From positions 124,001 through 188,000 of the forward strand of contig NZ_JAUSRB010000001.1 of assembly GCF_030811595.1 (NCBI RefSeq): DNA of 64,000 nt, given 5' to 3'. Of the stretch, positions 1-64,000 are shown piece by piece; within the stretch, counting starts at the first letter, position 1, and each line of letters begins with the position of its first letter. The notes below the pieces were generated by a model. That model had not been told where the DNA came from, ran no database searches, and saw only the letters and a program-made list of their open reading frames with translations. Source of the stretch: Streptosporangium brasiliense. GTDB lineage: Bacteria > Actinomycetota > Actinomycetes > Streptosporangiales > Streptosporangiaceae. A program made the position numbers and the translations under genes.

Positions 1-2
1 GC

Positions 3-249
3 TTCTCGTACGGCGGGCTGCCCTCGCCGCGCCTTCCGGACGGCCCGCGGCGCCTGGCGGCGCTGGGCGTGCCGATGCTGCTCCTGCACGGCCGCCAGGA
101 CATGGTCTTCCCGGCCGCGCTCGCCGCGCGGGCGGAGAGGCTGATCCCCTCGGCCACCGCGCGCGTGCTGGAGGAGGCCGGGCACATGGCCCACATCGAC
201 CAGCCGGACCGGTGGCTGGCGGAGGTGCAGGGTTTCCTGGACGGCCGGT

Positions 250-263
<14 letters not shown>
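3..263 (+). CDS. Alpha/beta hydrolase, C-terminal part
   Basis: Only the last 86 codons are in the window; the gene begins upstream. The visible protein has the alpha/beta hydrolase C-terminal layout: a strand ending [12 protein letters not shown] supplies the acid loop (Asp after GRQ), and [14 protein letters not shown] supplies the catalytic histidine, followed by the usual final helix. The nucleophile region is outside the window, so neither the serine nor the substrate class can be stated. It is convergent with the serine dehydratase gene, and the two 3' ends overlap by 14 bp. The fold assignment is secure; the substrate is unknown. Confidence 0.8.
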
Positions 264-1626
<1,363 letters not shown>

Positions 1627-1705
1627 TGATCTGGTCCTTGCCTTCACATCGCCGTGACCACGCGCACCCGGTGGTGCGCGTGATCACGGCGCAAGAGGAG
1701 AAATT

Positions 1706-2095
1706 TCAGGACTCACCCGAGGTGAGCGCGGCGTACTCCTCGGCGGACAGCAGGTCGTCGGCGTCGCCCTCAAGACGGACGCGGAACAGCCAGCCATCAC
1801 CGTAGGAGTCACTGTTGACCAGGGACGGGTCGTCCACGACGGCCTGGTTGACCTCGACGATCTCACCGCCCACCGGCGCGAAGATGTCGCTCACCGACTT
1901 GGTCGACTCGACCTCGCCGACGGCCTCGCCGGCGGCGACCGTCGCCCCGACCTCGGGGACCTGCACGTAGACAACGTCGCCCAGTGCCTCGGCGGCGTAG
2001 GCGGTGATGCCCACGGTGAGGGTCAGGCCGTCATCGATGCCCGCGATCCACTCGTGCTCCTTGGTGTAGTGCAGGTCATCGGGAATGCTGCTCAT
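1706..2095 (-). CDS. gcvH: Glycine cleavage system H protein
   Basis: Lipoyl carrier of the glycine cleavage system, shuttling the aminomethyl group from P protein to T protein and electrons to L protein. The 129-residue length is normal. The lipoylation motif VESTKSVSD places the modified lysine at Lys66, and the N-terminal YTKEHEW signature is present. The start overlaps the gcvT stop by one base (TAATG), so the two are translationally coupled. The gcvP and lpd partners are not in this window. Confidence 0.97.
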
Positions 2096-3180
2096 TATTT
2101 CCTCCTGTAGAAAGGCAGGTCGACGACGTCGACCGGTTCGCGACTACCCCGGATGTCCACCGCCAGGCCGGTGGACAGGTCGTTGTCCACGTAGGCCATG
2201 GCGATGGGCCGGCCCAGTGACTGGGAGGGGGCCCCGCTGGTGACCTCGCCGACGACGGCGCCGTCCTCGGAGACCACCGGATACCCGTGCCGGGGCACCC
2301 GGCGGCCCGTCGCGACCAGTCCGACCCGGCGACGGGTCGGCGGGACGTCCTTGAGAGGCTCCAGGGCGGCCCGGCCGACGAAATCGCCCGGCTTGTCAAA
2401 CCTCACCACACGGCCGAGCCCCGCGTCGAACGGAGTGAGATCGGCCGACAGCTCGTTGCCGTAGAGCGGCATGCCCGCCTCCAGGCGGAGGGTGTCGCGC
2501 GCCGACAGTCCGGCCGGCAGCAGCCCGTGCGCCGCGCCCGCCTCGGTGAGCGCGGCCCAGAGCGGCTCGGCGTCGGCGGCGGCGACGAACAGCTCGAAGC
2601 CGTCCTCGCCGGTGTATCCGGTGCGGGCGATGAGGGCCTCGCGGCCGGCCACGGTGGCGGGCAGGCCGGCGTAGTACTTCAGCCCGTCGAGGTCGGCGTC
2701 GGTGACCTCGCCCATGATGGCGCGCGAGCGCGGGCCCTGGACGGCGACCAGCGCGTACTGCTCGGAGCGGTCGTCCACGGCGGCGTCGAAGGACTTGGCG
2801 CGCTCGGTGAGCTCGGCGGCGACCCGCGGGTAGTTGGAGGCGTTGGCGACGACCATGAACTCCTCGTTGGCCAGGCGGTAGACGATCAGGTCGTCCAGCA
2901 CGCCGCCGGAGGGGGAGACGATCATCGTGTAGCGGGCGCGGCCCGGCTCAAGGGCGGACAGGTAGCCCACCAGCGCGTAGTCGAGGGCCTCGCCGGCCTG
3001 CGGGCCGGTCACGAAGATCTCGCCCATGTGGGACAGGTCGAACAGGCCCGCCGCCTGGCGGACCGCGTTGTGCTCGGTGGACTCGCTGCCGTAGCGCAGC
3101 GGCATCAGCCAGCCCGCGAAATCGGTCAGCGTCGCGCCGAGGGCCTCGTGGACACCGCGCAGCGGCGTAGGTCGGGACAT
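2095..3180 (-). CDS. gcvT: Aminomethyltransferase (glycine cleavage T protein)
   Basis: Transfers the methylene carbon from the H-protein-bound intermediate to tetrahydrofolate and releases ammonia. The 361-residue protein has the family N-terminus ([15 protein letters not shown], then [10 protein letters not shown]), central [13 protein letters not shown], and a C-terminal GCV_T barrel domain with [24 protein letters not shown] at 3180 is preceded by an AGGTG ribosome site. It is the first gene of gcvT-gcvH-sdaA and lies directly downstream of the tandem glycine riboswitch. The glyA gene often found in this operon in relatives is absent here. Confidence 0.97.
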
Positions 3181-3217
3181 GTTCGCACCTCAGGCAGGGG
3201 TCAGATGAGAGCATCCT

Positions 3218-3405
3218 CCCCCTCTGTCATCGATGCCTGAGAGCTTCGCCCGGTTTTTACCGGACTTTCACCTTCGGCGAGGCCGTGAGACCTGCTTTCC
3301 AGAGGCCACCTACCCGCACGGTCCTTTGCCTTGAGAGGTTCGCGGGGAGGGCTTGCTCCTTCAGGGGTCCTGGCCTGGATGTCAGGACGCTCTCCCGCGC
3401 GGGAT
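3218..3405 (-). promoter_or_regulatory. Tandem glycine riboswitch
   Basis: Reading the minus strand there are two successive glycine aptamers in the leader of gcvT. The 5' aptamer (about 3405-3310) has GCGGGAGAG, GAAGGAGCAA, CTCTCAAGGCAAAGGACC and a closing GCGGG. The 3' aptamer (about 3307-3218) has GCCGAAGGTGAAA and CTCTCAGGCATCGATGACAG, with P1 formed by CCTCTG pairing with CAGAGG. These are the conserved core motifs of the class. The known function is cooperative glycine sensing that turns on glycine-cleavage genes. The region 3406-3494 upstream should hold the promoter, but no clear -35/-10 pair was picked. Confidence 0.93.
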
Positions 3406-3494
3406 TCATCGGTGTCGTGACCAGCCTAACCGCCCGCACCGGCCGAGCGAAATCCCCCGGGCGCGTGTTCTCGCCGCCGGGGCGGCCGCGCCGG

Positions 3495-4190
3495 TCAGGG
3501 GCGGCTGCGCCGTACCAGTTCCTCGAACAGCGGGCACTCGTCGTCGGCTTCGGGGTGCCACTGGACGGCGAGGGCGAACGGGTGGCCCTCCAGCTCCACG
3601 GCCTCGACCGTGCCGTCCTCAGCGTGGGCGGTCACGGTCAGGCCCGCGCCCAGCCGGTCGGCGGCCTGGTGGTGGTAGTGGGCCACGTCCGCGGTCTCGG
3701 TGTCGAGGATCTTGGCGATCTGGCTCCCGGGGGTCAGCCGTACCGGCATCCGGCCGAAGCGGCCGGGGGCCGGGGCGTGCCCGCTGTGGCCGACCTCGTC
3801 GGGCAGGTGCTGGCGCAGGCTGCCGCCGAGGGCGACGTTGAGGACCTGCAGGCCCCGGCAGACTCCCAGCAGCGGGATGCCGCGCTCCAGGGCCGCGTGG
3901 GCCAGCCCGAACTCGGCGTCGTCGCGGAAGCCGCGGACGTGGCCGGTCCGCTCGTGCGGGGCCTGGCCGTACCGTGCCGGGTCGACGTCCCCGCCGCCGG
4001 CCAGGATCAGCCCGTCCAGGCGCCCGGCCAGCGCGGCGGGGTCGCCCACCGGCGGCAGGATCACCGGCTGCCCGCCGGCGCGGGCCACGTGGTCGACGTA
4101 GCCGTACGGCAGGAGCGCGGTGGGCATCTCCCAGACGGTGAACGTGGCGGGCTCGATGTAGCAGGTGATGCCGATGACGGGACGGGACAT
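3495..4190 (-). CDS. Class-I glutamine amidotransferase-like gamma-glutamyl hydrolase (PuuD type)
   Basis: Peptidase C26 family, 231 residues. The nucleophile elbow LLGVCRGLQVLN puts the catalytic cysteine at Cys111, and VQWHPEAD supplies His212 and Glu214, completing the triad. PuuD enzymes hydrolyse gamma-glutamyl-GABA to glutamate and GABA as the last step of the gamma-glutamylated putrescine route. A gamma-glutamyl ligase and an aldehyde dehydrogenase upstream in the same direction support an analogous role, though the exact amine is unknown. ATG at 4190 (MSRPVIGITCY) after AAGAAAGAG is preferred over an upstream ATG at 4280, whose extra 30 residues are low complexity and run through a strong hairpin. 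Confidence 0.85.
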   Translation of the reverse strand: MSRPVIGITCYIEPATFTVWEMPTALLPYGYVDHVARAGGQPVILPPVGDPAALAGRLDGLILAGGGDVDPARYGQAPHERTGHVRGFRDDAEFGLAHAALERGIPLLGVCRGLQVLNVALGGSLRQHLPDEVGHSGHAPAPGRFGRMPVRLTPGSQIAKILDTETADVAHYHHQAADRLGAGLTVTAHAEDGTVEAVELEGHPFALAVQWHPEADDECPLFEELVRRSRP

Positions 4191-4209
4191 GATCTCTTTC
4201 TTGCCGGAC

Positions 4210-4242
4210 GCCGGGACGTGGGGCGTCTGCCCACGTCCCGGC
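4210..4242 (-). terminator. 13-bp perfect hairpin between the SDR and hydrolase genes
   Basis: GCCGGGACGTGGG at 4210-4222 pairs perfectly with 4230-4242 across a 7-nt loop. There is no U-tract on either strand. It lies about 20 nt upstream of the hydrolase start, within the 141-bp gap of an otherwise tightly packed operon. It may be a partial terminator or an RNA-processing or stability element that uncouples the last gene. Confidence 0.55.
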
Positions 4243-4331
4243 ACGTTATCGGGCGTGGAGGGGCTGGGGCGGGCAGACACGGCCGGGGCCCTTCCGCGGG
4301 CGGTCCTGGCCGCCGCCGGGCGCCGCGGCGG

Positions 4332-5096
4332 TCACAGCGGGGTGACGTAGGCGCCCGAGATGCCGCCGTCCACCAGGAACTCCGAGCCGGTGATGAAGCT
4401 CGCGTCGTCCGAGGCCAGGAACGCCACCGCCGCGGCGATCTCGGAGGCCTCGGCGAAGCGGCCGGTGGGGATGTGCACCAGGCGGCGCTGCGCCCGCTCG
4501 GGGTCCTTGGCGAACAGCTCCTGCAGCAGCGGCGTGTTGACCGGCCCCGGGCAGAGCGCGTTGACCCGGATGCCCTCGCGGGCGAACTGCACCCCGAGCT
4601 CGCGGGACATGGCCAGCACCCCGCCCTTGGAGGCGGTGTAGGAGATCTGACTGGTGGCCGAGCCCATCACGGCCACGAAGGACGCGGTGTTGATGATCGA
4701 CCCCTTGCCCTGGCGCCGCATGTAGGGGATGACGTGCTTGCAGCACAGGTAGACCGAGGTGAGGTTGACCTCCTGGACCCGGCGCCAGGCGTCGATCCCG
4801 GTCTCCAGGATCGAGTCGTCCTCCGGCGGCGAGATGCCCGCGTTGTTGAAGGCGATGTCCACGCTGCCGTAGGTGTCGAAGGCGGTCCGGAACATCCGGA
4901 CGACGTCCTCCTCGCTGGTGACGTCGGCCTTGACGAACAGGCCGTCCACCTCGGCCGCGGCCGCCGACCCGCTCGCCTCGTCCAGGTCCACGCACACGAC
5001 GCGGGCGCCCTCCTGGGCGAACCGGCGGGCGGTGGCCAGGCCGATCCCGCTGCCCGCGCCGGTGATGACGGCGACCCGGTCCTGCAAACGCTGCAT
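4332..5096 (-). CDS. Short-chain dehydrogenase/reductase
   Basis: Classical SDR of 254 residues. The NAD(P)-binding TGAGSGIG is at 12-19, Asp37 (CVDLDE) at the end of beta-2 suggests NAD(H) preference, NNAG is at 84-87, and the catalytic residues are Ser139, Tyr153 and Lys157 (YTASK). PGPVNTPL and DGGISGAY are typical C-terminal elements. ATG at 5096 lies 5 bp after the aldehyde dehydrogenase stop, so it is cotranscribed with the gamma-glutamylation enzymes. It may oxidise a hydroxy or amino-alcohol intermediate, but that is inference from position. Confidence 0.88.
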   Translation of the reverse strand: MQRLQDRVAVITGAGSGIGLATARRFAQEGARVVCVDLDEASGSAAAAEVDGLFVKADVTSEEDVVRMFRTAFDTYGSVDIAFNNAGISPPEDDSILETGIDAWRRVQEVNLTSVYLCCKHVIPYMRRQGKGSIINTASFVAVMGSATSQISYTASKGGVLAMSRELGVQFAREGIRVNALCPGPVNTPLLQELFAKDPERAQRRLVHIPTGRFAEASEIAAAVAFLASDDASFITGSEFLVDGGISGAYVTPL

Positions 5097-5101
5097 GGCT
5101 G

Positions 5102-6448
5102 TCAATCCTCCGAAATGAAGACGTTCTTGGTCTCGGTGAACGCGGTCAGGGCGTCGGGGCCCAGCTCCCGGCCGAGGCCGGACTGCTTGAAGCCGCCGAA
5201 CGGGGTCCAGTAGCGGACGCTCGAATGGGAGTTCACGCTGAGGTTGCCCGCCTCGACGGCCCGGGCCACCCGGAGGGCGCGGCCGACGTCCCTGGTCCAG
5301 ATCGACCCGCTGAGGCCGTATCTGGTGTCGTTGGCGATCCGTACGGCGTGCTCCTCGTCGTCGAACGGCACCACCGCCACCACCGGCCCGAAGATCTCCT
5401 CGGTGAAGGCCGGGTCGTCGAGGCTGTCGGGGGTCAGCAGCGTCGCGGGGAACCAGAACCCGGGTCCCTGCGGGCACCGGCCCTGCAGGCGGACCGGCCC
5501 GGTGAGGTAGGAGGCCACCCGGTCGCGGTGCTCGGCGCTGATCAGCGGCCCCATCTCGGTGGCCTCGTCACGGGGGTCGCCGACCCGGACCTTCAGCACC
5601 GCCGCCTCCAGCCGTGCCAGGAAGTCGTCGTGGACGGTGCGCTCCACCAGGATTCGGGAGCGCGCGCAGCAGTCCTGGCCCGAGTTGTCGAACACCGCGT
5701 ACGGCGCGGTCGCCGCGGCCTTGTCCAGGTCGGCGTCGGCGAAGACCACGTTGGCGCTCTTGCCGCCCAGTTCCAGGGTGATCCGCTTGACCTGCCCGGC
5801 GCACTTGGCCGCGATCTCCTTGCCCACCTCGGTCGAGCCGGTGAACACGATCTTCGCCACGTCCGGATGGTCGACCAGGCGGGCCCCGGCCACCTCCCCG
5901 GTCCCGGGCAGGACCTGGAGCACCCCCTCGGGCAGGCCCGCCGCCAGGGCCAGCTCGGCCAGGCGCAGGGCGGTCAGCGGCGTCCACTCGGCGGGCTTGA
6001 CGATCACGGTGTTGCCCGCGGCCAGCGCCGGGGCCACCCCCCAGGTCATGATGACCATCGGGAAGTTCCACGGCACGATCACGCCGACGACGCCCAGCGG
6101 CTCCTGGAAGGTGACGTCCAGCCCGCCGGCCACCGGGATCTGCCTGCCGTGGTTGCGCTCCGGCGCTCCGGCGTAGAAGTTCAGCACGTCACGGACGTTG
6201 CCCGCCTCCCAGCGGGCGTTGCCGACCGTGTGCCCGGAGTTGGCGATCTCCAGTTGGGCCAGCTCCTCGGCGTGCTCCTCCACCAGGGAGGCGAAGGCGC
6301 GCAGCAGCCGGGCCCGATCTCCCGGGCCGACGGCGCGCCAGGTGGCGAAGGCGCGCCTGGCGCGCTCCACCGCCCGGTCCACCTCGGCGGCGTCCACCGG
6401 CTCGACCTCGGCGACCACCTCTTCGGTCGCCGGATTGATGATCTTCAT
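5102..6448 (-). CDS. NAD(P)-dependent aldehyde dehydrogenase (PuuC/betaine-aldehyde type)
   Basis: ALDH superfamily, 448 residues. The Rossmann segment has VPWNFP (125-130) and VFTGSTEVG (201-209). The general base is Glu226 in LELGGKS and the nucleophile is Cys260 in NSGQDCC. EEIFGPVV and the C-terminal FGGFKQSGLGRE are also present. Placed 2 bp after the glutamine synthetase-like gene, it is expected to oxidise a gamma-glutamyl-amino aldehyde to the acid, as PuuC does. It is slightly short for the family, mainly in the loop after GPLIS. The start at 6448 is the only in-frame ATG near the family N-terminus (NMKIINPATEE). Confidence 0.9.
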   Translation of the reverse strand: MKIINPATEEVVAEVEPVDAAEVDRAVERARRAFATWRAVGPGDRARLLRAFASLVEEHAEELAQLEIANSGHTVGNARWEAGNVRDVLNFYAGAPERNHGRQIPVAGGLDVTFQEPLGVVGVIVPWNFPMVIMTWGVAPALAAGNTVIVKPAEWTPLTALRLAELALAAGLPEGVLQVLPGTGEVAGARLVDHPDVAKIVFTGSTEVGKEIAAKCAGQVKRITLELGGKSANVVFADADLDKAAATAPYAVFDNSGQDCCARSRILVERTVHDDFLARLEAAVLKVRVGDPRDEATEMGPLISAEHRDRVASYLTGPVRLQGRCPQGPGFWFPATLLTPDSLDDPAFTEEIFGPVVAVVPFDDEEHAVRIANDTRYGLSGSIWTRDVGRALRVARAVEAGNLSVNSHSSVRYWTPFGGFKQSGLGRELGPDALTAFTETKNVFISED

Positions 6449-6450
6449 GT

Positions 6451-7794
6451 TCACATCCGCTCGAATCCCCGGAACAGCTCCCAGTCGGTGACCGCCGCGT
6501 CGAAGGCGGCCAGCTCGACCCGGGCGTTGTTGGCGTAGTGCGCCACGACGTCCTCGCCGAAGGCGTCGCGGGCCTTGCCGGAGCCCTCCCACAGCTCCAG
6601 CGCGCCGCGGAGCGTGTGCGGCACGGTCTCCGCCCCCGACGCGTAGGCGTTGCCGGTGAACGGCTCCTGGAGCGGCAGCTCGTTGTCGATGCCGTGGAGC
6701 CCGGCGGCGATCAGGGCCGAGACCGCCAGGTAGGGGTTGACGTCGCCGCCGGGCACCCGGTTCTCGATCCGCAGCGACGGCCCGTGGCCGACCAGCCGCA
6801 GCGCGCAGGTGCGGTTGTCCACCCCCCACTTGACCGCGGTGGGGGCGAAGCTGCCCGCCACGTAGCGCTTGTAGGAGTTGACGTTCGGGGCGTAGAGCAG
6901 GGTCAGCTCGCGCAGGCAGGCCAGCTGCCCGGCGATGAAGCGCCGCCCGGTCTCCGACAGCCCGTACGGCCCGTCCCCGGCCATGACCGGTTCCCCGGCG
7001 GAGTCCCGCAGGGAGATGTGGATGTGGCAGGAGTTGCCCTCGCGCTGGTTCGGCTTGGCCATGAACGTGAGCGACATGCCCTCCTGGGAGGCGATCTCCT
7101 TGGCGCCGTTCTTGTAGACGGCGTGGTTGTCGCAGCTGGTGAGGGCGTCGGCGTAGCGGAAGGCGATCTCGTGCTGGCCGAGGTTGCACTCGCCCTTGGC
7201 CGACTCGACGTACATCCCGGCGCCCTCCATGCCGAGCCTGATCCTGCGCAGCAGCGGCTCGACCCGGGCGGTGCCCAGGAGGGAGTAGTCGACGTTGTAG
7301 AGGTTGGCCGGGGTCAGGTCCCGGTACGCGCGCCGCCAGGCCTGCTCGTAGGTGTCGTTGTAGACCACGAACTCCAGCTCGGTCCCGACGGACGCGCCCC
7401 AGCCCCGCTCGCCCAGCCGGTCGAGCTGGCGGCGCAGGATCTGCCTCGGCGAGGCGGCCACGTCCGAGCCGTCCTCCCACACCAGGTCGGCCATCAGCAG
7501 GGCGGTGCCCTCCTGCCACGGCACCCGGCGCAGGGTGGACAGGTCGGGTCTCATCACGAAGTCGCCGTATCCCCGCTCCCACGACGACATGGCGTAGCCG
7601 TCCACCGTGTTCATGTCCACGTCCACCGCGAGCAGGTAGTTGCAGCCCTCGGAGGCGTGGTGCAGCACCTCCTCCAGGAAGTAGCGCGCCGACAGCCGTT
7701 TCCCCTGCAGGCGGCCCTGCATGTCGACGATCGCCAGCAGCACGGTGTCGACCCGTCCCGCGGCCACCTCGTCGCGAAGCTCGCTGACGTCCAA
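6451..7794 (-). CDS. Glutamine synthetase-like gamma-glutamylamine ligase
   Basis: Type-I glutamine synthetase fold, 447 residues, but not the housekeeping GlnA. The ATP-binding segment is KPNQREGNSCHIHISL, metal ligands include GTELEF and ESAKGECNLGQHE, and the glutamate loop is APNVNSYKRYV with RIENRVPGGDVNPYLAV. The usual adenylylation motif (NLYDLPPEE) is missing. This is the layout of PuuA and actinomycete GlnA3/GlnA4-type ligases, which couple glutamate to polyamines or ethanolamine. It is first in the operon with ALDH, SDR and gamma-glutamyl hydrolase, and divergent from a FadR-family regulator. The substrate amine cannot be read from sequence. Confidence 0.9.
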   Translation of the reverse strand: MDVSELRDEVAAGRVDTVLLAIVDMQGRLQGKRLSARYFLEEVLHHASEGCNYLLAVDVDMNTVDGYAMSSWERGYGDFVMRPDLSTLRRVPWQEGTALLMADLVWEDGSDVAASPRQILRRQLDRLGERGWGASVGTELEFVVYNDTYEQAWRRAYRDLTPANLYNVDYSLLGTARVEPLLRRIRLGMEGAGMYVESAKGECNLGQHEIAFRYADALTSCDNHAVYKNGAKEIASQEGMSLTFMAKPNQREGNSCHIHISLRDSAGEPVMAGDGPYGLSETGRRFIAGQLACLRELTLLYAPNVNSYKRYVAGSFAPTAVKWGVDNRTCALRLVGHGPSLRIENRVPGGDVNPYLAVSALIAAGLHGIDNELPLQEPFTGNAYASGAETVPHTLRGALELWEGSGKARDAFGEDVVAHYANNARVELAAFDAAVTDWELFRGFERM

Positions 7795-7880
7795 GCGGCT
7801 CCCCTCGTCGGAGTCTTATTGGGCTACTCTCATACCATTGAGTTCCATGTGAGGATCTGTTGTCAAGGGTGGAGGTGAGA
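7795..7880. promoter_or_regulatory. Divergent promoter region, ligase operon and FadR regulator
   Basis: This 86-bp gap between the ligase operon and the FadR-type gene is AT-richer than its surroundings (TCTTATTGGGCTACTC, CATACCATTGAG). It must contain both promoters and, by analogy with FadR/GntR circuits, the operator. No convincing long palindrome was found, so no operator is placed. Confidence 0.4.
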
Positions 7881-8600
7881 TTGGACGAGTCGCCGCGATT
7901 GACGACCGTGCTCCGGCCGGTGCGTGCGGGGAACGCGTTCGAGGAGACCGTGGAACGCCTGCTCCAGGCGATCAAACTCGGAGTGGTGACCGAGAAGCTG
8001 CCACCGGAGCGGGAGCTGGCGGTGCAGCTGGGGATCAGCAGGGTCACCCTGCGCGAGGCCATCCGCGCGCTGCAGGAGGCGGGCTACCTCACCGTGCGGC
8101 GCGGCAGGTACGGCGGCGCGTTCGTCACCTACGCCCCGCCGCGCCCGAGCCAGGGCGACCTGCGCAAGGTCGTGGCCGACATGGGCACCGACGACCTGGC
8201 CGACGCGCTCACCTTCCGGATGGCCGTGGAGTGCGGCGCCGCCCAGGTGCTGGCCACCGCCGAGCTGAGCCAGGCGCAGCGCGACACGCTGCGCCGGCGC
8301 CTGGCCGGGGTCAACTCGGCCGGGCCCGACGACTACCGCCGCCTCGACACCGCCTTCCACCTGGCCATCGCCGAGCTGACCGGCTCCCCGCTGCTCGCCG
8401 CGGCCTGCGCCGACGCCAGGCTGCGGGTCACCGACCTGCTCAACGCCATCCCCGTGCTCCAGCGCAACATCGAGCACGCCGCCACCCAGCACGAGGCGAT
8501 CGTGGCCGCCATCCTGGCCGGAGACCCCGACGCCGCGCGCCGCGCCGTGGCCGAGCACCTTGAGGGGACAGCCGCGCTGCTGCGGGGATTCCTCGCATAA
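7881..8600 (+). CDS. FadR-subfamily GntR transcriptional regulator
   Basis: About 239 residues. The N-terminal winged helix has LPPERELAVQLGISRVTLREAIRAL and YLTVRRGRYGGAFV. The C-terminal all-helical FCD domain has DTAFHLAIAELTGSPLL and HEAIVAAILAGDPDAARRAVAEHL, including the metal-binding histidines. TTG at 7881 is chosen because GGAGGTGA lies 5 nt before it; an in-frame TTG at 7860 would add seven residues but lacks a ribosome site. It is divergent from the gamma-glutamylation operon and is likely its repressor, with an amine pathway intermediate as ligand (inference). Confidence 0.9.
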   Translation: MDESPRLTTVLRPVRAGNAFEETVERLLQAIKLGVVTEKLPPERELAVQLGISRVTLREAIRALQEAGYLTVRRGRYGGAFVTYAPPRPSQGDLRKVVADMGTDDLADALTFRMAVECGAAQVLATAELSQAQRDTLRRRLAGVNSAGPDDYRRLDTAFHLAIAELTGSPLLAAACADARLRVTDLLNAIPVLQRNIEHAATQHEAIVAAILAGDPDAARRAVAEHLEGTAALLRGFLA

Positions 8601-8612
8601 TCTGGTGAAACC

Positions 8613-9392
8613 GTGGGAGATCTGTTAAGAGAGCGAATCGTGGACGCAGGACGGCTGCCGCTGTTCTGTTTCTTCGTCGCGCTGATCGTCACTTTCGTGT
8701 TCACCCGGATCAACGTCCGGCTCATCCGTGCCGAGGTCGGCTGGTTCCGCAACGTCAACGTCGGTGAGATGCACATCCACCACGTGGTGTTCGGCGTGGT
8801 GCTGACCCTGCTCGGCGGGGTGTCGGGGCTGGTCGTCTCGGGCATCTCGCAGGGCTGGTACGCCGTGACGGCGGCCGTCTTCGGCGTCGGCGCCGCCCTG
8901 ATCCTGGACGAGTTCGCGCTGATCCTGCACCTGCACGACGTCTACTGGGAGGAGGAGGGGCGCACGTCGGTCGACGCGGTGTTCATCGCGATCGCCCTCA
9001 CCGGCCTGCTCCTGCTCGGCCTGCGCCCGCTCGGCTGGGAGCGTTCCGACGGCACGCCGCAGGGGACGTGGATCACCGCCGGGATCATCGTCGGCAACCT
9101 CGTGCTCGCGGTGGTCACTCTGCTCAAGGGCAAGATCTGGACCGGGCTGGCCGGGCTGTTCGTCCCGCTCCTGCTGATCCCCGGCGCGCTACGGCTGGCC
9201 CGCCCGGGATCGCCCTGGGCCCACTGGTTCATGGCGTCCGGCGCCCGGCGTCCCCGCCCCCGCCAGATGGCCAGGGCCGAGCGCCGCGAGGAGCACTGGC
9301 GCCGCCCGGCGATCCGCGCCAAGATCGCCTTTCAGGAGTTCGTCTCCGGCCGGCACGACCTGCCCTCCAGCCGCCGCCGCGCCCGGTGGTGA
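8613..9392 (+). CDS. Six-helix integral membrane protein, function unknown
   Basis: 259 residues with about six hydrophobic segments: LFCFFVALIVTFVF, HHVVFGVVLTLLGG, YAVTAAVFGVGAALIL, VFIAIALTGLLLLG, ITAGIIVGNLVLAVV and GLAGLFVPLLLIPG. A charged Arg-rich tail of about 60 residues follows. A polar HIHH cluster in the loop before helix 2 and the acidic/His stretch ILDEFALILHLHDVYWEEE between helices 3 and 4 could bind a metal. No transporter or enzyme family was recognised. GTG at 8613 has a poor ribosome site; GTG at 8640 after AAGAGAG is an alternative start. It begins 13 bp after the regulator stop and may be cotranscribed with it. Confidence 0.7.
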   Translation: MGDLLRERIVDAGRLPLFCFFVALIVTFVFTRINVRLIRAEVGWFRNVNVGEMHIHHVVFGVVLTLLGGVSGLVVSGISQGWYAVTAAVFGVGAALILDEFALILHLHDVYWEEEGRTSVDAVFIAIALTGLLLLGLRPLGWERSDGTPQGTWITAGIIVGNLVLAVVTLLKGKIWTGLAGLFVPLLLIPGALRLARPGSPWAHWFMASGARRPRPRQMARAERREEHWRRPAIRAKIAFQEFVSGRHDLPSSRRRARW

Positions 9393-9435
9393 GTGGGCGG
9401 GGCCCGGGGGTGGCCGGGCGGGCATACTGGGAGGC

Positions 9436-9756
9436 GTGAGCGCGCTTCCATCCCGCTGGGACGGTGTCGATCAGCGGGTCCCCGATTCCCTGGCCGACCT
9501 GCGCGGTCCGGCCACGGGGATGGTCGCCCTGCCCGTCCACCTCGGCTGGTCGGGGCTCACCGAGTTCGACCTGATGAACCCGCTGCTGCGGATGAGCCTC
9601 TACCGCACGGTCATCACCGGCGGCGGCCGGGGGGACGCCGAGTCCTACCTGAACGCCGAGCTCCTGGTCGCCGACTGGCCCACGCTCCGCCGCGGCCTCG
9701 GGCCGAGCTACCGCCGGGCCTGGGAGGGCAAGATCGCCGCGCTGGGCCGGGAATGA
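9436..9756 (+). CDS. Conserved hypothetical protein, first gene of an AbiEii-like pair
   Basis: 106 residues, soluble, rich in Arg and Leu, with no recognised domain; WSGLTEFDLMNPLLRMSLYRTVI is the most conserved-looking stretch. The GTG start at 9436 follows GGAGGC. Its stop overlaps the ATG of the nucleotidyltransferase gene (ATGA), so the two are translationally coupled, as toxin-antitoxin pairs often are. It does not resemble the winged-helix AbiEi antitoxin. It might be a new type of partner, or simply a conserved gene with no toxin role. Confidence 0.6.
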   Translation: MSALPSRWDGVDQRVPDSLADLRGPATGMVALPVHLGWSGLTEFDLMNPLLRMSLYRTVITGGGRGDAESYLNAELLVADWPTLRRGLGPSYRRAWEGKIAALGRE

Positions 9757-10454
9757 TGCTCCTGCCGCCCCTCCAGCAGCGGATGCTCCAGGCCGTGCTC
9801 CCGGTCTGCGCCCGGTTCGGGCTGGTCCTGGCCGGCGGCTACGCCATGAACGCCCACGGCTTCACCGAGCGTCCCAGCAACGACCTCGACTTCGCCACCG
9901 CCGCCGAGACGCCGCTGTCCGAGGTCGCGGACGGGGTCGCCCGGGCCCTGGCGGAGAGCGGGCTGGAGGTCACCGTGGTCGAGGTCACGCCCCGGATGGG
10001 CCGGCTGGTCGTGAGCGACCCGGTGACCGAGCAGAGCTGCGAGTTCGACCTGCTGCGGGAGGCGTTCCAGCAGCAGCCCGTGATCGTCGGCGACCTGTCC
10101 GTCGTCTCCCTGGACGACGCGGTGGGGCTCAAGATGCGGGCCCTGCACGAACGGAGCCTCGCCCGCGACGTCATCGACATCGCGTCGGTCTCCCACCTGT
10201 ACGGCTTCCGCGACCTGGAGCGCCTGGCCCGCCTGCACAACGAGGAGTTCTCCCTCTCCGAGCTGGTGATGCGGCTGGAGTTCGTCGATCTGATCGCCGA
10301 TGAGGACTTCGAGGCGTACGGGGTCACCGGGGAGCGCATCGCCGAGATCAGGCGCCTGTCCTACGCCTGGGTGGAGGACATCAAGCTCCGCCGGGCCGAC
10401 GAGGGCGACGCCGAACCCGGCGCCGACTACGACGACGTCCCCGCCCCCGACTGA
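9753..10454 (+). CDS. AbiEii/AbiGii-like nucleotidyltransferase
   Basis: 233 residues. LAGGYAMNAHGFTERPSNDLDF matches the GG-x-A-x3-H-x3-R-x-S-x-DLDF signature of the DUF1814/AbiEii nucleotidyltransferase fold (written here as a motif spanning residues 22-43). Further elements are CEFDLLRE, which carries the third acidic residue, and LDDAVGLKMRALHERSLARDVIDIA, typical of the family's second half. AbiEii members act as toxins that modify RNA, but many actinobacterial homologues are uncharacterised. The ATG at 9753 overlaps the upstream gene's stop. Confidence 0.82.
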   Translation: MMLLPPLQQRMLQAVLPVCARFGLVLAGGYAMNAHGFTERPSNDLDFATAAETPLSEVADGVARALAESGLEVTVVEVTPRMGRLVVSDPVTEQSCEFDLLREAFQQQPVIVGDLSVVSLDDAVGLKMRALHERSLARDVIDIASVSHLYGFRDLERLARLHNEEFSLSELVMRLEFVDLIADEDFEAYGVTGERIAEIRRLSYAWVEDIKLRRADEGDAEPGADYDDVPAPD

Positions 10455-10566
10455 CCGCGGCCCCGCGAGGACGCCTGTCACGCCACGGCGGCCGGTCGGG
10501 CCCGAGAGGCATATCCGGCCGCCCGCCGGGCAGTCGACGGTCCTGCCTGCCGAAGGAGTGTGGATC

Positions 10567-10767
10567 GTGAGTCTCGTCGAGAAGCTCAATCTGCGTGAGA
10601 TGAAGGCCAGGGCCAAGCGGAAGCTGGGCAGCCGGACGGGCAACCGCCGGCTGGCGGCCGAGGGGCGGACCGAGGAGGCCGAGGCGAAGCTCCTCAAGAC
10701 CCAGGACGAGATCCTGGACACCGTGGCCGAGATGCGCAGGGAGTACGGCGTCCGCCGCCGCGGCTGA
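10567..10767 (+). CDS. CsbD-like small charged protein
   Basis: 66 residues, strongly basic and helical (KLNLREMKARAKRKLGSRTGNRRLAAEGRTEEAEAKLLKT contains the CsbD-like A-K-x-K-x-x-G...GN...EGR/AEG pattern across residues 6-45). CsbD-type proteins are stress-associated and of unknown mechanism. GTG at 10567 is preceded by GAAGGAG at 8 nt. It stands alone in a roughly 110-bp promoter region after the nucleotidyltransferase gene. The family placement rests on pattern and size only. Confidence 0.65.
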   Translation: MSLVEKLNLREMKARAKRKLGSRTGNRRLAAEGRTEEAEAKLLKTQDEILDTVAEMRREYGVRRRG

Positions 10768-10954
10768 CCCGCCGCGGGCCCCCGGAGGCCGGTGCCCGGC
10801 GGACGTACGGCGAGCCGGTCCGCGCGCCGGGGGCGCCCGGCGCGGAGCGCTCCTCACACCGCCCGGTCGGGCCCCGTACGGCCAGCCCCAGGCCGAGCGC
10901 GACGGCGACGGCGGCGGCGCCGATCAGAGCGCGCCGATTGATCCGGAGCTCCAT
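10694..10954 (-). CDS. Possible small exported or membrane-anchored peptide
   Basis: 86 residues. MELRINRRALIGAAAVAVALGLGLAV looks like a basic n-region followed by a hydrophobic segment, as in a signal or twin-Arg-like leader. The rest is Arg/Gly/Pro-rich with no fold visible, and its 3' end overlaps the convergent CsbD-like gene by 74 bp. It may be the surviving 5' end of a decayed exported-protein gene rather than an intact gene. Confidence 0.3.
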   Translation of the reverse strand: MELRINRRALIGAAAVAVALGLGLAVRGPTGRCEERSAPGAPGARTGSPYVRRAPASGGPRRVSRGGGRRTPCASRPRCPGSRPGS

Positions 10955-11228
10955 GTGTCAGTCGGTCCTTTCGGTCGCCGGCCACGGCTGTGACCGGCCT
11001 GGTGGTGCTGGGGAGGGAAAGGAGCCGGCCGGATTCCCCGCTCCTCCATTCGCCGCCGGGCCGCCTCCGGATTGGCGGATTTTCTGAGCAATGAATCATC
11101 GGTAAATGAGTGGAAATTTCCAGAATTTAGGCTGGTAGGACATAGACGGAACTTGTGTCTGTTTCGCTATAGTCCGGGCATTGCGGGGACCTGAGTGGAT
11201 CGATCCCTTTACTTTTAAAGGCGGGCGA
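10955..11228. promoter_or_regulatory. Upstream region of the ACP-ketosynthase pair
   Basis: Noncoding, with AT content well above the neighbours from about 11060. It contains the perfect 12-bp palindrome TGGAAATTTCCA at 11111-11122 and a TATAGT -10-like hexamer near 11170, and ends with an AAAGGCGGG ribosome site before ATG 11229. This is the likely promoter and a possible operator of the orphan ACP-KS genes. Confidence 0.45.
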
Positions 11229-11477
11229 ATGGCAACCCTCGATTCAGCCACATCCGTAGTCCGGTCCGCGATCGCCGAGGTGCTCAGCGTGCCCAGCGAT
11301 CAGGTCAAGCCCAGCGCCACCATCGCCGACCACCAGATCGACAGCCTGGAATGGGTGGAGATCGCCGTCATCATCGAGGAGAAGCTGGGCATCCAGCTCG
11401 AACCCGGCGACTTCGCGGGCGCGCGGACCGTCGCCGACATGGCCGGGATCCTGCACGCCGCGCTGGCGGCCCGGTGA
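11229..11477 (+). CDS. Acyl carrier protein
   Basis: 82 residues. The 4'-phosphopantetheine attachment serine is Ser39 in DHQIDSLEWVEIAV, the four-helix ACP layout is intact, and the Glu-rich helix 2 (IIEEKLGIQL) is typical of a partner-docking face. The start at 11229 (MATLDSATS) follows AAAGGCGGG. GTGA overlap with the ketosynthase gene shows the two are translationally coupled. This is not the housekeeping fab cluster, since no fabD, fabH or fabG is nearby, so it probably belongs to a specialised acyl chain or secondary product. Confidence 0.92.
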   Translation: MATLDSATSVVRSAIAEVLSVPSDQVKPSATIADHQIDSLEWVEIAVIIEEKLGIQLEPGDFAGARTVADMAGILHAALAAR

Positions 11478-12685
11478 CGCGCGTCGTCGTCACCGGGCTG
11501 GGCGTGAAGAGTCCGGCCGGCAACACCGTCCGGGACGCGTTCGCCACGGTTCTGGCCGGCAAGTCGCTCGCGACCGTGATCCCGGCACTCGCCGAGGAGG
11601 AGACGCCGGTGCCGATCGGGTGCCCGCTGGCCCCTTTCGAGCCGCTGGACTACTTCACCGGACGCGAGCTCAGGACGCTGGACCGCACCTCCCAGATCGG
11701 TCTCGCCGCGGCGGCCGACGCCGTCACCGACGCGGGGGGCCTGCCGGCCGAGGGCTGCGGCGTCTACGTGGGCACCGGCGGCGGCGGGTTCGCCGCGCTG
11801 GAGAGCCTGATCGTGGGCCACACGCTCGGCCGGGAGAAGGTGCCCGTCCACGCCGTGCCGACGCTGATGTCCAGCTCGACGGCCGCGCGCATCGCCATCC
11901 GGTACGGCTACCGCGGCCCCTGCCTGACCTTCAACACGGCCTGCGCCAGCGGGGCCACGGCGATCGGGGAGGCGCTGCGCGCGATCCGCTCCGGGGTGGT
12001 CGGCGCCGCGGTGGCCGGCGGGCTGGACGCGCTGCTGTCCCCGCTGGCCATGTGCGCCTTCGCCCGGGTCGGGGCCCTGTCGGAGCGGATCGGCTCGCCC
12101 GCGGAGGCCTGCCGGCCCTTCGACGGGGACCGGGACGGCTTCGTCATGGGAGAGGGCGCCGCCTTCCTCGTCCTGGAGCGCGCCGACCTCGCCGAGGCCC
12201 GGGGGGCCCGCGTCTACGGTGAGATCGGCGGATACGCGGCCAACTGCGACGCCGCCCACATCGTGGCGCCGCTCAGGGACGGCTCCGTGGCGGCCGACTG
12301 CATGCGCGCCGCCCTGCTCGACGCGGGACTCGCCCCCGATGACATCGGCCACGTCAACGCGCACGGCACCTCCACCCCGCACAACGACAGCGCCGAGGCC
12401 GTCGCCCTGCGCGGCTGCTTCGGCGACCGCACGCCCCCGGTGACCTCCACCAAGGGCGTGACCGGCCATCTGGTCGGCGGCGCCGGGGCGCTGGAGGCGG
12501 TGATCGCGCTGCTGTCGGCCCGCGAGGGCCTCGTCCCCCCGACCGCCAACTTCACCGGCGGCCCCGAGGGCGACCTCATCGACCTCGTCCACGGCGAGCC
12601 CCGCCCCGTCCCCGCGGCCCCGGTCCTGTCCAACTCCTTCGGCTTCGGCGGCAGCAACGCCTGCCTGGTGCTGATCCCCGCCTAG
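11474..12685 (+). CDS. Beta-ketoacyl-ACP synthase II-type ketosynthase
   Basis: 403 residues, FabF-like thiolase fold for decarboxylative Claisen condensation on ACP-bound substrates. The catalytic Cys157 is in FNTACASG, His297 in NAHGTSTPHND, Lys327 and His332 in TKGVTGHLVGGAG, and the C-terminal glycine loop is SFGFGGSNA, so all active-site residues are present. GTG at 11474 overlaps the ACP stop. With only an ACP partner and no ketoreductase, dehydratase or acyltransferase adjacent, it is an orphan KS-ACP pair that must borrow other enzymes or act in an unlinked pathway. Confidence 0.92.
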   Translation: MTRVVVTGLGVKSPAGNTVRDAFATVLAGKSLATVIPALAEEETPVPIGCPLAPFEPLDYFTGRELRTLDRTSQIGLAAAADAVTDAGGLPAEGCGVYVGTGGGGFAALESLIVGHTLGREKVPVHAVPTLMSSSTAARIAIRYGYRGPCLTFNTACASGATAIGEALRAIRSGVVGAAVAGGLDALLSPLAMCAFARVGALSERIGSPAEACRPFDGDRDGFVMGEGAAFLVLERADLAEARGARVYGEIGGYAANCDAAHIVAPLRDGSVAADCMRAALLDAGLAPDDIGHVNAHGTSTPHNDSAEAVALRGCFGDRTPPVTSTKGVTGHLVGGAGALEAVIALLSAREGLVPPTANFTGGPEGDLIDLVHGEPRPVPAAPVLSNSFGFGGSNACLVLIPA

Positions 12686-12710
12686 GTCCCGTCCCGCGGC
12701 CCACCGGCCG

Positions 12711-12850
12711 TTGAGCGCGGCCCGTGCCCGTTGAGCGGCCACCGGCCGTTGAGCGCGGCCCGTGCCCATTGAGTGGGGCCCGTGCCCGTTGAGCGGCCAC
12801 CGGCCGTTGAGCGAGGCCCGTGCCTGTTGAGCGGTCTGTGCCCGTTGCGC
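12711..12850. repeat. Iteron-like TTGAG repeat array, eight copies
   Basis: TTGAG(C/T)G motifs begin at 12711, 12731, 12749, 12769, 12789, 12807 and 12827, with a degenerate TTGCG at 12845. The spacing is 20, 18, 20, 20, 18, 20, 18 bp, an approximate 38-bp higher unit of the form CCGTTGAGC-GCGGCCCGTGCC. All copies are in the same orientation. It follows the ketosynthase stop by about 25 bp. There is no coding signal here. Confidence 0.85.
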
Positions 12851-12970
12851 GGGGCCGTGCCCGTCGGACCCCGCTGAGACTTCGCGCCGCGCGGTCCGGG
12901 TGCGGGCCGCGCTCCGCACGAGCGCGTGAGGCGCTCGGGCCCATGCCGGTTCTCGCCGTGGACCGGTCCG

Positions 12971-13108
12971 GCCGGGTGCTCTTCCGCCGGGGTGGGTGCG
13001 GTGTTCGGCCGGTCCGGCCGGGTCCTCTTCCGCCGGGGTGGGTGCGGTGTTCGGCCAGTTCGGCCGGGTCCTCCTCGGCCAGGCTGACCGGGTCCTCCTC
13101 CGGCGGGG
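12971..13108. repeat. 46-bp tandem repeat
   Basis: GCCGGGT starts at 12971, 13017 and 13063, exactly 46 bp apart. The units contain TCTTCCGCCGGGGTGGG and TGCGGTGTTCGGCC; the third is partial and divergent. It lies in the 740-bp gene-free stretch between the ketosynthase and the ABC exporter. Confidence 0.8.
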
Positions 13109-13157
13109 TGGGCGTGGCGCTCGGCGCTCGGTCGACCACGCGGGATTCTCGCCCCGC

Positions 13158-13207
13158 TCCGCCCCCGAGCCGGGACAGGTGTTCCGCCCCCGAGCCGGGA
13201 CGGATCT
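13158..13207. repeat. 25-bp direct repeat
   Basis: Two units beginning TCCGCCCCCGAGCCGGGAC at 13158 and 13183, with a weaker third copy (CTGAGTCGGGACGGGTGTTCC) ending near 13235. It is the third distinct short repeat family in the same noncoding region. Confidence 0.7.
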
Positions 13208-13277
13208 CCCACCCCTGAGTCGGGACGGGTGTTCCGGAGATCTCACCTAACCCTCAGCACCCCTAGACCCCTTGGCG

Positions 13278-13321
13278 GTCAACTTTGGTTGACATCGACG
13301 ATCACGTCAACCTATGTTGAC
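13278..13321. promoter_or_regulatory. Two perfect operator palindromes upstream of the ABC exporter
   Basis: GTCAAC-TTTG-GTTGAC at 13278-13293 and GTCAAC-CTAT-GTTGAC at 13306-13321 are perfect 6-4-6 inverted repeats whose centres are 28 bp apart. They lie about 105 bp before the exporter start and are almost certainly binding sites for a dimeric repressor (MarR, TetR or similar; inference). No regulator gene is adjacent. Confidence 0.8.
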
Positions 13322-13427
13322 GTCATCGACTTTCGTCTACGGATCCGGACGGGACGCCCGGCGTGGGTCCGTGCGCGGTAGATAGGAAGGACGGCGACCG
13401 GGGGCCGGTCACGTCAGCTCAGAGGAG

Positions 13428-15161
13428 ATGAAATTGCCCGAGACCGCCTCCTGGCGACTCCTGCTCGCCTACGTCCGCCCGCACAGACGGGCCCTGCTCC
13501 TGGGCGGCGTCCTCAGCCTCGTCGGCTCGCTGGCCGGGCTCGCGATGCCGCTGCTGGCGAAGGTGGTCATCGACGCCTTCGGCGAGCAGCGTTCCCTGGT
13601 CGGGCCGGTGCTCGGCCTGACGGCCGCCGTGCTCCTGGGCGCGGGCGTCGGCGCGCTCGGCAGATACGTGCTGGAGCGCATGGGTGAGGGCGTCGTGTTC
13701 TCCGCCCGGCAGAGCCTGGTGGGGCGGATGCTGCGGTTGCGGGTGTCGGAGGTCGACCGGCTCAAGCCCGGCGACCTGCTGTCGCGGGTCACCTCCGACA
13801 CCACGTTGCTGCGGGCGGTGTTCACCGACGGCGTCGTCGAGATGGTCGGCTCGGTGTTCATGCTCCTGGGCGCCGTGGTGATGATGGCGATCATGGATGG
13901 GCTGCTGCTGGTCATCACGCTGGCGGTGCTGGTCCTGGTCGGCTCCCTCGTGGGCCTGGTCATGCCGCGCATCCGGCGGGCCTCGACGCAGGCGCAGGTG
14001 GCGGTGGGCGAGATGGGCGCGGTGCTCGACCGGGTGCTGCAGGCCTTCCGCACGGTCAAGGCCAGCGGCGCCGAGGAGCGCGAGATCGCCACCGTGGGAG
14101 AGGCGGCCCGCGAGGCGCGGGACCGGGGCATCGCGGTCGCCTGGTGGACCTCGATCGCCGGCATCTCCGCCTGGGTCTCCGCGCAGCTCGCCTTCGTGGC
14201 CGTGCTCGGCGTGGGCGGAGCGCGGGTCGCCTCCGGCGCGCTGGAGGTGTCCTCGCTGATCGCCTTCCTGCTCTACCTGTTCTACCTGGTCGCTCCGGTG
14301 GGGCAGCTGGTCCAGGGGTTCACCCAGATGCAGAACGGCCTGGCGGCGGTGAAGCGGATCCGCGAGATCGAGGAGCTGCCGGCCGAGGAGGCGGGCGGCG
14401 CGGCGGGGGAGATCGGCACGGCCCCGGCGGGGGTGACCTTCGAGGAGGTGGCCTTCCGCTACGGCGACGACCGGCCGGTCGTCCATCACGACGTCTCCTT
14501 CGCGGTCCCGGCGGGTGGCATGACCGCGCTCGTCGGCCCGTCGGGGGCCGGCAAGTCCACGGTGTTCGCCCTGCTCGAACGGTTCTACGAGCAGCAGGCC
14601 GGGACGATCACGGTCGACGGCCGCGACATCGGGCAGTGGCCGCTGCGCGAGCTGCGCGCCTCCCTCGGTTACGTCGAGCAGGACGCGCCGGTGCTGGACG
14701 GCACGCTCCGGGAGAACCTGGTCTTCGCCGCGCCGGGTGTGAGCGAGGCCGACATCGGACGGGTGCTCGCGCTGACCCGGCTGGAGGACCTGGTCGCCCG
14801 GCTCCCCGAGGGCCTGGAGACCATGGTCGGTCACCGCGGGATCATGCTCTCCGGCGGTGAGCGCCAGCGGGTGGCCATCGCCCGCGCCCTGCTGCGCCGC
14901 CCCCGGCTGCTCCTGCTCGACGAGGCCACCTCCCAGCTCGACGCGGTCAACGAGCTACGGCTCCGTGAGGTGATCGCCGAGGTGGCGAAGGAGACGACCG
15001 TGCTGGTGATCGCTCACCGCCTGTCCACGGTGACCAGCGCCGACCGGATCGTGGTGATGGAGGCGGGGCGGGTGCGGGCCGTCGGCACCCACCATGAGCT
15101 GCTCGACGACGACGACCTCTACCGCGAGCTCGCCGCCACCCAGTTCCTGCTGCCCACGTAG
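13428..15161 (+). CDS. ABC exporter, fused membrane and ATP-binding domains
   Basis: 577-residue half-transporter of the MsbA/multidrug type that works as a homodimer or heterodimer in the membrane. Six transmembrane helices fill about residues 20-300. The nucleotide-binding domain has Walker A GPSGAGKST near 371, a Q-loop glutamine at YVEQDAP, signature LSGGERQR near 474, Walker B RLLLLDEATSQLD near 494 and the H-loop VIAHRLSTV. ATG at 13428 follows AGAGGAG. It is transcribed alone behind the paired GTCAAC-N4-GTTGAC sites and followed by a strong terminator. The substrate is unknown; drug or lipid export is typical. Confidence 0.93.
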   Translation: MKLPETASWRLLLAYVRPHRRALLLGGVLSLVGSLAGLAMPLLAKVVIDAFGEQRSLVGPVLGLTAAVLLGAGVGALGRYVLERMGEGVVFSARQSLVGRMLRLRVSEVDRLKPGDLLSRVTSDTTLLRAVFTDGVVEMVGSVFMLLGAVVMMAIMDGLLLVITLAVLVLVGSLVGLVMPRIRRASTQAQVAVGEMGAVLDRVLQAFRTVKASGAEEREIATVGEAAREARDRGIAVAWWTSIAGISAWVSAQLAFVAVLGVGGARVASGALEVSSLIAFLLYLFYLVAPVGQLVQGFTQMQNGLAAVKRIREIEELPAEEAGGAAGEIGTAPAGVTFEEVAFRYGDDRPVVHHDVSFAVPAGGMTALVGPSGAGKSTVFALLERFYEQQAGTITVDGRDIGQWPLRELRASLGYVEQDAPVLDGTLRENLVFAAPGVSEADIGRVLALTRLEDLVARLPEGLETMVGHRGIMLSGGERQRVAIARALLRRPRLLLLDEATSQLDAVNELRLREVIAEVAKETTVLVIAHRLSTVTSADRIVVMEAGRVRAVGTHHELLDDDDLYRELAATQFLLPT

Positions 15162-15390
15162 ATCCGAGCTCGGGGCCGGTGTCGCCGGCGGCAAATTCTG
15201 CGGAACGTAACGTAATGATTCGGACACCCGTCCCGCTGACTGGTTGGCCGCCCAGGAAAGCGGGCATCCCGGCCTGTGCGGAGCTTCTCCTTCGCTCGGG
15301 GTGCCTGCCGGGCACCCGCCGTGTCCGGTCTCCGGTCCAGTCCGTGCGGGACGAGGGCCAGGGGAAAGATCGGGCCGGCGACCGGAAAAC

Positions 15391-15423
15391 GGGGCATCCC
15401 GGATGTGCTGCCCGGGATGCCCC
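15391..15423 (+). terminator. Rho-independent-like hairpin after the ABC exporter
   Basis: GGGGCATCCCGG (15391-15402) pairs perfectly with 15412-15423 across a 9-nt loop, followed by CCTCTGTCC. It lies in the 340-bp gap between the exporter and hutU and separates the two transcription units. The part of the gap before it (15162-15390) shows nothing else convincing. Confidence 0.7.
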
Positions 15424-15463
15424 CCTCTGTCCAGGTTGACCGGTAGCCTCCAGGTGACAAATA

Positions 15464-15479
15464 TGAATACATTCATTCA
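15464..15479. promoter_or_regulatory. hutU operator, TGAAT-N6-ATTCA
   Basis: TGAAT-ACATTC-ATTCA at 15464-15479, 22 bp before the hutU start. A TTGACC -35 candidate at 15436-15441 places the site over the -10 and start-point region, a repressor position. The same half-sites with the same spacing recur before the second hut operon at 21998-22013. The neighbouring RpiR-family gene is the best candidate binder (inference). Confidence 0.68.
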
Positions 15480-15501
15480 GTCCTGATGGGGAGGCTCGGT
15501 C

Positions 15502-17157
15502 ATGACCGGCAGCCGGATCGTGCGCGCGCCGCGCGGCACCACGCTCACCGCCAAGGGGTGGCCGCAGGAGGCGGCCCTCCGTATGCTCCAGAACAACCTG
15601 GATCCCGAGGTGGCCGAGCATCCCGAGCAGCTCGTCGTCTACGGCGGATCCGGCAAGGCGGCGCGCGACTGGCGCTCCTTCGACGCGATCACCCGCACCC
15701 TGGCCACGCTGGAGGGGGACGAGACGCTGCTGGTGCAGTCCGGCCGTCCCGTGGGGGTCTTCCGTACGCACGAGTGGGCGCCGCGGGTGCTCATCGCCAA
15801 CTCCAACCTCGTGCCCGACTGGGCCAACTGGGAGGAGTTCCGCCGCCTGGAGGCCGCCGGCCTGACCATGTACGGGCAGATGACCGCCGGCTCCTGGATC
15901 TACATCGGCACCCAGGGCATCCTGCAGGGGACCTACGAGACCTTCGCGGCCGTCGCCGCCAAGCGGTTCGGCGGCTCCCTGGCCGGGACGATCACGCTGA
16001 CCGCCGGGCTCGGCGGCATGGGTGGCGCCCAGCCGCTCGCCGTCACCATGAACGACGGCGTGGTGATCTGCGTCGACTGCGACCCCAGGTCGATCGACCG
16101 ACGCATCGAGCACCGCTACCTGGACGTGCGGGCCAAGGACCTCGACGAGGCGCTGCGCCTGGCCTACGAGGCCCGCGACCAGCGCAGGCCGCTGAGCATC
16201 GGCGTCGAGGCCAACGCGGCCGAGGCCGTGCCCGAGCTGCTCCGCCGGGGCGCCGAGATCGACATCGTCACCGACCAGACATCGGCGCACGACCCGCTGA
16301 TGTACCTGCCGATCGGCGTGGCCTTCGAGGACATGGCCGCCGAGCGGGAGAAGGACCCGGCCGGGTTCACCCGCAAGGCGCGTGAGGCCATGGCCAAGCA
16401 CGTCGAGGCCATGGTCGGCTTCCAGGACGCGGGCGCCGAGGTCTTCGACTACGGCAACTCGATCCGCGGCGAGGCGCAGCTGGCCGGTTACACCCGCGCC
16501 TTCGACTTCCCCGGCTTCGTGCCGGCCTACATCCGGCCGCTGTTCTGCGAGGGCAAGGGCCCCTTCCGCTGGGCGGCGCTGTCCGGATCCGCCGCCGACA
16601 TCGCCAAGACCGACCAGGCGATCCTGGAGCTGTTCCCGGACAACGAGCCGCTGGCCCGGTGGATCCGGATGGCCCGGGAGCGGGTCCACTTCCAGGGTCT
16701 GCCCGCCCGGATCTGCTGGCTCGGCTACGGCGAGCGCCACCTGGCCGGCGAGCGGTTCAACGACATGGTGGCCTCCGGCGAGATCGAGGCCCCGCTGGTG
16801 ATCGGCCGGGACCACCTCGACTGCGGTTCGGTCGCCTCCCCCTACCGGGAGACCGAGGGGATGGCCGACGGCTCCGACGCGATCGCCGACTGGCCGCTGC
16901 TGAACGCCATGCTCAACGTGGCCTCCGGCGCCGCGTGGGTCTCCATCCACCACGGCGGGGGCGTCGGCATCGGCCGTTCCATCCACGCCGGCCAGGTCAC
17001 CGTCGCCGACGGCACCAAGCTCGGCGCCGAGAAGCTCAACAGGGTCCTCACCAACGACCCGGGCATGGGCGTGATCCGCCACGTCGACGCGGGCTACGAC
17101 GGGGCCGTCGAGGTGGCGCGAGAGCGCGGCGTCCGCATCCCGATGCAGGAGTCCTGA
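15502..17157 (+). CDS. hutU: Urocanate hydratase
   Basis: Converts urocanate to imidazolone-5-propionate with bound NAD+, the second step of histidine breakdown. Length 551 is normal. The NAD site [10 protein letters not shown] is at 169-178, and the urocanase signature [14 protein letters not shown] contains the catalytic-region Cys405. [15 protein letters not shown] near the C-terminus is conserved. ATG at 15502 has a GGGGAGG ribosome site. The hutH gene for histidine ammonia-lyase is not in the window; the later steps are encoded at 22.0-25.7 kb. The final codons are the first copy of a short repeat that continues downstream. Confidence 0.97.
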
Positions 17158-17262
17158 AAGGCCCGACGCGGGAGTCGCGGAGGGTCTGGTGCGGGTCCTG
17201 AAAGTGGTTCCGGAGGGTCTGATGCGGGAGTCCTGAAAGGCTCGACGTGGGAGTCCTGAAAG
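17151..17262. repeat. Degenerate GTCCTGAAAG repeats spilling out of the hutU stop
   Basis: GTCCTGAAAG occurs at 17151, 17195, 17230 and 17253. The first copy carries the hutU stop codon, and the later ones lie in noncoding DNA. A second motif, GGAGGGTCTG(G/A)TGCGGG, is interleaved near 17179 and 17212. The gap continues to 17438 with GC-rich sequence and the RpiR ribosome site. Confidence 0.7.
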
Positions 17263-17438
17263 GCCCTGACATGGGGTCTCGACGGGCTCCGGCGGGCGGG
17301 TTCCGGAACGGACCCTCTCCCGCCCGCCCCGACGTGCCGGCGGGCAGGTGCGCCGCAGGCGGGCGGGCGGGAGACGGCGGGCGGGAGAGCGGGAGCCGGG
17401 CGGGAATTCCCGCCGACGATCGGGCGGTTGGAGGTGAC

Positions 17439-18272
17439 GTGGGGGACGCACTCGATCGACTTCTGGAGGGCCGGCGGCTGTCGCCTGTGCAGCGGCGGAT
17501 CGCGCGCTACCTCGACGACCACCTGGCCGAGGCCATCTTCCTGTCCAGTGTGGAGCTGGCCGAGCGGGCCGGGGTGAGCCAGCCGTCGGTGACCAGGTTC
17601 GCCATGGTGCTCGGTTTCGCGGGATACCCCGAGCTCAGGCAGGCGCTGCGGCCCTTCGTCATGGGCGAGCGGAGCCCGTCGCGGGCCAACGACCTGCAGA
17701 CCGCGATCGACGTGGAGATCGAGAATCTGCGGAGGGTCCGAGAGGGGCTGAACGACCCGTCGTCCATCGCGGAGCTGGGCGCCGGTCTGGCCGGGTGCGA
17801 GCCGCTGCCGGTGCTCGGACTGCGGGTGTCGAGCGGGCTGGCCACCACCTTCGCCTACTTCGCCCGCCGGATCCACCCCGACGTCCGGCTGCTGACCCAC
17901 GGCGGCTCCGAGCTGGCCGACGGCCTGCACGCCGCGCGGCGGGCGGGGGCGGGCTGGCTGGTCGCGGTGGTGCTGCCCCGCTATCCGGCCGAGGCCGTAC
18001 AGGCCCTCGCCGACGCCAGGGAGCTGGGCCTGCGGACGGCGGTGATCACCGACCGGCCGGACGTGCCGTTCGAGGCCGACGTGATCCTGGACGCCCCGGT
18101 CGGCGAGCGGCTGGTGTTCGACTCGCACGCGGCGCCGCTCGCCCTGGCCATGGTGCTGGTGGAGGCCATGGCGGACGCGGCGCCGCTGCGGACGCAGGCC
18201 CGGCTGGAGGAGTACGAACGGATGACCGACCAGGCCGGGGTCTTCGTCGACCGGCCGGCCACACCGCGCTGA
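17439..18272 (+). CDS. RpiR-family transcriptional regulator (HTH plus SIS domain)
   Basis: 277 residues. The N-terminal HTH_6 domain has LSPVQRRIARYL and ELAERAGVSQPSVTRFAMVLGFAGYPELRQAL. The C-terminal half is a SIS sugar-isomerase-type ligand domain (LGLRVSSGLATTFAYFARRI, then LVAVVLPRYPAEAVQ). GTG at 17439 directly follows a perfect GGAGGTGA; upstream in-frame codons are repeat-derived and rejected. Located after hutU in the same direction, it is the likely regulator of histidine use. In many actinomycetes an RpiR-type gene accompanies hut genes. The ligand, possibly urocanate, is inference. Confidence 0.88.
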   Translation: MGDALDRLLEGRRLSPVQRRIARYLDDHLAEAIFLSSVELAERAGVSQPSVTRFAMVLGFAGYPELRQALRPFVMGERSPSRANDLQTAIDVEIENLRRVREGLNDPSSIAELGAGLAGCEPLPVLGLRVSSGLATTFAYFARRIHPDVRLLTHGGSELADGLHAARRAGAGWLVAVVLPRYPAEAVQALADARELGLRTAVITDRPDVPFEADVILDAPVGERLVFDSHAAPLALAMVLVEAMADAAPLRTQARLEEYERMTDQAGVFVDRPATPR

Positions 18273-18292
18273 ACGGCCGACCACCCGCCGGC

Positions 18293-18326
18293 CGCGTACC
18301 TGACCTCACCGCGTACCTGACCTCAC
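18293..18326. repeat. 17-bp tandem duplication
   Basis: CGCGTACCTGACCTCAC occurs twice with no gap (18293-18309 and 18310-18326) in the 66-bp space between the convergent RpiR and ABC-2 permease genes. No terminator hairpin is evident there. Confidence 0.8.
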
Positions 18327-18338
18327 AGGGCGGTACGG

Positions 18339-19088
18339 CTAGCCGGCGAGCTTGCGCAGCGAGCGGACCGACCAGGTCAGGGCGAGCGCGCCGAGCACGA
18401 GGAAGACGCCGAAGGCCACCGGGACCGTGCCGTCGGACAGGTCGCCGGCGAACAGGGAACGGCCCGCCTCGACCGAGTAGTAGAGCGGGTTGAACCTGGC
18501 GGCCGTCTGCAGCCACTCCGGCCCGAGCGAGACCGGCAGCATCATTCCGGCGAGCAGGGTCAGCGGCAGCGCGAAGAACTGGACGAGCTGCGACATGCCG
18601 TTCTCGTCGCGGATCGCCAGCGCCAGGCCGTAGGAGAGGCTGGCGGCGAACAGGCCGGTCGCGGCCATGAGCAGCAGCATCAGGCCCAGGGCCGGCAGCG
18701 GCAGCCGCAGGCCCATCAGCACGGCCACCCCCATCACCAGGAGCGCCTGCAGGACGAGGACGAGCATGTCCTTCATCACGCGGCCGAGGATGATCGCCGG
18801 ACGCCAGGCCTGGCTGACCGCGAGCCGCTCCAGCACCCCGTTGCGGGTCTCATTGATCATGCTGAAGCCGGTGAACAGCGAGCCGAACAGGGCGATCATC
18901 ATCATCGCGCCGGGCGTGAAGACCCTCAGCGCGTCGACCAGCGTCCCGCCCGGGACCATCCCGGTCAGCAACGGGGCGAACAGCAGCAGATAGAGCACGG
19001 GTTGCAGGATGCCGAACAGCGGCCAGACCGGGTTGCGGCGGACGTTGCCGAGCTCGTAGCCGAAGAACAGCATGGTGTGTCGGAACAT
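18339..19088 (-). CDS. ABC-2 type exporter permease (DrrB-like)
   Basis: 249 residues with six predicted membrane helices and the ABC-2 hallmark INETRNGVLERLAVS in the coupling loop, where the ATPase docks. Together with the ATPase encoded 17 bp upstream it should form a DrrAB-type efflux pump for a hydrophobic compound. ATG at 19088. The two pump genes and the PadR gene are on the same strand and probably form one regulon. The substrate is not deducible. Confidence 0.9.
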   Translation of the reverse strand: MFRHTMLFFGYELGNVRRNPVWPLFGILQPVLYLLLFAPLLTGMVPGGTLVDALRVFTPGAMMMIALFGSLFTGFSMINETRNGVLERLAVSQAWRPAIILGRVMKDMLVLVLQALLVMGVAVLMGLRLPLPALGLMLLLMAATGLFAASLSYGLALAIRDENGMSQLVQFFALPLTLLAGMMLPVSLGPEWLQTAARFNPLYYSVEAGRSLFAGDLSDGTVPVAFGVFLVLGALALTWSVRSLRKLAG

Positions 19089-19105
19089 GGGGGGTCCTAA
19101 CGGGG

Positions 19106-20065
19106 TCAGGCGGCGTCGCGGAGGGAGCGGCCGGTGTGCCGCAGGAAGACGTCGTCGAGCGTGGCCCGGTCGAGGGAGATCGACCGGATCGCCAGGCCGC
19201 CGGTCTCCAGGGCGCGGAGCAGGGCGGGCAGGTTGTGCTCGCCGTCGTCGAGGTAGGCGCGCAGGCAGTCGTCCTCCGGCCGGGTCTCCTTGATGTAGGG
19301 CTGGGCGTTCAGGAGCTCCCCGGCGGCGGCCAGGTTGTCGAGCCTGAGCGTGACGACGTCGCCCGCCACCTCCTGCTTGAGCCTGTCGGGGGTGCCCTCG
19401 GCGACGATCAGGCCGTGGTCGACGATGACCAGCCGGTCGCAGAGCGCGTCGGCCTCGTCCAGGTAGTGGGTGGTCAGCAGCACGCTGGTGCCCTGGTCGC
19501 GCAGGCTGCGGACCTCGTCCCAGAGGTTGGCGCGGTTCTGCGGGTCCAGGCCGGTGGTGGGCTCGTCCAGGAAGACCAGCGGCGGCCGGTTCACCAGACC
19601 GATGGCCAGCGCGAAGCGCCGCTTCTGCCCGCCGGACAGCGACCTCACCGGGCGGTCGGCGATCTCGGTGAGGCTGAAGGTCTCCAGCAGCTCGGCGGCG
19701 CGGGTGTGCGCCTGGCTCCGGGAGAGCCCGGACAGGCGCGCAGACAGCAGCAGGCTCTCCCGGCCGGGGGCGTTGTCGTCCACGCCCCCGGCCTGGCTGA
19801 CGTAGCCGATCCGCTCCCTGACCTTCGCGGCCTCCCTCACCACGTCGTGCCCGGCCACCCGGGCGGTGCCGGCGGTGGGGGCGGTGAAGGTGGCCAGCAT
19901 CCGGACGGTGGTGGTCTTGCCCGCGCCGTTCGGGCCGAGGACGGCGAAGATCTCGCCCTCGCCGACGCTCAGGTCGATGCCCCGGACGGCCTCGACCTCC
20001 TCTGTCCTGCCTCGTCCGCGTCTGGCGGTGAAGGTCTTGCACAGGCCGTGCGCTTCGATGATCAT
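19106..20065 (-). CDS. ABC exporter ATP-binding protein (DrrA-like)
   Basis: 319 residues. Walker A is LGPNGAGKTTT, signature LSGGQKRRFALA, Walker B PLVFLDEPTTGLD, and H-loop LLTTHYLDEADALCDR. The C-terminal extension (about residues 225-319) has the DrrA-type regulatory region ending ATLDDVFLRHTG, the motif seen in antibiotic-resistance ATPases. It is paired with the ABC-2 permease downstream. The 197-bp gap to the PadR gene holds GC-rich short repeats (CCCCGGCAGGGGTGAGGA, twice near 20115-20160). Confidence 0.93.
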   Translation of the reverse strand: MIIEAHGLCKTFTARRGRGRTEEVEAVRGIDLSVGEGEIFAVLGPNGAGKTTTVRMLATFTAPTAGTARVAGHDVVREAAKVRERIGYVSQAGGVDDNAPGRESLLLSARLSGLSRSQAHTRAAELLETFSLTEIADRPVRSLSGGQKRRFALAIGLVNRPPLVFLDEPTTGLDPQNRANLWDEVRSLRDQGTSVLLTTHYLDEADALCDRLVIVDHGLIVAEGTPDRLKQEVAGDVVTLRLDNLAAAGELLNAQPYIKETRPEDDCLRAYLDDGEHNLPALLRALETGGLAIRSISLDRATLDDVFLRHTGRSLRDAA

Positions 20066-20262
20066 CTTTCTCCGTTCCGGAGCGGGGGGTGGGGCCGGAG
20101 AGCCGCGCTCCCCGGCAGGGGTGAGGAAGGAGCGGTGGTCCCCGGCAGGGGTGAGGAGGGAGCGGTGGCCTCCGGCGGGGCAAGGAAGAGGATGGACCCT
20201 CTGGCCGGGGGAGGCTCAACCGGTTTTCCGGGGCCCGGCGGCTCTCCGGGGGCGGGCGCCCC

Positions 20263-20793
20263 TCAGGGGAGCTCGCCGTTCTTGACCTTCTCGGCGGCTC
20301 CGTCGACCCAGGCCAGCTGGGCCTTGAGCTGGAGGATGTTGAGCCGCAGGCATTCGTCGATGTGCCGGGGGGCGCCGTAGGCCTGCTTGCCGCCGATGGC
20401 GCGCTCGGTCATCCCGATGGCGAACTGGAGCTGGGCGGCCCTGGCCTCCATCGCCGAGGCCAGCTCGGCGGGCGAGAGCCGGTCCATGAAGGTGATCGCC
20501 ACCTGGAACGGGTCCACGATCGGCTTGATCTCCCACCAGTGGCTGAGCAGGTGACGCCCGAACTCGGCCCGGCCGACGTCGGTGATCGCGTAGAGGGTCT
20601 TGCCACCTTTGCCTTCCTCCATCCGATCCAGCAGGCCCTCGTCGGCCATCTTGCCCAGCCCGTGGTAGATCGAGCCGTAGGCCACGTTGGCCCAGTGCTG
20701 GGTGCCCATGAGTTCGAGGCGGCGCCGTACCTCGTAGCCGTGGAGCGGGCCGTCGAGCAGCACGCCGAGAAGTAGAACACGGGTGGAAGACAT
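20263..20793 (-). CDS. PadR-family transcriptional regulator
   Basis: 176 residues. The winged helix opens TRVLLLGVLLDGPLHGYEVRRRLE and contains YGSIYHGLGKMADEGLL, the PadR signature. The C-terminal region is a helical dimerisation arm (AMEARAAQLQFAIGMTERAI). ATG at 20793 is used: a -35 TTGACA (20829-20824) and a -10 TAAAAA (20806-20801) would start the transcript at about 20794, so the message is probably leaderless. It likely represses itself and the DrrAB-like pump, and is relieved by the exported compound (inference). Confidence 0.92.
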   Translation of the reverse strand: MSSTRVLLLGVLLDGPLHGYEVRRRLELMGTQHWANVAYGSIYHGLGKMADEGLLDRMEEGKGGKTLYAITDVGRAEFGRHLLSHWWEIKPIVDPFQVAITFMDRLSPAELASAMEARAAQLQFAIGMTERAIGGKQAYGAPRHIDECLRLNILQLKAQLAWVDGAAEKVKNGELP

Positions 20794-20796
20794 ATC

Positions 20797-20816
20797 CAAA
20801 TTTTTATTAAAATTTG
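20797..20816. promoter_or_regulatory. PadR operator in a divergent leaderless promoter
   Basis: CAAATTTT-TATT-AAAATTTG is a perfect 8-4-8 inverted repeat, extremely AT-rich for this genome. It covers the minus-strand -10 and spacer for padR and abuts a plus-strand TATACA -10 at 20817-20822 for the small divergent gene starting at 20832. Both start points would fall within a few bases of the start codons. Confidence 0.8.
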
Positions 20817-20831
20817 TATACAGTGTCAACC

Positions 20832-21158
20832 ATGCGAGAGATCAGGCGTGACGACGACGGCGCCCTGCTGGGCTTCCTGCGGCCGGTGGACGGCGGATGG
20901 GAGCCGCTGACCGTGTTCGGCTACCCGCTGGGAGGGGCGCGCCCTGAGGGGGAGGCCGCCGAGGAGGTCCACCGGTCGGGGCTGGAGGTGCTGATGCGGC
21001 CGTGGGAGTTCCTGGAGGACGGCGAGTGGTACCGGTGCGTGATCCTGGAGGCCGCCGCCGGCGAGATCAGGATCCGCCCGAACGACCATCGCTACCCCCA
21101 CGACGTCTACGCCCTGACGCTGGAGCGCCCCGGACCCGCCACGTTCCGCCCTCGGTAG
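20832..21158 (+). CDS. Small conserved hypothetical protein
   Basis: 108 residues, acidic, with no membrane segment. Strand-rich sequence such as GALLGFLRPVDGGWEPLTVFGYPLG and WYRCVILEAAAGEIRIRP suggests a small beta-barrel fold, but no family was recognised. ATG at 20832, probably translated from a leaderless transcript divergent from padR. It ends 29 bp before the next SDR gene, so the two may be cotranscribed. Confidence 0.7.
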   Translation: MREIRRDDDGALLGFLRPVDGGWEPLTVFGYPLGGARPEGEAAEEVHRSGLEVLMRPWEFLEDGEWYRCVILEAAAGEIRIRPNDHRYPHDVYALTLERPGPATFRPR

Positions 21159-21187
21159 CCGGGAGTGACCGGAGTAAGGTGACCTGC

Positions 21188-21874
21188 ATGTCTGCACGAC
21201 CGACCGCGCTGGTCACCGGAGCCTCCCGAGGGGTCGGGGCCGCCGTCGCGCATGCCCTGGCTCCCACCCACGACCTGCTGCTCGGCGGCCGCGACGTCGA
21301 CGCGCTGGCCAAGGTCTGCGCGGGCCTGCCGCACGCGCGGCCCTGGCCGGTGGAGCTCACCGCCGTCACCGAGGCCGACGTCGCCGGGATCGACCGGCTC
21401 GACGTCCTCGTGCACAGTGCCGGGGTGGTGACGCTGGGGCGGATCGCCGAGACCCCCGCCGAGGTCTGGCGGCGGACGATGGAGATCAACGTGGTCGCGG
21501 TGGCCGAGCTGACCCGGCTGCTGCTGCCCGCGCTGCGCGCGGCCGGCGGCCACGTGGTGGCGGTCAACTCGGGGGCGGGACAGCGGGCCAACCCCAACTG
21601 GGGGTCCTACGCGGCCAGCAAGTTCGCGCTGCGGGCCTTCGCCGACGCGCTCCGGCTGGAGGAGCCCGGCCTCAGGGTGACCACGGTCTACCCCGGGCGG
21701 ATCGACACCGACATGCAGCGCGGCGTGCGGGCCCAGGAGAACGGGACCTACGAGCCGGAGAAATACCTGGCCCCCGAGTCGGTGGCCCGGGCGGTGGCGG
21801 CGGCCGTGACGGCCTCTCCCGACGCCCACGTCACCGAGATCACCGTCCGCCCGACGGCCGGGCCCGCGAGCTGA
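21188..21874 (+). CDS. Short-chain dehydrogenase/reductase
   Basis: 228-residue classical SDR. The cofactor loop TGASRGVG is near the N-terminus, HSAG takes the NNAG position, the catalytic tyrosine and lysine are in SYAASKFALRAFADAL, and YPGRIDTDM is the post-catalytic loop. GGRD after beta-2, with Arg preceding Asp, suggests NADP(H). The substrate is unknown. About 120 bp of GC-rich noncoding DNA follows before the second hut operon. Confidence 0.88.
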   Translation: MSARPTALVTGASRGVGAAVAHALAPTHDLLLGGRDVDALAKVCAGLPHARPWPVELTAVTEADVAGIDRLDVLVHSAGVVTLGRIAETPAEVWRRTMEINVVAVAELTRLLLPALRAAGGHVVAVNSGAGQRANPNWGSYAASKFALRAFADALRLEEPGLRVTTVYPGRIDTDMQRGVRAQENGTYEPEKYLAPESVARAVAAAVTASPDAHVTEITVRPTAGPAS

Positions 21875-21997
21875 GCACCGGGCCCGGGCGCCGGAGGGGC
21901 GCGGGGCCGCGCTCCGGAGCGGATCCCGGCCCTGAGGCGGGGCCGTGTCCCGGGGCGGGGCGGGGTCCGCGCGCCGAAGGGGGCGCGGGTTCGCCAA

Positions 21998-22013
21998 TGA
22001 ATGACCCCATTCA
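21998..22013. promoter_or_regulatory. Second hut-type operator, TGAAT-N6-ATTCA
   Basis: TGAAT-GACCCC-ATTCA at 21998-22013; the inner bases extend it to a perfect TGAATG-N4-CATTCA palindrome. It sits just upstream of the M20-hutF-hutI operon and matches the hutU site in half-site and spacing. Its position argues that translation starts downstream of it rather than at ATG 21997. Confidence 0.68.
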
Positions 22014-22026
22014 CAATAATGGAGGG

Positions 22027-23202
22027 GTGTTCGACGAGATGTGGGGTGCCATCGCGCACCTCGGACGTGACGGCCGGACCCGGGGCTACCTGCGCGACGC
22101 GTGGTCGCCCGCCGATCTGGAGCTCCGCCAGTGGTTCCGTCAGGAGGCCGCCGGAAGGGGCCTCGACCTGCGAGAAGACCGAAACGGCAACCTGTGGGCC
22201 TGGTGGGGTGACCCGTCGGGCAGACCGGGCGTCGTCACGGGCAGCCACCTCGACTCGGTGCGGCAGGGCGGCGCCTTCGACGGCCCCCTCGGCGTCGTGT
22301 CCGCCTTCGCCGCCCTCGACGCCCTGCGGGCCAGGGGGTTCGAGCCCGCCCGCCCGCTGGGGGTGGCCTGTTTCACCGACGAGGAGGGCGCCAGGTTCGG
22401 CGTCCCCTGCATGGGCTCCCGGCTGCTCACCGGCGCGCTCGACCCCGACCGGGCCCGCGGCCTGACCGACGACGGGGGCGACTCGATGGCCGAGGTGCTG
22501 CGCCGGGCCGGACGCGACCCCGGCGAGCTGGGCCGCGACGACGAGACCCTCGGGCACGTCGGCGTCTTCGTGGAGCTCCACGTCGAGCAGGGCCAGGCGC
22601 TGGTCCACCAGGACGCCCCGGTCGGCGTGGCCGCCGCCATCTGGCCGCACGGCCGCTGGCGGTTCGACTTCCGCGGTCAGGCCAACCACGCCGGCACCAC
22701 CCGGCTGGAAGACCGCGACGACCCGATGCTGCCCTTCGCCCGGACCGTGCTGCGCGCCCGCGAAGCCGCCGAGCGGGGCGGTGTGGTGGCCACCTTCGGC
22801 AAGCTCCGGGTGTCGCCCAACAACGCCAACGCCGTCCCCGGGCTGGTCAGCGCCTGGCTGGACGCCCGGGGCGGCGACGAAGCCGCGGTCCGGGCGCTGG
22901 TCGCCGAGCTGAGCGAGTTCTCCGGGGCCGAGGTCAGCGCCGAATCGTGGACCCCCGTCGTCGACTTCGACGTGGTCCTGAGGGAGCGGATCGCCGCCGT
23001 CCTGGGGGATGTGCCCGTCCTGCCGACCGGGGCCGGTCACGACGCCGGGATCCTGGCGTCCGCGGGCGTGCCCAGCGCGATGGTGTTCGTACGCAATCCA
23101 ACGGGAATCTCACACTCCCCTGAGGAACACGCCGAGATGTCTGACTGCCACGCGGGGGTCGCCGCCCTCGCCACCGCCCTGGAGGAGCTGTGCCGGAGCT
23201 GA
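22027..23202 (+). CDS. M20-family amidohydrolase (allantoate amidohydrolase/N-carbamoylase type)
   Basis: About 391 residues. Di-metal ligands lie in HLDSVRQGGAFDGPLGV, TDEEGARFGVPCMGSR and the late GAGHDAGILASAG; the dimer-domain substrate motif is GQANHAGTTRLEDRDDPM. These match the hydantoinase/carbamoylase subfamily, which cleaves N-carbamoyl or similar N-acyl amino acids. It is first in an operon with hutF and hutI, overlapping hutF by 13 bp. HutF makes N-formylglutamate and no hutG is present, so this enzyme may be the N-formylglutamate amidohydrolase (inference). The start is uncertain: GTG 22027 gives the family-like VFDEMW; ATG 22039 and ATG 21997 are alternatives. Confidence 0.85.
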   Translation: MFDEMWGAIAHLGRDGRTRGYLRDAWSPADLELRQWFRQEAAGRGLDLREDRNGNLWAWWGDPSGRPGVVTGSHLDSVRQGGAFDGPLGVVSAFAALDALRARGFEPARPLGVACFTDEEGARFGVPCMGSRLLTGALDPDRARGLTDDGGDSMAEVLRRAGRDPGELGRDDETLGHVGVFVELHVEQGQALVHQDAPVGVAAAIWPHGRWRFDFRGQANHAGTTRLEDRDDPMLPFARTVLRAREAAERGGVVATFGKLRVSPNNANAVPGLVSAWLDARGGDEAAVRALVAELSEFSGAEVSAESWTPVVDFDVVLRERIAAVLGDVPVLPTGAGHDAGILASAGVPSAMVFVRNPTGISHSPEEHAEMSDCHAGVAALATALEELCRS

Positions 23203-24548
23203 ACTACTGGTGCGAGCTGGCCTGGCTGCCGCCCGGCGAGGTCGTCGCGGGGGTGCTTGTCCGGATCTCGGGCTCCCGCATCGAGGAGATCACACCGGGC
23301 ATGGCCGACCCTCCCGCGGGGGCCGTCCGGCTCGACGGGCTGACCGTCCCCGGGCTGGCCAACGCGCACTCCCACGCCTTCCACCGGGCCCTGCGCGGGG
23401 TGACGCAGCGGGAGAAGGGCAGCTTCTGGACCTGGCGTGAGCAGATGTACGGCGTGGCCGCGACGCTGGACCCCGACTCCTACCTCAGACTGGCCAGGGC
23501 CACCTTCGCCGAGATGGCGCTGGCCGGGATCACCGGTGTCGGGGAGTTCCACTACCTGCACCACGGCCCGGGGGGCAGGCCGTACGACGATCCGAACGTC
23601 ATGGGGCACGCGCTCGTCCAGGCCGCGCGGGAGGCCGGGCTGCGCATCGCGCTGCTGGACACCTGCTATCTGAGCGGCGGCTTCGGCACCCCGCTGACCG
23701 GCACCCAGCTCCGCTTCGGCGACGGCGACGCCGACAACTGGGCCGTGCGGGTCGAGGCCCTCGCCGGTGCCTACCGGGGCGCGGAGGACGTGGAGGTCGG
23801 CGTGGCCGTCCACTCGGTCCGCGCGGTCCCCGCCGAGCAGATGCCGACGGTGAGCAGGTTCTCCCACCACCACGCGCTCCCGATGCACGTCCACGTCTCC
23901 GAGCAGCGCGCCGAGAACGCCGCCTGTGTGGAGATGTACGCCGCCAGCCCGGTCCAGGTGCTGACCGAGCACGGCGTGCTCGGCCCCCGCTCCACCGCCG
24001 TGCACGCCACCCACGTGTCCGATGTGGACATCGCGCTGCTCGGCCAGTCGGGCACCCACGTCTGCATGTGCCCGACGACCGAGCGCGACCTGGCCGACGG
24101 CATCGGCCCGGCCAGGCTGATGTTCGAGGCGGGCTCGCCGATCACACTCGGCTCCGACAGCCACGCGGTCATCGACCTGTTCGAGGAGGCCCGTGCGGTC
24201 GAGCTGGACGAGCGGCTGGCCAGCGAGCAGCGCGGTCACTGGACGGCCGCCGAGCTGCTCCAGGCCGCCACCGCCGCCGGACACGCCTCGCTGGGCTTCC
24301 CCGACGCGGGCACGCTCGTGCCGGGCGCGTGGGCCGACCTGGTGTCGGTGCGCCTCGACTCGGTCCGTACGGCGGGCGCCTCGCACAACGGCGCCTCGGA
24401 GACGGTGGTCTTCGCCGCGACGGCCGCCGACGTGCACTCGGTGATCTCGGGCGGCCGCCAGGTGGTCGTCGAGGGCCGGCACGTCCTCGGCGACGTGGGC
24501 GCGCTGCTCGGCGCGGCGGTCGCCGAGGCGCGGGGGGAGAGCGCATGA
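23190..24548 (+). CDS. hutF: Formimidoylglutamate deiminase
   Basis: Amidohydrolase superfamily, 452 residues. It hydrolyses N-formimidoyl-L-glutamate to N-formyl-L-glutamate and ammonia, the deiminase branch of histidine breakdown. Metal-site motifs are [20 protein letters not shown] (His ligand and Glu), HATHVSD and [16 protein letters not shown]; the substrate-lid [14 protein letters not shown] is characteristic of HutF. GTG at 23190 lies inside the previous gene, and the stop overlaps hutI by ATGA. The C-terminal [14 protein letters not shown] closes the beta-sandwich domain. Confidence 0.95.
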
Positions 24549-25693
24549 GCGTCCTTTTTGACCGGATCGGCCTGCTCTACACCGGTGACCCGGCGCGGGA
24601 GGAGATCGAGGACGCCGCCATGGTGGTCGACGGCGGCACGGTGGTGTGGACCGGAGCCGCCGGCACGGACCCCGGCGCCGACGAGCGCGTGGACGTGGGC
24701 GGGCGCTGCGTGATCCCGGGCTTCGTCGACAGCCACGCCCACCTGGTCTTCGCCGGGGACCGCACGGCGGAGTTCACCGCCCGCATGTCGGGGGAGCGCT
24801 ACAGCGCCGGCGGCATCCGGACCACCGTCGCGGCCACCCGCGCGGCCGACGACGCCGCCCTCGCCGGGCGGACGGCCGCGCTGGTCGCCGAGATGCTCGC
24901 CCAGGGGACCACCACCGTCGAAATCAAGAGCGGCTACGGCCTCACGGTCGAGGACGAGCGCCGCTCCCTGGAGATCGCCCGCAGGTTCACCGGGGAGACC
25001 ACCTATCTGGGCGCGCACGTCGTGCCTCCGGACGCCTCCTCCGCCGACGACTACGTCCGCACGGTCACCGGGGAGATGCTGCGGGCCTGCGCGCCGTACG
25101 CCAGGTGGGTCGACGTGTTCTGCGAGCGCGGCGCGTTCGACGCCGACCAGAGCAGGGAGATCCTGCTCGCCGGGGTCAAGGCCGGGCTGCTGCCCCGGGT
25201 CCACGCCAACCAGCTCGGGGAGGGCCCCGGCGCGCGGATCGCCGCGGAGGTGGGTGCCGCCTCGGCCGACCACTGCACCCACCTGACCGACGAGGACGTC
25301 TCGGCGCTGTCCTCGGCCGGGGTGGTGGCCACCCTGCTGCCCGGCGCGGAGTTCTCCACCCGCTCGCCCTACCCGGACGCGCGCCGCCTGCTGGCGGCCG
25401 GGGTGACCGTCGCGCTGGCCACCGACTGCAATCCCGGGTCCTCCTTCACCTCCTCCATGCCGTTCTGCGTGGCGCTGGCCGTCCGGGAGATGCGGATGAC
25501 GCCGCTGGAGGCGGTCCGGGCCGCCACGTACGGCGGAGCCAGGGCGCTGCGCCGCGACGACGTCGGCACGCTGCGGGTGGGGGCCCGCGGTGATCTGGTG
25601 ATCCTGGACGCCCCGTCCTACGTCCATCTGGCCTACCGCCCGGGGGTACCACTGGTGGCGCAGGTCTGGAAGGAGGGACGCCGCCTGGTTTGA
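24545..25693 (+). CDS. hutI: Imidazolonepropionase
   Basis: Opens the ring of imidazolone-5-propionate to give N-formimidoylglutamate, the step between hutU and hutF. 382 residues. Metal site [12 protein letters not shown], substrate-loop [16 protein letters not shown], catalytic IKSGYGL, then [14 protein letters not shown] and the metal aspartate in [12 protein letters not shown] at 24545 overlaps the hutF stop. This is the last gene of the M20-hutF-hutI operon. Confidence 0.96.
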
Positions 25694-25744
25694 AGCCGGT
25701 CCGCGAGGGCAGCCGCAATGCCTGTGACGTCACGTTCGAAGACA

Positions 25745-25760
25745 TCCTCCTTAAGGAGGA
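25745..25760. terminator. Perfect 16-bp palindrome after hutI
   Basis: TCCTCCTTAAGGAGGA is a perfect palindrome containing an anti-Shine-Dalgarno/Shine-Dalgarno pair. No U-tract follows directly, though ACTTTTTTAG lies 36 bp on. It could act in termination of the hut operon or be a protein site before the sigma-factor gene. The rest of the 213-bp gap holds the unassigned sigma-gene promoter. Confidence 0.4.
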
Positions 25761-25906
25761 AATTCAAAACCGTTCTCCGGACGTACTTTTTTAGGGAATC
25801 TTTGCCCTGATCCGAGCGTTGATTAGGCAAGCGACATGTCTGCACGCGCGGGGCCTTGGGCGAGCGTGCGGGCATGCCATAAGCAGGCGGAGCGAGGTGC
25901 CATCGG

Positions 25907-26845
25907 ATGGCAAGGCCGACGGGGAATCGGACGCAGGATCAGCACGTCTCGGATCGAGACCTGCTCGGGACCTACCTGGCTGAGATCGGGCGGGTCCCCC
26001 TGCTCACCGCGGAGGAGGAGGTCGAGCTCGCCAAGCGGATCGAGGCGGGCCTCTTCGCGGAGCAGTTGCTGGACGGCGGACTGGCGGAGCCGCGGATCGC
26101 GGACGCCGCCGACGAGGAGCTCGAACGACTGGCTGTTTCGGGGCAGCGGGCCAAGGACGAATTCATCCAGGCCAATCTACGTCTTGTGGTGGCGGTCGCG
26201 CGCAAATACTCCGGAAGGGGAATGCCGCTGATCGATCTGGTCCAGGAGGGAAACCTGGGCCTGGTCCGGGCGGTCGAGAAATTCGATTACCGGCGCGGCT
26301 ACAAGTTCTCCACATATGCCACCTGGTGGATCCGTCAGTCGGTGGGCCGCGCGATCCACGAGCAGGCCCGGCCGGTCCGGCTGCCCACCCACGCGGGTGA
26401 GCAGATGACCCGGCTGATGCGGGTCCGGCGCGACATGCTGGCCGAGTTCGACCAGGAGCCGACGGACGCCGACCTGGCCGCGGTGCTGGAGCTGCCGGTC
26501 GAGCGGGTCCGCGAGCTGCGCCGCTGGGCCTCCGACCCCGTCTCCCTCCAGCTCGGCGTCGGCGACGAGGACGAGACCGAGCTCGGCGACATGATCGCCG
26601 ACGAGACGTGGGCCGACCCCGAGCAGCAGGCGATGGACATCCTGGAGCGTGAGCGCCTGGAGCAGTGGCTGACCGGGCTGGAGGGCCAGACCCGCGAGAT
26701 GCTCCGCTGGCGCTACGGCCTCATGGACGGCCGCGAGCACACGCTGACCGAGGTCGGCGAGCGCTACGGCATCGGCCGAGACCGGGCCCGCCGCATCGAG
26801 CGCGACGCCCTGGCGCGGCTGCGGAAGATGGCCACGGCGGCCTGA
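25907..26845 (+). CDS. RNA polymerase sigma factor, sigma-70 group 2 (Hrd-like)
   Basis: 312 residues without a long N-terminal region 1.1. Region 1.2 is DLLGTYLAEIGRVPLLTAEEEVELAKRIE. Region 2 has LRLVVAVARKYSGRGMPLIDLVQEGN and the -10-reading YKFSTYATWWIRQSVGRAI. Region 3 is present, and region 4.2 has LTEVGERYGIGRDRARRIERDALARL. This is close to HrdC/HrdD-type nonessential principal-like sigmas, so promoters would resemble ordinary TTGAC/TATAAT ones. It follows the hut operon in the same direction after 213 bp. No anti-sigma gene is adjacent. Confidence 0.93.
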   Translation: MARPTGNRTQDQHVSDRDLLGTYLAEIGRVPLLTAEEEVELAKRIEAGLFAEQLLDGGLAEPRIADAADEELERLAVSGQRAKDEFIQANLRLVVAVARKYSGRGMPLIDLVQEGNLGLVRAVEKFDYRRGYKFSTYATWWIRQSVGRAIHEQARPVRLPTHAGEQMTRLMRVRRDMLAEFDQEPTDADLAAVLELPVERVRELRRWASDPVSLQLGVGDEDETELGDMIADETWADPEQQAMDILERERLEQWLTGLEGQTREMLRWRYGLMDGREHTLTEVGERYGIGRDRARRIERDALARLRKMATAA

Positions 26846-26852
26846 CCGTCCG

Positions 26853-26885
26853 CCGGTCCGGTACGGCCGCGCCGTACCGGACCGG
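26853..26885 (+). terminator. 15-bp stem terminator after the sigma-factor gene
   Basis: CCGGTCCGGTACGGC (26853-26867), loop CGC, and its perfect complement at 26871-26885, then ATCTT. It starts 8 bp after the sigma-factor stop. On the other strand it could also stop transcription from the convergent binding-protein gene, which has a second GC-rich inverted repeat near 26960-27000. Confidence 0.8.
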
Positions 26886-27019
26886 ATCTTCCCAGCCCTA
26901 CCGGCCAGGTGGCCGGCGACCGCTGAGGTGGCCGGACCTCTTCCCGTCCCCGCGGGAGCCAGGGCCGCGTCCCCGGCCGTCCGCGCGGGGTCGGGGACGG
27001 GGCCCGGGTTCCGGGGACG

Positions 27020-27949
27020 TCAGGGCTTGGCGTACTTCTCCAGGTCGTCGAGGATCTTCCCGGCGGCGGTGACGCCGATGCCGAGCATCCAGGTCTCGTC
27101 GTCCACGTTGTGCGCCCTGCCGTCCTTGACCGCCGGCAGGTTCTTCCACAGGGGGCCGCCGGTGACCGCGGCCTGGCTCTGCGCCGCCTGGGCGCCGTAG
27201 GCGCTGTAGAAGAGCACGTCGCCGTCGGCCTGGGAGAGGTTCTCCTGGCTCAGCTCGCCGAAGCGCTTGTCCTGGGCGTCGGCCAGCCGCTGCGGCTCGG
27301 GACGGCCGAAACCGGCGTCGCCGACGACGATGCCGCTGAACGACTCGGGGCCGTACATCCGGATCTGGGTGGGCATGAAGCGCACGATGCTCACCTCGAC
27401 CGCGTCGGAGCCGCCCAGGGAGCCGGCCCGCGCCTGGTAGTCGGCGAGGAGCTTGTCCGCCTGCGCCTTCTTCCCCAGGGCGTCGGCGTCGAGCAGGAGG
27501 TTCTCCTTCCAGGTGATCCCGACCTTCTCGGTGAACACGGTGGGCGCGATCTGGCTGAGCTTGCCGTAGAACTGCTCCTGCCGGAACTTCGTGCCGAGGA
27601 TCAGGTCCGGCTTGAGCGCGGAGATGGCCTCCAGATTGGGCGCCTGGAGGGTGCCGACCGGCTTGGTGGCGTCGAGCGCGGATCCCAGGTATTTCGGCCA
27701 GGCCTGATTTTCGGACGCCTGCGCCGCGCCGACCGGTGTGAGGCCCAGGGAGACCATGGTGTCGAGCTTGTCGGTGTCGAGCACGATGACCCGCTTGGGG
27801 GACTCGGGCACCTTCGTCTCGCCCATCGCGTGCTTGATCGTGCGGGTCGGCCCCTCGGCGGCCTGGCCGCCGCCGGAGGAGCCGCAGGCCGCGAGGGCGA
27901 GGGTGGACAGCAGGACGGCGGCCGCGGCCCTGGCCGTGCGGAAGGTCAT
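27020..27949 (-). CDS. Iron-siderophore ABC transporter binding lipoprotein
   Basis: 309 residues. The signal peptide ends in lipobox LAACGSS, giving a membrane-anchored extracellular lipoprotein. The body is a FecB/FepB-type clamshell: PKRVIVLDTDKLDTMVSLGLTPVGA, NLEAISALKPDLILG, a linker helix with LGKKAQADKLLADYQ, and FGELSQENLSQADGDVLFYSAYG. No permease or ATPase genes adjoin it, so it must use a transporter encoded elsewhere. A near-consensus IdeR/DmdR iron box lies 18 bp upstream of ATG 27949. Confidence 0.93.
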   Translation of the reverse strand: MTFRTARAAAAVLLSTLALAACGSSGGGQAAEGPTRTIKHAMGETKVPESPKRVIVLDTDKLDTMVSLGLTPVGAAQASENQAWPKYLGSALDATKPVGTLQAPNLEAISALKPDLILGTKFRQEQFYGKLSQIAPTVFTEKVGITWKENLLLDADALGKKAQADKLLADYQARAGSLGGSDAVEVSIVRFMPTQIRMYGPESFSGIVVGDAGFGRPEPQRLADAQDKRFGELSQENLSQADGDVLFYSAYGAQAAQSQAAVTGGPLWKNLPAVKDGRAHNVDDETWMLGIGVTAAGKILDDLEKYAKP

Positions 27950-27966
27950 CGATTCCCCTTAGAGCT

Positions 27967-27985
27967 TTAGGTAAGGCATGCCTAA
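27967..27985 (-). promoter_or_regulatory. IdeR/DtxR-type iron box
   Basis: TTAGGTAAGGCATGCCTAA, a 19-bp palindromic match to the actinobacterial iron-box consensus (TTAGGTTAGGCTAACCTAA-like). Located 18-36 bp upstream of the siderophore-binding protein start, over the expected promoter, it predicts repression in iron-replete cells. Confidence 0.92.
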
Positions 27986-28026
27986 GCATAGTTGTGGTCA
28001 TCTGCGGGCCAAGGGGCGCCCTGTCC

Positions 28027-28073
28027 GAAACACCCTCGAAACACCGTGTGGCCGAGTTTCACAGATGCGAAAC
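28027..28073 (+). promoter_or_regulatory. GlnR-type boxes upstream of amtB
   Basis: GAAAC-N6-GAAAC at 28027-28042 and TTCAC-N6-GAAAC at 28058-28073 match GlnR half-site pairs (consensus GTNAC-N6-GAAAC), repeated with a 31-bp offset, about three helical turns. They lie 140-190 bp before the amtB start. GlnR is the known activator of amtB-glnK-glnD in streptomycetes under nitrogen limitation. Confidence 0.72.
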
Positions 28074-28212
28074 ACACCTGGTCGGGACCTGAAACGGCGG
28101 AAGCGGACGCTGTGGCGCAACGTCAGTGCGCGGCCGGTCGACGGAGCCCAGGAAGCGTTCACTGCGACTGTGAAAACGGCCACACGCCATTTGTAAGGGA
28201 GGGTCGCATCGA

Positions 28213-29861
<1,649 letters not shown>

Positions 29862-29864
29862 CCG

Positions 29865-32150
29865 GTGAGAGGCGACACCCGCTCGTACGCCGCGGCCCGC
29901 AAGGAACGGGCCGCGGACATCGACCGCTGGCTGACGGACCTGCTCCGGACCGCCTGCGGCACGCCGTACGGGCGCACGGGGAGGAGCGGGGACTCCAGGA
30001 GCACCGACGAGCGCGGCGCCCTCAGCGGTGTCGCGCTCGTCGCGGTGGGCAGCCTGGGCCGCGCGGAGCTCGCTCCGGGCAGCGACCTGGATCTGGTCCT
30101 GCTGCACAACGGCCGTGACGACGTGGCGCGCATCGCCGACCGCGTCTGGTATCCGGTCTGGGACTCCGGAGTCGGGCTCGACCACTCGGTGCGGACCGTG
30201 GACGAGGCCGCCACGGTCGCCAGGGACGACCTCAAGGCGGTGCTCGGGCTGATCCAGGCCCGGCACGTGGCGGGGGACCCCGAGCTGACGCGCGCGGCCC
30301 GCGAGACGGTGCTCTCCGAGTGGCGGGCCGACTCCAGGCGCCGCCTGGGCGAGCTGCGCGAGGCCACCGACAGGCGCGCGGAGTCGAGCGGGGAGCTGGC
30401 GTTCCTGCTCGAACCCGATCTCAAGGACTCGCACGGCGGGATCCGCGACGTGCAGGCGATGCAGGCCGTGGCCGCCGCCTGGGTCGCCTCGGCCCCGGGC
30501 CCCCGGGTCCGCGAGGCCTACGAACTCCTGCTCGACGTACGGCACGGCCTGCACCTGGTGACCGCCCGGGGCGCCGACCGGCTGGTCCTCCAGGAGCAGG
30601 ACGCGGTCGCCGGGGCACTGGGCCTGCTCGACGCCGAGGCGCTGATGCGCAGGCTCGCCGAGGCGGGTCGGACGGTCGCGCACGCCTTCGACGCCACCTG
30701 GCGCACCGTCGACCGGCTGGTGTCGGGCCCCGCCCCCCGGGGCCGCCGTCCGCTCGCCGACGGCGTCGTCGAGCACGGCGGCGAGGTCGTGCTCGCCCGC
30801 GGGGTCAACCCGCGCAAGGACCCCGTGCTCGTGCTCCGCGCCGCCGCGGCCGCCGCGGAGGCGGGGCTGCCCCTCGCGCCCGCCACCGTGAACACGCTGG
30901 CGGCCCAGTCCCCGCCGCTCCCGGTCCCGTGGCCGGACGAGGCGCGGGACGCGCTGGTCGCGCTGCTCGGCGCGGGGCGAGCGGCGGTGCCTGTCTGGGA
31001 GGAGCTGGACCAGGCGGGGGTGCTGGTCCGGCTCCTGCCGGACTGGGAGCGGGTGCGCCACCGCCCGCAGCGCAATCCCGTGCACCGCTACACCGTGGAC
31101 CGGCACCTGATCGAGGCCGCCGCCGGAGCCGCCTCCTTCACCCGCGAGGTGTCCCGGCCGGATCTGCTGCTCATCTCCGCGCTCCTGCACGACGTCGGCA
31201 AGGGCTGGCCCGGCGACCACTCCACCACCGGCGCGGTCGTGGCCCGTGACATCGGCACCCGGATCGGCCTGTCCCCGGCGGACGTCGACATCCTGGAGAC
31301 CGTGGTCCGCCACCACCTGCTGCTGCCCGAGACGGCGACCCGCCGCGACCTGGACGACCCGGTGACGATCTCCCGGGTGGCCGAGGCGGTCGGCACGCGT
31401 GAGGTCCTCGAACTGCTGGCCGCCCTGGCCGTGGCCGACGGCAACGCGACCGGGCCGGCCGCCTGGAACTCCTGGAAGGCCTCCCTGGTCACCGACCTCG
31501 TGCGCCGGGTGCGCTCGGTCCTGTCGGGCACCCCGCCGCCGCCCGCGCCGGCGCTGTCGACCGCGCAGGCGTCGCTGGCCCGGCACGGCGGCGGCGCCGT
31601 ACGGGTCAACGGGGGAGCGGTCACCGTGGTCGCGCCGGACCGGTCGGGACTGCTCTGGCGCGCGGCCGGCGTGCTCGCCGCCCACCGGATGGTGGTCCGC
31701 GCCGCCTCGGCCGCCTCGGCGGGGGCGACCGCCGTCATCGAGTTCTCGGTCGTCCCCGAGTACGGCTCGCCGCCCGATCCGGCGACCCTGGAGGCCGACC
31801 TGCGCCTGGTGCTGGCCGGCCGGCTCGACATCGAGCAGCGTCTGGCCAGAAGGGCCCGGTCGATGCGCCCGGCCCGGGTGCCGGTGGCCCCGCCGCGGGT
31901 CACCCTGGTGGACGACGCCTCCAACACGGCGACTGTCGTGGAGGTGCGCGCCCACGACCGTCCCGGACTATTGTGGCGAATCGGCAGAGCTTTTGGGGAC
32001 TGCGGTCTTGACGTACGCGCTGCGCGTGTGGAGACTCTCGGCGCAGAGGCGGTAGACGTCTTCTACGTCGTAGACAGGGCCGGCCGTCCTCTGACCGATG
32101 AGGCCCAGCGGGCACAGGTGCGGGACCAGGTGCTTGCCGCCTTGCGGTAA
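29865..32150 (+). CDS. glnD: PII nucleotidyltransferase/removing enzyme
   Basis: 761 residues; modifies and demodifies GlnK in response to nitrogen status. The nucleotidyltransferase motif is GSLGRAELAPGSDLDLVLL, the linker contains KDSHGGIRDVQAM, the HD hydrolase motif is LLHDVGKGWPGDHS, and two C-terminal ACT domains begin near VVAPDRSGLLWRAAG and VRAHDRPGLLWRIGR (the glutamine sensors). GTG at 29865 lies 3 bp after glnK. The third gene of the GlnR-type operon. Confidence 0.96.
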   Translation: MRGDTRSYAAARKERAADIDRWLTDLLRTACGTPYGRTGRSGDSRSTDERGALSGVALVAVGSLGRAELAPGSDLDLVLLHNGRDDVARIADRVWYPVWDSGVGLDHSVRTVDEAATVARDDLKAVLGLIQARHVAGDPELTRAARETVLSEWRADSRRRLGELREATDRRAESSGELAFLLEPDLKDSHGGIRDVQAMQAVAAAWVASAPGPRVREAYELLLDVRHGLHLVTARGADRLVLQEQDAVAGALGLLDAEALMRRLAEAGRTVAHAFDATWRTVDRLVSGPAPRGRRPLADGVVEHGGEVVLARGVNPRKDPVLVLRAAAAAAEAGLPLAPATVNTLAAQSPPLPVPWPDEARDALVALLGAGRAAVPVWEELDQAGVLVRLLPDWERVRHRPQRNPVHRYTVDRHLIEAAAGAASFTREVSRPDLLLISALLHDVGKGWPGDHSTTGAVVARDIGTRIGLSPADVDILETVVRHHLLLPETATRRDLDDPVTISRVAEAVGTREVLELLAALAVADGNATGPAAWNSWKASLVTDLVRRVRSVLSGTPPPPAPALSTAQASLARHGGGAVRVNGGAVTVVAPDRSGLLWRAAGVLAAHRMVVRAASAASAGATAVIEFSVVPEYGSPPDPATLEADLRLVLAGRLDIEQRLARRARSMRPARVPVAPPRVTLVDDASNTATVVEVRAHDRPGLLWRIGRAFGDCGLDVRAARVETLGAEAVDVFYVVDRAGRPLTDEAQRAQVRDQVLAALR

Positions 32151-32281
32151 CCGTAATCCATCGTTCTCTTGTCACCTTCGTAACGATTAAGTCCGGTTTG
32201 TCGGTTTTGCCGATTATGTCCCGTGACCTTGTGGTCTGATGTTGGCCACTTATGTCGTGACGGTGAGGGGTAGCGAGAGCG

Positions 32282-35242
32282 GTGACGACGGCGACATCCG
32301 AGAGCGACGGTGCTCCGGCACACGACCGCGGCAAGCGGCCTGCCGCCCGGTTCGGCCTGCGGAACTGGCGCGTGCGGTCGCGCCTCACGGCCCTGATCCT
32401 GGTGCCGACCGTGGTGGGCGTCGCGCTCGCCGGCACCCGCGTGGTCACCTCCGTCGACAGTGTGGCGGGCTACCAGCGGACCGAGTCGGCGGCCGAATAC
32501 TCCGGCGACATCCGCGACCTCGCCCAGGCGCTCGGTTTGGAACGTGACCGGGTCGCCTGGGCCTCCTTCCAGCCCTCCAACAAGGGGCTGAAGGACAACG
32601 CCGGGGCGCAGCGCAAGACCGTCGACGCGCTGGTCGGAAAAGTGCTCCTCGACCTGCGGGCGATCGACGACTCCTACGGCCTCCGGGTGGCCGAGGCCGC
32701 CAGGGACGTGACCTACCAGCTCTCCGGCCTCAAGGAGCTGCGCGAGCTCTCCGGTACGGCCCAGGCGGAGCGGTACGGCCTCATGGTCGCCCCGCTGCTC
32801 CAGCTCCACGAGGAGCTCACGCTGGTCAGCGACGACCCGGAGATCGTCGGCAACACCCGTGCGCTCAGCGCGCTGGCCTACGCCAAGGAGGAGATCTCCA
32901 AGCAGCGGGCCCGCCTGCTGGCCGGCTACTACGCGCCCTCGCTGGTCAACGCCCAAGAGATCGAGAAGTTCATCGCCTCCCGGTCGCGCATGGAGGAGTA
33001 CAAGGCGGACTTCGGTGTCGAGGCGAGCCCGCTCAACGGCCAGCTCCTCGTCAAGGCCATGATCGACGAGAGGGTGCACCGCGCCGAGCTGACCAAGGCC
33101 AGGGCGATCGTGCTGGCCAGCGACCCGGCCAACGAGGGCCGCCTGCTGTCCGACTTCAACGAGGTCAAGCAGTGGTTCTCCGACAACGGCGCGACCATCG
33201 ACAAGATTCAGCAGGTCGAGGAGAAGGTCGCCGGTGACGTGATCACCCGGGCCCGGGACCTGGAGAAGACCGAGCAGCGCAACGCGATCGTCACCTCCGG
33301 CCTCATCCTGCTCCTGCTGCTGCTGGTCCTCGGCCTCACCGTCCTCATCGCCCGCTCGATGGTCCTGCCGCTGCGCCGGCTGCGGGCCGAGGCGCTGGAC
33401 GTCGCCGGATTCACCCTTCCCGAGGTCGTGCGCAAGCTCCGGGTCTCCGGAGACTCCCGCACCCCCGACATCGACCCCATCTCGGTCGACACCAAGGACG
33501 AGATCGGGGAGGTCGCCAAGGCCTTCGACGAGGTCCACCGGCAGGCCGTGCGGCTGGCGGCGGAGGAGTCCGAGCTCCGCTCCAACATCAGCGCGATGTT
33601 CGTCAACCTGTCACGCCGCACCCAGACCCTGGTCGAGCGGCAGATCTCGCTGATCGACGGCCTGGAGAAGGGCGAGGAGGACGGCGGCCGCCTGGCGGAC
33701 CTGTTCAAGCTCGACCACCTGGCCACCCGCATGCGCCGCAACTCCGAGAACCTCCTGGTCCTGGCCGGTCACGAGCCGACCCGCAGGCGCAGCCAGCCGG
33801 CCAAGCTCGTCGACGTCGTGCGCGCCTCGCTGTCGGAGGTCGAGGACTACGAGCGGGTCCAGGTCAAGGTGCACCGCACGATCTCGGTCGCCGGGAGCGC
33901 CGCCAACGACATCGTCCACCTGGTCGCCGAGCTGGTGGAGAACGCCATCCAGTTCTCGCCCCGGGCCAGCCAGGTCGTGGTCTCCAGCAGCATGATCGAG
34001 GGCGGTGCCGCGCTGCTCGCGGTCAGCGACGCCGGCATCGGCATGACCACCGAGGAGCTGATCGAGACCAACCGGCGCCTGGCCGACCCGCCCGTCGTCG
34101 ACGTGTCGGTGTCGCGGCGGATGGGCCTGTTCGTGGTCGGCAGGCTGGCGCTGCGCCACGGCATCCGCGTCCAGCTCCGCCCGCAGGAGATCGGTGGCCT
34201 CATCGCCATGGTCCTCTTCCCGCCGGAGCTGATCGTCGAGGCGGCGCAGCCGCCGTCCATCACCCCCTCGTGGGGCGCCGAGCCGCAGGCCCAGCAGCCC
34301 GCCCCCGATCAGTCCCCGTTCGGCCAGAACTCGTTCGGGCAGACCTCGTTCGGCCAGACCTCGGCTCCCTCGGCCTCCCCGTTCGGTCAGAACTCGTTCG
34401 GGCAGACTTCGACCCCCTCGGCCTCCCCGTTCGGTCAGACCTCGTTCGGGCAGACCTCGTTCGGGCAGATCCCCGACCCGCAGGCGTCCCCGTTCGGCTC
34501 CACGTCGTTCCCCGGCGGCCAACCGGCCCCGGACCGGCCGCAGCCGCTCAACGCCGGCCCGTCCGGCGCCCCGGCGCCCACCGGCGGATCCCCCCTCCCC
34601 AAGCGTCCGGTCCCCGGAGCGAACGGCGGCGGGAGCGTTCCAACCCCCGCGGCCCCGTCCTGGGGGCAGCCTCCCCAGGAGGATCCGGCGACCGCGTCGA
34701 TGCCCGCCGTACGGGTCTCCCCGCTCGAATCCGAGCAGGAGGAGTTCCTGCCGATCTTCGCCTCCATCGAGTCGGCTTGGTTCCGCCGGGCCGACGACAC
34801 GGGTGAGCAGGCGGCCGTCACCGAGGAGCCCGCGCCCCGGGAGACCCCCGCGCCGCCGGACCCGCTCGGCTCGGTCGACCCCGCGGTCGAGGCGCCCACG
34901 CCCCCGGACGGCATGCCGGTCCGCGAGCCGGTCACGCAGCAGGCGCCGGTCCGGGAGCAGGGCGGCTGGCAGACCGCGGCCGACGCCGGATGGCAGGCGG
35001 CCCAGGCGGCCAGCGACCCGGCCCTCGGCGGGATCACCTCGGCCGGCCTGCCCAAGCGGACCCCCAAGGCCAACCTGGTGCCCGGCGCCGCGGCCAGCGC
35101 GCCGTCCAGCCCGATGCCGTCCCTCTCGCCCGAACGGGTGCGTAGCCGTTTGTCGAGTTTCCAGCAGGGCGTACGGCGGGGCCGTGCCGAACTGAACGAG
35201 GAGACCGCCAGAACCCTGGCAGATAAGGAGGAGGGCTCGTGA
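32282..35242 (+). CDS. cvnA: Conservon 1 sensor-kinase-like protein (CvnA)
   Basis: 986 residues. After the RNWRVRSRL basic stretch come TM1 (LILVPTVVGVALAG), an extracellular nitrate/nitrite-sensor-like helical domain (about 55-330), TM2 (GLILLLLLLVLGLTVLIA), HAMP, a dimerisation helix [14 protein letters not shown], and a HATPase with LVAELVENAIQFSP, SDAGIGM and [17 protein letters not shown]. The dimerisation helix has no obvious phosphoacceptor histidine in the usual place, as in other conservon kinases. The roughly 320-residue tail is disordered, with PFGQ(N/T)SFGQTS repeats and three short conserved motifs. GTG at 32282; the stop overlaps cvnB (GTGA). It probably acts as a scaffold for the B, C and D proteins at the membrane. 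Confidence 0.92.
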   Translation: MTTATSESDGAPAHDRGKRPAARFGLRNWRVRSRLTALILVPTVVGVALAGTRVVTSVDSVAGYQRTESAAEYSGDIRDLAQALGLERDRVAWASFQPSNKGLKDNAGAQRKTVDALVGKVLLDLRAIDDSYGLRVAEAARDVTYQLSGLKELRELSGTAQAERYGLMVAPLLQLHEELTLVSDDPEIVGNTRALSALAYAKEEISKQRARLLAGYYAPSLVNAQEIEKFIASRSRMEEYKADFGVEASPLNGQLLVKAMIDERVHRAELTKARAIVLASDPANEGRLLSDFNEVKQWFSDNGATIDKIQQVEEKVAGDVITRARDLEKTEQRNAIVTSGLILLLLLLVLGLTVLIARSMVLPLRRLRAEALDVAGFTLPEVVRKLRVSGDSRTPDIDPISVDTKDEIGEVAKAFDEVHRQAVRLAAEESELRSNISAMFVNLSRRTQTLVERQISLIDGLEKGEEDGGRLADLFKLDHLATRMRRNSENLLVLAGHEPTRRRSQPAKLVDVVRASLSEVEDYERVQVKVHRTISVAGSAANDIVHLVAELVENAIQFSPRASQVVVSSSMIEGGAALLAVSDAGIGMTTEELIETNRRLADPPVVDVSVSRRMGLFVVGRLALRHGIRVQLRPQEIGGLIAMVLFPPELIVEAAQPPSITPSWGAEPQAQQPAPDQSPFGQNSFGQTSFGQTSAPSASPFGQNSFGQTSTPSASPFGQTSFGQTSFGQIPDPQASPFGSTSFPGGQPAPDRPQPLNAGPSGAPAPTGGSPLPKRPVPGANGGGSVPTPAAPSWGQPPQEDPATASMPAVRVSPLESEQEEFLPIFASIESAWFRRADDTGEQAAVTEEPAPRETPAPPDPLGSVDPAVEAPTPPDGMPVREPVTQQAPVREQGGWQTAADAGWQAAQAASDPALGGITSAGLPKRTPKANLVPGAAASAPSSPMPSLSPERVRSRLSSFQQGVRRGRAELNEETARTLADKEEGS
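34315..34500 (+). repeat. PFGQxSFGQTS coding repeats in the CvnA tail
   Basis: In-frame near-repeats of CCGTTCGGNCAG-AACTCGTTCGGGCAG encode SPFGQNSFGQTSFGQTS, then SPFGQNSFGQTSTPSA, then SPFGQTSFGQTSFGQI and SPFGSTSF. There are at least eight FGQ units over about 60 residues. The other two CvnA proteins in the window lack this block, so it is a recent expansion. Confidence 0.9.
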
Positions 35243-35661
35243 CGACCCTGAGCCATGAGGCGCGCAGGTTCGACTGGCTGATCACCGAGTTCGTCCGCGG
35301 CACCCCCGGTGTCGCGCACGCGGTGTGCGTCTCGGCGGACGGCCTGCGGATCGCCAGCTCGGACGGGTTCCCCGACGACCGGGCCGACCAGCTCGCCGCC
35401 GTCGCGGCGGGCCTGCTCAGCCTGACCGTGGGCGCGTCCCGCGTGTTCGACGGCGGGGCGGTCACCCAGACGGTGGTCGAGATGGAGCGCGGGCTCATGC
35501 TGGTCATGGCGATCAGCGACGGTTCCGTGCTCGCGGTGCTGGCCTCTCCCGAGTGCGACATGGGGCTGGTGGCCTACCAGATGACGCTGCTCGTCGACCG
35601 GGCGGGCCAGGCGCTCACCCCGGCCCTCCGGGCCGAGCTGCAGTCCTCCAGGGGGCGGTAG
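35239..35661 (+). CDS. cvnB: Conservon 1 roadblock/LC7 protein (CvnB)
   Basis: 140 residues, a complete roadblock/LC7 domain: RRFDWLITEFVRGTPGVAHAVCVSADG, then ADQLAAVAAGLLSLTVGASRVF and LMLVMAISDGSVLAVLASPECDMGLVAYQMTLLVDRAG. In characterised conservons this acts as a GTPase-associated regulator bound to CvnA and CvnD. GTG at 35239 overlaps the cvnA stop. Confidence 0.95.
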   Translation: MTTLSHEARRFDWLITEFVRGTPGVAHAVCVSADGLRIASSDGFPDDRADQLAAVAAGLLSLTVGASRVFDGGAVTQTVVEMERGLMLVMAISDGSVLAVLASPECDMGLVAYQMTLLVDRAGQALTPALRAELQSSRGR

Positions 35662-35706
35662 TGTCCGAGTCCTTCGCGGCAACCGAGTCCTTCACTGGAG
35701 AGGGAC

Positions 35707-36069
35707 GTGCTCGGGAGTGACGGAACCGGGGACGAGGAGCCCCTGTTCCGTCCATACGCGGTCACCGGCGGCCGATCCGAGCCCCGGTATCACATGGCGA
35801 TGGAGACACTGGTCTCCTCCTCGTTCATCATGGACGAGGAGCTGGCCCTGCTCACTCCCGAGCAGGACGCCATCATCAGGATGTGCCGTTCGTTCCGTTC
35901 GGTCGCCGAGATCTCGGCGCTGCTGAGGGTCCCCCTCGGGGTGGCCCGCGTGCTGGTGGCGGACATGGTCGACGAGGGCCTCGTCCGTCTCCACCAGCCA
36001 CGGCTCGAACAGGGACAACCGGATCTAAACATGCTCGAAAGGGTGCTCAGTGGACTTCGCAGGCTCTAA
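35707..36069 (+). CDS. cvnC: Conservon 1 DUF742 protein (CvnC)
   Basis: 120 residues. The DUF742 winged-helix-like fold has RPYAVTGGRSEPRYHMAMETLVSS and RSVAEISALLRVPLGVARVLVADMVDEGLV, ending LNMLERVLSGLRRL. GTG at 35707 with GGAGAGG before it, 45 bp after cvnB. Its last codons overlap the cvnD start by 20 bp, the same arrangement as in conservon 3. Confidence 0.93.
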   Translation: MLGSDGTGDEEPLFRPYAVTGGRSEPRYHMAMETLVSSSFIMDEELALLTPEQDAIIRMCRSFRSVAEISALLRVPLGVARVLVADMVDEGLVRLHQPRLEQGQPDLNMLERVLSGLRRL

Positions 36070-36637
36070 CCACGGCGGCCTGACGTCGACGAAGATCGTC
36101 GTAGCGGGCGGGTTCGGCGTCGGCAAGACCACGTTCGTGGGCGCGGTTTCGGAGATCCTCCCCCTGACCACGGAGGCGGTGATGACCGACGCCAGCGCCG
36201 GCATCGACGACCTCGGTCTCACGCCGAACAAGGCGACGACCACGGTCGCGATGGACTTCGGCCGCCTCTCGCTCGACCGTGACCTGATCCTCTACCTGTT
36301 CGGCACGCCGGGCCAGCACCGGTTCTGGTTCATGTGGGACGACCTGGTCCGCGGCGCGCTCGGCGCGGTCGTACTGGTCGACACCCGGAGGCTGGCCGAC
36401 GGGTTCCCGGCGATCGACTACTTCGAGGAGGCCAAGCTCCCGTTCGTGGTCGGCATCAACGGCTGGGACGGGCGCTTCCAGCACACCGAGGACGAGGTGC
36501 GGGAGGCCCTGGCCCTCGCCCCGCACGTCCCCGTCGTGCGCACCGACGCCCGCTCCCGCGACTCCGTCAAGGGCACGCTCATCACGCTGGTCGAGCACGT
36601 CCTGCGGGTCCGCGCCGCCTACGGCATGTCGGTCTAG
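36050..36637 (+). CDS. cvnD: Conservon 1 small GTPase (CvnD)
   Basis: 195-residue Ras/MglA-like GTPase. P-loop AGGFGVGKTTFVGAVSE (G1), switch-I threonines in NKATTTVAMDFGR, FGTPGQHRFWFMWDDL in the DxxGQ position (G3, with TPGQ), and NGWDGR in place of a canonical NKxD (G4 is degenerate). It completes the A-B-C-D module. GTG at 36050 lies within cvnC after AAAGGG. Its 3' end is duplicated just downstream as a 49-bp repeat. Confidence 0.95.
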   Translation: MDFAGSNHGGLTSTKIVVAGGFGVGKTTFVGAVSEILPLTTEAVMTDASAGIDDLGLTPNKATTTVAMDFGRLSLDRDLILYLFGTPGQHRFWFMWDDLVRGALGAVVLVDTRRLADGFPAIDYFEEAKLPFVVGINGWDGRFQHTEDEVREALALAPHVPVVRTDARSRDSVKGTLITLVEHVLRVRAAYGMSV

Positions 36638-36740
36638 GCCGGGCGCGGCCCGTACGGCCTGTGGCCTTCCGGCCCGGGCCGGGCGTCTCCCGCGGGTCCG
36701 CGCCGCCTGCGGCATGTCGGTCTAGGCCGGGCGCGGCCCG
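36604..36740. repeat. 49-bp direct repeat duplicating the cvnD 3' end
   Basis: 36604-36652 (GCGGGTCCGCGCCGCCT through GGCGCGGCCCG, including the cvnD stop TAG) recurs at 36692-36740 with one visible mismatch (A to G). The copies are 88 bp apart. The second copy is noncoding and lies in the gap before the convergent binding-protein gene. Confidence 0.9.
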
Positions 36741-36757
36741 CGGCGGAGGGCGGTGTG

Positions 36758-37687
36758 TCAGTCGGGCACCCAGTCCTTCCACACGATCCGGTTCGCGTCG
36801 ATCCACTTCTGGGCCGCCTGGTCGGCGTTCAGGCCGTTGTTGGTCATGTCGTCGGCGACCGCGTTCTGCTGGCCGTTCGTCCAGGTGAAGTTGCGCACCA
36901 GCTCGTAGGCCCGGCCGCCGGTGTCGGCGAACCTCCTGCTCACGATCTTGTCGAGCAGGTAGGGCGGGTAGTCGCACGCGACCTTGGCGGCGTCGGTGTC
37001 GCAGCCGATCGCGTAGGGCGGCAGGTTGATCTTGGCCAGCTTGATCTGCGTGAACAGCCACTGCGGTTCGTAGAAATACATCAGCAGCGGGGTGCGCCGC
37101 CGTGTCGCCGTTCTGGCGGCCCTTATCAGGGCCTTCTCGCTGCCGGCGTAGACGACCTTGTAGTCGAGCTTGAGATTGCGGACCAGGGCCTCGTCATTGG
37201 TGACGTATGAGGCGTCCCCGTCAAGGAGCTGACCGAAATTACCTGATTTATCGGTCTTGAATAGGTGGGCGTACTTGTTGAGCTGCCGCCAGTCGGTGAT
37301 ATCCGGGTACCGGTCGGCCATCCACTGCGGGACATACCATCCGATCACCCCTCTGTTCCCGTTTCTTCCGGCGGATACGGCGACCTTCTTCTCCTCGATG
37401 TAGGTCTTCTTCTCGGTCTCGTGGCCCCAGTTCTCGACGATGACGTCCACCGTGCCCTTTTCGAGCCCCTCCCAGGATTGGGCCTCGTTGAGCTCCACCC
37501 TCCGCACCTCGTAGCCGAGCTCCTGTTCCAGGAGCCGGCCGAGCACCGCGGCGCTGGCCTCGTAGCCCGCCCACCCGTTGATGGCGATCTTCACGGTGCC
37601 GCCGGCCGGCGGAGGCCCCGCCTCCTCGCCGCTGCACGCGGTGAGGAGGAGGAGCGCCGCGACGGCCCCGGCGAGTTGTCTTCTCAC
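36758..37687 (-). CDS. Glycine betaine/choline-type ABC binding lipoprotein, copy 2
   Basis: 309 residues. Lipobox LLTACSG. ProX/OpuAC clamshell: KIAINGWAGYEASAAVLGRLLEQELGYEV, VDVIVENWGHE, GVIGWYVPQWMADRYPDI, and YFYEPQWLFTQIKL. The aromatic-rich segments (ENWGH, GWYVPQW, YEPQW) fit a cage for a quaternary ammonium ligand. It follows the first copy by 16 bp and is clearly a paralogue of it, but has lost the Ser/Thr/Gly-rich linker. It may bind a different ligand. Confidence 0.9.
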   Translation of the reverse strand: MRRQLAGAVAALLLLTACSGEEAGPPPAGGTVKIAINGWAGYEASAAVLGRLLEQELGYEVRRVELNEAQSWEGLEKGTVDVIVENWGHETEKKTYIEEKKVAVSAGRNGNRGVIGWYVPQWMADRYPDITDWRQLNKYAHLFKTDKSGNFGQLLDGDASYVTNDEALVRNLKLDYKVVYAGSEKALIRAARTATRRRTPLLMYFYEPQWLFTQIKLAKINLPPYAIGCDTDAAKVACDYPPYLLDKIVSRRFADTGGRAYELVRNFTWTNGQQNAVADDMTNNGLNADQAAQKWIDANRIVWKDWVPD

Positions 37688-37703
37688 GGAATCGGCCGAT
37701 CGG

Positions 37704-38696
37704 TTACTTGGGGATCCAGGAGGTCCAGACGGCCGGGTTGGCCTCGACCCACTTCTTGGCCGCGTCCTCGGGGCTCAGACCGTTGTTGGTCATGTCGTCG
37801 GCCACCGCGTTCTGCGCCTCGTTGGTCCAGGAGAAGTTCTTGACCAGCTCGTAGGCCCGGCCGCCGGTCTCGGCGAACTTCCTGCTCACGATCTTGTCGA
37901 GGTCCAGCTCGGCGTAGTCGCAGGCGACCTTCTTGGGGTCGGCGTCGCAGCCGTCGGTGTGGGGCGGCAGGTTGACGCGGACCAGGTCGATCCGGCTGAA
38001 CAGCCAGTGCGGGTCCCAGAAGTAGAACAGCAGCGGCTTGCGCTGCTTCTGGGCCTGGGTGGCCGACTCGATCAGCGCCGCCTCGCTGCCGCCCACGACC
38101 ACCTTGTAGTCGAGCTTCAGGTTCTTGATGATCGCTTCTTCGTTGCTGACGTAGGACGGGTCACCGAACAGGAGCTGTCCCTTGCCGCCCGACTCCGAGG
38201 TCTTGAACAGGCCGGCGTACTTGTTCAGGTTCTTGTAGTCGGTGATGTCGGGATACTTGTCCGCCATCCACTTGGGGATGTACCAGCCGATGACGCCCTT
38301 GTTGCCGGTGGAGCCCGCCTCGGCGGCGACCTTCTTCTCCTCGATGAAGGTCTTCTTCAGGTCGTCGTGACCCCAGTTCTCCACGATGAGGTCGACGTCG
38401 CCGCTCTCGAACCCCTCCCAGGAGACCTGCTCGGCGAGCTCCTTCTTCTCGACCTTGTAGCCGAGCTCGTTCTCCAGCAGATATGAGAGCACGGCGGCGC
38501 TGGCCTCGTAGCCGGCCCACGGGTTGACGGCGATCCTCACGGTGCCGCCCGTGGCCGGTGCCGACGACCCGGTGGCGCCGGTGGACGGCTGCCCCGGGCC
38601 GGCGCCGGTCTCCACCTTGGCGCCACCGCAGCCTGCGGCGGCCAGCCCGAGTGTCAGAACACCGGCGAGCAGGCGGACTCTACGTCCGATCCTCAT
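37704..38696 (-). CDS. Glycine betaine/choline-type ABC binding lipoprotein, copy 1
   Basis: 330 residues. Signal peptide with lipobox LAAAGCGG, a linker rich in Gly, Thr, Ser and Pro (about 25-50), then a ProX-type domain starting TVRIAVNPWAGYEASAAVLSYLLENELGY, with ENWGHDD, GVIGWYIPKW and YFWDPHWLFSRIDL as likely ligand-cage aromatics. ATG at 38696 overlaps the permease stop (ATGA). It probably feeds the fused permease encoded upstream; an osmoprotectant or choline ligand is inferred from the family. Confidence 0.92.
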   Translation of the reverse strand: MRIGRRVRLLAGVLTLGLAAAGCGGAKVETGAGPGQPSTGATGSSAPATGGTVRIAVNPWAGYEASAAVLSYLLENELGYKVEKKELAEQVSWEGFESGDVDLIVENWGHDDLKKTFIEEKKVAAEAGSTGNKGVIGWYIPKWMADKYPDITDYKNLNKYAGLFKTSESGGKGQLLFGDPSYVSNEEAIIKNLKLDYKVVVGGSEAALIESATQAQKQRKPLLFYFWDPHWLFSRIDLVRVNLPPHTDGCDADPKKVACDYAELDLDKIVSRKFAETGGRAYELVKNFSWTNEAQNAVADDMTNNGLSPEDAAKKWVEANPAVWTSWIPK

Positions 38697-40648
38697 GCGA
38701 TCCTCTTCTTCTTTCGGGGGGAAGGGCGCCTGTCGGCGCCCTGCGTTATCCGGTCGAGCACGATCCCGAGCAGCACGGTGGCCACCCCGGCCGCGAAGCC
38801 CATGCCGAAGTCGGTGCGCTGGGAGAATCCCGAGACGACGTCGTAGCCCAGGCCGCCCGCGCCGACCAGCCCGCCGACCACGACCATGGCGAGCGTCATG
38901 ACGATGCCCTGGTTGGCGGCGAGCAGGATCGCCGGGCGGGCCATCGGCAGCTGCACCTTCCACAGCAGCTGCCGGCCGGTGGAGCCGGACGACCGCGCGG
39001 CCTCCACGGCTGCCGGGGAGACGTTCCTGATCCCGTCCTCCACCAGCCGGACGACCGGCGGCACCGCGTAGACCACCGAGGCGAAGATCGCGGTGAACCG
39101 GGTCGCGCCGAACAGCGCCAGCGCGGGCAGCAGGTAGACGAAGGCGGGCATGGTCTGCGCGGCGTCGAGCAGCGGCCGCTGCGCGGCGGCGAACCGGGGG
39201 GAGCGGGCCGCCGCGACGCCGAGCACGAGCCCGGCGGCCAGGGTCGGCACCACCCCGGCCAGCACGGTGGTGAGCGTCTCCATGGTGTGCTGCCACAGCC
39301 CGAGCAGCGCGGTGGCGAGCAGGCACCCCACCGCGGTGACCGCGGGCCGCGCCCCGCCGGTCCGCCAGGCGAGCGCGAGCACGGCCGCCGCGACCAGCCA
39401 CCAGGGGGCGGTGGTGAGCACCGTCTGCAGGGGGTTGAGGAGCGCCTCGGTGGTGGCGTTCCTGATCGCGTCGGTGACGCCGTACCAGGAGAACTTGGCC
39501 CAGTTCACGGCCTCGTTCACCGGCCCGGCCAGGCGGAGCACCCACTCCTGGGGGAACTCGGCGGGCAGGGACCGGGCCACGAGCCCGGTGGCGAGGAGGA
39601 GGAGCGCCGCGACGGCGAGCCGGGACCGGGAGGAGAGGGCACCGGAGGGCACCGGCCCGCGCGCCGCGGCGGCCATGGTGATCCGGTCCAGCACGACGGC
39701 CATGACCACGATGGCGATGCCCGCCGGGAGCATGAGGCCCACGTTGGCCCGGGAGAGCCCGCGGACGATGTCCGAGCCCAGCCCCGGGGCCGCGATCAGT
39801 GCCGCGATCACCACCATGGACAGCGCCATCATGACGGTCTGGTTGATCGCCAGCGCGATCGTGGCGCGCGCCATCGGGATGTGGACCTTGCACAGCGTCT
39901 GCCGGCGGGTGGCGCCGAGCGCCGTGGAGGCCTCCACGGCCGTCGGGGAGACCTGCTCGATGGCCAGCGCGGTGATCCTGATCGCGGGCGGGATCGAGTA
40001 GATCATCGTCGCGACGGTGGCCGACGCGGGCCCGATCTGGAAGAACAGCACCATCGGCGCCAGGTAGGCGAACGTCGGCATGATCTGCATGACGTCGAGG
40101 ACCGGGGTGAGCAGGCGGCGCAGCCGTACCGAACGGCCCGCCCACACGCCCAGCGGCAGGCCGACGAGCAGCGAGAGCAGGACCGCCGTGAGCACGAGCG
40201 CGAGGGTGTCGGCGGCGGCCTCCCACAGCCCCAGCACCGCGAACGAGCCGGTCCCCAGTACGGCGAGCAGCGCGATCCGCAGGCCGCCGGCCAGCCAGCC
40301 CAGTGTCCCCGCGGCCCCGATCAGCCCCGCCCAGCCGGCGCCGTGCAGCACGAGCCGGAGAACGTCGTGGAGGGCGCCGACGGACAGCCGCACGTAGTTC
40401 ACGAAGAACAGGAAGAGCGGGCTCTCGTTGCGGTTGGCGTCCACCCAGTCCCGCGCGTCGTTGACGGCTGCGAACTGCGCGGCGTCGTCGTCGTGGGGGA
40501 GGAGCGCGGTGCCCCGGAAGAGCAGGTAGGCGGCCACCGCCACGGCCGCGCCGCCGAGCGGTGCCAGCCAGGACGGCAGCGGCGTCCTGGCGCGGGGGGT
40601 GGGTGGGACCGTCTGCGCCGGGGAGAGCGCCGCCGGCGGGGAGGTCAT
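38693..40648 (-). CDS. Tandem-fused ProW-type ABC permease
   Basis: 651 residues containing two complete ProW-like permease domains. The first half has [31 protein letters not shown] and an EAA-type loop [22 protein letters not shown]. The second half has [30 protein letters not shown] and [24 protein letters not shown]. Most homologues encode one domain and homodimerise; here one chain supplies both. ATG at 40648 overlaps the ATPase stop (ATGA). The N-terminal 130 residues carry extra helices before domain 1. Confidence 0.92.
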
Positions 40649-41868
40649 GCCCCGGCCCCGGTGGCCGGCCGGGGCCGCTCCGGGCGGGCCCCGGAGCCCG
40701 TGGGGTCCTGCGGGTGGCCGGCTCCCGTTCGCGGGGGGTCCTGCGGGTGGCGGGCTTCCGATCGACTGGGGTCCGGCGGGCGGCCGGCTTCCGAGCGCGG
40801 GGGGTCCTGCGGGTGGCGGGCGTCCGGTACGGCCACGCCCGGGCCGCCGGCCATCGCCGCGAGGATGTCGAGACGGTCGACCACGCCGATCAGCTCCCCG
40901 TCCCGCATGACGCGGATCGGCCGGGCCGACGCCATGGCGGCCGGTACCGCGTCGCGGATGACGGTGGCCGCCGGGAGCGCGGGACCGTCGAGGTGCTCCT
41001 CCTCCAGCGGGGGGCGGCAGATCCAGCGCAGCGAGAGCACCTCGCTCCTGGGCACGTCCCGGACGAAGTCGGCCACGTAGCCGTCGGCGGGTGCGCCGAC
41101 CAGCTCCTCGGCGGTGCCGAGCTGGACGATCGCGCCCGCCCTCATGATCGCGATGCGCTCGCCGAGCTTGAGCGCCTCCGACAGGTCGTGGGTGATGAAC
41201 ACCATGGTCTTGCCGACCTCGCGGTGCAGGCGGATGACCTCCGCCTGCATGTCCCGGCGGATCAGCGGGTCCAGCGCGCTGAACGGCTCGTCGAACAGCA
41301 GCACCTCGGGGTCCACGGCCAGTGCCCGGGCCAGGCCGACCCGCTGCTGCATGCCGCCGGAGAGCTGGTCGGGGCGGGCGTCGGCGGAGCCGTCCAGGCC
41401 GACCAGGGAGAGGATCTCCCGGGCCCGCCGGTGCCGTCGCGCCCGGGGGACGCCCTGGACCTCCAGCCCGTAGGCGACGTTGTCGAGGACCCTGCGGTGG
41501 GGCAGGAGGCCGAAGTGCTGGAAGACCATGCTGACCCGGTGCCTGCGCAGGTCCCTGAGCTGGGCCGGGGAGGCGGCGCGCACGTCCTGACCGGCGATCG
41601 AGATCTCCCCGGCGGTCGGCTCGATCAGCCGGGTCAGGCAGCGGACCAGGGTGGACTTGCCGCTCCCGGACAGGCCCATCACGACGAACACCTCGCCGGG
41701 CCGCACCGTGAAGCCGACGTCCCTGACGGCGGCGACGCAGCCGGTCTTCTCCCGGAGCGCGGCCGGGTCGAGCCGTGCGTCGGGGCCGTCGAGAACGCGC
41801 TCGGCCCGGGGGCCGAAGATCTTCCACAGCCCGCGGACCTCGATCGCGGCACCGTCGGATGGGGCCAC
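40645..41868 (-). CDS. Glycine betaine/choline-type ABC ATPase with repeat tail
   Basis: 407 residues, ProV/OpuAA type. Walker [13 protein letters not shown]-loop [12 protein letters not shown], signature [16 protein letters not shown], Walker [18 protein letters not shown]-loop [13 protein letters not shown] short CBS-like segment follows ([21 protein letters not shown]), then four 11-residue repeats and a Pro/Arg tail. GTG at 41868 ([11 protein letters not shown]) is chosen because GGAGGAGA precedes it; an in-frame ATG at 41928 would add 20 poorly conserved residues. First gene of the four-gene uptake operon. Confidence 0.93.
40702..40833 (-). repeat. 33-bp coding repeat, four copies, in the ATPase C-terminus
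   Basis: GGGGTCC(T/G)G starts at 40702, 40735, 40768 and 40801, exactly 33 bp apart. On the coding strand these give 11-residue units [33 protein letters not shown] and [11 protein letters not shown]. The frame is preserved, so this is a peptide repeat rather than noncoding expansion. Confidence 0.9.
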
Positions 41869-42230
41869 TGTCTCCTCCAAAGCTCGGCGCCCGGATCCGG
41901 CGAGCCTCCGGATGTAAGGAGTCAACATATGGGGGAAATATCGTGAATCACAATCGTGTGATCTTTTGGAGGCCGCCGCACTTATACCCGTTCTCCTTTC
42001 TGGAACGGTGCAAACGGCCATACGGGCACGAGAAATACTTAATAAGGTTATATGGATGTCCGTAATAAGGGTTCCAGCCTTAACTGGAGCTCCAGATCTT
42101 ATCCCTGCTGCCTCATAAGTAATCATTTGTGGAGCTGTGTTCGATTGGCCCCACCGGTAGAGATGTGCTCGAATTACCGGGAACCAAGGGAAATTCGGCC
42201 AGCGGGTTCGTCCACCGAGAGGCAGCGTCG
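41869..42230. promoter_or_regulatory. AT-rich divergent promoter region, betaine operon and conservon 2
   Basis: 362 bp with no gene. It is one of the lowest-GC stretches in the window (for example AATACTTAATAAGGTTATAT near 42030-42050). An inverted repeat ATCAC-AATCGT-GTGAT lies at 41947-41962, between the two divergent start regions, and is a candidate operator for the uptake operon. No regulator gene is adjacent. Confidence 0.5.
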
Positions 42231-45026
42231 GTGAGTACACACAACATCCAGGGTGCGGGGAGCGGGCTCCGCCTGCGGAACTGGAGGGTGCGCTCCAGGC
42301 TGGTCGCGCTCATCCTGGTCCCCACCGCGGCGGCGGTGCTGCTCGGCGGGGTCCAGGTCTTCGCCTCCATGCGGGCCGCCGCCGACTACCAGCAGGTCAA
42401 CGATCTGGCCAGGCTCTCCGACCACATCGGCGCGCTCACCCACGAGCTGGCCGAGGAGCGCGACCGCACGGCTTGGTTCATCGCCCTCGGCCGCCCCGAG
42501 CGCGAGGCGGAGGGCGTGGGTAGGCAGATGGAGGCGGTGGACGCCGCCGTGGCGCACGTCCGCGACAGCGGCACCCTGCTCAGGAAGGCGGTGAGCGGCC
42601 GGACGAGGGACGAGGTCGAGACCGTGATCACCCGGCTGGACGACCTCGGGCCGCTGCGGGAGCAGGCCCTGAAGTCGGCGCTGCTGCCCGACGCCGCCAT
42701 CGACGCCTACTCCCTGGTGATCGCCGACCTGCTCTCCCTCCACGACGAGCTCGGCAAGGGGAGCGCCGACGACGTGCTGTACGGCCAGGCGCTGACCCTG
42801 GACGCGCTCGCCCGCGCCAAGGAGGCCGCCTCGCTCCAGCGGGGGCTGCTGGCGGTGGTGCTGGTCGCCGGCCGGTTCGAGCAGGAGCAGATGGAGAAGT
42901 TCCTCGGCGCGCTCTCCTCCGAGCGCAACGAGCGCAAGACCTTCGCCGCCGAGGCCGGCAGCGGGCAGCGCCGGCTCTTCGACGAGACCGTCAACGGCCG
43001 GACCGCCGACCAGGCCGAGTTCCTCCGGGAGCTGGTCCTGCTCCGCGCGGCCTCCGGGGCCTCGCTGAAGGGGCTGGACCTGGCCGAGCGCGACGACGCC
43101 AGGCAGTGGTACGACGCGGCGACGGTCACGATCGACCGGATGCGGCAGGTCGAGCAGCGGCACGCCCAGGACATCGTCACCCGCAGCCAGGAGCTCGGCG
43201 ACGCCGAGCAGAGCCGTGCCCTGCTGGTCGCCGGGTCGGTCGCCGGACTGCTGCTGGTCGTGCTGCTGATCACCACGGGGGTGGCGCGTTCGCTGGTCAG
43301 GCCGTTGCGGCGGCTGCGCCGGGAGGCCCTGGAGGTGGCCGGGGAACGGCTGCCCGCCTACGTCCAGCGGGTCCGCGAGGTGGGCGACGACGGGACCGCC
43401 GCCGAGGTGCCGCCGATCGGGGTCATCTCCCGCGACGAGATCGGCGAGGTCGCCCGGGCGTTCGACGAGGTCCACCGGGAGGCCGTACGGCTGGCCGGCG
43501 ACGAGGCCAAGCTGCGCAACACGGTCAACGCGATGTTCGTCAACCTCTCCCGCCGGAGCCAGACGCTCGTGGAACGCCAGCTCACCCTGGTCGAGCGGCT
43601 GGAGCGCGGCGAACGCGACGACCAGCGCCTGGCCGACCTGTTCAAGCTGGACCACCTCGCCACCCGCATGCGCCGCAACAGCGAGAACCTGCTCGTCCTC
43701 GCCGGGCAGGAGGTGGCGCGGCGCTGGCGGCAGCCGGTCGAGCTGATGGACGTCGTGCGCGCCTCGCTGTCGGAGGTGGAGAACTACGACCGGGTGGTGA
43801 CCCGGGTCCAGTCCGAGGTCGCCATAACGGGTCCCGCGGTGAGCGACGTGGTGCACCTGCTCGCCGAGCTGGTGGAGAACGCGGTCTCGTTCTCGCCGGG
43901 GGCGAGCAAGGTCGTGGTCTCCAGCAGCCGGATCGACGGGGGCGGCGTGATGGTCTCGGTGACCGACCAGGGCATCGGCATGACGCACGAGGAGCTCTCC
44001 CAGGCGAACTGGCGCCTGGCCAACCCCCAGACGGCCGATGCCTCCGTGGCCCGCCGCATGGGTCTGTTCGTGGTCGGCCGCCTCGCGCTCAAACACGGCA
44101 TCCGGGTCCAGCTCCGCCCCCAGGACACCGGCATGACCGCCATGGTCCTCCTCCCCGAGACGCTCTTCGCCGCCCTGCCCGGCCTGTCCCAGCCCGCCGG
44201 GCCGCCCCGGCCTCCCGGGGCGCTCCACCCGGTCGCGCCACCCGACTCCCCGTTCCCCGCGAGGCCCGACACTCCTTTTCCCGCGGTGCCCGAGACCGCG
44301 GCGGGCCCGGCGTTCCCGCCCGTCCCGGGTGCCGTGCCCGCCCGGACGGGGGCCTCGCCCGCCGCCGTGCCCCTTCTGGCGGCGCCCGTCCCGCAGGAGA
44401 CGGCCGTGCCGCCGCAGACCAGATCCCGGTGGGCGACCGGCCCGAACGTGTGGAGCCCTCCGGCGGAGCGGCCGCGCCTTCCGGCGGGGGAGGAGGGACG
44501 GTTCCCGCCGCCGCCCGGCCTGCCCGATCACCGTCCGGGCCCGGCGGAGGCGGACGCCACCGGGCCGCTGCCCAAGGTGGAGATCTCGGCTCTGGACTCC
44601 GACGAGGACTTCCTGCCGATCTTCGCCTCGGTGGAGTCGGGCTGGTTCCGCGTCGGCGCCCCCGCCCCCGCCTCTGCCGGCGGGGCCGGGCAGCCGGACG
44701 AGCCCGGTGAATCCGGTGAGCTAGGTGAGCCCGGCGCCTCCGCCCCCGTCCCCGCCGAGCCCGCCGCCTGGTCGTCCCCCGCCGACACCGGATGGCAGGC
44801 CGCCCAGGCCGCGAGCGCTCCCGCGCTCGGCGGGATGACCACCTCTGGCCTGCCCAAACGGACCCCCAAGGCGAACCTGGTGCCGGGCTCGGTGAATCCG
44901 CCCCCCGACCCGGTCCAGCCGCCCCCGGCCGCCCCTGTCTCGGCGGAGCGGGTCCGCAGCCGGATGTCGAGTTTCCAGGAGGGCGTGCGCAAGGCCCGCA
45001 ACGAGCTCCCGGACCGGGAGGGCTGA
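42231..45026 (+). CDS. cvnA: Conservon 2 sensor-kinase-like protein (CvnA)
   Basis: 931 residues with the same plan as the conservon 1 protein: [20 protein letters not shown] (TM1), an extracellular helical sensor, TM2 ([22 protein letters not shown]), HAMP with [34 protein letters not shown], HATPase [21 protein letters not shown] and [17 protein letters not shown]. The Pro/Ala-rich tail retains [30 protein letters not shown] and [16 protein letters not shown] at 42231 aligns with the other CvnA starts; the 34 codons upstream in frame are rejected. It is followed only by cvnC; cvnB and cvnD are missing. Confidence 0.9.
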
Positions 45027-45029
45027 GCC

Positions 45030-45599
45030 ATGTGGGGCGGATACCAGGAGAGCGGACAGGGAGCGGGACCGGGACCGGGATCGGGAGACGGCTACGGCCC
45101 GGCGCCGGGCGGATCCCCCGACTACGGCCCACCGCGAGGGGAACCACCCCGGTACGGCGGGCCGCCCGGCCATGGGGCGCCGCAGGGGGCGCCGCCCGGG
45201 TACGGCCTGCCGTACGGGGAGCCCTCCGGTTACGGGCCGTCGCCGTACGGTGAGCCGCCCGAGGAGGAGAGCTCGCTGGTCCGGATGTACGCCGTCACCG
45301 GCGGCCGGACCGCCCCGCGGACACAGCTCGCCATGGAGGCCCTGGTCTCCTCCGCCACCTCCGCCCAGCTCGGCCTGTCCTACATCCGCGAATACCGCGA
45401 CATCAGCGAGCTCTGCCGGCAGATCCGCTCCGTCGCCGAGATCTCCGCCCTCCTCGGCATCCCCCTCGGCGTGGCCCGCGTCCTGGTCGCGGACATGGAG
45501 GCCGAGGGCCTGGTCCGGGTCCACCATCCCCGGATCGACAAGGACGGCCCCGGCCTCCAACTGCTGGAACGCGTCCTCAGCGGTCTGCACCGCCTGTGA
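45030..45599 (+). CDS. cvnC: Conservon 2 DUF742 protein with Gly/Pro/Tyr-rich extension (CvnC)
   Basis: 189 residues, about 70 longer than the other two CvnC proteins. Residues 1-80 are low complexity with repeated GYGPxPGG, DYGPPRGEPPRYG, GYGLPYGEPSGYG and SPYGEPPEEE. The DUF742 domain follows: RMYAVTGGRTAPRTQLAMEALVSS and RSVAEISALLGIPLGVARVLVADMEAEGLV, ending LLERVLSGLHRL. ATG at 45030, 3 bp after cvnA. It ends 6 bp from a convergent gene, leaving no room for cvnD. Confidence 0.9.
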   Translation: MWGGYQESGQGAGPGPGSGDGYGPAPGGSPDYGPPRGEPPRYGGPPGHGAPQGAPPGYGLPYGEPSGYGPSPYGEPPEEESSLVRMYAVTGGRTAPRTQLAMEALVSSATSAQLGLSYIREYRDISELCRQIRSVAEISALLGIPLGVARVLVADMEAEGLVRVHHPRIDKDGPGLQLLERVLSGLHRL

Positions 45600-45605
45600 G
45601 CGCGC

Positions 45606-46595
45606 TCAGTGCTGGGCCAGCCACCAGTGGGCGGCGACGAGCTCGGCCACCAGGGTCTCGGTGAGCAGGGCGACGTCGGGGTCGTCGTCGTGGAGATAGC
45701 GGACGGCGGCCCTGGCGTCGGGGTGCTCGCCGCCGACGGTGAGCACGGTGGAGCCGCGCTGGCGGATCCAGTCCATGGCCTGGTCGTCGTAGCGGGACCC
45801 GGGGAACAGGATGGCGCGGTAGTCGAGAGTCTTGGTCAGGTAGACGTCCACGTGGGACCAGTCGCCGGTCTCGCAGGCGTCGGCGGCGCGGCGGGGGCCC
45901 TCACGGAACATCAGGGCGGACTGCTCGGCCGAGGACAGGCGCTCGGCGGGGGCGATCGTGTAGACCCCGGCCGGGCCGTCGAGCAGGGTCATCGCCGGGT
46001 CCAGCCACCTGCCCCGGCGCTCCAGCAGGTCGGCGGTGGCCTCGGCCGAGCGGCGGAGCAGGCCGGGTACGTCCAGGGCGGTGCCGGAGCCGGCGGAGGT
46101 GGCGCGGCCCGGGGCGGTGAGGCGGTTCTGCAGGGCCAGGAGCAGGCCGAGGGTGTGCTGGAAGGTCCGGCAGGACACGCCGCCGCGCTCCTCGCCCGCC
46201 GCCATCGGCACCACCAGGTCGGCGCCCTCGGTGATCGCCGAGCCGGACCGGTTGGTCAGTGCCAGCACGTAGGAGCGGCCCCGGTGGCGGGCGACCGCGT
46301 CGAGGGTCTCCCGGCTGCCACCGGTGGCGGAGACGGCGACGGCCAGGGTGTCCGGACCCGGCGGGTAGGAGACGGAGGCCGAGGCGTACTCGGCCACCGC
46401 GTCGACGCCCGCCGCCCGAAGGCGCAGCGCGGCGACCCCGGCGGCGTATCGGGAGCTGCCCATGCCGAGGAAGACCACCCGCCGGATCCCGGCCGGGATC
46501 CCGTCGAACGGGTCGCCGGCCTCCAGGGCGCTCGCCAGACCGGCCAGCGCGGCGGGCTTGGCCTCCAGATCGGCGAGGTACAGCTCGGGGTTCAC
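45606..46595 (-). CDS. SIS-domain sugar-phosphate isomerase/deaminase-like protein
   Basis: 329 residues with two SIS domains, as in the isomerase half of GlmS and AgaS-type proteins. Phosphosugar loops: FLGMGSSRYAAGVAALRLR and VSATGGSRETLDAVARHRG. GPRRAADACETGDWSHVDVYL takes the place of the GlmS E-x-K-HGP region. GTG at 46595 with AAGGAGAG before it (an ATG there would read into TGA). It lies downstream of a maltokinase-like kinase on the same strand, suggesting an amino-sugar phosphate pathway (inference). It could be a GlmS-like or NagB-II-like deaminase. Confidence 0.85.
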   Translation of the reverse strand: MNPELYLADLEAKPAALAGLASALEAGDPFDGIPAGIRRVVFLGMGSSRYAAGVAALRLRAAGVDAVAEYASASVSYPPGPDTLAVAVSATGGSRETLDAVARHRGRSYVLALTNRSGSAITEGADLVVPMAAGEERGGVSCRTFQHTLGLLLALQNRLTAPGRATSAGSGTALDVPGLLRRSAEATADLLERRGRWLDPAMTLLDGPAGVYTIAPAERLSSAEQSALMFREGPRRAADACETGDWSHVDVYLTKTLDYRAILFPGSRYDDQAMDWIRQRGSTVLTVGGEHPDARAAVRYLHDDDPDVALLTETLVAELVAAHWWLAQH

Positions 46596-46602
46596 ATTCT
46601 CT

Positions 46603-46657
46603 CCTTGGGTTCAGTCGGCGGCACGGGGACCGGCCTTGGGTTCAGTCGGTGGCACGG
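46603..46657. repeat. 24-bp direct repeat upstream of the SIS gene
   Basis: CCTTGGGTTCAGTCGG followed by (C/T)GGCACGG occurs at 46603-46626 and 46634-46657, 31 bp apart, with one difference. The first copy includes the ribosome site of the SIS gene. GGTCACGG motifs recur further upstream near 46705 and 46750. Confidence 0.75.
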
Positions 46658-46750
46658 CTCCGCTCCGGGGCGGTACCGGGTCCGGCCCCGGAGGGCCGGC
46701 GCGGTCACGGCCGCCGGGGGACGGGGCCGGTCACGGGTGGTGCCAGGCGG

Positions 46751-47908
46751 TCACGGATACCAGGACCGCAGGACGCCCATGGGGGCGTAGCGCCAGCGGG
46801 GCAGGTGGCGGGCGGCGTAGATGAGCTCCCTGCACTCCTGCTCGATCTCGAACGGGCGCAGCAGGGAACGGTCCAGCAGGGTGGCGTGGCCGCGTCCGGC
46901 GAGGCGGGCGAGGTAGGCGGACTCCAGGGCGGCGCGGGCGGCGGTGGCCCACGCGGAGATCACCAGCGGGTGGGCGTCGCGGCGCCTGACGGCGACCTGC
47001 CCGACGTGTTCGAGGCTGGTGATCAGCTGGGCGAGGTCGCGGGCGGCGGGCTGGTAGGGGTCGGCGCCGGTGACCGTCGGGTTGCCGTCGAAGTCGATCA
47101 CCGCGTAGCCGTCCCGCCAGCGGAGCATCTGCCCCACGTGCAGGTCGCCGTGGATGCGGATCAGCGGGGTGGCGTCCGCCCAGGCCAGGGGGGCGAGCTC
47201 GGCGCGGAGGGCGTCGGCGTGGGCCGCGAGCCACTCGCCGTCCTCGCCGTCGGTCAGCGCGAGCGCCTCCTCCAGGGCCTGCCCGGCACGGGCCGACCAG
47301 GCGCCCGTCCCCTCCTGCGGGGCGGCGGGCTCGTGCCGTACGGGGTCGGGGAAGGTCGTCGACGGGGTGGCCATCGCGGCGTGCAGGTCGGCGGCCAGCG
47401 CGCCCAGGTCGGCGGCGAAGTCCGTGCCGCCGGCGACGGCCTCGTCCACGCACCACTCCCAGCCGTCCCGGGCGTCGGGCAGATAGGCGGTGACCAGGGC
47501 GAGCAGCAGCTCACCGCCGTCGTCGCCGCGGCGGGACACGGCGGCGTACGGCGTGGCGGTGGCGGTGAAGCCGACCGAGGTCAGGTGGGCGAACATGTCC
47601 GGGGTCGGCTGGGGGAGCGGAGCCGGCGGGGTGAGCCACTTGACGACCACGCTCTCGCCGACGACCACCGAGTGGTTGGTCTGGTCCACGTCGAAGCCCC
47701 GTTCGGGGGTCCCAGAGGAGCCATCGACCGGTAACAGTTGAACATCGGTTGAAAAACATGGTGTCGCCGGACCGGGTAGCGGATGGAATCGGCGGACGGT
47801 GAACGGTGCGGAGACATCGCAGCTCAGAGCGGCGATCAGCGCGCTGCTCCGCCCGTCGCCGGCACGGGGCACGGTGTCGAGCTGATCCCATATTGAAGGT
47901 GGATTCAA
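46751..47908 (-). CDS. Maltokinase/glucosamine-kinase-like phosphotransferase
   Basis: About 385 residues of the aminoglycoside-phosphotransferase-like kinase fold. Catalytic loop IRIHGDLHVGQML (HGDLHxxQ) and metal motif VIDFDGNP are those of actinobacterial maltokinases and the related glucosamine kinases. The N-terminal cap contains VVVGESVVVKWL with the ATP lysine. A SIS protein follows 155 bp downstream on the same strand, the context reported for glucosamine kinases, so glucosamine is a plausible substrate. The start is uncertain: TTG 47908 (NPPSIWDQL) is chosen, GTG 47872 is possible, and no strong ribosome site was found. Confidence 0.78.
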   Translation of the reverse strand: MNPPSIWDQLDTVPRAGDGRSSALIAALSCDVSAPFTVRRFHPLPGPATPCFSTDVQLLPVDGSSGTPERGFDVDQTNHSVVVGESVVVKWLTPPAPLPQPTPDMFAHLTSVGFTATATPYAAVSRRGDDGGELLLALVTAYLPDARDGWEWCVDEAVAGGTDFAADLGALAADLHAAMATPSTTFPDPVRHEPAAPQEGTGAWSARAGQALEEALALTDGEDGEWLAAHADALRAELAPLAWADATPLIRIHGDLHVGQMLRWRDGYAVIDFDGNPTVTGADPYQPAARDLAQLITSLEHVGQVAVRRRDAHPLVISAWATAARAALESAYLARLAGRGHATLLDRSLLRPFEIEQECRELIYAARHLPRWRYAPMGVLRSWYP

Positions 47909-48051
47909 CAGACAGACCAAACTTCCCTGGGGTGATGTCCGGCAAAGTCTTGCCCAAGTTATTCTTGGCTGCAACACTCCTGCTTTGGTCTGCCGTGTCC
48001 GTAACGGCCGGTCTACCCTAATTACACTTGAAATTTGAAGGAGTAGCGGTC

Positions 48052-49179
48052 GTGTCCCGTGCCCGGTACACCCGTCGTCTTCCGGCCGCCGCCCTGGTCG
48101 CCGGTCTCGCTCTCGCCGTCTCGGCCTGCGGCGGAGGGTCCACGGACAGTGCCGCCGCGCCCGCCGCGAGCGCCTCGTCCGCCCAGCTCGACCCGAACAT
48201 GGACCTGTCCAAGCAGAGCATCACCATTTCGGTCTGGCCGGGCTACACCCCTGAAGACCTTCCCAAGAGGGTCAAGGACAAACTCAAGACCGATCTCAAG
48301 GTCACGCTGCACGACACCAACGAGATCATCATGGGCAAGCTGACCGCCGGCGCCGACACCGGCCTCGACGTGGCCTTCGTCTCCGGCCAGTATGCCCAGG
48401 CCCTCAACGAGGCCGGCCTGCTGGAGCCGATCCACCCCGAGCTCATCCCCAACCTGGCCAACCTCTACCCCGAGGCCAAGGAGCTCTCCTACGACAAGGG
48501 CAACGTCTTCTCCGTCCCCTACACCTGGGGCACCACCGGCATCTGCTACCGCAGCGACCTGGTGAAGACCGAGCCGACGAGCTGGAACGACATCCTCAAC
48601 CCGCCGGACGAGGCCAAGAAGAAGGTCACCATGATGACCACCGAGCGCTGGCTGGCCCTGCCCGCCGTCAAGGCGCTCGGCCTGTCGGTCAACACCAAGA
48701 GCGACGAGGACCTGGCCAAGGTCAAGGCGAAGCTGCTGGAGGCCAAGCCCAACCTGCTCCGCTACGACGACGTCGACTTCGGCAAGCGCCTCACGAGCGG
48801 CGAGGCCGTGATGGTCGAGGCGTGGGACGGCTGGTGCCCGACCAGCGAGAAGAACATCAAGTTCGTGGTGCCGAAGGAGGGCAGCGACCTCTGGGTGGAC
48901 ACGATGGTCGTGCTGAAGAGCTCCAAGAACAAGGAAGCCGCGCACGCGTTCATCAACTTCATCCTGGACCCGGAGATCCACGGCTGGGCCGCGGAGAACA
49001 TCCTCTACAAGGTCCCGAACAAGGCCGCCATGGACAAGCTGCCCAAGGACCTCGTGGAGAAGAACGTGCCGCTCCAGATGACCCCGTCGCAGCTGCTGGC
49101 CGGTGAGTCGATCATCGACCTGGGCGAGGACTCCACCAAGTTCACCCGTCTGGCCACCGAGGTTCAGGCAGCGAAGTGA
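48052..49179 (+). CDS. potD: Polyamine-type ABC binding lipoprotein (PotD-like)
   Basis: 375 residues. Signal peptide with lipobox VSACGGG after TRRLPAAALVAGLALA. The body is a spermidine/putrescine-type clamshell: ISVWPGYTPEDLP, GLDVAFVSGQY, NVFSVPYTWGTTGICYRSDLV, VMVEAWDGWCP, and AAHAFINFILDPEIHGWAAENILYKVPN. GTG at 48052 has AAGGAG 8 nt upstream; an in-frame TTG at 48028 overlaps that site. First gene of potD-potB-potC-potA. The ligand could be putrescine, spermidine or a related amine. Confidence 0.88.
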   Translation: MSRARYTRRLPAAALVAGLALAVSACGGGSTDSAAAPAASASSAQLDPNMDLSKQSITISVWPGYTPEDLPKRVKDKLKTDLKVTLHDTNEIIMGKLTAGADTGLDVAFVSGQYAQALNEAGLLEPIHPELIPNLANLYPEAKELSYDKGNVFSVPYTWGTTGICYRSDLVKTEPTSWNDILNPPDEAKKKVTMMTTERWLALPAVKALGLSVNTKSDEDLAKVKAKLLEAKPNLLRYDDVDFGKRLTSGEAVMVEAWDGWCPTSEKNIKFVVPKEGSDLWVDTMVVLKSSKNKEAAHAFINFILDPEIHGWAAENILYKVPNKAAMDKLPKDLVEKNVPLQMTPSQLLAGESIIDLGEDSTKFTRLATEVQAAK

Positions 49180-50051
49180 CAAGCTCTACCGTCTCCGGCG
49201 CGACCGCGAAGTCGCGGTCGCGCCGGTCGCGTGTGCTCGGAAGGCTGGTCTTCCTCAGCCCTGGCCTGACCTATCTGATCATCCTCATGCTGATCCCGCT
49301 GGCGCTGGTGATCAGCTACGCGTTCTTCCGCAGGGGACGTTTCGGCGGCGTCATCTACGAGCTGACCGGGGAGAACTTCACCCGGCTGCTCGATCCGATC
49401 TACCTCGACGTCGTGCTCGACTCGCTGAAGCTGGCCACGGCCGCCACGGTGATCGCCCTGCTGGTCGGCTACCCCACGGCCTACGTGATCGCCCAGCTCC
49501 CCGCGAAGTGGAAGACGGTCGCGCTGGTCGCGATCGTGCTGCCCTTCTGGACGAACTTCCTGGTCCGCATCTACGCCTGGATCGTTCTCCTCAGCGGCCC
49601 CGGGCTGGTCAACACCGCGCTGGGCAAGCTCGGCCTGGGCCCGTTCGAGTTCCTGTACAACCAGGGCACGATCGTCACCGGCCTCATCTACTCCTACCTG
49701 CCGCTCATGGTGCTCCCGCTCTACGCGGCGATCGAGAAGCTGGACCCGCAGCTCCGCGAGGCCTCGGCCAACCTCGGCGCCAGGCCGGCCCGCACCTTCG
49801 CCTCGGTGACGCTGCCGCTGACCCTGCCGGGCGTGGTCACCGGGTGCATGTTCGTCTTCGTGCCGAGCTTCGGCAACTTCGTCATCCCCGAGCTGCTCGG
49901 CGGCGGCCGCTCGATCATGGTCGGGAACCTGATCCGGGACCAGTTCCTCAAGGCGCGCGACTGGCCGTTCGGCTCCGCCCTCACGCTTGCCCTCCTCGCC
50001 GTCCTGATCGTCCTGCTGCTCCTGCAGGCCTGGAGTTCCCGCCGTGCGTAG
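49176..50051 (+). CDS. potB: Polyamine-type ABC permease PotB
   Basis: 291 residues with six helices. It starts with a basic cytoplasmic stretch (AKSRSRRSRVLGRLVFLSPG), then VLDSLKLATAATVIALLVGYPTAYVIAQLP, LPFWTNFLVRIYAWIVLL and the coupling loop EASANLGARPARTFASVTLPLTLPG. GTG at 49176 overlaps the potD stop. It forms the channel with PotC. Confidence 0.94.
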   Translation: MTSSTVSGATAKSRSRRSRVLGRLVFLSPGLTYLIILMLIPLALVISYAFFRRGRFGGVIYELTGENFTRLLDPIYLDVVLDSLKLATAATVIALLVGYPTAYVIAQLPAKWKTVALVAIVLPFWTNFLVRIYAWIVLLSGPGLVNTALGKLGLGPFEFLYNQGTIVTGLIYSYLPLMVLPLYAAIEKLDPQLREASANLGARPARTFASVTLPLTLPGVVTGCMFVFVPSFGNFVIPELLGGGRSIMVGNLIRDQFLKARDWPFGSALTLALLAVLIVLLLLQAWSSRRA

Positions 50052-50817
50052 ACCGCGTCTGCTGTACGTCCCTTTCTGGGTGACCTACATATTCCTGTAC
50101 GCGCCCATCGTGGTGCTCGTCGTCATGTCGTTCAACGCCGGCAAGTCGCCCTACACCTTCGAGGGCCTGAGCCTGAAGTGGTACGGCAAGCTCGCCGGGA
50201 ACGAGACCGTCCGTGAGGGCCTGGTCAACACCCTGATCGTGGCCGCCGGGTCCACGGCGCTCGCCACCGTGCTCGGTACCCTGCTGGCGGTGGGCCTGGC
50301 CCGTCACACCAGGTCGCGGCTGCTGGACGGGCTCGGCGTGCTGCCGGCCGTACTGCCCGACCTGGTGCTGGCCATCGGCCTGCTGGTGCTCTACGCCATG
50401 ATCAAGATGACCCTCGGCCTGCACTCGGTGCTGCTGGCCCACACGGTGTTCGGCATGGCCTTCGTGACCGCGGTGGTCCGCACCAGGCTCACCCACGCCG
50501 ACACCTCCCTGGAGGAGGCGTCCAGGGACCTCGGCGCGACGCCGCTGACGACGTTCGTCCGCGTCACGCTGCCCCAGCTCATGCCCGGCATCGCGGCGGG
50601 GGCCCTGCTGGCGTTCACGCTCTCCATCGACGAGTTCGTGATCGCCTTCTTCACCGCGGCGCCGACCACCCCCACCTTGCCCATCGTCATCTACTCAATG
50701 GTCCGCTTCGGGGTCACCCCGGAGATCAACGCGCTGGCGACCCTGCTGCTGGCCGTGAGCTTCACCGTGGTGATCGTGGCCCAGCGGATGACCCGACTGA
50801 CGGAGTCGCTGTCCTAA
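50044..50817 (+). CDS. potC: Polyamine-type ABC permease PotC
   Basis: 257 residues, six helices, and the family N-terminus LYAPIVVLVVMSFN with KSPYTFEGLSLKWYGKL. The EAA loop is EASRDLGATPLTTFVRVTLPQLMPG, followed by LLAFTLSIDEFVIAFFT. GTG at 50044 overlaps potB by 8 bp, and its stop overlaps potA (TAATG). Confidence 0.94.
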   Translation: MRRPRLLYVPFWVTYIFLYAPIVVLVVMSFNAGKSPYTFEGLSLKWYGKLAGNETVREGLVNTLIVAAGSTALATVLGTLLAVGLARHTRSRLLDGLGVLPAVLPDLVLAIGLLVLYAMIKMTLGLHSVLLAHTVFGMAFVTAVVRTRLTHADTSLEEASRDLGATPLTTFVRVTLPQLMPGIAAGALLAFTLSIDEFVIAFFTAAPTTPTLPIVIYSMVRFGVTPEINALATLLLAVSFTVVIVAQRMTRLTESLS

Positions 50818-52439
50818 TGCTGCAGATCACAGGTGTCAGCCGCCGGTTCGGCGACGTCACGGCGCTGTCGGAGATCTCCCTGGAGATCCGGCAGGGGGAG
50901 TTCTTCGCGCTGCTGGGCCCCAGCGGCTGCGGCAAGACCACGCTCCTGCGGATCCTGGCGGGCTTCGAGTCCCCCGACTCGGGCACCGTCACGCTCGACG
51001 GCGCCGACCTGCTCAGCCAGGCCGCGCACCGCCGCCCGGTCAACCTCATGTTCCAGTCCTACGCGCTGTTCCCGCACATGAGCGTGGCCAAGAACATCGC
51101 CTACGGCCTGGAGCGGGAGAAGCTGCCCAAGGCCGAGATCCGCGAGCGGGTGGAGGAGGTCCTGGAGAAGGTCGGCCTGAGCGCGATGGCCAAGCGCAGA
51201 CCGCAGCAGCTCTCCGGCGGCCAGCGGCAGCGTGTCGCGCTGGCCCGCGCGATCGTGAAGCGGCCGCGGCTGCTGCTGCTGGACGAGCCGCTGTCCGCGC
51301 TGGACAAGAAGGTCCGCGCCGAGATGCAGCTTGAGCTCAAGCGGCTCCAGCACGAGGTCGGCATCACCTTCGTCGTGGTCACCCACGACCAGGAGGAGGC
51401 CATGTCGCTGGCCGACCGGATCGCGGTCTTCAGCGCGGGCAAGGTGGAGCAGGTGGACGCGCCGGTGACGCTGTACGAGCGGCCCCGCACGCCGTTCGTC
51501 GCCGACTTCGTGGGCGCCAACAACCTCTTCGAGGGCAAGGCGTGCGCGGACGGCCTGTCCAGCGACGCGCTCGGCGTCCTGCCCGGCCTGTCCGACCTGG
51601 AGGAGGGCGCGCCGGCGCTGCTCGCCGTACGGCCGGAGCGGCTCAGGCTGGTCAGCTGGACCCCGGCGGACACCGAGGACGAGACGGCCGAGGAGACGGT
51701 CGCCGAGGACGCGACACCGGAGGGTGAGAGCGTCGAAGAGACGGCGGCCGGGGCCGAGGGCGCCGACGGCACCGAGGACGCCGACGACACCGAGGGCGCA
51801 GAAGGCGACGAGGGCGCCGAAGCCGCCGAAGACGCGGAGGGCACCCAGGACGCGGCGGGTGACGAGAGCGCCGAGAGCAGCGAGGACGCTGAAGGCGTTG
51901 AGAGCGCTGAGGACGTCAAGGACGCCGAGAGCGCCGAGGACGTCAAGGACGCGGACGCTGAGACTGCTGAGGACACCGAGGCCGCCGAGGGCACCCAGGA
52001 CGCGGCGGACGCTGAAGGCGTTGGGAGTGCTGAGGGCGCCGAGGCCGCCGAGGACGCGGCGGATGCTGAAGATGTTGAGAGTGCTGAGGACGTCAAGGAC
52101 GCTGAGGACGTCGAGGACGCTGGAGGCGTTGAGAGCGCTGAGGAAGCGGCGGACGCGGACGCCGAAGACCCTGAAGGCGCTGAAGACGCTGAAGACGCTG
52201 AAGGCGTCGAGGACGCTGGAGGCGCCGAGGCGGCCGTGAGCCCGGTGGCGGGGGAGGGCGTGCTGCGGGGGAAGGTCGCGGACGTCAGCTTCTACGGCGG
52301 CATCTCACACGTCTCGGTCCAGGTGGACGGTCGCCCGACGCCGGTCCTGGTGGCCACGCAAGGGGCCACCCAGGTCCAGGCGGGCTCCTCGGTCGCCCTC
52401 ACCTGGGCGGCCGAGGATGGGGTGCTGATCCCTCAATGA
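50817..52439 (+). CDS. potA: Polyamine-type ABC ATPase PotA with acidic repeat insertion
   Basis: 540 residues, against about 350-380 for the family. Residues 1-281 are a normal PotA: Walker A LGPSGCGKTTLL, Q-loop LMFQSYALFPHM, signature LSGGQRQRVALARAI, Walker B LLLLDEPLSALDKK, H-loop VVTHDQEEAMSLAD, and the first part of the TOBE region (FVGANNLFEGKA, LLAVRPERLRLVSW). Residues about 286-472 are almost only Ala, Glu, Asp, Gly, Ser, Thr and Val (AEDVKDAE-like units). The TOBE domain then resumes with LRGKVADVSFYGGISHVSVQVDG and ends normally. The reading frame is intact throughout, so the insertion is translated. ATG at 50817. Confidence 0.93.
   Translation: MLQITGVSRRFGDVTALSEISLEIRQGEFFALLGPSGCGKTTLLRILAGFESPDSGTVTLDGADLLSQAAHRRPVNLMFQSYALFPHMSVAKNIAYGLEREKLPKAEIRERVEEVLEKVGLSAMAKRRPQQLSGGQRQRVALARAIVKRPRLLLLDEPLSALDKKVRAEMQLELKRLQHEVGITFVVVTHDQEEAMSLADRIAVFSAGKVEQVDAPVTLYERPRTPFVADFVGANNLFEGKACADGLSSDALGVLPGLSDLEEGAPALLAVRPERLRLVSWTPADTEDETAEETVAEDATPEGESVEETAAGAEGADGTEDADDTEGAEGDEGAEAAEDAEGTQDAAGDESAESSEDAEGVESAEDVKDAESAEDVKDADAETAEDTEAAEGTQDAADAEGVGSAEGAEAAEDAADAEDVESAEDVKDAEDVEDAGGVESAEEAADADAEDPEGAEDAEDAEGVEDAGGAEAAVSPVAGEGVLRGKVADVSFYGGISHVSVQVDGRPTPVLVATQGATQVQAGSSVALTWAAEDGVLIPQ
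51672..52232 (+). repeat. Acidic Ala/Glu/Asp-coding repeat inside potA
   Basis: About 560 bp of degenerate GAC-GCN-GAG-type triplets with longer recurrences such as GAGAGCGCTGAGGACGTC and GGCACCCAGGACGCGGC (twice). Encoded peptide units include ESAEDVKDAE, EGTQDAA, EDAEGVE. Length is a multiple of three and no stop interrupts it. It splits the two halves of the TOBE domain. Confidence 0.92.
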
Positions 52440-53041
52440 GACGTCTTGAGCGGGTTGTTCGTGACGGTCCTGGCGTAGGAAAGGATCAGTTCCGCCGCCT
52501 CCTGCGGGCCGATCACCGGGTGGCGGGCCGTTATGCGGTAACCGTACGCATCTTCGAGCGCGACGAGGTTGCGCGCGATGACGAGGGAGTCGCCGGACAG
52601 CGTGAAGGTCCCCAGGGCGGCCCCGGTCTCCAGGACGCTCTGATACATGGAGACCTGGCGGTCGTAGAGCGTGGTGAGCAGCAGGGCGTACATCCTGTTG
52701 CGGGCGGCGGCCCCGCCGAGTTCGTTGAGCAGCCGCACGTCCGGGTCGTCCGGCCCGTGCGGCAGGCCCGAGCGGACGACGACGATGAGCTTGTCGGCGG
52801 GGTCGCGCATGCCGCTGATCCGCTTGAGACGCTGCTCATAGAAACGTTCCATCCCGGCGTGATGGGCGTCCACCAGCAGCTCGCTCAAGTTGGGGTAGTG
52901 GTAGAGAACCGCTCCGGAGGTCAGACCGGCCTCCTCGGCGACGTGGTTGAGGTGCACTCCCTCAGTGCCGTGCCGGATGATCGCCCGGTGTGCGGCTGCA
53001 ATGAGATCCAGGCGACGATCCGCCCGGCTCTTGCGCGTCAT
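52433..53041 (-). CDS. TetR-family transcriptional regulator
   Basis: 202 residues. N-terminal HTH: DLIAAAHRAIIRHGTEGVHLNHVAEEAGLTSGAVLYHYPNLSELL in outline (residues 10-55), a BetI-like TetR pattern. The C-terminal helical ligand domain begins about residue 60. ATG at 53041 (MTRKSRADRR) with GGGGG before it is preferred over GTG 53065. It converges on potA with a 7-bp overlap and is divergent from the glycosyltransferase-ALDH genes. It may respond to an amine or aldehyde (inference). Confidence 0.88.
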   Translation of the reverse strand: MTRKSRADRRLDLIAAAHRAIIRHGTEGVHLNHVAEEAGLTSGAVLYHYPNLSELLVDAHHAGMERFYEQRLKRISGMRDPADKLIVVVRSGLPHGPDDPDVRLLNELGGAAARNRMYALLLTTLYDRQVSMYQSVLETGAALGTFTLSGDSLVIARNLVALEDAYGYRITARHPVIGPQEAAELILSYARTVTNNPLKTSH

Positions 53042-53116
53042 AATCCCCCACTCGTTGAAAACCACGCTCTGTGCCGGGGTCCATAGTGACCGCTTTCCGG
53101 CGGTTTAGCTAGCTCT

Positions 53117-53134
53117 AAGAATTGAACCATTCTT
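53117..53134. promoter_or_regulatory. Candidate TetR operator, AAGAAT-N6-ATTCTT
   Basis: AAGAAT-TGAACC-ATTCTT is a perfect 6-6-6 inverted repeat in the roughly 125-bp divergent gap between the TetR gene and the glycosyltransferase gene, 33 bp before the latter's start. Position and symmetry fit an autoregulatory TetR site. Confidence 0.65.
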
Positions 53135-53167
53135 CAAAGCCAGAATTTCCTCTCACTTGGAGGCATG

Positions 53168-54439
53168 ATGTCTCTCACGATCCTGTTCATGCCGGAGAGC
53201 GCCTACGGGCCGACGAACAACTGCATCGGCATCGGCGACATTCTTCGCAAGCGCGGTCACCGGGTCGTCTTCGCAGCTGAAGCCTCCTGGAAGGGCAAAT
53301 TGGAGGCTCTCGGATTTGAGGAGGACCTGGTCGATCTCGCGCCGCCGTCGGAAGAGGAGCAGGACCCGGGGCAGTTCTGGAAGGACTTCATCCGGGACAC
53401 CGCGCCGGAATATCGCAAGTCGACCTCGGATCAGCTTGAGACGGTGACCAAGCCGATCTGGGAGGCGCTCGTCGACGGCGTGAAGTACTGCGAGCCTCAG
53501 CTGAAGGCGATTATCGAGCGGGTCCAGCCGGATGTGATCGTCGAGGACAACGTCATCACCTTCCCGGCACTGCTCACGGCCGGCAAGCCGTTCGTCCGCA
53601 TCGTCTCCTGCAACCCGCTGGAGGTGCGCGGCGAGGGCGTCGCGCCGGTCTTCTCCGGCCTGCCGGCCGACGACCGGTCCGAGTGGGAGCCCTTCCGCGC
53701 CGAGTACGACCGGACCCACCGCGAGCTCTGGACCGCCTTCAACGAGTGGGTCGTCGCCCAGGGCGCCCGGCCGCTGCCGGAGCTGGACTTCATCCACGAG
53801 GGCGACCTGAACCTCTACGTCTTCCCGGAGATCGCCGACTACACCGACGCCCGGCCGCTGGGCGAGTCCTGGCACCGCCTGGACTCCTCGGTCCGCGAGA
53901 CCGACGGCGGCTTCGAGCTGCCCGCGTCGCTGGCCGGGCGGGACGGCGCGCTGGTCTACTTCTCGCTCGGCTCGCTCGGCTCGGCGGACGTCGCGCTGAT
54001 GCAGCGGGTCATCGACGTGCTGGGCACCACCCCCCACCGCTTCATCGTCTCCAAGGGCCCGCTGCACGAGGAGATCAAGCTCGCCGACAACATGTGGGGC
54101 GCCGAGTTCGTCCCGCAGACGAAGATCATCCCCATGGCGGACCTGGTCATCACGCACGGCGGCAACAACACCACCACCGAGGCGCTGCACTTCGGCAAGC
54201 CGATGATCCTGCTGCCCCTGTTCTGGGACCAGTACGACAACGCGCAGCGGATCCACGAGCTCGGCTACGGCGTCCGCCTGGGCACCTACACCTTCACCGA
54301 CGAGGAGCTGACCGGCGCCCTGGACAGGCTGCTCGGCGACGGCGAACTCCGCGAGCGCCTGGCGGCGGCCGGTGAGGAGATCCGCCGCCGCGACGGCCTG
54401 CGCAAGGCCGCCGACCTGATCGAGCAGGCCGGCGCCTGA
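53168..54439 (+). CDS. GT1-family glycosyltransferase (MGT/UGT type)
   Basis: 423 residues with two Rossmann halves. The N-terminal acceptor half begins LTILFMPESAYGPTNNCIGIGDILRKRGHRV. The C-terminal donor half has VYFSLGSLGSAD and the signature region VITHGGNNTTTEALHFGKPMILLPLFWDQYDNAQRI (residues about 325-360), with the HGG donor-phosphate motif and a D-Q pair. Such enzymes transfer a sugar from a nucleotide donor to small molecules. ATG at 53168 is favoured (GGAGG 4 nt upstream); ATG 53165 is too close. An aldehyde dehydrogenase follows in the same unit. The acceptor is unknown. Confidence 0.88.
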   Translation: MSLTILFMPESAYGPTNNCIGIGDILRKRGHRVVFAAEASWKGKLEALGFEEDLVDLAPPSEEEQDPGQFWKDFIRDTAPEYRKSTSDQLETVTKPIWEALVDGVKYCEPQLKAIIERVQPDVIVEDNVITFPALLTAGKPFVRIVSCNPLEVRGEGVAPVFSGLPADDRSEWEPFRAEYDRTHRELWTAFNEWVVAQGARPLPELDFIHEGDLNLYVFPEIADYTDARPLGESWHRLDSSVRETDGGFELPASLAGRDGALVYFSLGSLGSADVALMQRVIDVLGTTPHRFIVSKGPLHEEIKLADNMWGAEFVPQTKIIPMADLVITHGGNNTTTEALHFGKPMILLPLFWDQYDNAQRIHELGYGVRLGTYTFTDEELTGALDRLLGDGELRERLAAAGEEIRRRDGLRKAADLIEQAGA

Positions 54440-54473
54440 AAGCTCTGAGCACCACCATTACGAGGGAAGTTCC

Positions 54474-55880
54474 ATGGGCAAGTTGATCAACCCGGCAGAC
54501 GGCCAGCTCCTCAGGGAGGTGGCCGACACCCCGGTCCCCGAGGTCGCGGCCGCCGTACGGCGGGCGCGCGCGGCGTACGAGGAATGGAGCAGGGCCACCC
54601 CGGCCGAGCGGGCCAAGGTGATGCTGCGCTTCGCCGACCTCGTCGAGGCCGACGCCGAGGAGCTGACCCGGCTGGAGGTCGCCGAGACCGGCAAGCCGGC
54701 GGCGGTGTTCCGCGACGGCGAGCTGCCGTTCGCGGCCGACAACCTCCGCTTCTTCGCCGGGGCGGCCCGCTCGCTGGAGGGCACCGGGGCCGGCGTGCTC
54801 AGCTCCGGCTACACCTCGGTGCTGGTCCGCCGCCCGGTCGGGGTCGTCGGGTCGATCGCCCCGTGGAACTTCCCGCTCGTGATGGCCATCTGGAAGATCG
54901 GCCCCGCCCTCGCCGCGGGCAACGCGGTGGTCATCAAGCCCGCCCCGCAGACGCCGGGCACCACGCTCCGGCTGGCCGAGCTGTTCGCCGGGGCGGGGGC
55001 GCCCGAGGGCCTGCTCCAGGTCGTCCTCGGCGACGCCGAGGTGGGTGAGGCTCTGGTCACCGATCCGGGTGTGGACATGGTGAGCGTGACCGGCTCCACC
55101 GAGACCGGCCGCGCCGTCATGCGCGGGGCCGCGGGGTCGCTGAAGCGGGTCCACCTGGAGCTCGGCGGCAAGGCGCCGGCGCTGGTGTTCGGCGACGCGG
55201 ACCTGGCCGAGATGGCCAGGGGAGTGGCCATGGGCGCCACCTACAACACCGGCCAGGACTGCACGGCCGCGACCCGCGTCTACATCGCCCGGGAGGTGTA
55301 CGGCGAGGCGGTCGAGGCGCTGCGCGAGACTCTGGCGAAGATCAAGGCGGGGGACCCCTGGGACGAGGCGACCGACATCGGTCCGCTGATCTCCGCCGGG
55401 CACCGGGCCCGCGTGCACGGGTTCGTCGAGCGCGCCGTCGCCGCGGGCGCCTCGCTCCTGTGCGGCGGCGCCCCCCTGGACGGCCCCGGCTTCCACTACC
55501 CGCCCACGCTGATCTCCGGCGCCCGCCAGGACAGCGAGATCGTCCAGGGTGAGCTTTTCGGGCCGGTGTTGGTGGCTCTGCCGTTCGACGGTGAGGACGA
55601 GGCGGTACGGCTGGCCAACGACACCCCCTACGGTCTGGCCTCCTCGGTCTGGTCCAGCGACGTGGCCCGGGCGCTGCGCGTCTCGCACCGCCTCGACGTG
55701 GGCGTGACCTGGGTCAACGACCATCTGCCGATCGCCTCCGAGGCGCCGCACGGTGGGGTCAAGGGCAGCGGATTCGGCAAGGACATGAGCCAGGAGGCGG
55801 TCCAGGAGTACTCCGTGACGCGCCATCTGATGATCAAACACCAGGCTCCCGAGGCGCGAGACTCCTTCCGGCCGGCCTGA
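54474..55880 (+). CDS. Aldehyde dehydrogenase (gamma-aminobutyraldehyde type)
   Basis: 468 residues, ALDH superfamily. PWNFPLVMAIWKIGPALAAGN, VSVTGSTETGRAV, general base in LELGGKAP, nucleophile cysteine in YNTGQDCTAATR, then GELFGPVLV and a C-terminal HGGVKGSGFGKDMSQEAVQEYS. It most resembles 4-aminobutyraldehyde dehydrogenases (PatD/Prr), which oxidise the product of putrescine transamination or oxidation to GABA. Thirty-four bp after the glycosyltransferase gene and near the Pot importer, so an amine-catabolic role is likely. ATG at 54474. Confidence 0.88.
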   Translation: MGKLINPADGQLLREVADTPVPEVAAAVRRARAAYEEWSRATPAERAKVMLRFADLVEADAEELTRLEVAETGKPAAVFRDGELPFAADNLRFFAGAARSLEGTGAGVLSSGYTSVLVRRPVGVVGSIAPWNFPLVMAIWKIGPALAAGNAVVIKPAPQTPGTTLRLAELFAGAGAPEGLLQVVLGDAEVGEALVTDPGVDMVSVTGSTETGRAVMRGAAGSLKRVHLELGGKAPALVFGDADLAEMARGVAMGATYNTGQDCTAATRVYIAREVYGEAVEALRETLAKIKAGDPWDEATDIGPLISAGHRARVHGFVERAVAAGASLLCGGAPLDGPGFHYPPTLISGARQDSEIVQGELFGPVLVALPFDGEDEAVRLANDTPYGLASSVWSSDVARALRVSHRLDVGVTWVNDHLPIASEAPHGGVKGSGFGKDMSQEAVQEYSVTRHLMIKHQAPEARDSFRPA

Positions 55881-56006
55881 AATTCTGCGCCGTATATCCC
55901 TTTTGTGGGGATTTGTCGACACTTACTCCATTCGAAGTGACATAAAGGATGTGCTCAAATTGCTTTCGCCGCATCCGCACCCGGCGAGGGGTTACGTAGG
56001 CCAGTG

Positions 56007-58889
56007 ATGACACAAGACCGCCGGAGCCACCGCGCGTCAGGGGTGGGCAGCCGACTACTGCCGTCGAACTGGCGCGTGCGTCCCCGACTGGTCGCGCTGA
56101 TCCTGCTCCCGACCGCGGCAGCTGTGGCGCTGACCGGACTCCAGCTCACCAGCTCGCTGGCCAGCGCCGGCGAGTATCGCAGGATGAGCGAGATCGCCTC
56201 GCTCGTCGAGCAGCTCGGCACGCTCTCCCACGAGATGGCCGAGGAGCGTGACCTCACCGCCTGGTACATCGCCGACAGGCGCCGTCCCGCCCGGCTCACC
56301 AAGGTCAAGCAGCAGCGTGAAGTGGTCGACCAGGTCAGCGCGCAGGTGCAGAAGTCGATCGAGGGCCTCGACCGCGGGGAGGCGGCCCGGGTCGTCATCG
56401 AGACCTCCCAGGTGAACCGCTGGCTGAAGGGTCTGCCCGGTCTGCGCAGGCCCATGGAGCAGGGGGTGCTCCCGCGTGCGGCCCTCAGCATCTACTCGCG
56501 GATGATCGCCGACTTCATCACCCTCCACGACGACCTCGGTCGCAGCGGCGGTGACGAGCGTCTCATCGGTGACGCGCTCGCGCTGGGCGCGCTGAGCCGG
56601 GCCAAGGAGCAGGTCGCCAGGCAGCGCGGCATCCTCCTCGTCGGCCTGCAGGAGCGCAAGTTCGACTTCGACGACCCCGCCGAGTTCCTGGGCGCCTACA
56701 AGAGCCAGCTCAGCGAGCTGTCCGCCTTCCAGGCGACCGCCTCCCCGAACGACATCAAGCGCTTCCGGGAAGCGGTCAGCGGCCAGCGGATCGACCGGGC
56801 CGACGCCACGCGCGCCCTGGTCATGTCCCGCATGCGAGAGTTCCTCCCCCTGCCCCCCATGGGGATCCGGGGGATCAACAACTGGTACATCACCTCCTCG
56901 GCGACGGTGGACGGCATGCGGACCGTCGAGCGCGGCCTGTCCGCCGCGGTCGTCGCCCGCAGCCAGGAGATGGAGAGCAACGAGCAGCGCAGCGCCATCA
57001 TCTCCGGTGCCGCGATCGTCGTCCTGCTGATCCTGATCCTGCTGATCACCGCCTGGGTGGCCGGCACGCTCGTCCGGCCGCTGCGCAGGCTGCGCAGCGA
57101 GGCGCTCGAAGTGGCCGACACCCGGCTGCCCGAGACCGTCCGCGTGCTGCGGGAGTCCGGGGACCTCGCGCCCAACGTCGAGGTGCCCTCCATCGGGGTG
57201 CTCTCCCGCGACGAGATCGGGGAAGTGGCCCGGGCCTTCGACGAGGTTCACCGCGAGGCCATCCGGCTGGCGGGCGACGAGGCCCGGCTGCGGAACAACG
57301 TCAACGCGATGTTCGTCAACCTCTCCCGGCGCACCCAGTCGCTCGTGGAACGCCAGATCGACCTCATCGACGACCTGGAGCAGGGCGAGCAGGACGACAA
57401 CCGGCTGGCCAGCCTCTTCAAGCTGGACCACCTGGCCACCCGCATGCGCCGTAACTCCGAGAACCTCCTGGTCCTCGCGGGCCAGGAGCAGAGCCGCCGC
57501 TGGAGCGAGCCGGTCCCGCTGAGCGACGTCGTCCGCGCCTCGCTGTCGGAGGTCGAGAACTACGAGCGGGTGTCCCTCCGGGTGGAGTCCGGCACCTCGA
57601 TCATCGGCTCGGCCGTCAACGACATCGTCCACCTGATCGCCGAGCTGGTCGAGAACGCCATCTTCTTCTCGCCGCAGGACACCAAGATCACGGTGAGCAG
57701 CAACGGCAATGAGACGGGCGCCATCATCCTGGCGGTCACCGACGTGGGCATCGGCATGAGCGACGAGGAACTGGCCGAGGCCAACCGCCGTCTGGCCGAG
57801 CCCCCGGCCGTGGACCTGTCGGTCTCCCGTCGGATGGGCCTGTTCGTGGTCGGCCGCCTGGCCATGCGCCACGGCATCCGGGTCCAGCTCCGCCGTCCGG
57901 AGGTCGGTGGCCTCAGCGCCGTCGTCCTGCTCCCCGTGCAGGTGGTGGCCCAGTCCGGGATGCCGGAGCTGGCCATGGCCGGTCAGAGCATGTCGTCCCT
58001 GTCGTCGTTCGGCAGCATCTCCAACTCCGACCCGTTCGCGGCCGGGCCGAACCCCGACCCGTTCGGCACCGCCCCGGCACGCGGGCCGGCCGACCGGACA
58101 CCCGCGGCCCCGGCGGCCGCCGCCCCGCCGTCCCCGGCTCCGGCGGCCGACATCTGGTCGGCGCCGGTGATGTCCGCCTCCGCGGTGGAGGACCTGTGGT
58201 CGTCGCCCTTCACGTCGGTCTCGCCGCCGCCCCCGGCCGCGCCGCCGACCCGGGCGCCGCAGCCGCCGGCCTCGGCCTCGCAGCCGTCGTTCCCGCCGTC
58301 CTGGCCGGAGATGCCGCCGGTCGACCCGTGGACGCCGCCGCAGCAGGAAGCGGCCGACAGCACCCAGAACCTTCCCGCGGTCGAGGTGTCGGCGACGGAG
58401 TCGGAGGATTTCCTGCCGATCTTCGCGGCGGTGGGATCGGACTGGTTCCGCAGCAGCTCCTCCACCGAGCTCGAACCCGAGCCCGAGGTCGGGTCCGAGG
58501 CGGAGCGGCCCGTGCCCAGGCCTCGGCCGCTGGAGCAGCCGGCCCAGGAGGCCGCCCAGCCGCTGCCGGTCCGCCAGCCCAGGCAGAGCATGCAGTCCGG
58601 TGAGAGGCAGCCGTGGAGCACCCCCTCCGACCAAGGCTGGGCCGCGGCCGAGGTGGCCAAGAAGCCCGTGGAGGGCGGCACGACCGGCGCCGGTCTGCCC
58701 AAGCGGGTGCCCAAGGCGAACCTCGTCCCCGGATCCGCCTCCGCGGCGCCGGCGACGCCGCCACCGCCGATGCCCCCGATCTCGGCGGAACGAGTGCGCA
58801 GTCGTCTGTCCAGTTTCCAGCAAGGCGTACGGCAGGGCCGCGCTGAGATGAGCGAGCGGTCCAACGCCGTCGAGGGAGAGAAGCAGTGA
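56007..58889 (+). CDS. cvnA: Conservon 3 sensor-kinase-like protein (CvnA)
   Basis: 960 residues with the same plan as the other two: NWRVRPRLVALILLPTAAAVALTG (TM1), an extracellular helical sensor, TM2 (AAIVVLLILILLITAWVAG), HAMP with [34 protein letters not shown], HATPase LIAELVENAIFFSP, TDVGIGM and [17 protein letters not shown]. The roughly 310-residue tail has [30 protein letters not shown] and VRSRLSSFQQGVR. ATG 56007, with GTG 56004 as an alternative; the stop overlaps cvnB (GTGA). The 120-bp AT-richer upstream gap should contain the promoter. Confidence 0.92.
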   Translation: MTQDRRSHRASGVGSRLLPSNWRVRPRLVALILLPTAAAVALTGLQLTSSLASAGEYRRMSEIASLVEQLGTLSHEMAEERDLTAWYIADRRRPARLTKVKQQREVVDQVSAQVQKSIEGLDRGEAARVVIETSQVNRWLKGLPGLRRPMEQGVLPRAALSIYSRMIADFITLHDDLGRSGGDERLIGDALALGALSRAKEQVARQRGILLVGLQERKFDFDDPAEFLGAYKSQLSELSAFQATASPNDIKRFREAVSGQRIDRADATRALVMSRMREFLPLPPMGIRGINNWYITSSATVDGMRTVERGLSAAVVARSQEMESNEQRSAIISGAAIVVLLILILLITAWVAGTLVRPLRRLRSEALEVADTRLPETVRVLRESGDLAPNVEVPSIGVLSRDEIGEVARAFDEVHREAIRLAGDEARLRNNVNAMFVNLSRRTQSLVERQIDLIDDLEQGEQDDNRLASLFKLDHLATRMRRNSENLLVLAGQEQSRRWSEPVPLSDVVRASLSEVENYERVSLRVESGTSIIGSAVNDIVHLIAELVENAIFFSPQDTKITVSSNGNETGAIILAVTDVGIGMSDEELAEANRRLAEPPAVDLSVSRRMGLFVVGRLAMRHGIRVQLRRPEVGGLSAVVLLPVQVVAQSGMPELAMAGQSMSSLSSFGSISNSDPFAAGPNPDPFGTAPARGPADRTPAAPAAAAPPSPAPAADIWSAPVMSASAVEDLWSSPFTSVSPPPPAAPPTRAPQPPASASQPSFPPSWPEMPPVDPWTPPQQEAADSTQNLPAVEVSATESEDFLPIFAAVGSDWFRSSSSTELEPEPEVGSEAERPVPRPRPLEQPAQEAAQPLPVRQPRQSMQSGERQPWSTPSDQGWAAAEVAKKPVEGGTTGAGLPKRVPKANLVPGSASAAPATPPPPMPPISAERVRSRLSSFQQGVRQGRAEMSERSNAVEGEKQ

Positions 58890-59308
58890 ACCACCAACTC
58901 AGTCAGGCCGCACGTGGCTTCAATTGGCTGATCACCGAGTTCGTCAAGGAGATGCCGGGAGTCGCCCACGCGGTGATCGTCTCTGCGGACGGTCTTCCAC
59001 TGGCCTACTCCCAGGGCTTTCCGAAGGACCGCGCCGACCAACTCGCCGCGATCACGGCCGGCCTGATCAGCCTGACCCAGGGGGCCTCCCGGGTGTTCGA
59101 GGGCGGCCCCGTCGCCCAGACCGTGATCGAGATGCAGCGGGGTCTCCTGCTGACCATGTCGATCAGTGATGGTTCCGCGCTCGCCGTACTGGCCTCGCCG
59201 GACTGTGACATGGGCCTGGTGGCCTACCAGATGACACTGCTGGCAGAGCGGGCCGGCCAGGCGCTCACGCCCGCGCTCCGGGCCGAGCTGCAGTCGGCTC
59301 AGCGATAG
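58886..59308 (+). CDS. cvnB: Conservon 3 roadblock/LC7 protein (CvnB)
   Basis: 140 residues; a complete roadblock/LC7 domain: RGFNWLITEFVKEMPGVAHAVIVSADG, ADQLAAITAGLISLTQGASRVF, LLLTMSISDGSALAVLASPDCDMGLVAYQMTLLAERAG. Very similar in length and spacing to the conservon 1 copy. GTG at 58886 overlaps cvnA. Confidence 0.95.
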   Translation: MNHQLSQAARGFNWLITEFVKEMPGVAHAVIVSADGLPLAYSQGFPKDRADQLAAITAGLISLTQGASRVFEGGPVAQTVIEMQRGLLLTMSISDGSALAVLASPDCDMGLVAYQMTLLAERAGQALTPALRAELQSAQR

Positions 59309-59317
59309 GGAGGTGAT

Positions 59318-59719
59318 ATGGACGCACCAGGTTGGCGTGGTCCGGGGGAGGAAACCCCGAACACGTCTCAGGCCAAGAGCGGGCGAGATCGTCTGATCCG
59401 CCCGTACGCTGTGACCGGGGGAAGGACCGCCCCTCGGATGCAGCTCGCACTCGAGGCGCTGGTCTCCTCGGCAACGTTCGTGAGCGTGGATACGGGCACG
59501 CTCTCCACGGAGTATCAGGCGATCATCTCGCTGTCCCAGCAGGTGCGCTCGGTGGCGGAGCTCTCAGCTCTGCTGCGGATGCCGCTGGGCGTGACCCGGG
59601 TCCTGATCGCGGACATGGCGGCCGAGGGCCTGGTGCAGATCCACCAGCCGTCACTGGATGCCGGAAAGCCGGATCTCAACTTGCTTGAAAGGGTGCTCAG
59701 TGGGCTTCGCAGGCTCTGA
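59318..59719 (+). CDS. cvnC: Conservon 3 DUF742 protein (CvnC)
   Basis: 133 residues. RPYAVTGGRTAPRMQLALEALVSS and RSVAELSALLRMPLGVTRVLIADMAAEGLV identify DUF742, ending LNLLERVLSGLRRL. ATG at 59318 follows GGGAGGTGAT. The 3' end overlaps cvnD by 20 bp. Confidence 0.94.
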   Translation: MDAPGWRGPGEETPNTSQAKSGRDRLIRPYAVTGGRTAPRMQLALEALVSSATFVSVDTGTLSTEYQAIISLSQQVRSVAELSALLRMPLGVTRVLIADMAAEGLVQIHQPSLDAGKPDLNLLERVLSGLRRL

Positions 59720-60266
59720 CGCCGGAATGACGTCGACGAAGATCGTTGTCGCCGGAGGATTCGGTGTCGGCAAGACGACCTTCGTCGGCGCGGTCTCCGA
59801 GATCATGCCGTTGACCACGGAAGCGGTCATGACGGAGGCCAGTGCGGAGGTCGACGACCTCTCGCACATCCCGACCAAGCGGACCACCACGGTGGCCATG
59901 GACTTCGGTCGGGTCTCGCTGGACCGGGATCTGATCCTGTACCTGTTCGGTACGCCGGGTCAGCACCGGTTCTGGTTCATGTGGGACGACCTCGTGAAGG
60001 GCGCGATCGGCGCGATCGTGCTGGTCGACACCCGGCGGCTGGCCGACAGCTTCCCGGCGATCGACTACTTCGAGGAGGCCGGGCTGCCCTTCGTGGTGGC
60101 GCTCAACGGCTTCGGCGGCTCGCACATCCACGGTGAGGAGGAGGTGCGGGAGGCTCTGACGATCTCCCCGCACATCCCCGTCGTCCGGACCGACGCCCGG
60201 TCCCGCGACGCCGTGAAGTCGACCTTGATCACCTTGGTCGAGCACGTCCTCACGCTCCGGGTCTGA
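59700..60266 (+). CDS. cvnD: Conservon 3 small GTPase (CvnD)
   Basis: 188 residues. P-loop AGGFGVGKTTFVGAVSE, switch KRTTTVAMDFGR, FGTPGQHRFWFMWDDL, and NGFGGS where a canonical NKxD would be, so the guanine-specificity motif is degenerate as in conservon 1. GTG at 59700 aligns with the conservon 1 start (MGFAGS versus MDFAGS) and follows AAAGGG; an in-frame ATG at 59658 is rejected. Followed 4 bp later by a strong terminator. Confidence 0.95.
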   Translation: MGFAGSDAGMTSTKIVVAGGFGVGKTTFVGAVSEIMPLTTEAVMTEASAEVDDLSHIPTKRTTTVAMDFGRVSLDRDLILYLFGTPGQHRFWFMWDDLVKGAIGAIVLVDTRRLADSFPAIDYFEEAGLPFVVALNGFGGSHIHGEEEVREALTISPHIPVVRTDARSRDAVKSTLITLVEHVLTLRV

Positions 60267-60269
60267 GAC

Positions 60270-60308
60270 CGTGGCGTGGGGCCCGCCACCAGGCGGCCCC
60301 ACGCCACG
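60270..60308 (+). terminator. 14-bp stem terminator after conservon 3
   Basis: CGTGGCGTGGGGCC (60270-60283) pairs perfectly with 60295-60308 across 11 nt. It directly follows the cvnD stop. The 3' arm merges into a 13-bp tandem repeat. Confidence 0.8.
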
Positions 60309-60362
60309 CCCGTACGCCACGCCCGTACGCCACGCCCGTACGCCACGCCCGTACGCCACGGC
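60298..60362. repeat. 13-bp tandem repeat beside the terminator
   Basis: CGTACGCCACGCC is repeated head to tail at 60311, 60324, 60337 and 60350, preceded by a partial copy at 60301 formed by the terminator's 3' arm. The last copy is slightly changed (CGCCACGGC). It ends about 25 bp before the convergent permease gene's stop. Confidence 0.9.
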
Positions 60363-60385
60363 CCCGCGCCGCGCCTCCGGGCGGG

Positions 60386-61180
60386 TCAGCCCCGGGCCGG
60401 ATGCCAGGCGAGCACGCGCCGCTCCACCCGGAGGAAGGCCGTGTTGAGGCCGTAGCCCAGCAGGCCGATCAGGGTGATGGCCGACCACATCGACGGGATG
60501 TCCAGCTCGCTCTGGGCGACCAGCATCCGGTAGCCGATGCCCTCGGTGCTGCCGACCAGCTCGGAGACGATCATCATGATCAGGGCGAGCGAGACGCTGA
60601 GCCGAAGGCCCGCGAATATCTTCGGGGCGGCGGCCGGGAGGATCACCAGCAGCAGCCGCCGGCCCCGGTCCAGCCCGAAGACCTGGGCGGCCTCCAGATA
60701 CCCGCGGTCCACGTGGCGGGCGCCGTCCGCCGAGTTGATCAGCACCGGCCACATGACGCCGAACACGATCGCGGCCACCTGCATCGGGGCCCCCACGCCG
60801 AACAGCAGCAGGAAGATCGGCAGCAGGGTGGGCGGGGGGACGGACCGGCCGAGCTGGATCAGCGGGCCGGCGTACTCCGACAGGCGCACCGAGCGGCCGA
60901 CGGCCACCCCGGCGACGACTCCGGCCAGGCACGCGGCGCCCCAGCCGAGCGCCAGCCGGCCCAGACTGGGCAGCACGTTGCCGAGCGCGTCGTCGGTCAG
61001 GAAGAGCCGGGTGGCCGGCCCGGACAGCCACATCTCGTGCAGCCGGGTCACGATCACCGAGGGCGGCGGGAAGTAGACCGCCCCGGCCCACCGGGTCAGC
61101 AGCTCCCAGGCCACGAGCGCGACGGGCACGATCCACGACCGGATCAGCAGGCCCCTCACCCGGATCAGCAGGCCCCTCAC
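60386..61180 (-). CDS. NitT/TauT-family ABC permease, second
   Basis: 264 residues, SsuC/TauC type with about six helices: VPVALVAWELLTRW, LGNVLPSLGRLALGWGAACLAGVVAGVAVG, and EAAQVFGLDRGRRLLLVILPAAAPKIFAGL as the ATPase-coupling loop. GTG at 61180 overlaps the first permease gene (GTGA) and follows GGGGAGG. The N-terminus MRGLLIRVRGLLIRSW is a translated 21-bp tandem duplication. Last gene of the operon; no ATPase gene follows. Confidence 0.9.
   Translation of the reverse strand: MRGLLIRVRGLLIRSWIVPVALVAWELLTRWAGAVYFPPPSVIVTRLHEMWLSGPATRLFLTDDALGNVLPSLGRLALGWGAACLAGVVAGVAVGRSVRLSEYAGPLIQLGRSVPPPTLLPIFLLLFGVGAPMQVAAIVFGVMWPVLINSADGARHVDRGYLEAAQVFGLDRGRRLLLVILPAAAPKIFAGLRLSVSLALIMMIVSELVGSTEGIGYRMLVAQSELDIPSMWSAITLIGLLGYGLNTAFLRVERRVLAWHPARG
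61139..61180 (-). repeat. 21-bp tandem duplication at the permease start
   Basis: Two identical 21-bp units (61139-61159 and 61160-61180) each encode (M/V)RGLLIR. Each unit begins with GTG, so both are possible starts, but only the first has the GGGGAGG ribosome site at the usual spacing. Confidence 0.9.
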
Positions 61181-61947
61181 CGGACCTCCCCGGCCCCGGC
61201 GCGACGCCAGCCGAACAGCCGGTGCTCGGCGGCGACCAGCAGCGCGTTGAGGGCCAGGCCGATGACCCCGGTCCAGACGACGGCGGCGAGCATCACGTCC
61301 CGCCGGTTCCCGGCCGCCGCGTCGCTGAGGAAGGTACCGATCCCGGTGCCTCCCGCGACGAGCTCCACGCTCACCGCCACGATCAGGGCGACCGAGGCCG
61401 CGATCCGCACGCCCGTGACGACGAACGGGGCCGCGCTGGGCAGCGAGACCCGGAGCACGACGGCCAGCGGGCCGAAGCCGAAGCTCCGCAGGGTGTCCTT
61501 GGCCAGCGGGTCCACCTCCCGCAGGCCGTACACCGTGTTGATCAGCAGCGGCCAGGACGCGGTGAACACGATGAGCGCGACCTTGGCCTGCGCGCCGTCG
61601 GCGAACAGGAACAGGGCCAGCGGGATCAGCGCCACCGAGGGGATCGGCCGGAGGAACTCGATCAGCGGGCGCAGCGCGCCCTCGACCGCGGGGACCGTCC
61701 CCAGCAGCAGCCCGGCCGGTACGGCCGCCGCCACCGCGAGCAGCAGCCCGCCACCACAGGCCAGGAGGGTGTGGCCCGCGGCGGCCAGGAAGTCCGGGTC
61801 GGCCGCGAGCCCGGCCGCCCTGGCCGTCACGGTGGAGGCGAGCGGCAGCAGCAGCGGGTCGATCAGCCCGGTGCGGCCGAGCGTCTCCAGCACGGCGAGG
61901 AGGGCGGCGACGCCGGTGACGCCGCGGCGGGCCGTCCGCAGGTTCAA
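61177..61947 (-). CDS. NitT/TauT-family ABC permease, first
   Basis: 256 residues, SsuC/TauC type. LGRTGLIDPLLLPLAS, AAAGHTLLACGGGLLLAVAAAVPAGLLLG, FLRPIPSVALIPLALFLF and SFGFGPLAVVLRVSLPSAAPFVVTGVRIA (coupling loop). TTG at 61947 is the only plausible start, because an in-frame TGA lies two codons upstream; GAGGGG precedes it. The two permeases probably form a heterodimeric channel. Confidence 0.88.
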   Translation of the reverse strand: MNLRTARRGVTGVAALLAVLETLGRTGLIDPLLLPLASTVTARAAGLAADPDFLAAAGHTLLACGGGLLLAVAAAVPAGLLLGTVPAVEGALRPLIEFLRPIPSVALIPLALFLFADGAQAKVALIVFTASWPLLINTVYGLREVDPLAKDTLRSFGFGPLAVVLRVSLPSAAPFVVTGVRIAASVALIVAVSVELVAGGTGIGTFLSDAAAGNRRDVMLAAVVWTGVIGLALNALLVAAEHRLFGWRRAGAGEVR

Positions 61948-61995
61948 CGGTCACGCCCCTCGGGGCGCGGGCACGTCGTCATCCGGGCGCGGCCG

Positions 61996-62964
61996 TCACC
62001 CCGCCACGAGGGCGGTGGCGTCGATCTTGGTCTTGGTCAGCCCGAACTCGGACATGAGGTCGGCCACCCGCTGGACCCGCGCGGCGTCGAGCGAGGTGCT
62101 GAAGGTGCCCAGGGTCATCTCCGCCGCCACGTCGGCCGGGATCCGGGTGTAGGCCGGGATCACCCTGTTCAGTTCGGTCCGGTCGGAGGCGGCCAGCTTC
62201 TGTGCCCTGCCCAGGGCGCGCTGGAAGGCGGCGGCGGTCTTCGGGTGCTTGGCCGTCCAGTCGGCGCTCGCCGCCCAGCCGTCCAGGGGGAGTCCCTCGG
62301 TCGGGCCGGTGAGGGTGTCGACCAGGACGCGGGCCGACAGCTCCTTCTTGGCCGCCGAGATGTAGGGCTCGGTCATCCAGGCCGCGTCCACCCGGCCCGC
62401 CCGCAGCGCCGCGAGCTGCTCGGCGAAGGGCACCGGCACGAAGCTGACGTCCGCGGGGGCGAGCCCGGCGGCCTTCAGATGGGCGCTGGTGGTCACCTCG
62501 CCGAGCGCCTTCACCACGTTCACGGCGATCTTCTTGCCCTTGAGGTCACCGGTCTTCTTCAGCGGCGAGTCGCCGGTGACCAGTACGCCGTTGACGCCCG
62601 GTGCCCCCTGCTGGGACTCCACCAGCATCTTGAGCTTGGCCACCCCGGAGTCCTGGATGGCGATCAGGGAGACGTAGCTGGTCAGGAAGGTGTCGATGGA
62701 GCCGTTGAGGATCTTCGGCATGACGGCCTGGGGCGCCTGGATGGTCTCCGTCCTGACCTTCAGACCCTCCTGCTCGAAGAAGCCCTTCTCCATCGCGATG
62801 AACAGCGGCGCGGCCGAGGGGACGGGCACCACTCCGACGGTGATCTCCGTCTTCTCCGGCCCGTCGCCGGTCGCGGGCCGGGCGGCGCCGGTGTCCGCAC
62901 CGCCGCACGCGCTGAGCGCCAGCGCGGCCACCACGGCGGCCAGGCAAGCGTTTCTGATTCTCAT
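61996..62964 (-). CDS. NitT/TauT-family ABC binding lipoprotein (SsuA-like)
   Basis: 322 residues. Signal peptide ending in lipobox LALSACGG. Body: ITVGVVPVPSAAPLFIAMEKGFFEQEGLKV, then GSIDTFLTSYVSLIAI, KKIAVNVVKALGE, and LRAGRVDAAWMTEPYI, the standard SsuA/ThiY-like fold. Ligands in this family include sulfonates, taurine, nitrate, thiamine precursors and aromatic acids, so the specificity is open. First gene of SBP-permease-permease and divergent from a flavin monooxygenase, which may use the imported compound (inference). Confidence 0.9.
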   Translation of the reverse strand: MRIRNACLAAVVAALALSACGGADTGAARPATGDGPEKTEITVGVVPVPSAAPLFIAMEKGFFEQEGLKVRTETIQAPQAVMPKILNGSIDTFLTSYVSLIAIQDSGVAKLKMLVESQQGAPGVNGVLVTGDSPLKKTGDLKGKKIAVNVVKALGEVTTSAHLKAAGLAPADVSFVPVPFAEQLAALRAGRVDAAWMTEPYISAAKKELSARVLVDTLTGPTEGLPLDGWAASADWTAKHPKTAAAFQRALGRAQKLAASDRTELNRVIPAYTRIPADVAAEMTLGTFSTSLDAARVQRVADLMSEFGLTKTKIDATALVAG

Positions 62965-63154
62965 GAACTCCCCCTTTGAATGGATTGATGAATTTCATGA
63001 GTGGAATCGGAACGGGCCTGCGCGCCTAATGGTCCCCCGTCTCCGCGATCTTTGAAGCGACAGCGACTCTAGCGGAGGGAATTCGGCTCGGCCATGCCGT
63101 TCCCGCCATGGTGCTCCAGATGAACGCCGGCCGGAATTAACTATTAAGGCGTGG

Positions 63155-63173
63155 CATAAGTCCATGAGTTATG
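63155..63173. promoter_or_regulatory. Inverted repeat in the importer/monooxygenase divergent region
   Basis: CATAA-N9-TTATG at 63155-63173, in the 271-bp gap between the divergent SsuA-like and monooxygenase genes. Symmetric AT-rich sites here could bind a LysR- or TetR-type regulator. A second short palindrome, ATGAATTTCAT (62988-62998), lies close to the SsuA-like start. Confidence 0.4.
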
Positions 63174-63235
63174 ATCTTGCGCGGAGATCGGTCCGGTGAA
63201 ATCCCGGCCGGGACGAGGACCGGAACGAGGAGCGG

Positions 63236-64000
63236 ATGCGCGTATTGGTCATCGGAGGCGGGATCGGCGGCCTCACCGCCGCGCTCAGCCTCCACGCCGC
63301 GGGAATCGAATGCGTGGTCGCGGAGTCGGCCGCGGAATTGCGCCCACTGGGCGTGGGCATCAATATCCAGCCCCACGCCGTCAGGGAGCTCACCGAACTC
63401 GGGCTGGGCGAGGAACTGGCGGCGATCGGCGTCCCGACCAGTTTTCAGACCTACACCGACCGTTTCGGCGGCACGATTCTGTCGCTGCCCAGGGGGAGGG
63501 CCGCCGGCTACCGCTGGCCGCAGTACTCCGTCCACCGGGGTGTGCTGCAGATGTCGCTGCTCGACGCGGTGCGCCGCAGGCTCGGCGCCGGGGCGGTCCG
63601 GACCGGCCTGACCTTCCAGGACGTCACCGAGGGGCCGGACGGGATCACCGCGTCGCTGCTGGAGACGGGCACCGGACGGCACGTCGACGTGGCCGCCGAC
63701 GTGCTGGTGGGCGCCGACGGCGTCCACTCGGCCGTGCGGGCCCGGCTCCACCCGCACGACGGGCCGCTGCTGTGGGGCGGTGTCCGGATGTGGCGGGGGA
63801 TCACCGAGGGGCGGCCGTTCCTGGACGGCGCCACGGTGGCCGTCGCCGGGTCCAACCTGTCGTGCAAGTTCGTGGCCTATCCCGTCTCGCCGGACCGGAC
63901 CCAGGTCAACTGGGTGGCGGAGGTGAAGGTGGCCGAGGGCGGGCCGGTCCCGGTCGCCGACTGGTCGCGGGAGGGCCGGCTGCAGGACGTGCTGCCGCAC
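63236..64000 (+). CDS. FAD-dependent monooxygenase, N-terminal part
   Basis: The first 255 codons; the gene runs off the window. Class-A flavoprotein hydroxylase: dinucleotide-binding VLVIGGGIGGLTAALSLHAAGI with the glutamate of VVAESA binding the ribose, PHAVRELTELGLGEEL, and the second FAD/NADPH motif DVLVGADGVHSAVRARLHP. Related enzymes hydroxylate aromatic or similar substrates. ATG at 63236 follows GAGGAG. Its divergence from a NitT/TauT-type importer suggests joint uptake and oxidation of one compound; that is inference. Confidence 0.9.
   Translation, partial: MRVLVIGGGIGGLTAALSLHAAGIECVVAESAAELRPLGVGINIQPHAVRELTELGLGEELAAIGVPTSFQTYTDRFGGTILSLPRGRAAGYRWPQYSVHRGVLQMSLLDAVRRRLGAGAVRTGLTFQDVTEGPDGITASLLETGTGRHVDVAADVLVGADGVHSAVRARLHPHDGPLLWGGVRMWRGITEGRPFLDGATVAVAGSNLSCKFVAYPVSPDRTQVNWVAEVKVAEGGPVPVADWSREGRLQDVLPH

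Follow-up and report, generated by a model that had tools for sequence, protein, structure and literature searches.

In the DNA analysed here (the window, a stretch of 64,000 nucleotides), a PotA-like ATPase carries an insert of turning-over repeats between two strands of its TOBE domain. Computation shows that inserts recur at one TOBE site in three separate parts of the PotA tree of the family and remain acidic despite the change of their sequence. The explanation tentatively preferred here is that a permissive TOBE loop, grown by repeat slippage and held acidic, modulates PotA electrostatically, most likely as feedback from cytosolic polycations. Neutral growth in a permissive loop is a close rival, nearly as likely as the sensor reading.

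Pot-like operon and neighbouring genes

Genes of PotD-, PotB-, PotC- and PotA-like proteins are adjacent in the window (48028-52439), with potA the last. The features are the following:

48028..49179, + strand: PotD-like substrate-binding protein gene, 383 aa (Pfam SBP_bac_8; top NCBIfam model PotD NF007048, 120 bits, cut-off 582)
49176..50051, + strand: PotB-like permease gene, 291 aa (Pfam BPD_transp_1; top NCBIfam model PotB, 256.5 bits, cut-off 348)
50044..50817, + strand: PotC-like permease gene, 257 aa (top NCBIfam model PotC, 232.2 bits, cut-off 326; stop overlaps the potA start)
50817..52439, + strand: PotA-like ATPase gene carrying the insert, 540 aa (ABC_tran and TOBE_2 above cut-offs; TIGR01187 potA 355.5 bits, cut-off 355.6)
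51666..52235, + strand: acidic repeat insert of PotA, residues 284-473 (composition, low pLDDT, repeat periodicity)
52433..53065, - strand: TetR-family regulator gene, convergent to potA (Pfam TetR_N)
54474..55880, + strand: aminobutyraldehyde dehydrogenase gene, putrescine degradation, ~2 kb downstream of potA (NCBIfam NF010000, 623 bits, cut-off 615)

The ATPase scores 137 bits against ABC_tran (Pfam cut-off 25), and the motifs GPSGCGKTT (Walker A) and LSGGQ are present in the protein. Its match to Pfam TOBE_2 (38.9 bits, cut-off 21) covers the profile only from position 14 on. Scored in full with its insert, the protein falls 0.1 bits below the cut-off of the potA subfamily model, and the PhnT2 model of NCBIfam scores 4 bits above the potA model; none of the four Pot proteins of the window attains its NCBIfam equivalog cut-off. 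Nevertheless, a polyamine is the likely substrate of this importer, since PotB and PotC are the top models for the two permeases, and a gene close by encodes an aminobutyraldehyde dehydrogenase that exceeds its curated cut-off. The TetR-family protein could possibly regulate the pot operon. In all 15 same-genus loci tested, potC is located directly 5' of potA. The nearest named relative found belongs to Sphaerisporangium fuscum (Streptosporangiaceae; 79% over the ATPase part), very near records being possibly absent from the search.

Position, composition and repeats of the insert

The potA reading frame (50817-52439, + strand) is open throughout, and the insert lies in frame. An earlier note on this DNA had described an in-frame, stop-free acidic repeat of about 190 residues at 51672-52232, and such a repeat is present with slightly wider limits, residues 284-473 (51666-52235); the earlier limits correspond to the first base of residue 286 (51672) and to a base within residue 472 (52232). 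The 190 residues comprise A 51, E 48, D 33, G 20, T 11, V 11, S 9, K 3, P 2 and Q 2. The earlier wording "nearly pure Ala/Asp/Glu" is overstated, as these three account for 132 of 190 residues (69%). With 81 D/E against 3 K, the net charge of the insert is -78. PotA without it has 350 aa, so that the insert adds 54%, in agreement with the earlier estimate of half again.

The recurring units described earlier are likewise found, with a periodicity beyond chance. Codon identity within the insert at lags of 3, 6 and 18 codons gives z = 6.8, 6.7 and 7.0 relative to 500 shuffles of the codons; recurrence is seen at distances of 3, 6, 9, 12, 18 and 21 codons, and TRF reports degenerate 9-, 18- and 54-bp arrays within 51753-52230. 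GC3 is 0.98 ahead of the insert and 0.77 inside it. Within the insert at 51936-52205, GC3 falls from 0.80 to 0.67 and 0.53 in consecutive 30-codon blocks, with GCT, GAA and GTT codons; the lowest block is close to the 3' end of the insert. Other frames across the insert are open as well, which is usual at 71% GC.

Two further repeats were observed in the window. A 13-bp unit (ACGCCACGCCCGT) is repeated perfectly 4.6 times at 60301-60360, in apparently non-coding DNA shortly behind the end of an ORF at 60266. At 34317-34510, a degenerate repeat with a period of 48-63 bp encodes FGQTS units in an ORF of 986 aa (32282-35242).

Predicted fold

AlphaFold2 was run on a 24-row alignment consisting of the window PotA and the 23 of 80 relative loci parseable by script; the rows were selected by motifs, and motif invariance within this alignment is therefore no evidence. 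As far as residue 280, each block of 10 residues has a pLDDT above 85, and from residue 481 on the values exceed 93; across nearly all of the insert, the 10-residue blocks lie at 41-49. Confident TOBE strands flank the insert at 277-280 and 480-493. The insert is thus predicted to be intrinsically disordered, and it fits the description of a D/E-rich disordered segment in its mostly low pLDDT, its entropy of 2.49 bits and its charge of -0.40 to -0.42 per residue. Foldseek places the E. coli PotA chains 8zx1_A and 8y5f_A at ranks 1 and 3, with an alignment of 555 columns spanning both TOBE halves; rank 2 is an FbpC. The flanking strands, the TOBE_2 match beginning at position 14 and the net charge together uphold the structural claim of the earlier note, a PotA-like ATPase with a polyanionic insert between its two TOBE halves.

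Linker length among relatives

The linker was defined as the stretch between the RPE and SFYGG motifs. A PotA orthologue is found in 15 of 16 same-genus genomes (E 1e-110 or better), with linkers of 15, 15, 15, 15, 17, 30, 34, 53, 81, 139, 159, 163, 201 and 214 residues and one more truncated where its contig stops. Of the 220 genomes of the family sample, 77 contain a match. Outside the window's genus, the linkers reach 312-364 residues in the five matching genomes of the genera g61 and g38 (four and one, respectively), and two genomes of genus g4 have long linkers of 102 and 95 residues, besides others of 41 and 38. The order sample yields a match in 118 of 345 genomes; in 18 of them, the match to a short-linker PotA breaks off at the linker while the contig continues (g1 9, g61 4, g38 1, g4 4 of 54).

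The tree was built from 78 PotAs with the linker excluded: 76 family rows unselected for the insert, plus L178 and L179, which were added because the order-sample scan had flagged them. L139, truncated at the end of its contig, and L158, whose sequence was not parsed, are absent from it. Linkers of at least 36 residues occur in 17 of the 78 PotAs and are distributed over a g4 clade (4 rows), a g61+g38 clade (5 rows) and the fork of the window's genus (8 rows). Within this unresolved fork, they are spread over several subclades with short ones in between. The long/short label needs at least four changes on the tree. The remaining 61 PotAs have linkers shorter than 36 residues; since these are the majority of orthologues, the long loop is dispensable for import.

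The inserts of the five g61/g38 PotAs (L134, L140, L142, L143, L150) contain a conserved stretch of ~50 residues, DLRxAVKxAMxGExxAEAMAEVVxxAVAGVVAKVVAEVV..., amid divergent acidic sequence. Two copies were scanned against Pfam, and no family exceeded its cut-off (best TetR_C_16, E = 0.08). This stretch is likely a folding or binding helix.

Conservation of charge and turnover of sequence

The earlier note had proposed a homologue search for acidic TOBE inserts in PotA, and all 17 linkers of at least 36 residues proved to be net negative, from -9 to -88. Charge per residue ranges from -0.16 to -0.39 in the 15 long linkers tabulated. The long linkers are often built of unrelated units, such as AEDVKDAE, VDGDDPADEEA, EEPVSEKPES, DQ/DT and DETG. 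A basic exception among the shorter ones is the 34-residue linker of L015, the PotA of genome G001 (net +7, KRAKRVKRL...). Its tree sister L013, the PotA of genome G011, carries an insert composed almost entirely of (DQ)n/(DT)n.

In five close pairs, the pN/pS of the linker is 0.81, 0.69, 0.46, 0.70 and 0.50, while that of the first 230 residues (NBD) is 0, 0.22, 0.19, 0.31 and 0.15. Linker differences are inflated at synonymous and non-synonymous sites alike, an effect to be expected from repeat turnover and a doubtful alignment. Charge per residue is near constant in the three close pairs compared (-0.333/-0.341, -0.354/-0.338 and -0.248/-0.253). Simulated point mutation of equal amount gave at most 1 in 1000 outcomes as acidic in each of five runs, although this is not a full null, as unit duplication and deletion would keep the charge without selection. 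The constancy of charge supports selection on charge without proving it, because copying and loss of units could also hold the composition.

In the window linker, codons with A in the first position are rarer where they give Lys/Asn (3/85) than elsewhere (23/110; p = 0.00026). Linker by linker, Lys/Asn are depleted at p < 0.05 in 5 of 17, and the five g61/g38 linkers show no depletion; codons within repeats are not independent. Pooled over the 17 linkers, the effect is small (146/1110 vs 255/1394, p = 0.0005). In the preferred explanation, charge would be the selected property of the insert.

The possibility that the insert replaces a lost acidic regulatory domain was considered and rejected: the linker-less domain is slightly more acidic with a long loop (mean -4.4, n=12) than with a short one (-1.75, n=56), in a comparison made without cut rows, unparsed rows and two rows of intermediate length. 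The charge of the regulatory domain, linker aside, is +3 to -12 in the parsed relatives and 0 to -12 in the 44 of 80 more distant relatives parseable by pattern.

Specificity to PotA and to the family

Seven genomes chosen for their insert were scanned with TOBE_2, giving 44 hits. In the 7 PotA orthologues among them, the domain is split by the insert, and the match accordingly begins at profile position 12-15. No insert at the same site was found in the 37 other hits of these genomes, of which 35 start at positions 1-4 (judged by profile coordinates) and two weak ones, starting from 14, were read directly. For these seven genomes, an acidic insert as a general property of TOBE ATPases is thereby ruled out.

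The genome itself was sampled over 824 kb (7.9%), that is, the window and 38 stretches of 20 kb; the 554 ORFs were called by a simple GC3 rule, and some calls are surely wrong. The insert holds the most acidic 80-residue window of this sample (-0.42 per residue, the next ORF reaching -0.25) and is the second lowest in entropy. An 80-residue window below 3.0 bits occurs in 17 of the 554 ORFs, some of these 17 being probably wrong frames; the PotA insert alone has a charge below -0.2 per residue, most of the other low-entropy stretches being close to neutral or basic. A search of the whole genome at E up to 10 gave only two matches to the insert elsewhere, a collagen-like Gly-Pro repeat (0.0017) and one at 5.8. 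On this 7.9% sample and the scarcity of matches, a genome-wide fashion for acidic repeats was rejected. The collagen-like protein (L180, G000:C2:2427500-2428900) consists of Gly-Pro-Ala and Gly-Pro-Glu/Gln repeats and has a signal-like N-terminus.

Among class-level relatives, 16 hits whose alignment ended before the query end (50-71% identity; 15 from other families, 1 from another gene of the same family) were fetched as a part of such hits, and none contains a strongly acidic insert. One of them, L262 from another family, has a longer Gly/Ser-rich linker that is weakly charged (about -0.1 per residue). As far as sampled, the acidic loop goes with the Pot-like transporter in Streptosporangiaceae, as follows from the insert-free state of the other TOBE hits and of the class-level relatives. 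Among the literature matches listed, the titles and abstract openings of open-licence articles make no mention of an acidic insert in PotA.

Possible functions of the loop

According to the preferred explanation, two loops per transporter (net about -156) would be located in the cytosol below the ATPase dimer and would attract polyamines, as well as Mg2+ and K+, according to their free level. At plentiful polyamine, the loop-bound polycation could favour the inhibited state of the regulatory domains, and the loop of the window would then amplify the kind of inhibition that spermidine is reported to exert on E. coli PotABC. Loop length may set the strength of inhibition, in which case slippage could act as a tuning knob. 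With -78 per subunit at the TOBE loop, a strengthening of the electrostatic sensing of cytosolic polycations would be the simplest functional reading. Feedback was one of three roles proposed in the earlier note, and it is the best supported of them owing to the inhibition by spermidine in E. coli; that the regulatory domain is the site of this inhibition is a suggestion of the authors cited (PMC11414716).

A more far-reaching form of this explanation appears doubtful: PotA of this family would be a slippage-tunable disordered polyelectrolyte sensor, with import gated by polyamine condensation on the loop, repeat number as the set-point, and at least three origins (by parsimony) at the same TOBE loop. 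The orthologues, whose linkers are 15 to 364 residues long, of known charge and at one site, form a ready-made natural series for testing the idea that cytosolic polyamine shuts off import through an acidic domain, which for the acidic regulatory domain of E. coli is put forward as a suggestion (PMC11414716). The loop would also be an example of a disordered segment inside a transporter ATPase whose charge is kept while its sequence is not.

The closest alternative, almost on a par with feedback, is neutral repeat expansion. Slippage would make the repeats, anything soluble would be tolerated, and acidity would survive through the purge of sticky or insoluble sequences and the copying of units. 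The fast turnover of the linker (pN/pS 0.46-0.81 vs 0-0.31 in the NBD of the same pairs) is consistent with this, and so are the range of 15-214 residues within one genus, the sisters L178 and L165, with nearly identical cores and linkers of 41 and 102 residues, and the weakly charged Gly/Ser-rich linker of L262. However, the growth is confined to PotA and is seen in 0 of 37 other TOBE hits of the seven genomes (mostly by profile coordinates), and 17 of 17 long linkers are acidic, whereas most other low-entropy stretches of the genome sample are not.

A tether or entropic bristle is rather improbable. Here the loop would keep the ATPase soluble, repel nucleic acid or recruit a cationic partner (e.g., polyamine catabolic enzymes) without sensing polyamine. 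An acidic disordered segment is reported to raise stability and to inhibit nonspecific RNA binding (PMC8348266), and the conserved stretch of ~50 residues is the type of motif that a partner could bind, so that this reading is best for the g61/g38 inserts. The long inserts within the window's genus, however, revealed no motif in common, and the conserved g61 stretch has no Pfam family over the cut-off. A tether was one of the three roles proposed in the earlier note.

The cytoplasmic sink, also proposed earlier, is highly improbable by arithmetic. A loop storing imported polyamine could, at net -78 per subunit, neutralise ~26 spermidines, or at most ~52 per transporter with its two PotA subunits; 1000 transporters would hold ~5x10^4 molecules, less than a tenth of an assumed pool of 1 mM in 1 cubic micrometre. 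Least credible of all is an assembly or gene-calling artefact: the DNA is of low complexity and other frames are open too, but inserts are found at the same place in independent genomes, some of few contigs (G011 1, G008 4), the frame stays open and the fold and both halves of TOBE carry on at either side, and same-genus orthologues with loops of 15 to 214 residues show that the presence of the insert is not an assembly error, only its exact repeat copy number being something that could still be wrong.

Comparison with known systems

ATPases of the MalK/UgpC/FbpC/ModC type have the same architecture as the window PotA, with a C-terminal regulatory domain. They differ from it at the site of the insert, where the 37 other TOBE_2 hits of the seven genomes lack a split or, on direct reading, an insert. 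The regulatory domains of MalK-type ATPases are control points, acted upon by EIIAGlc in MalK and by molybdate in ModC.

E. coli PotA, a part of the PotABC-D spermidine importer (PDB 8y5f, 8zx1), also consists of an NBD followed by a regulatory/TOBE domain, but its solved chains have 358-378 residues instead of 540, and the identity in the fold alignment is 27%. Spermidine markedly reduces the ATPase activity of E. coli PotABC, and the regulation domain of PotA, which is called extensively negative, turns by ~15 degrees upon ATP binding (PMC11414716). While calling for further work, the cryo-EM study puts forward the suggestion that spermidine binds this negative domain and locks the transporter in an inhibited state (PMC11414716).

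The insert also resembles the D/E-rich "electronegative clusters", which are repetitive, disordered and strongly acidic and for which electrostatic modulation is described (PMC8348266). One such acidic disordered segment raised the stability of an RNA-binding protein and inhibited its nonspecific RNA binding (PMC8348266). These clusters are described for RNA- and DNA-binding proteins (PMC8348266), whereas the insert of the window is located inside the folded regulatory domain of the ATPase of a cation importer.
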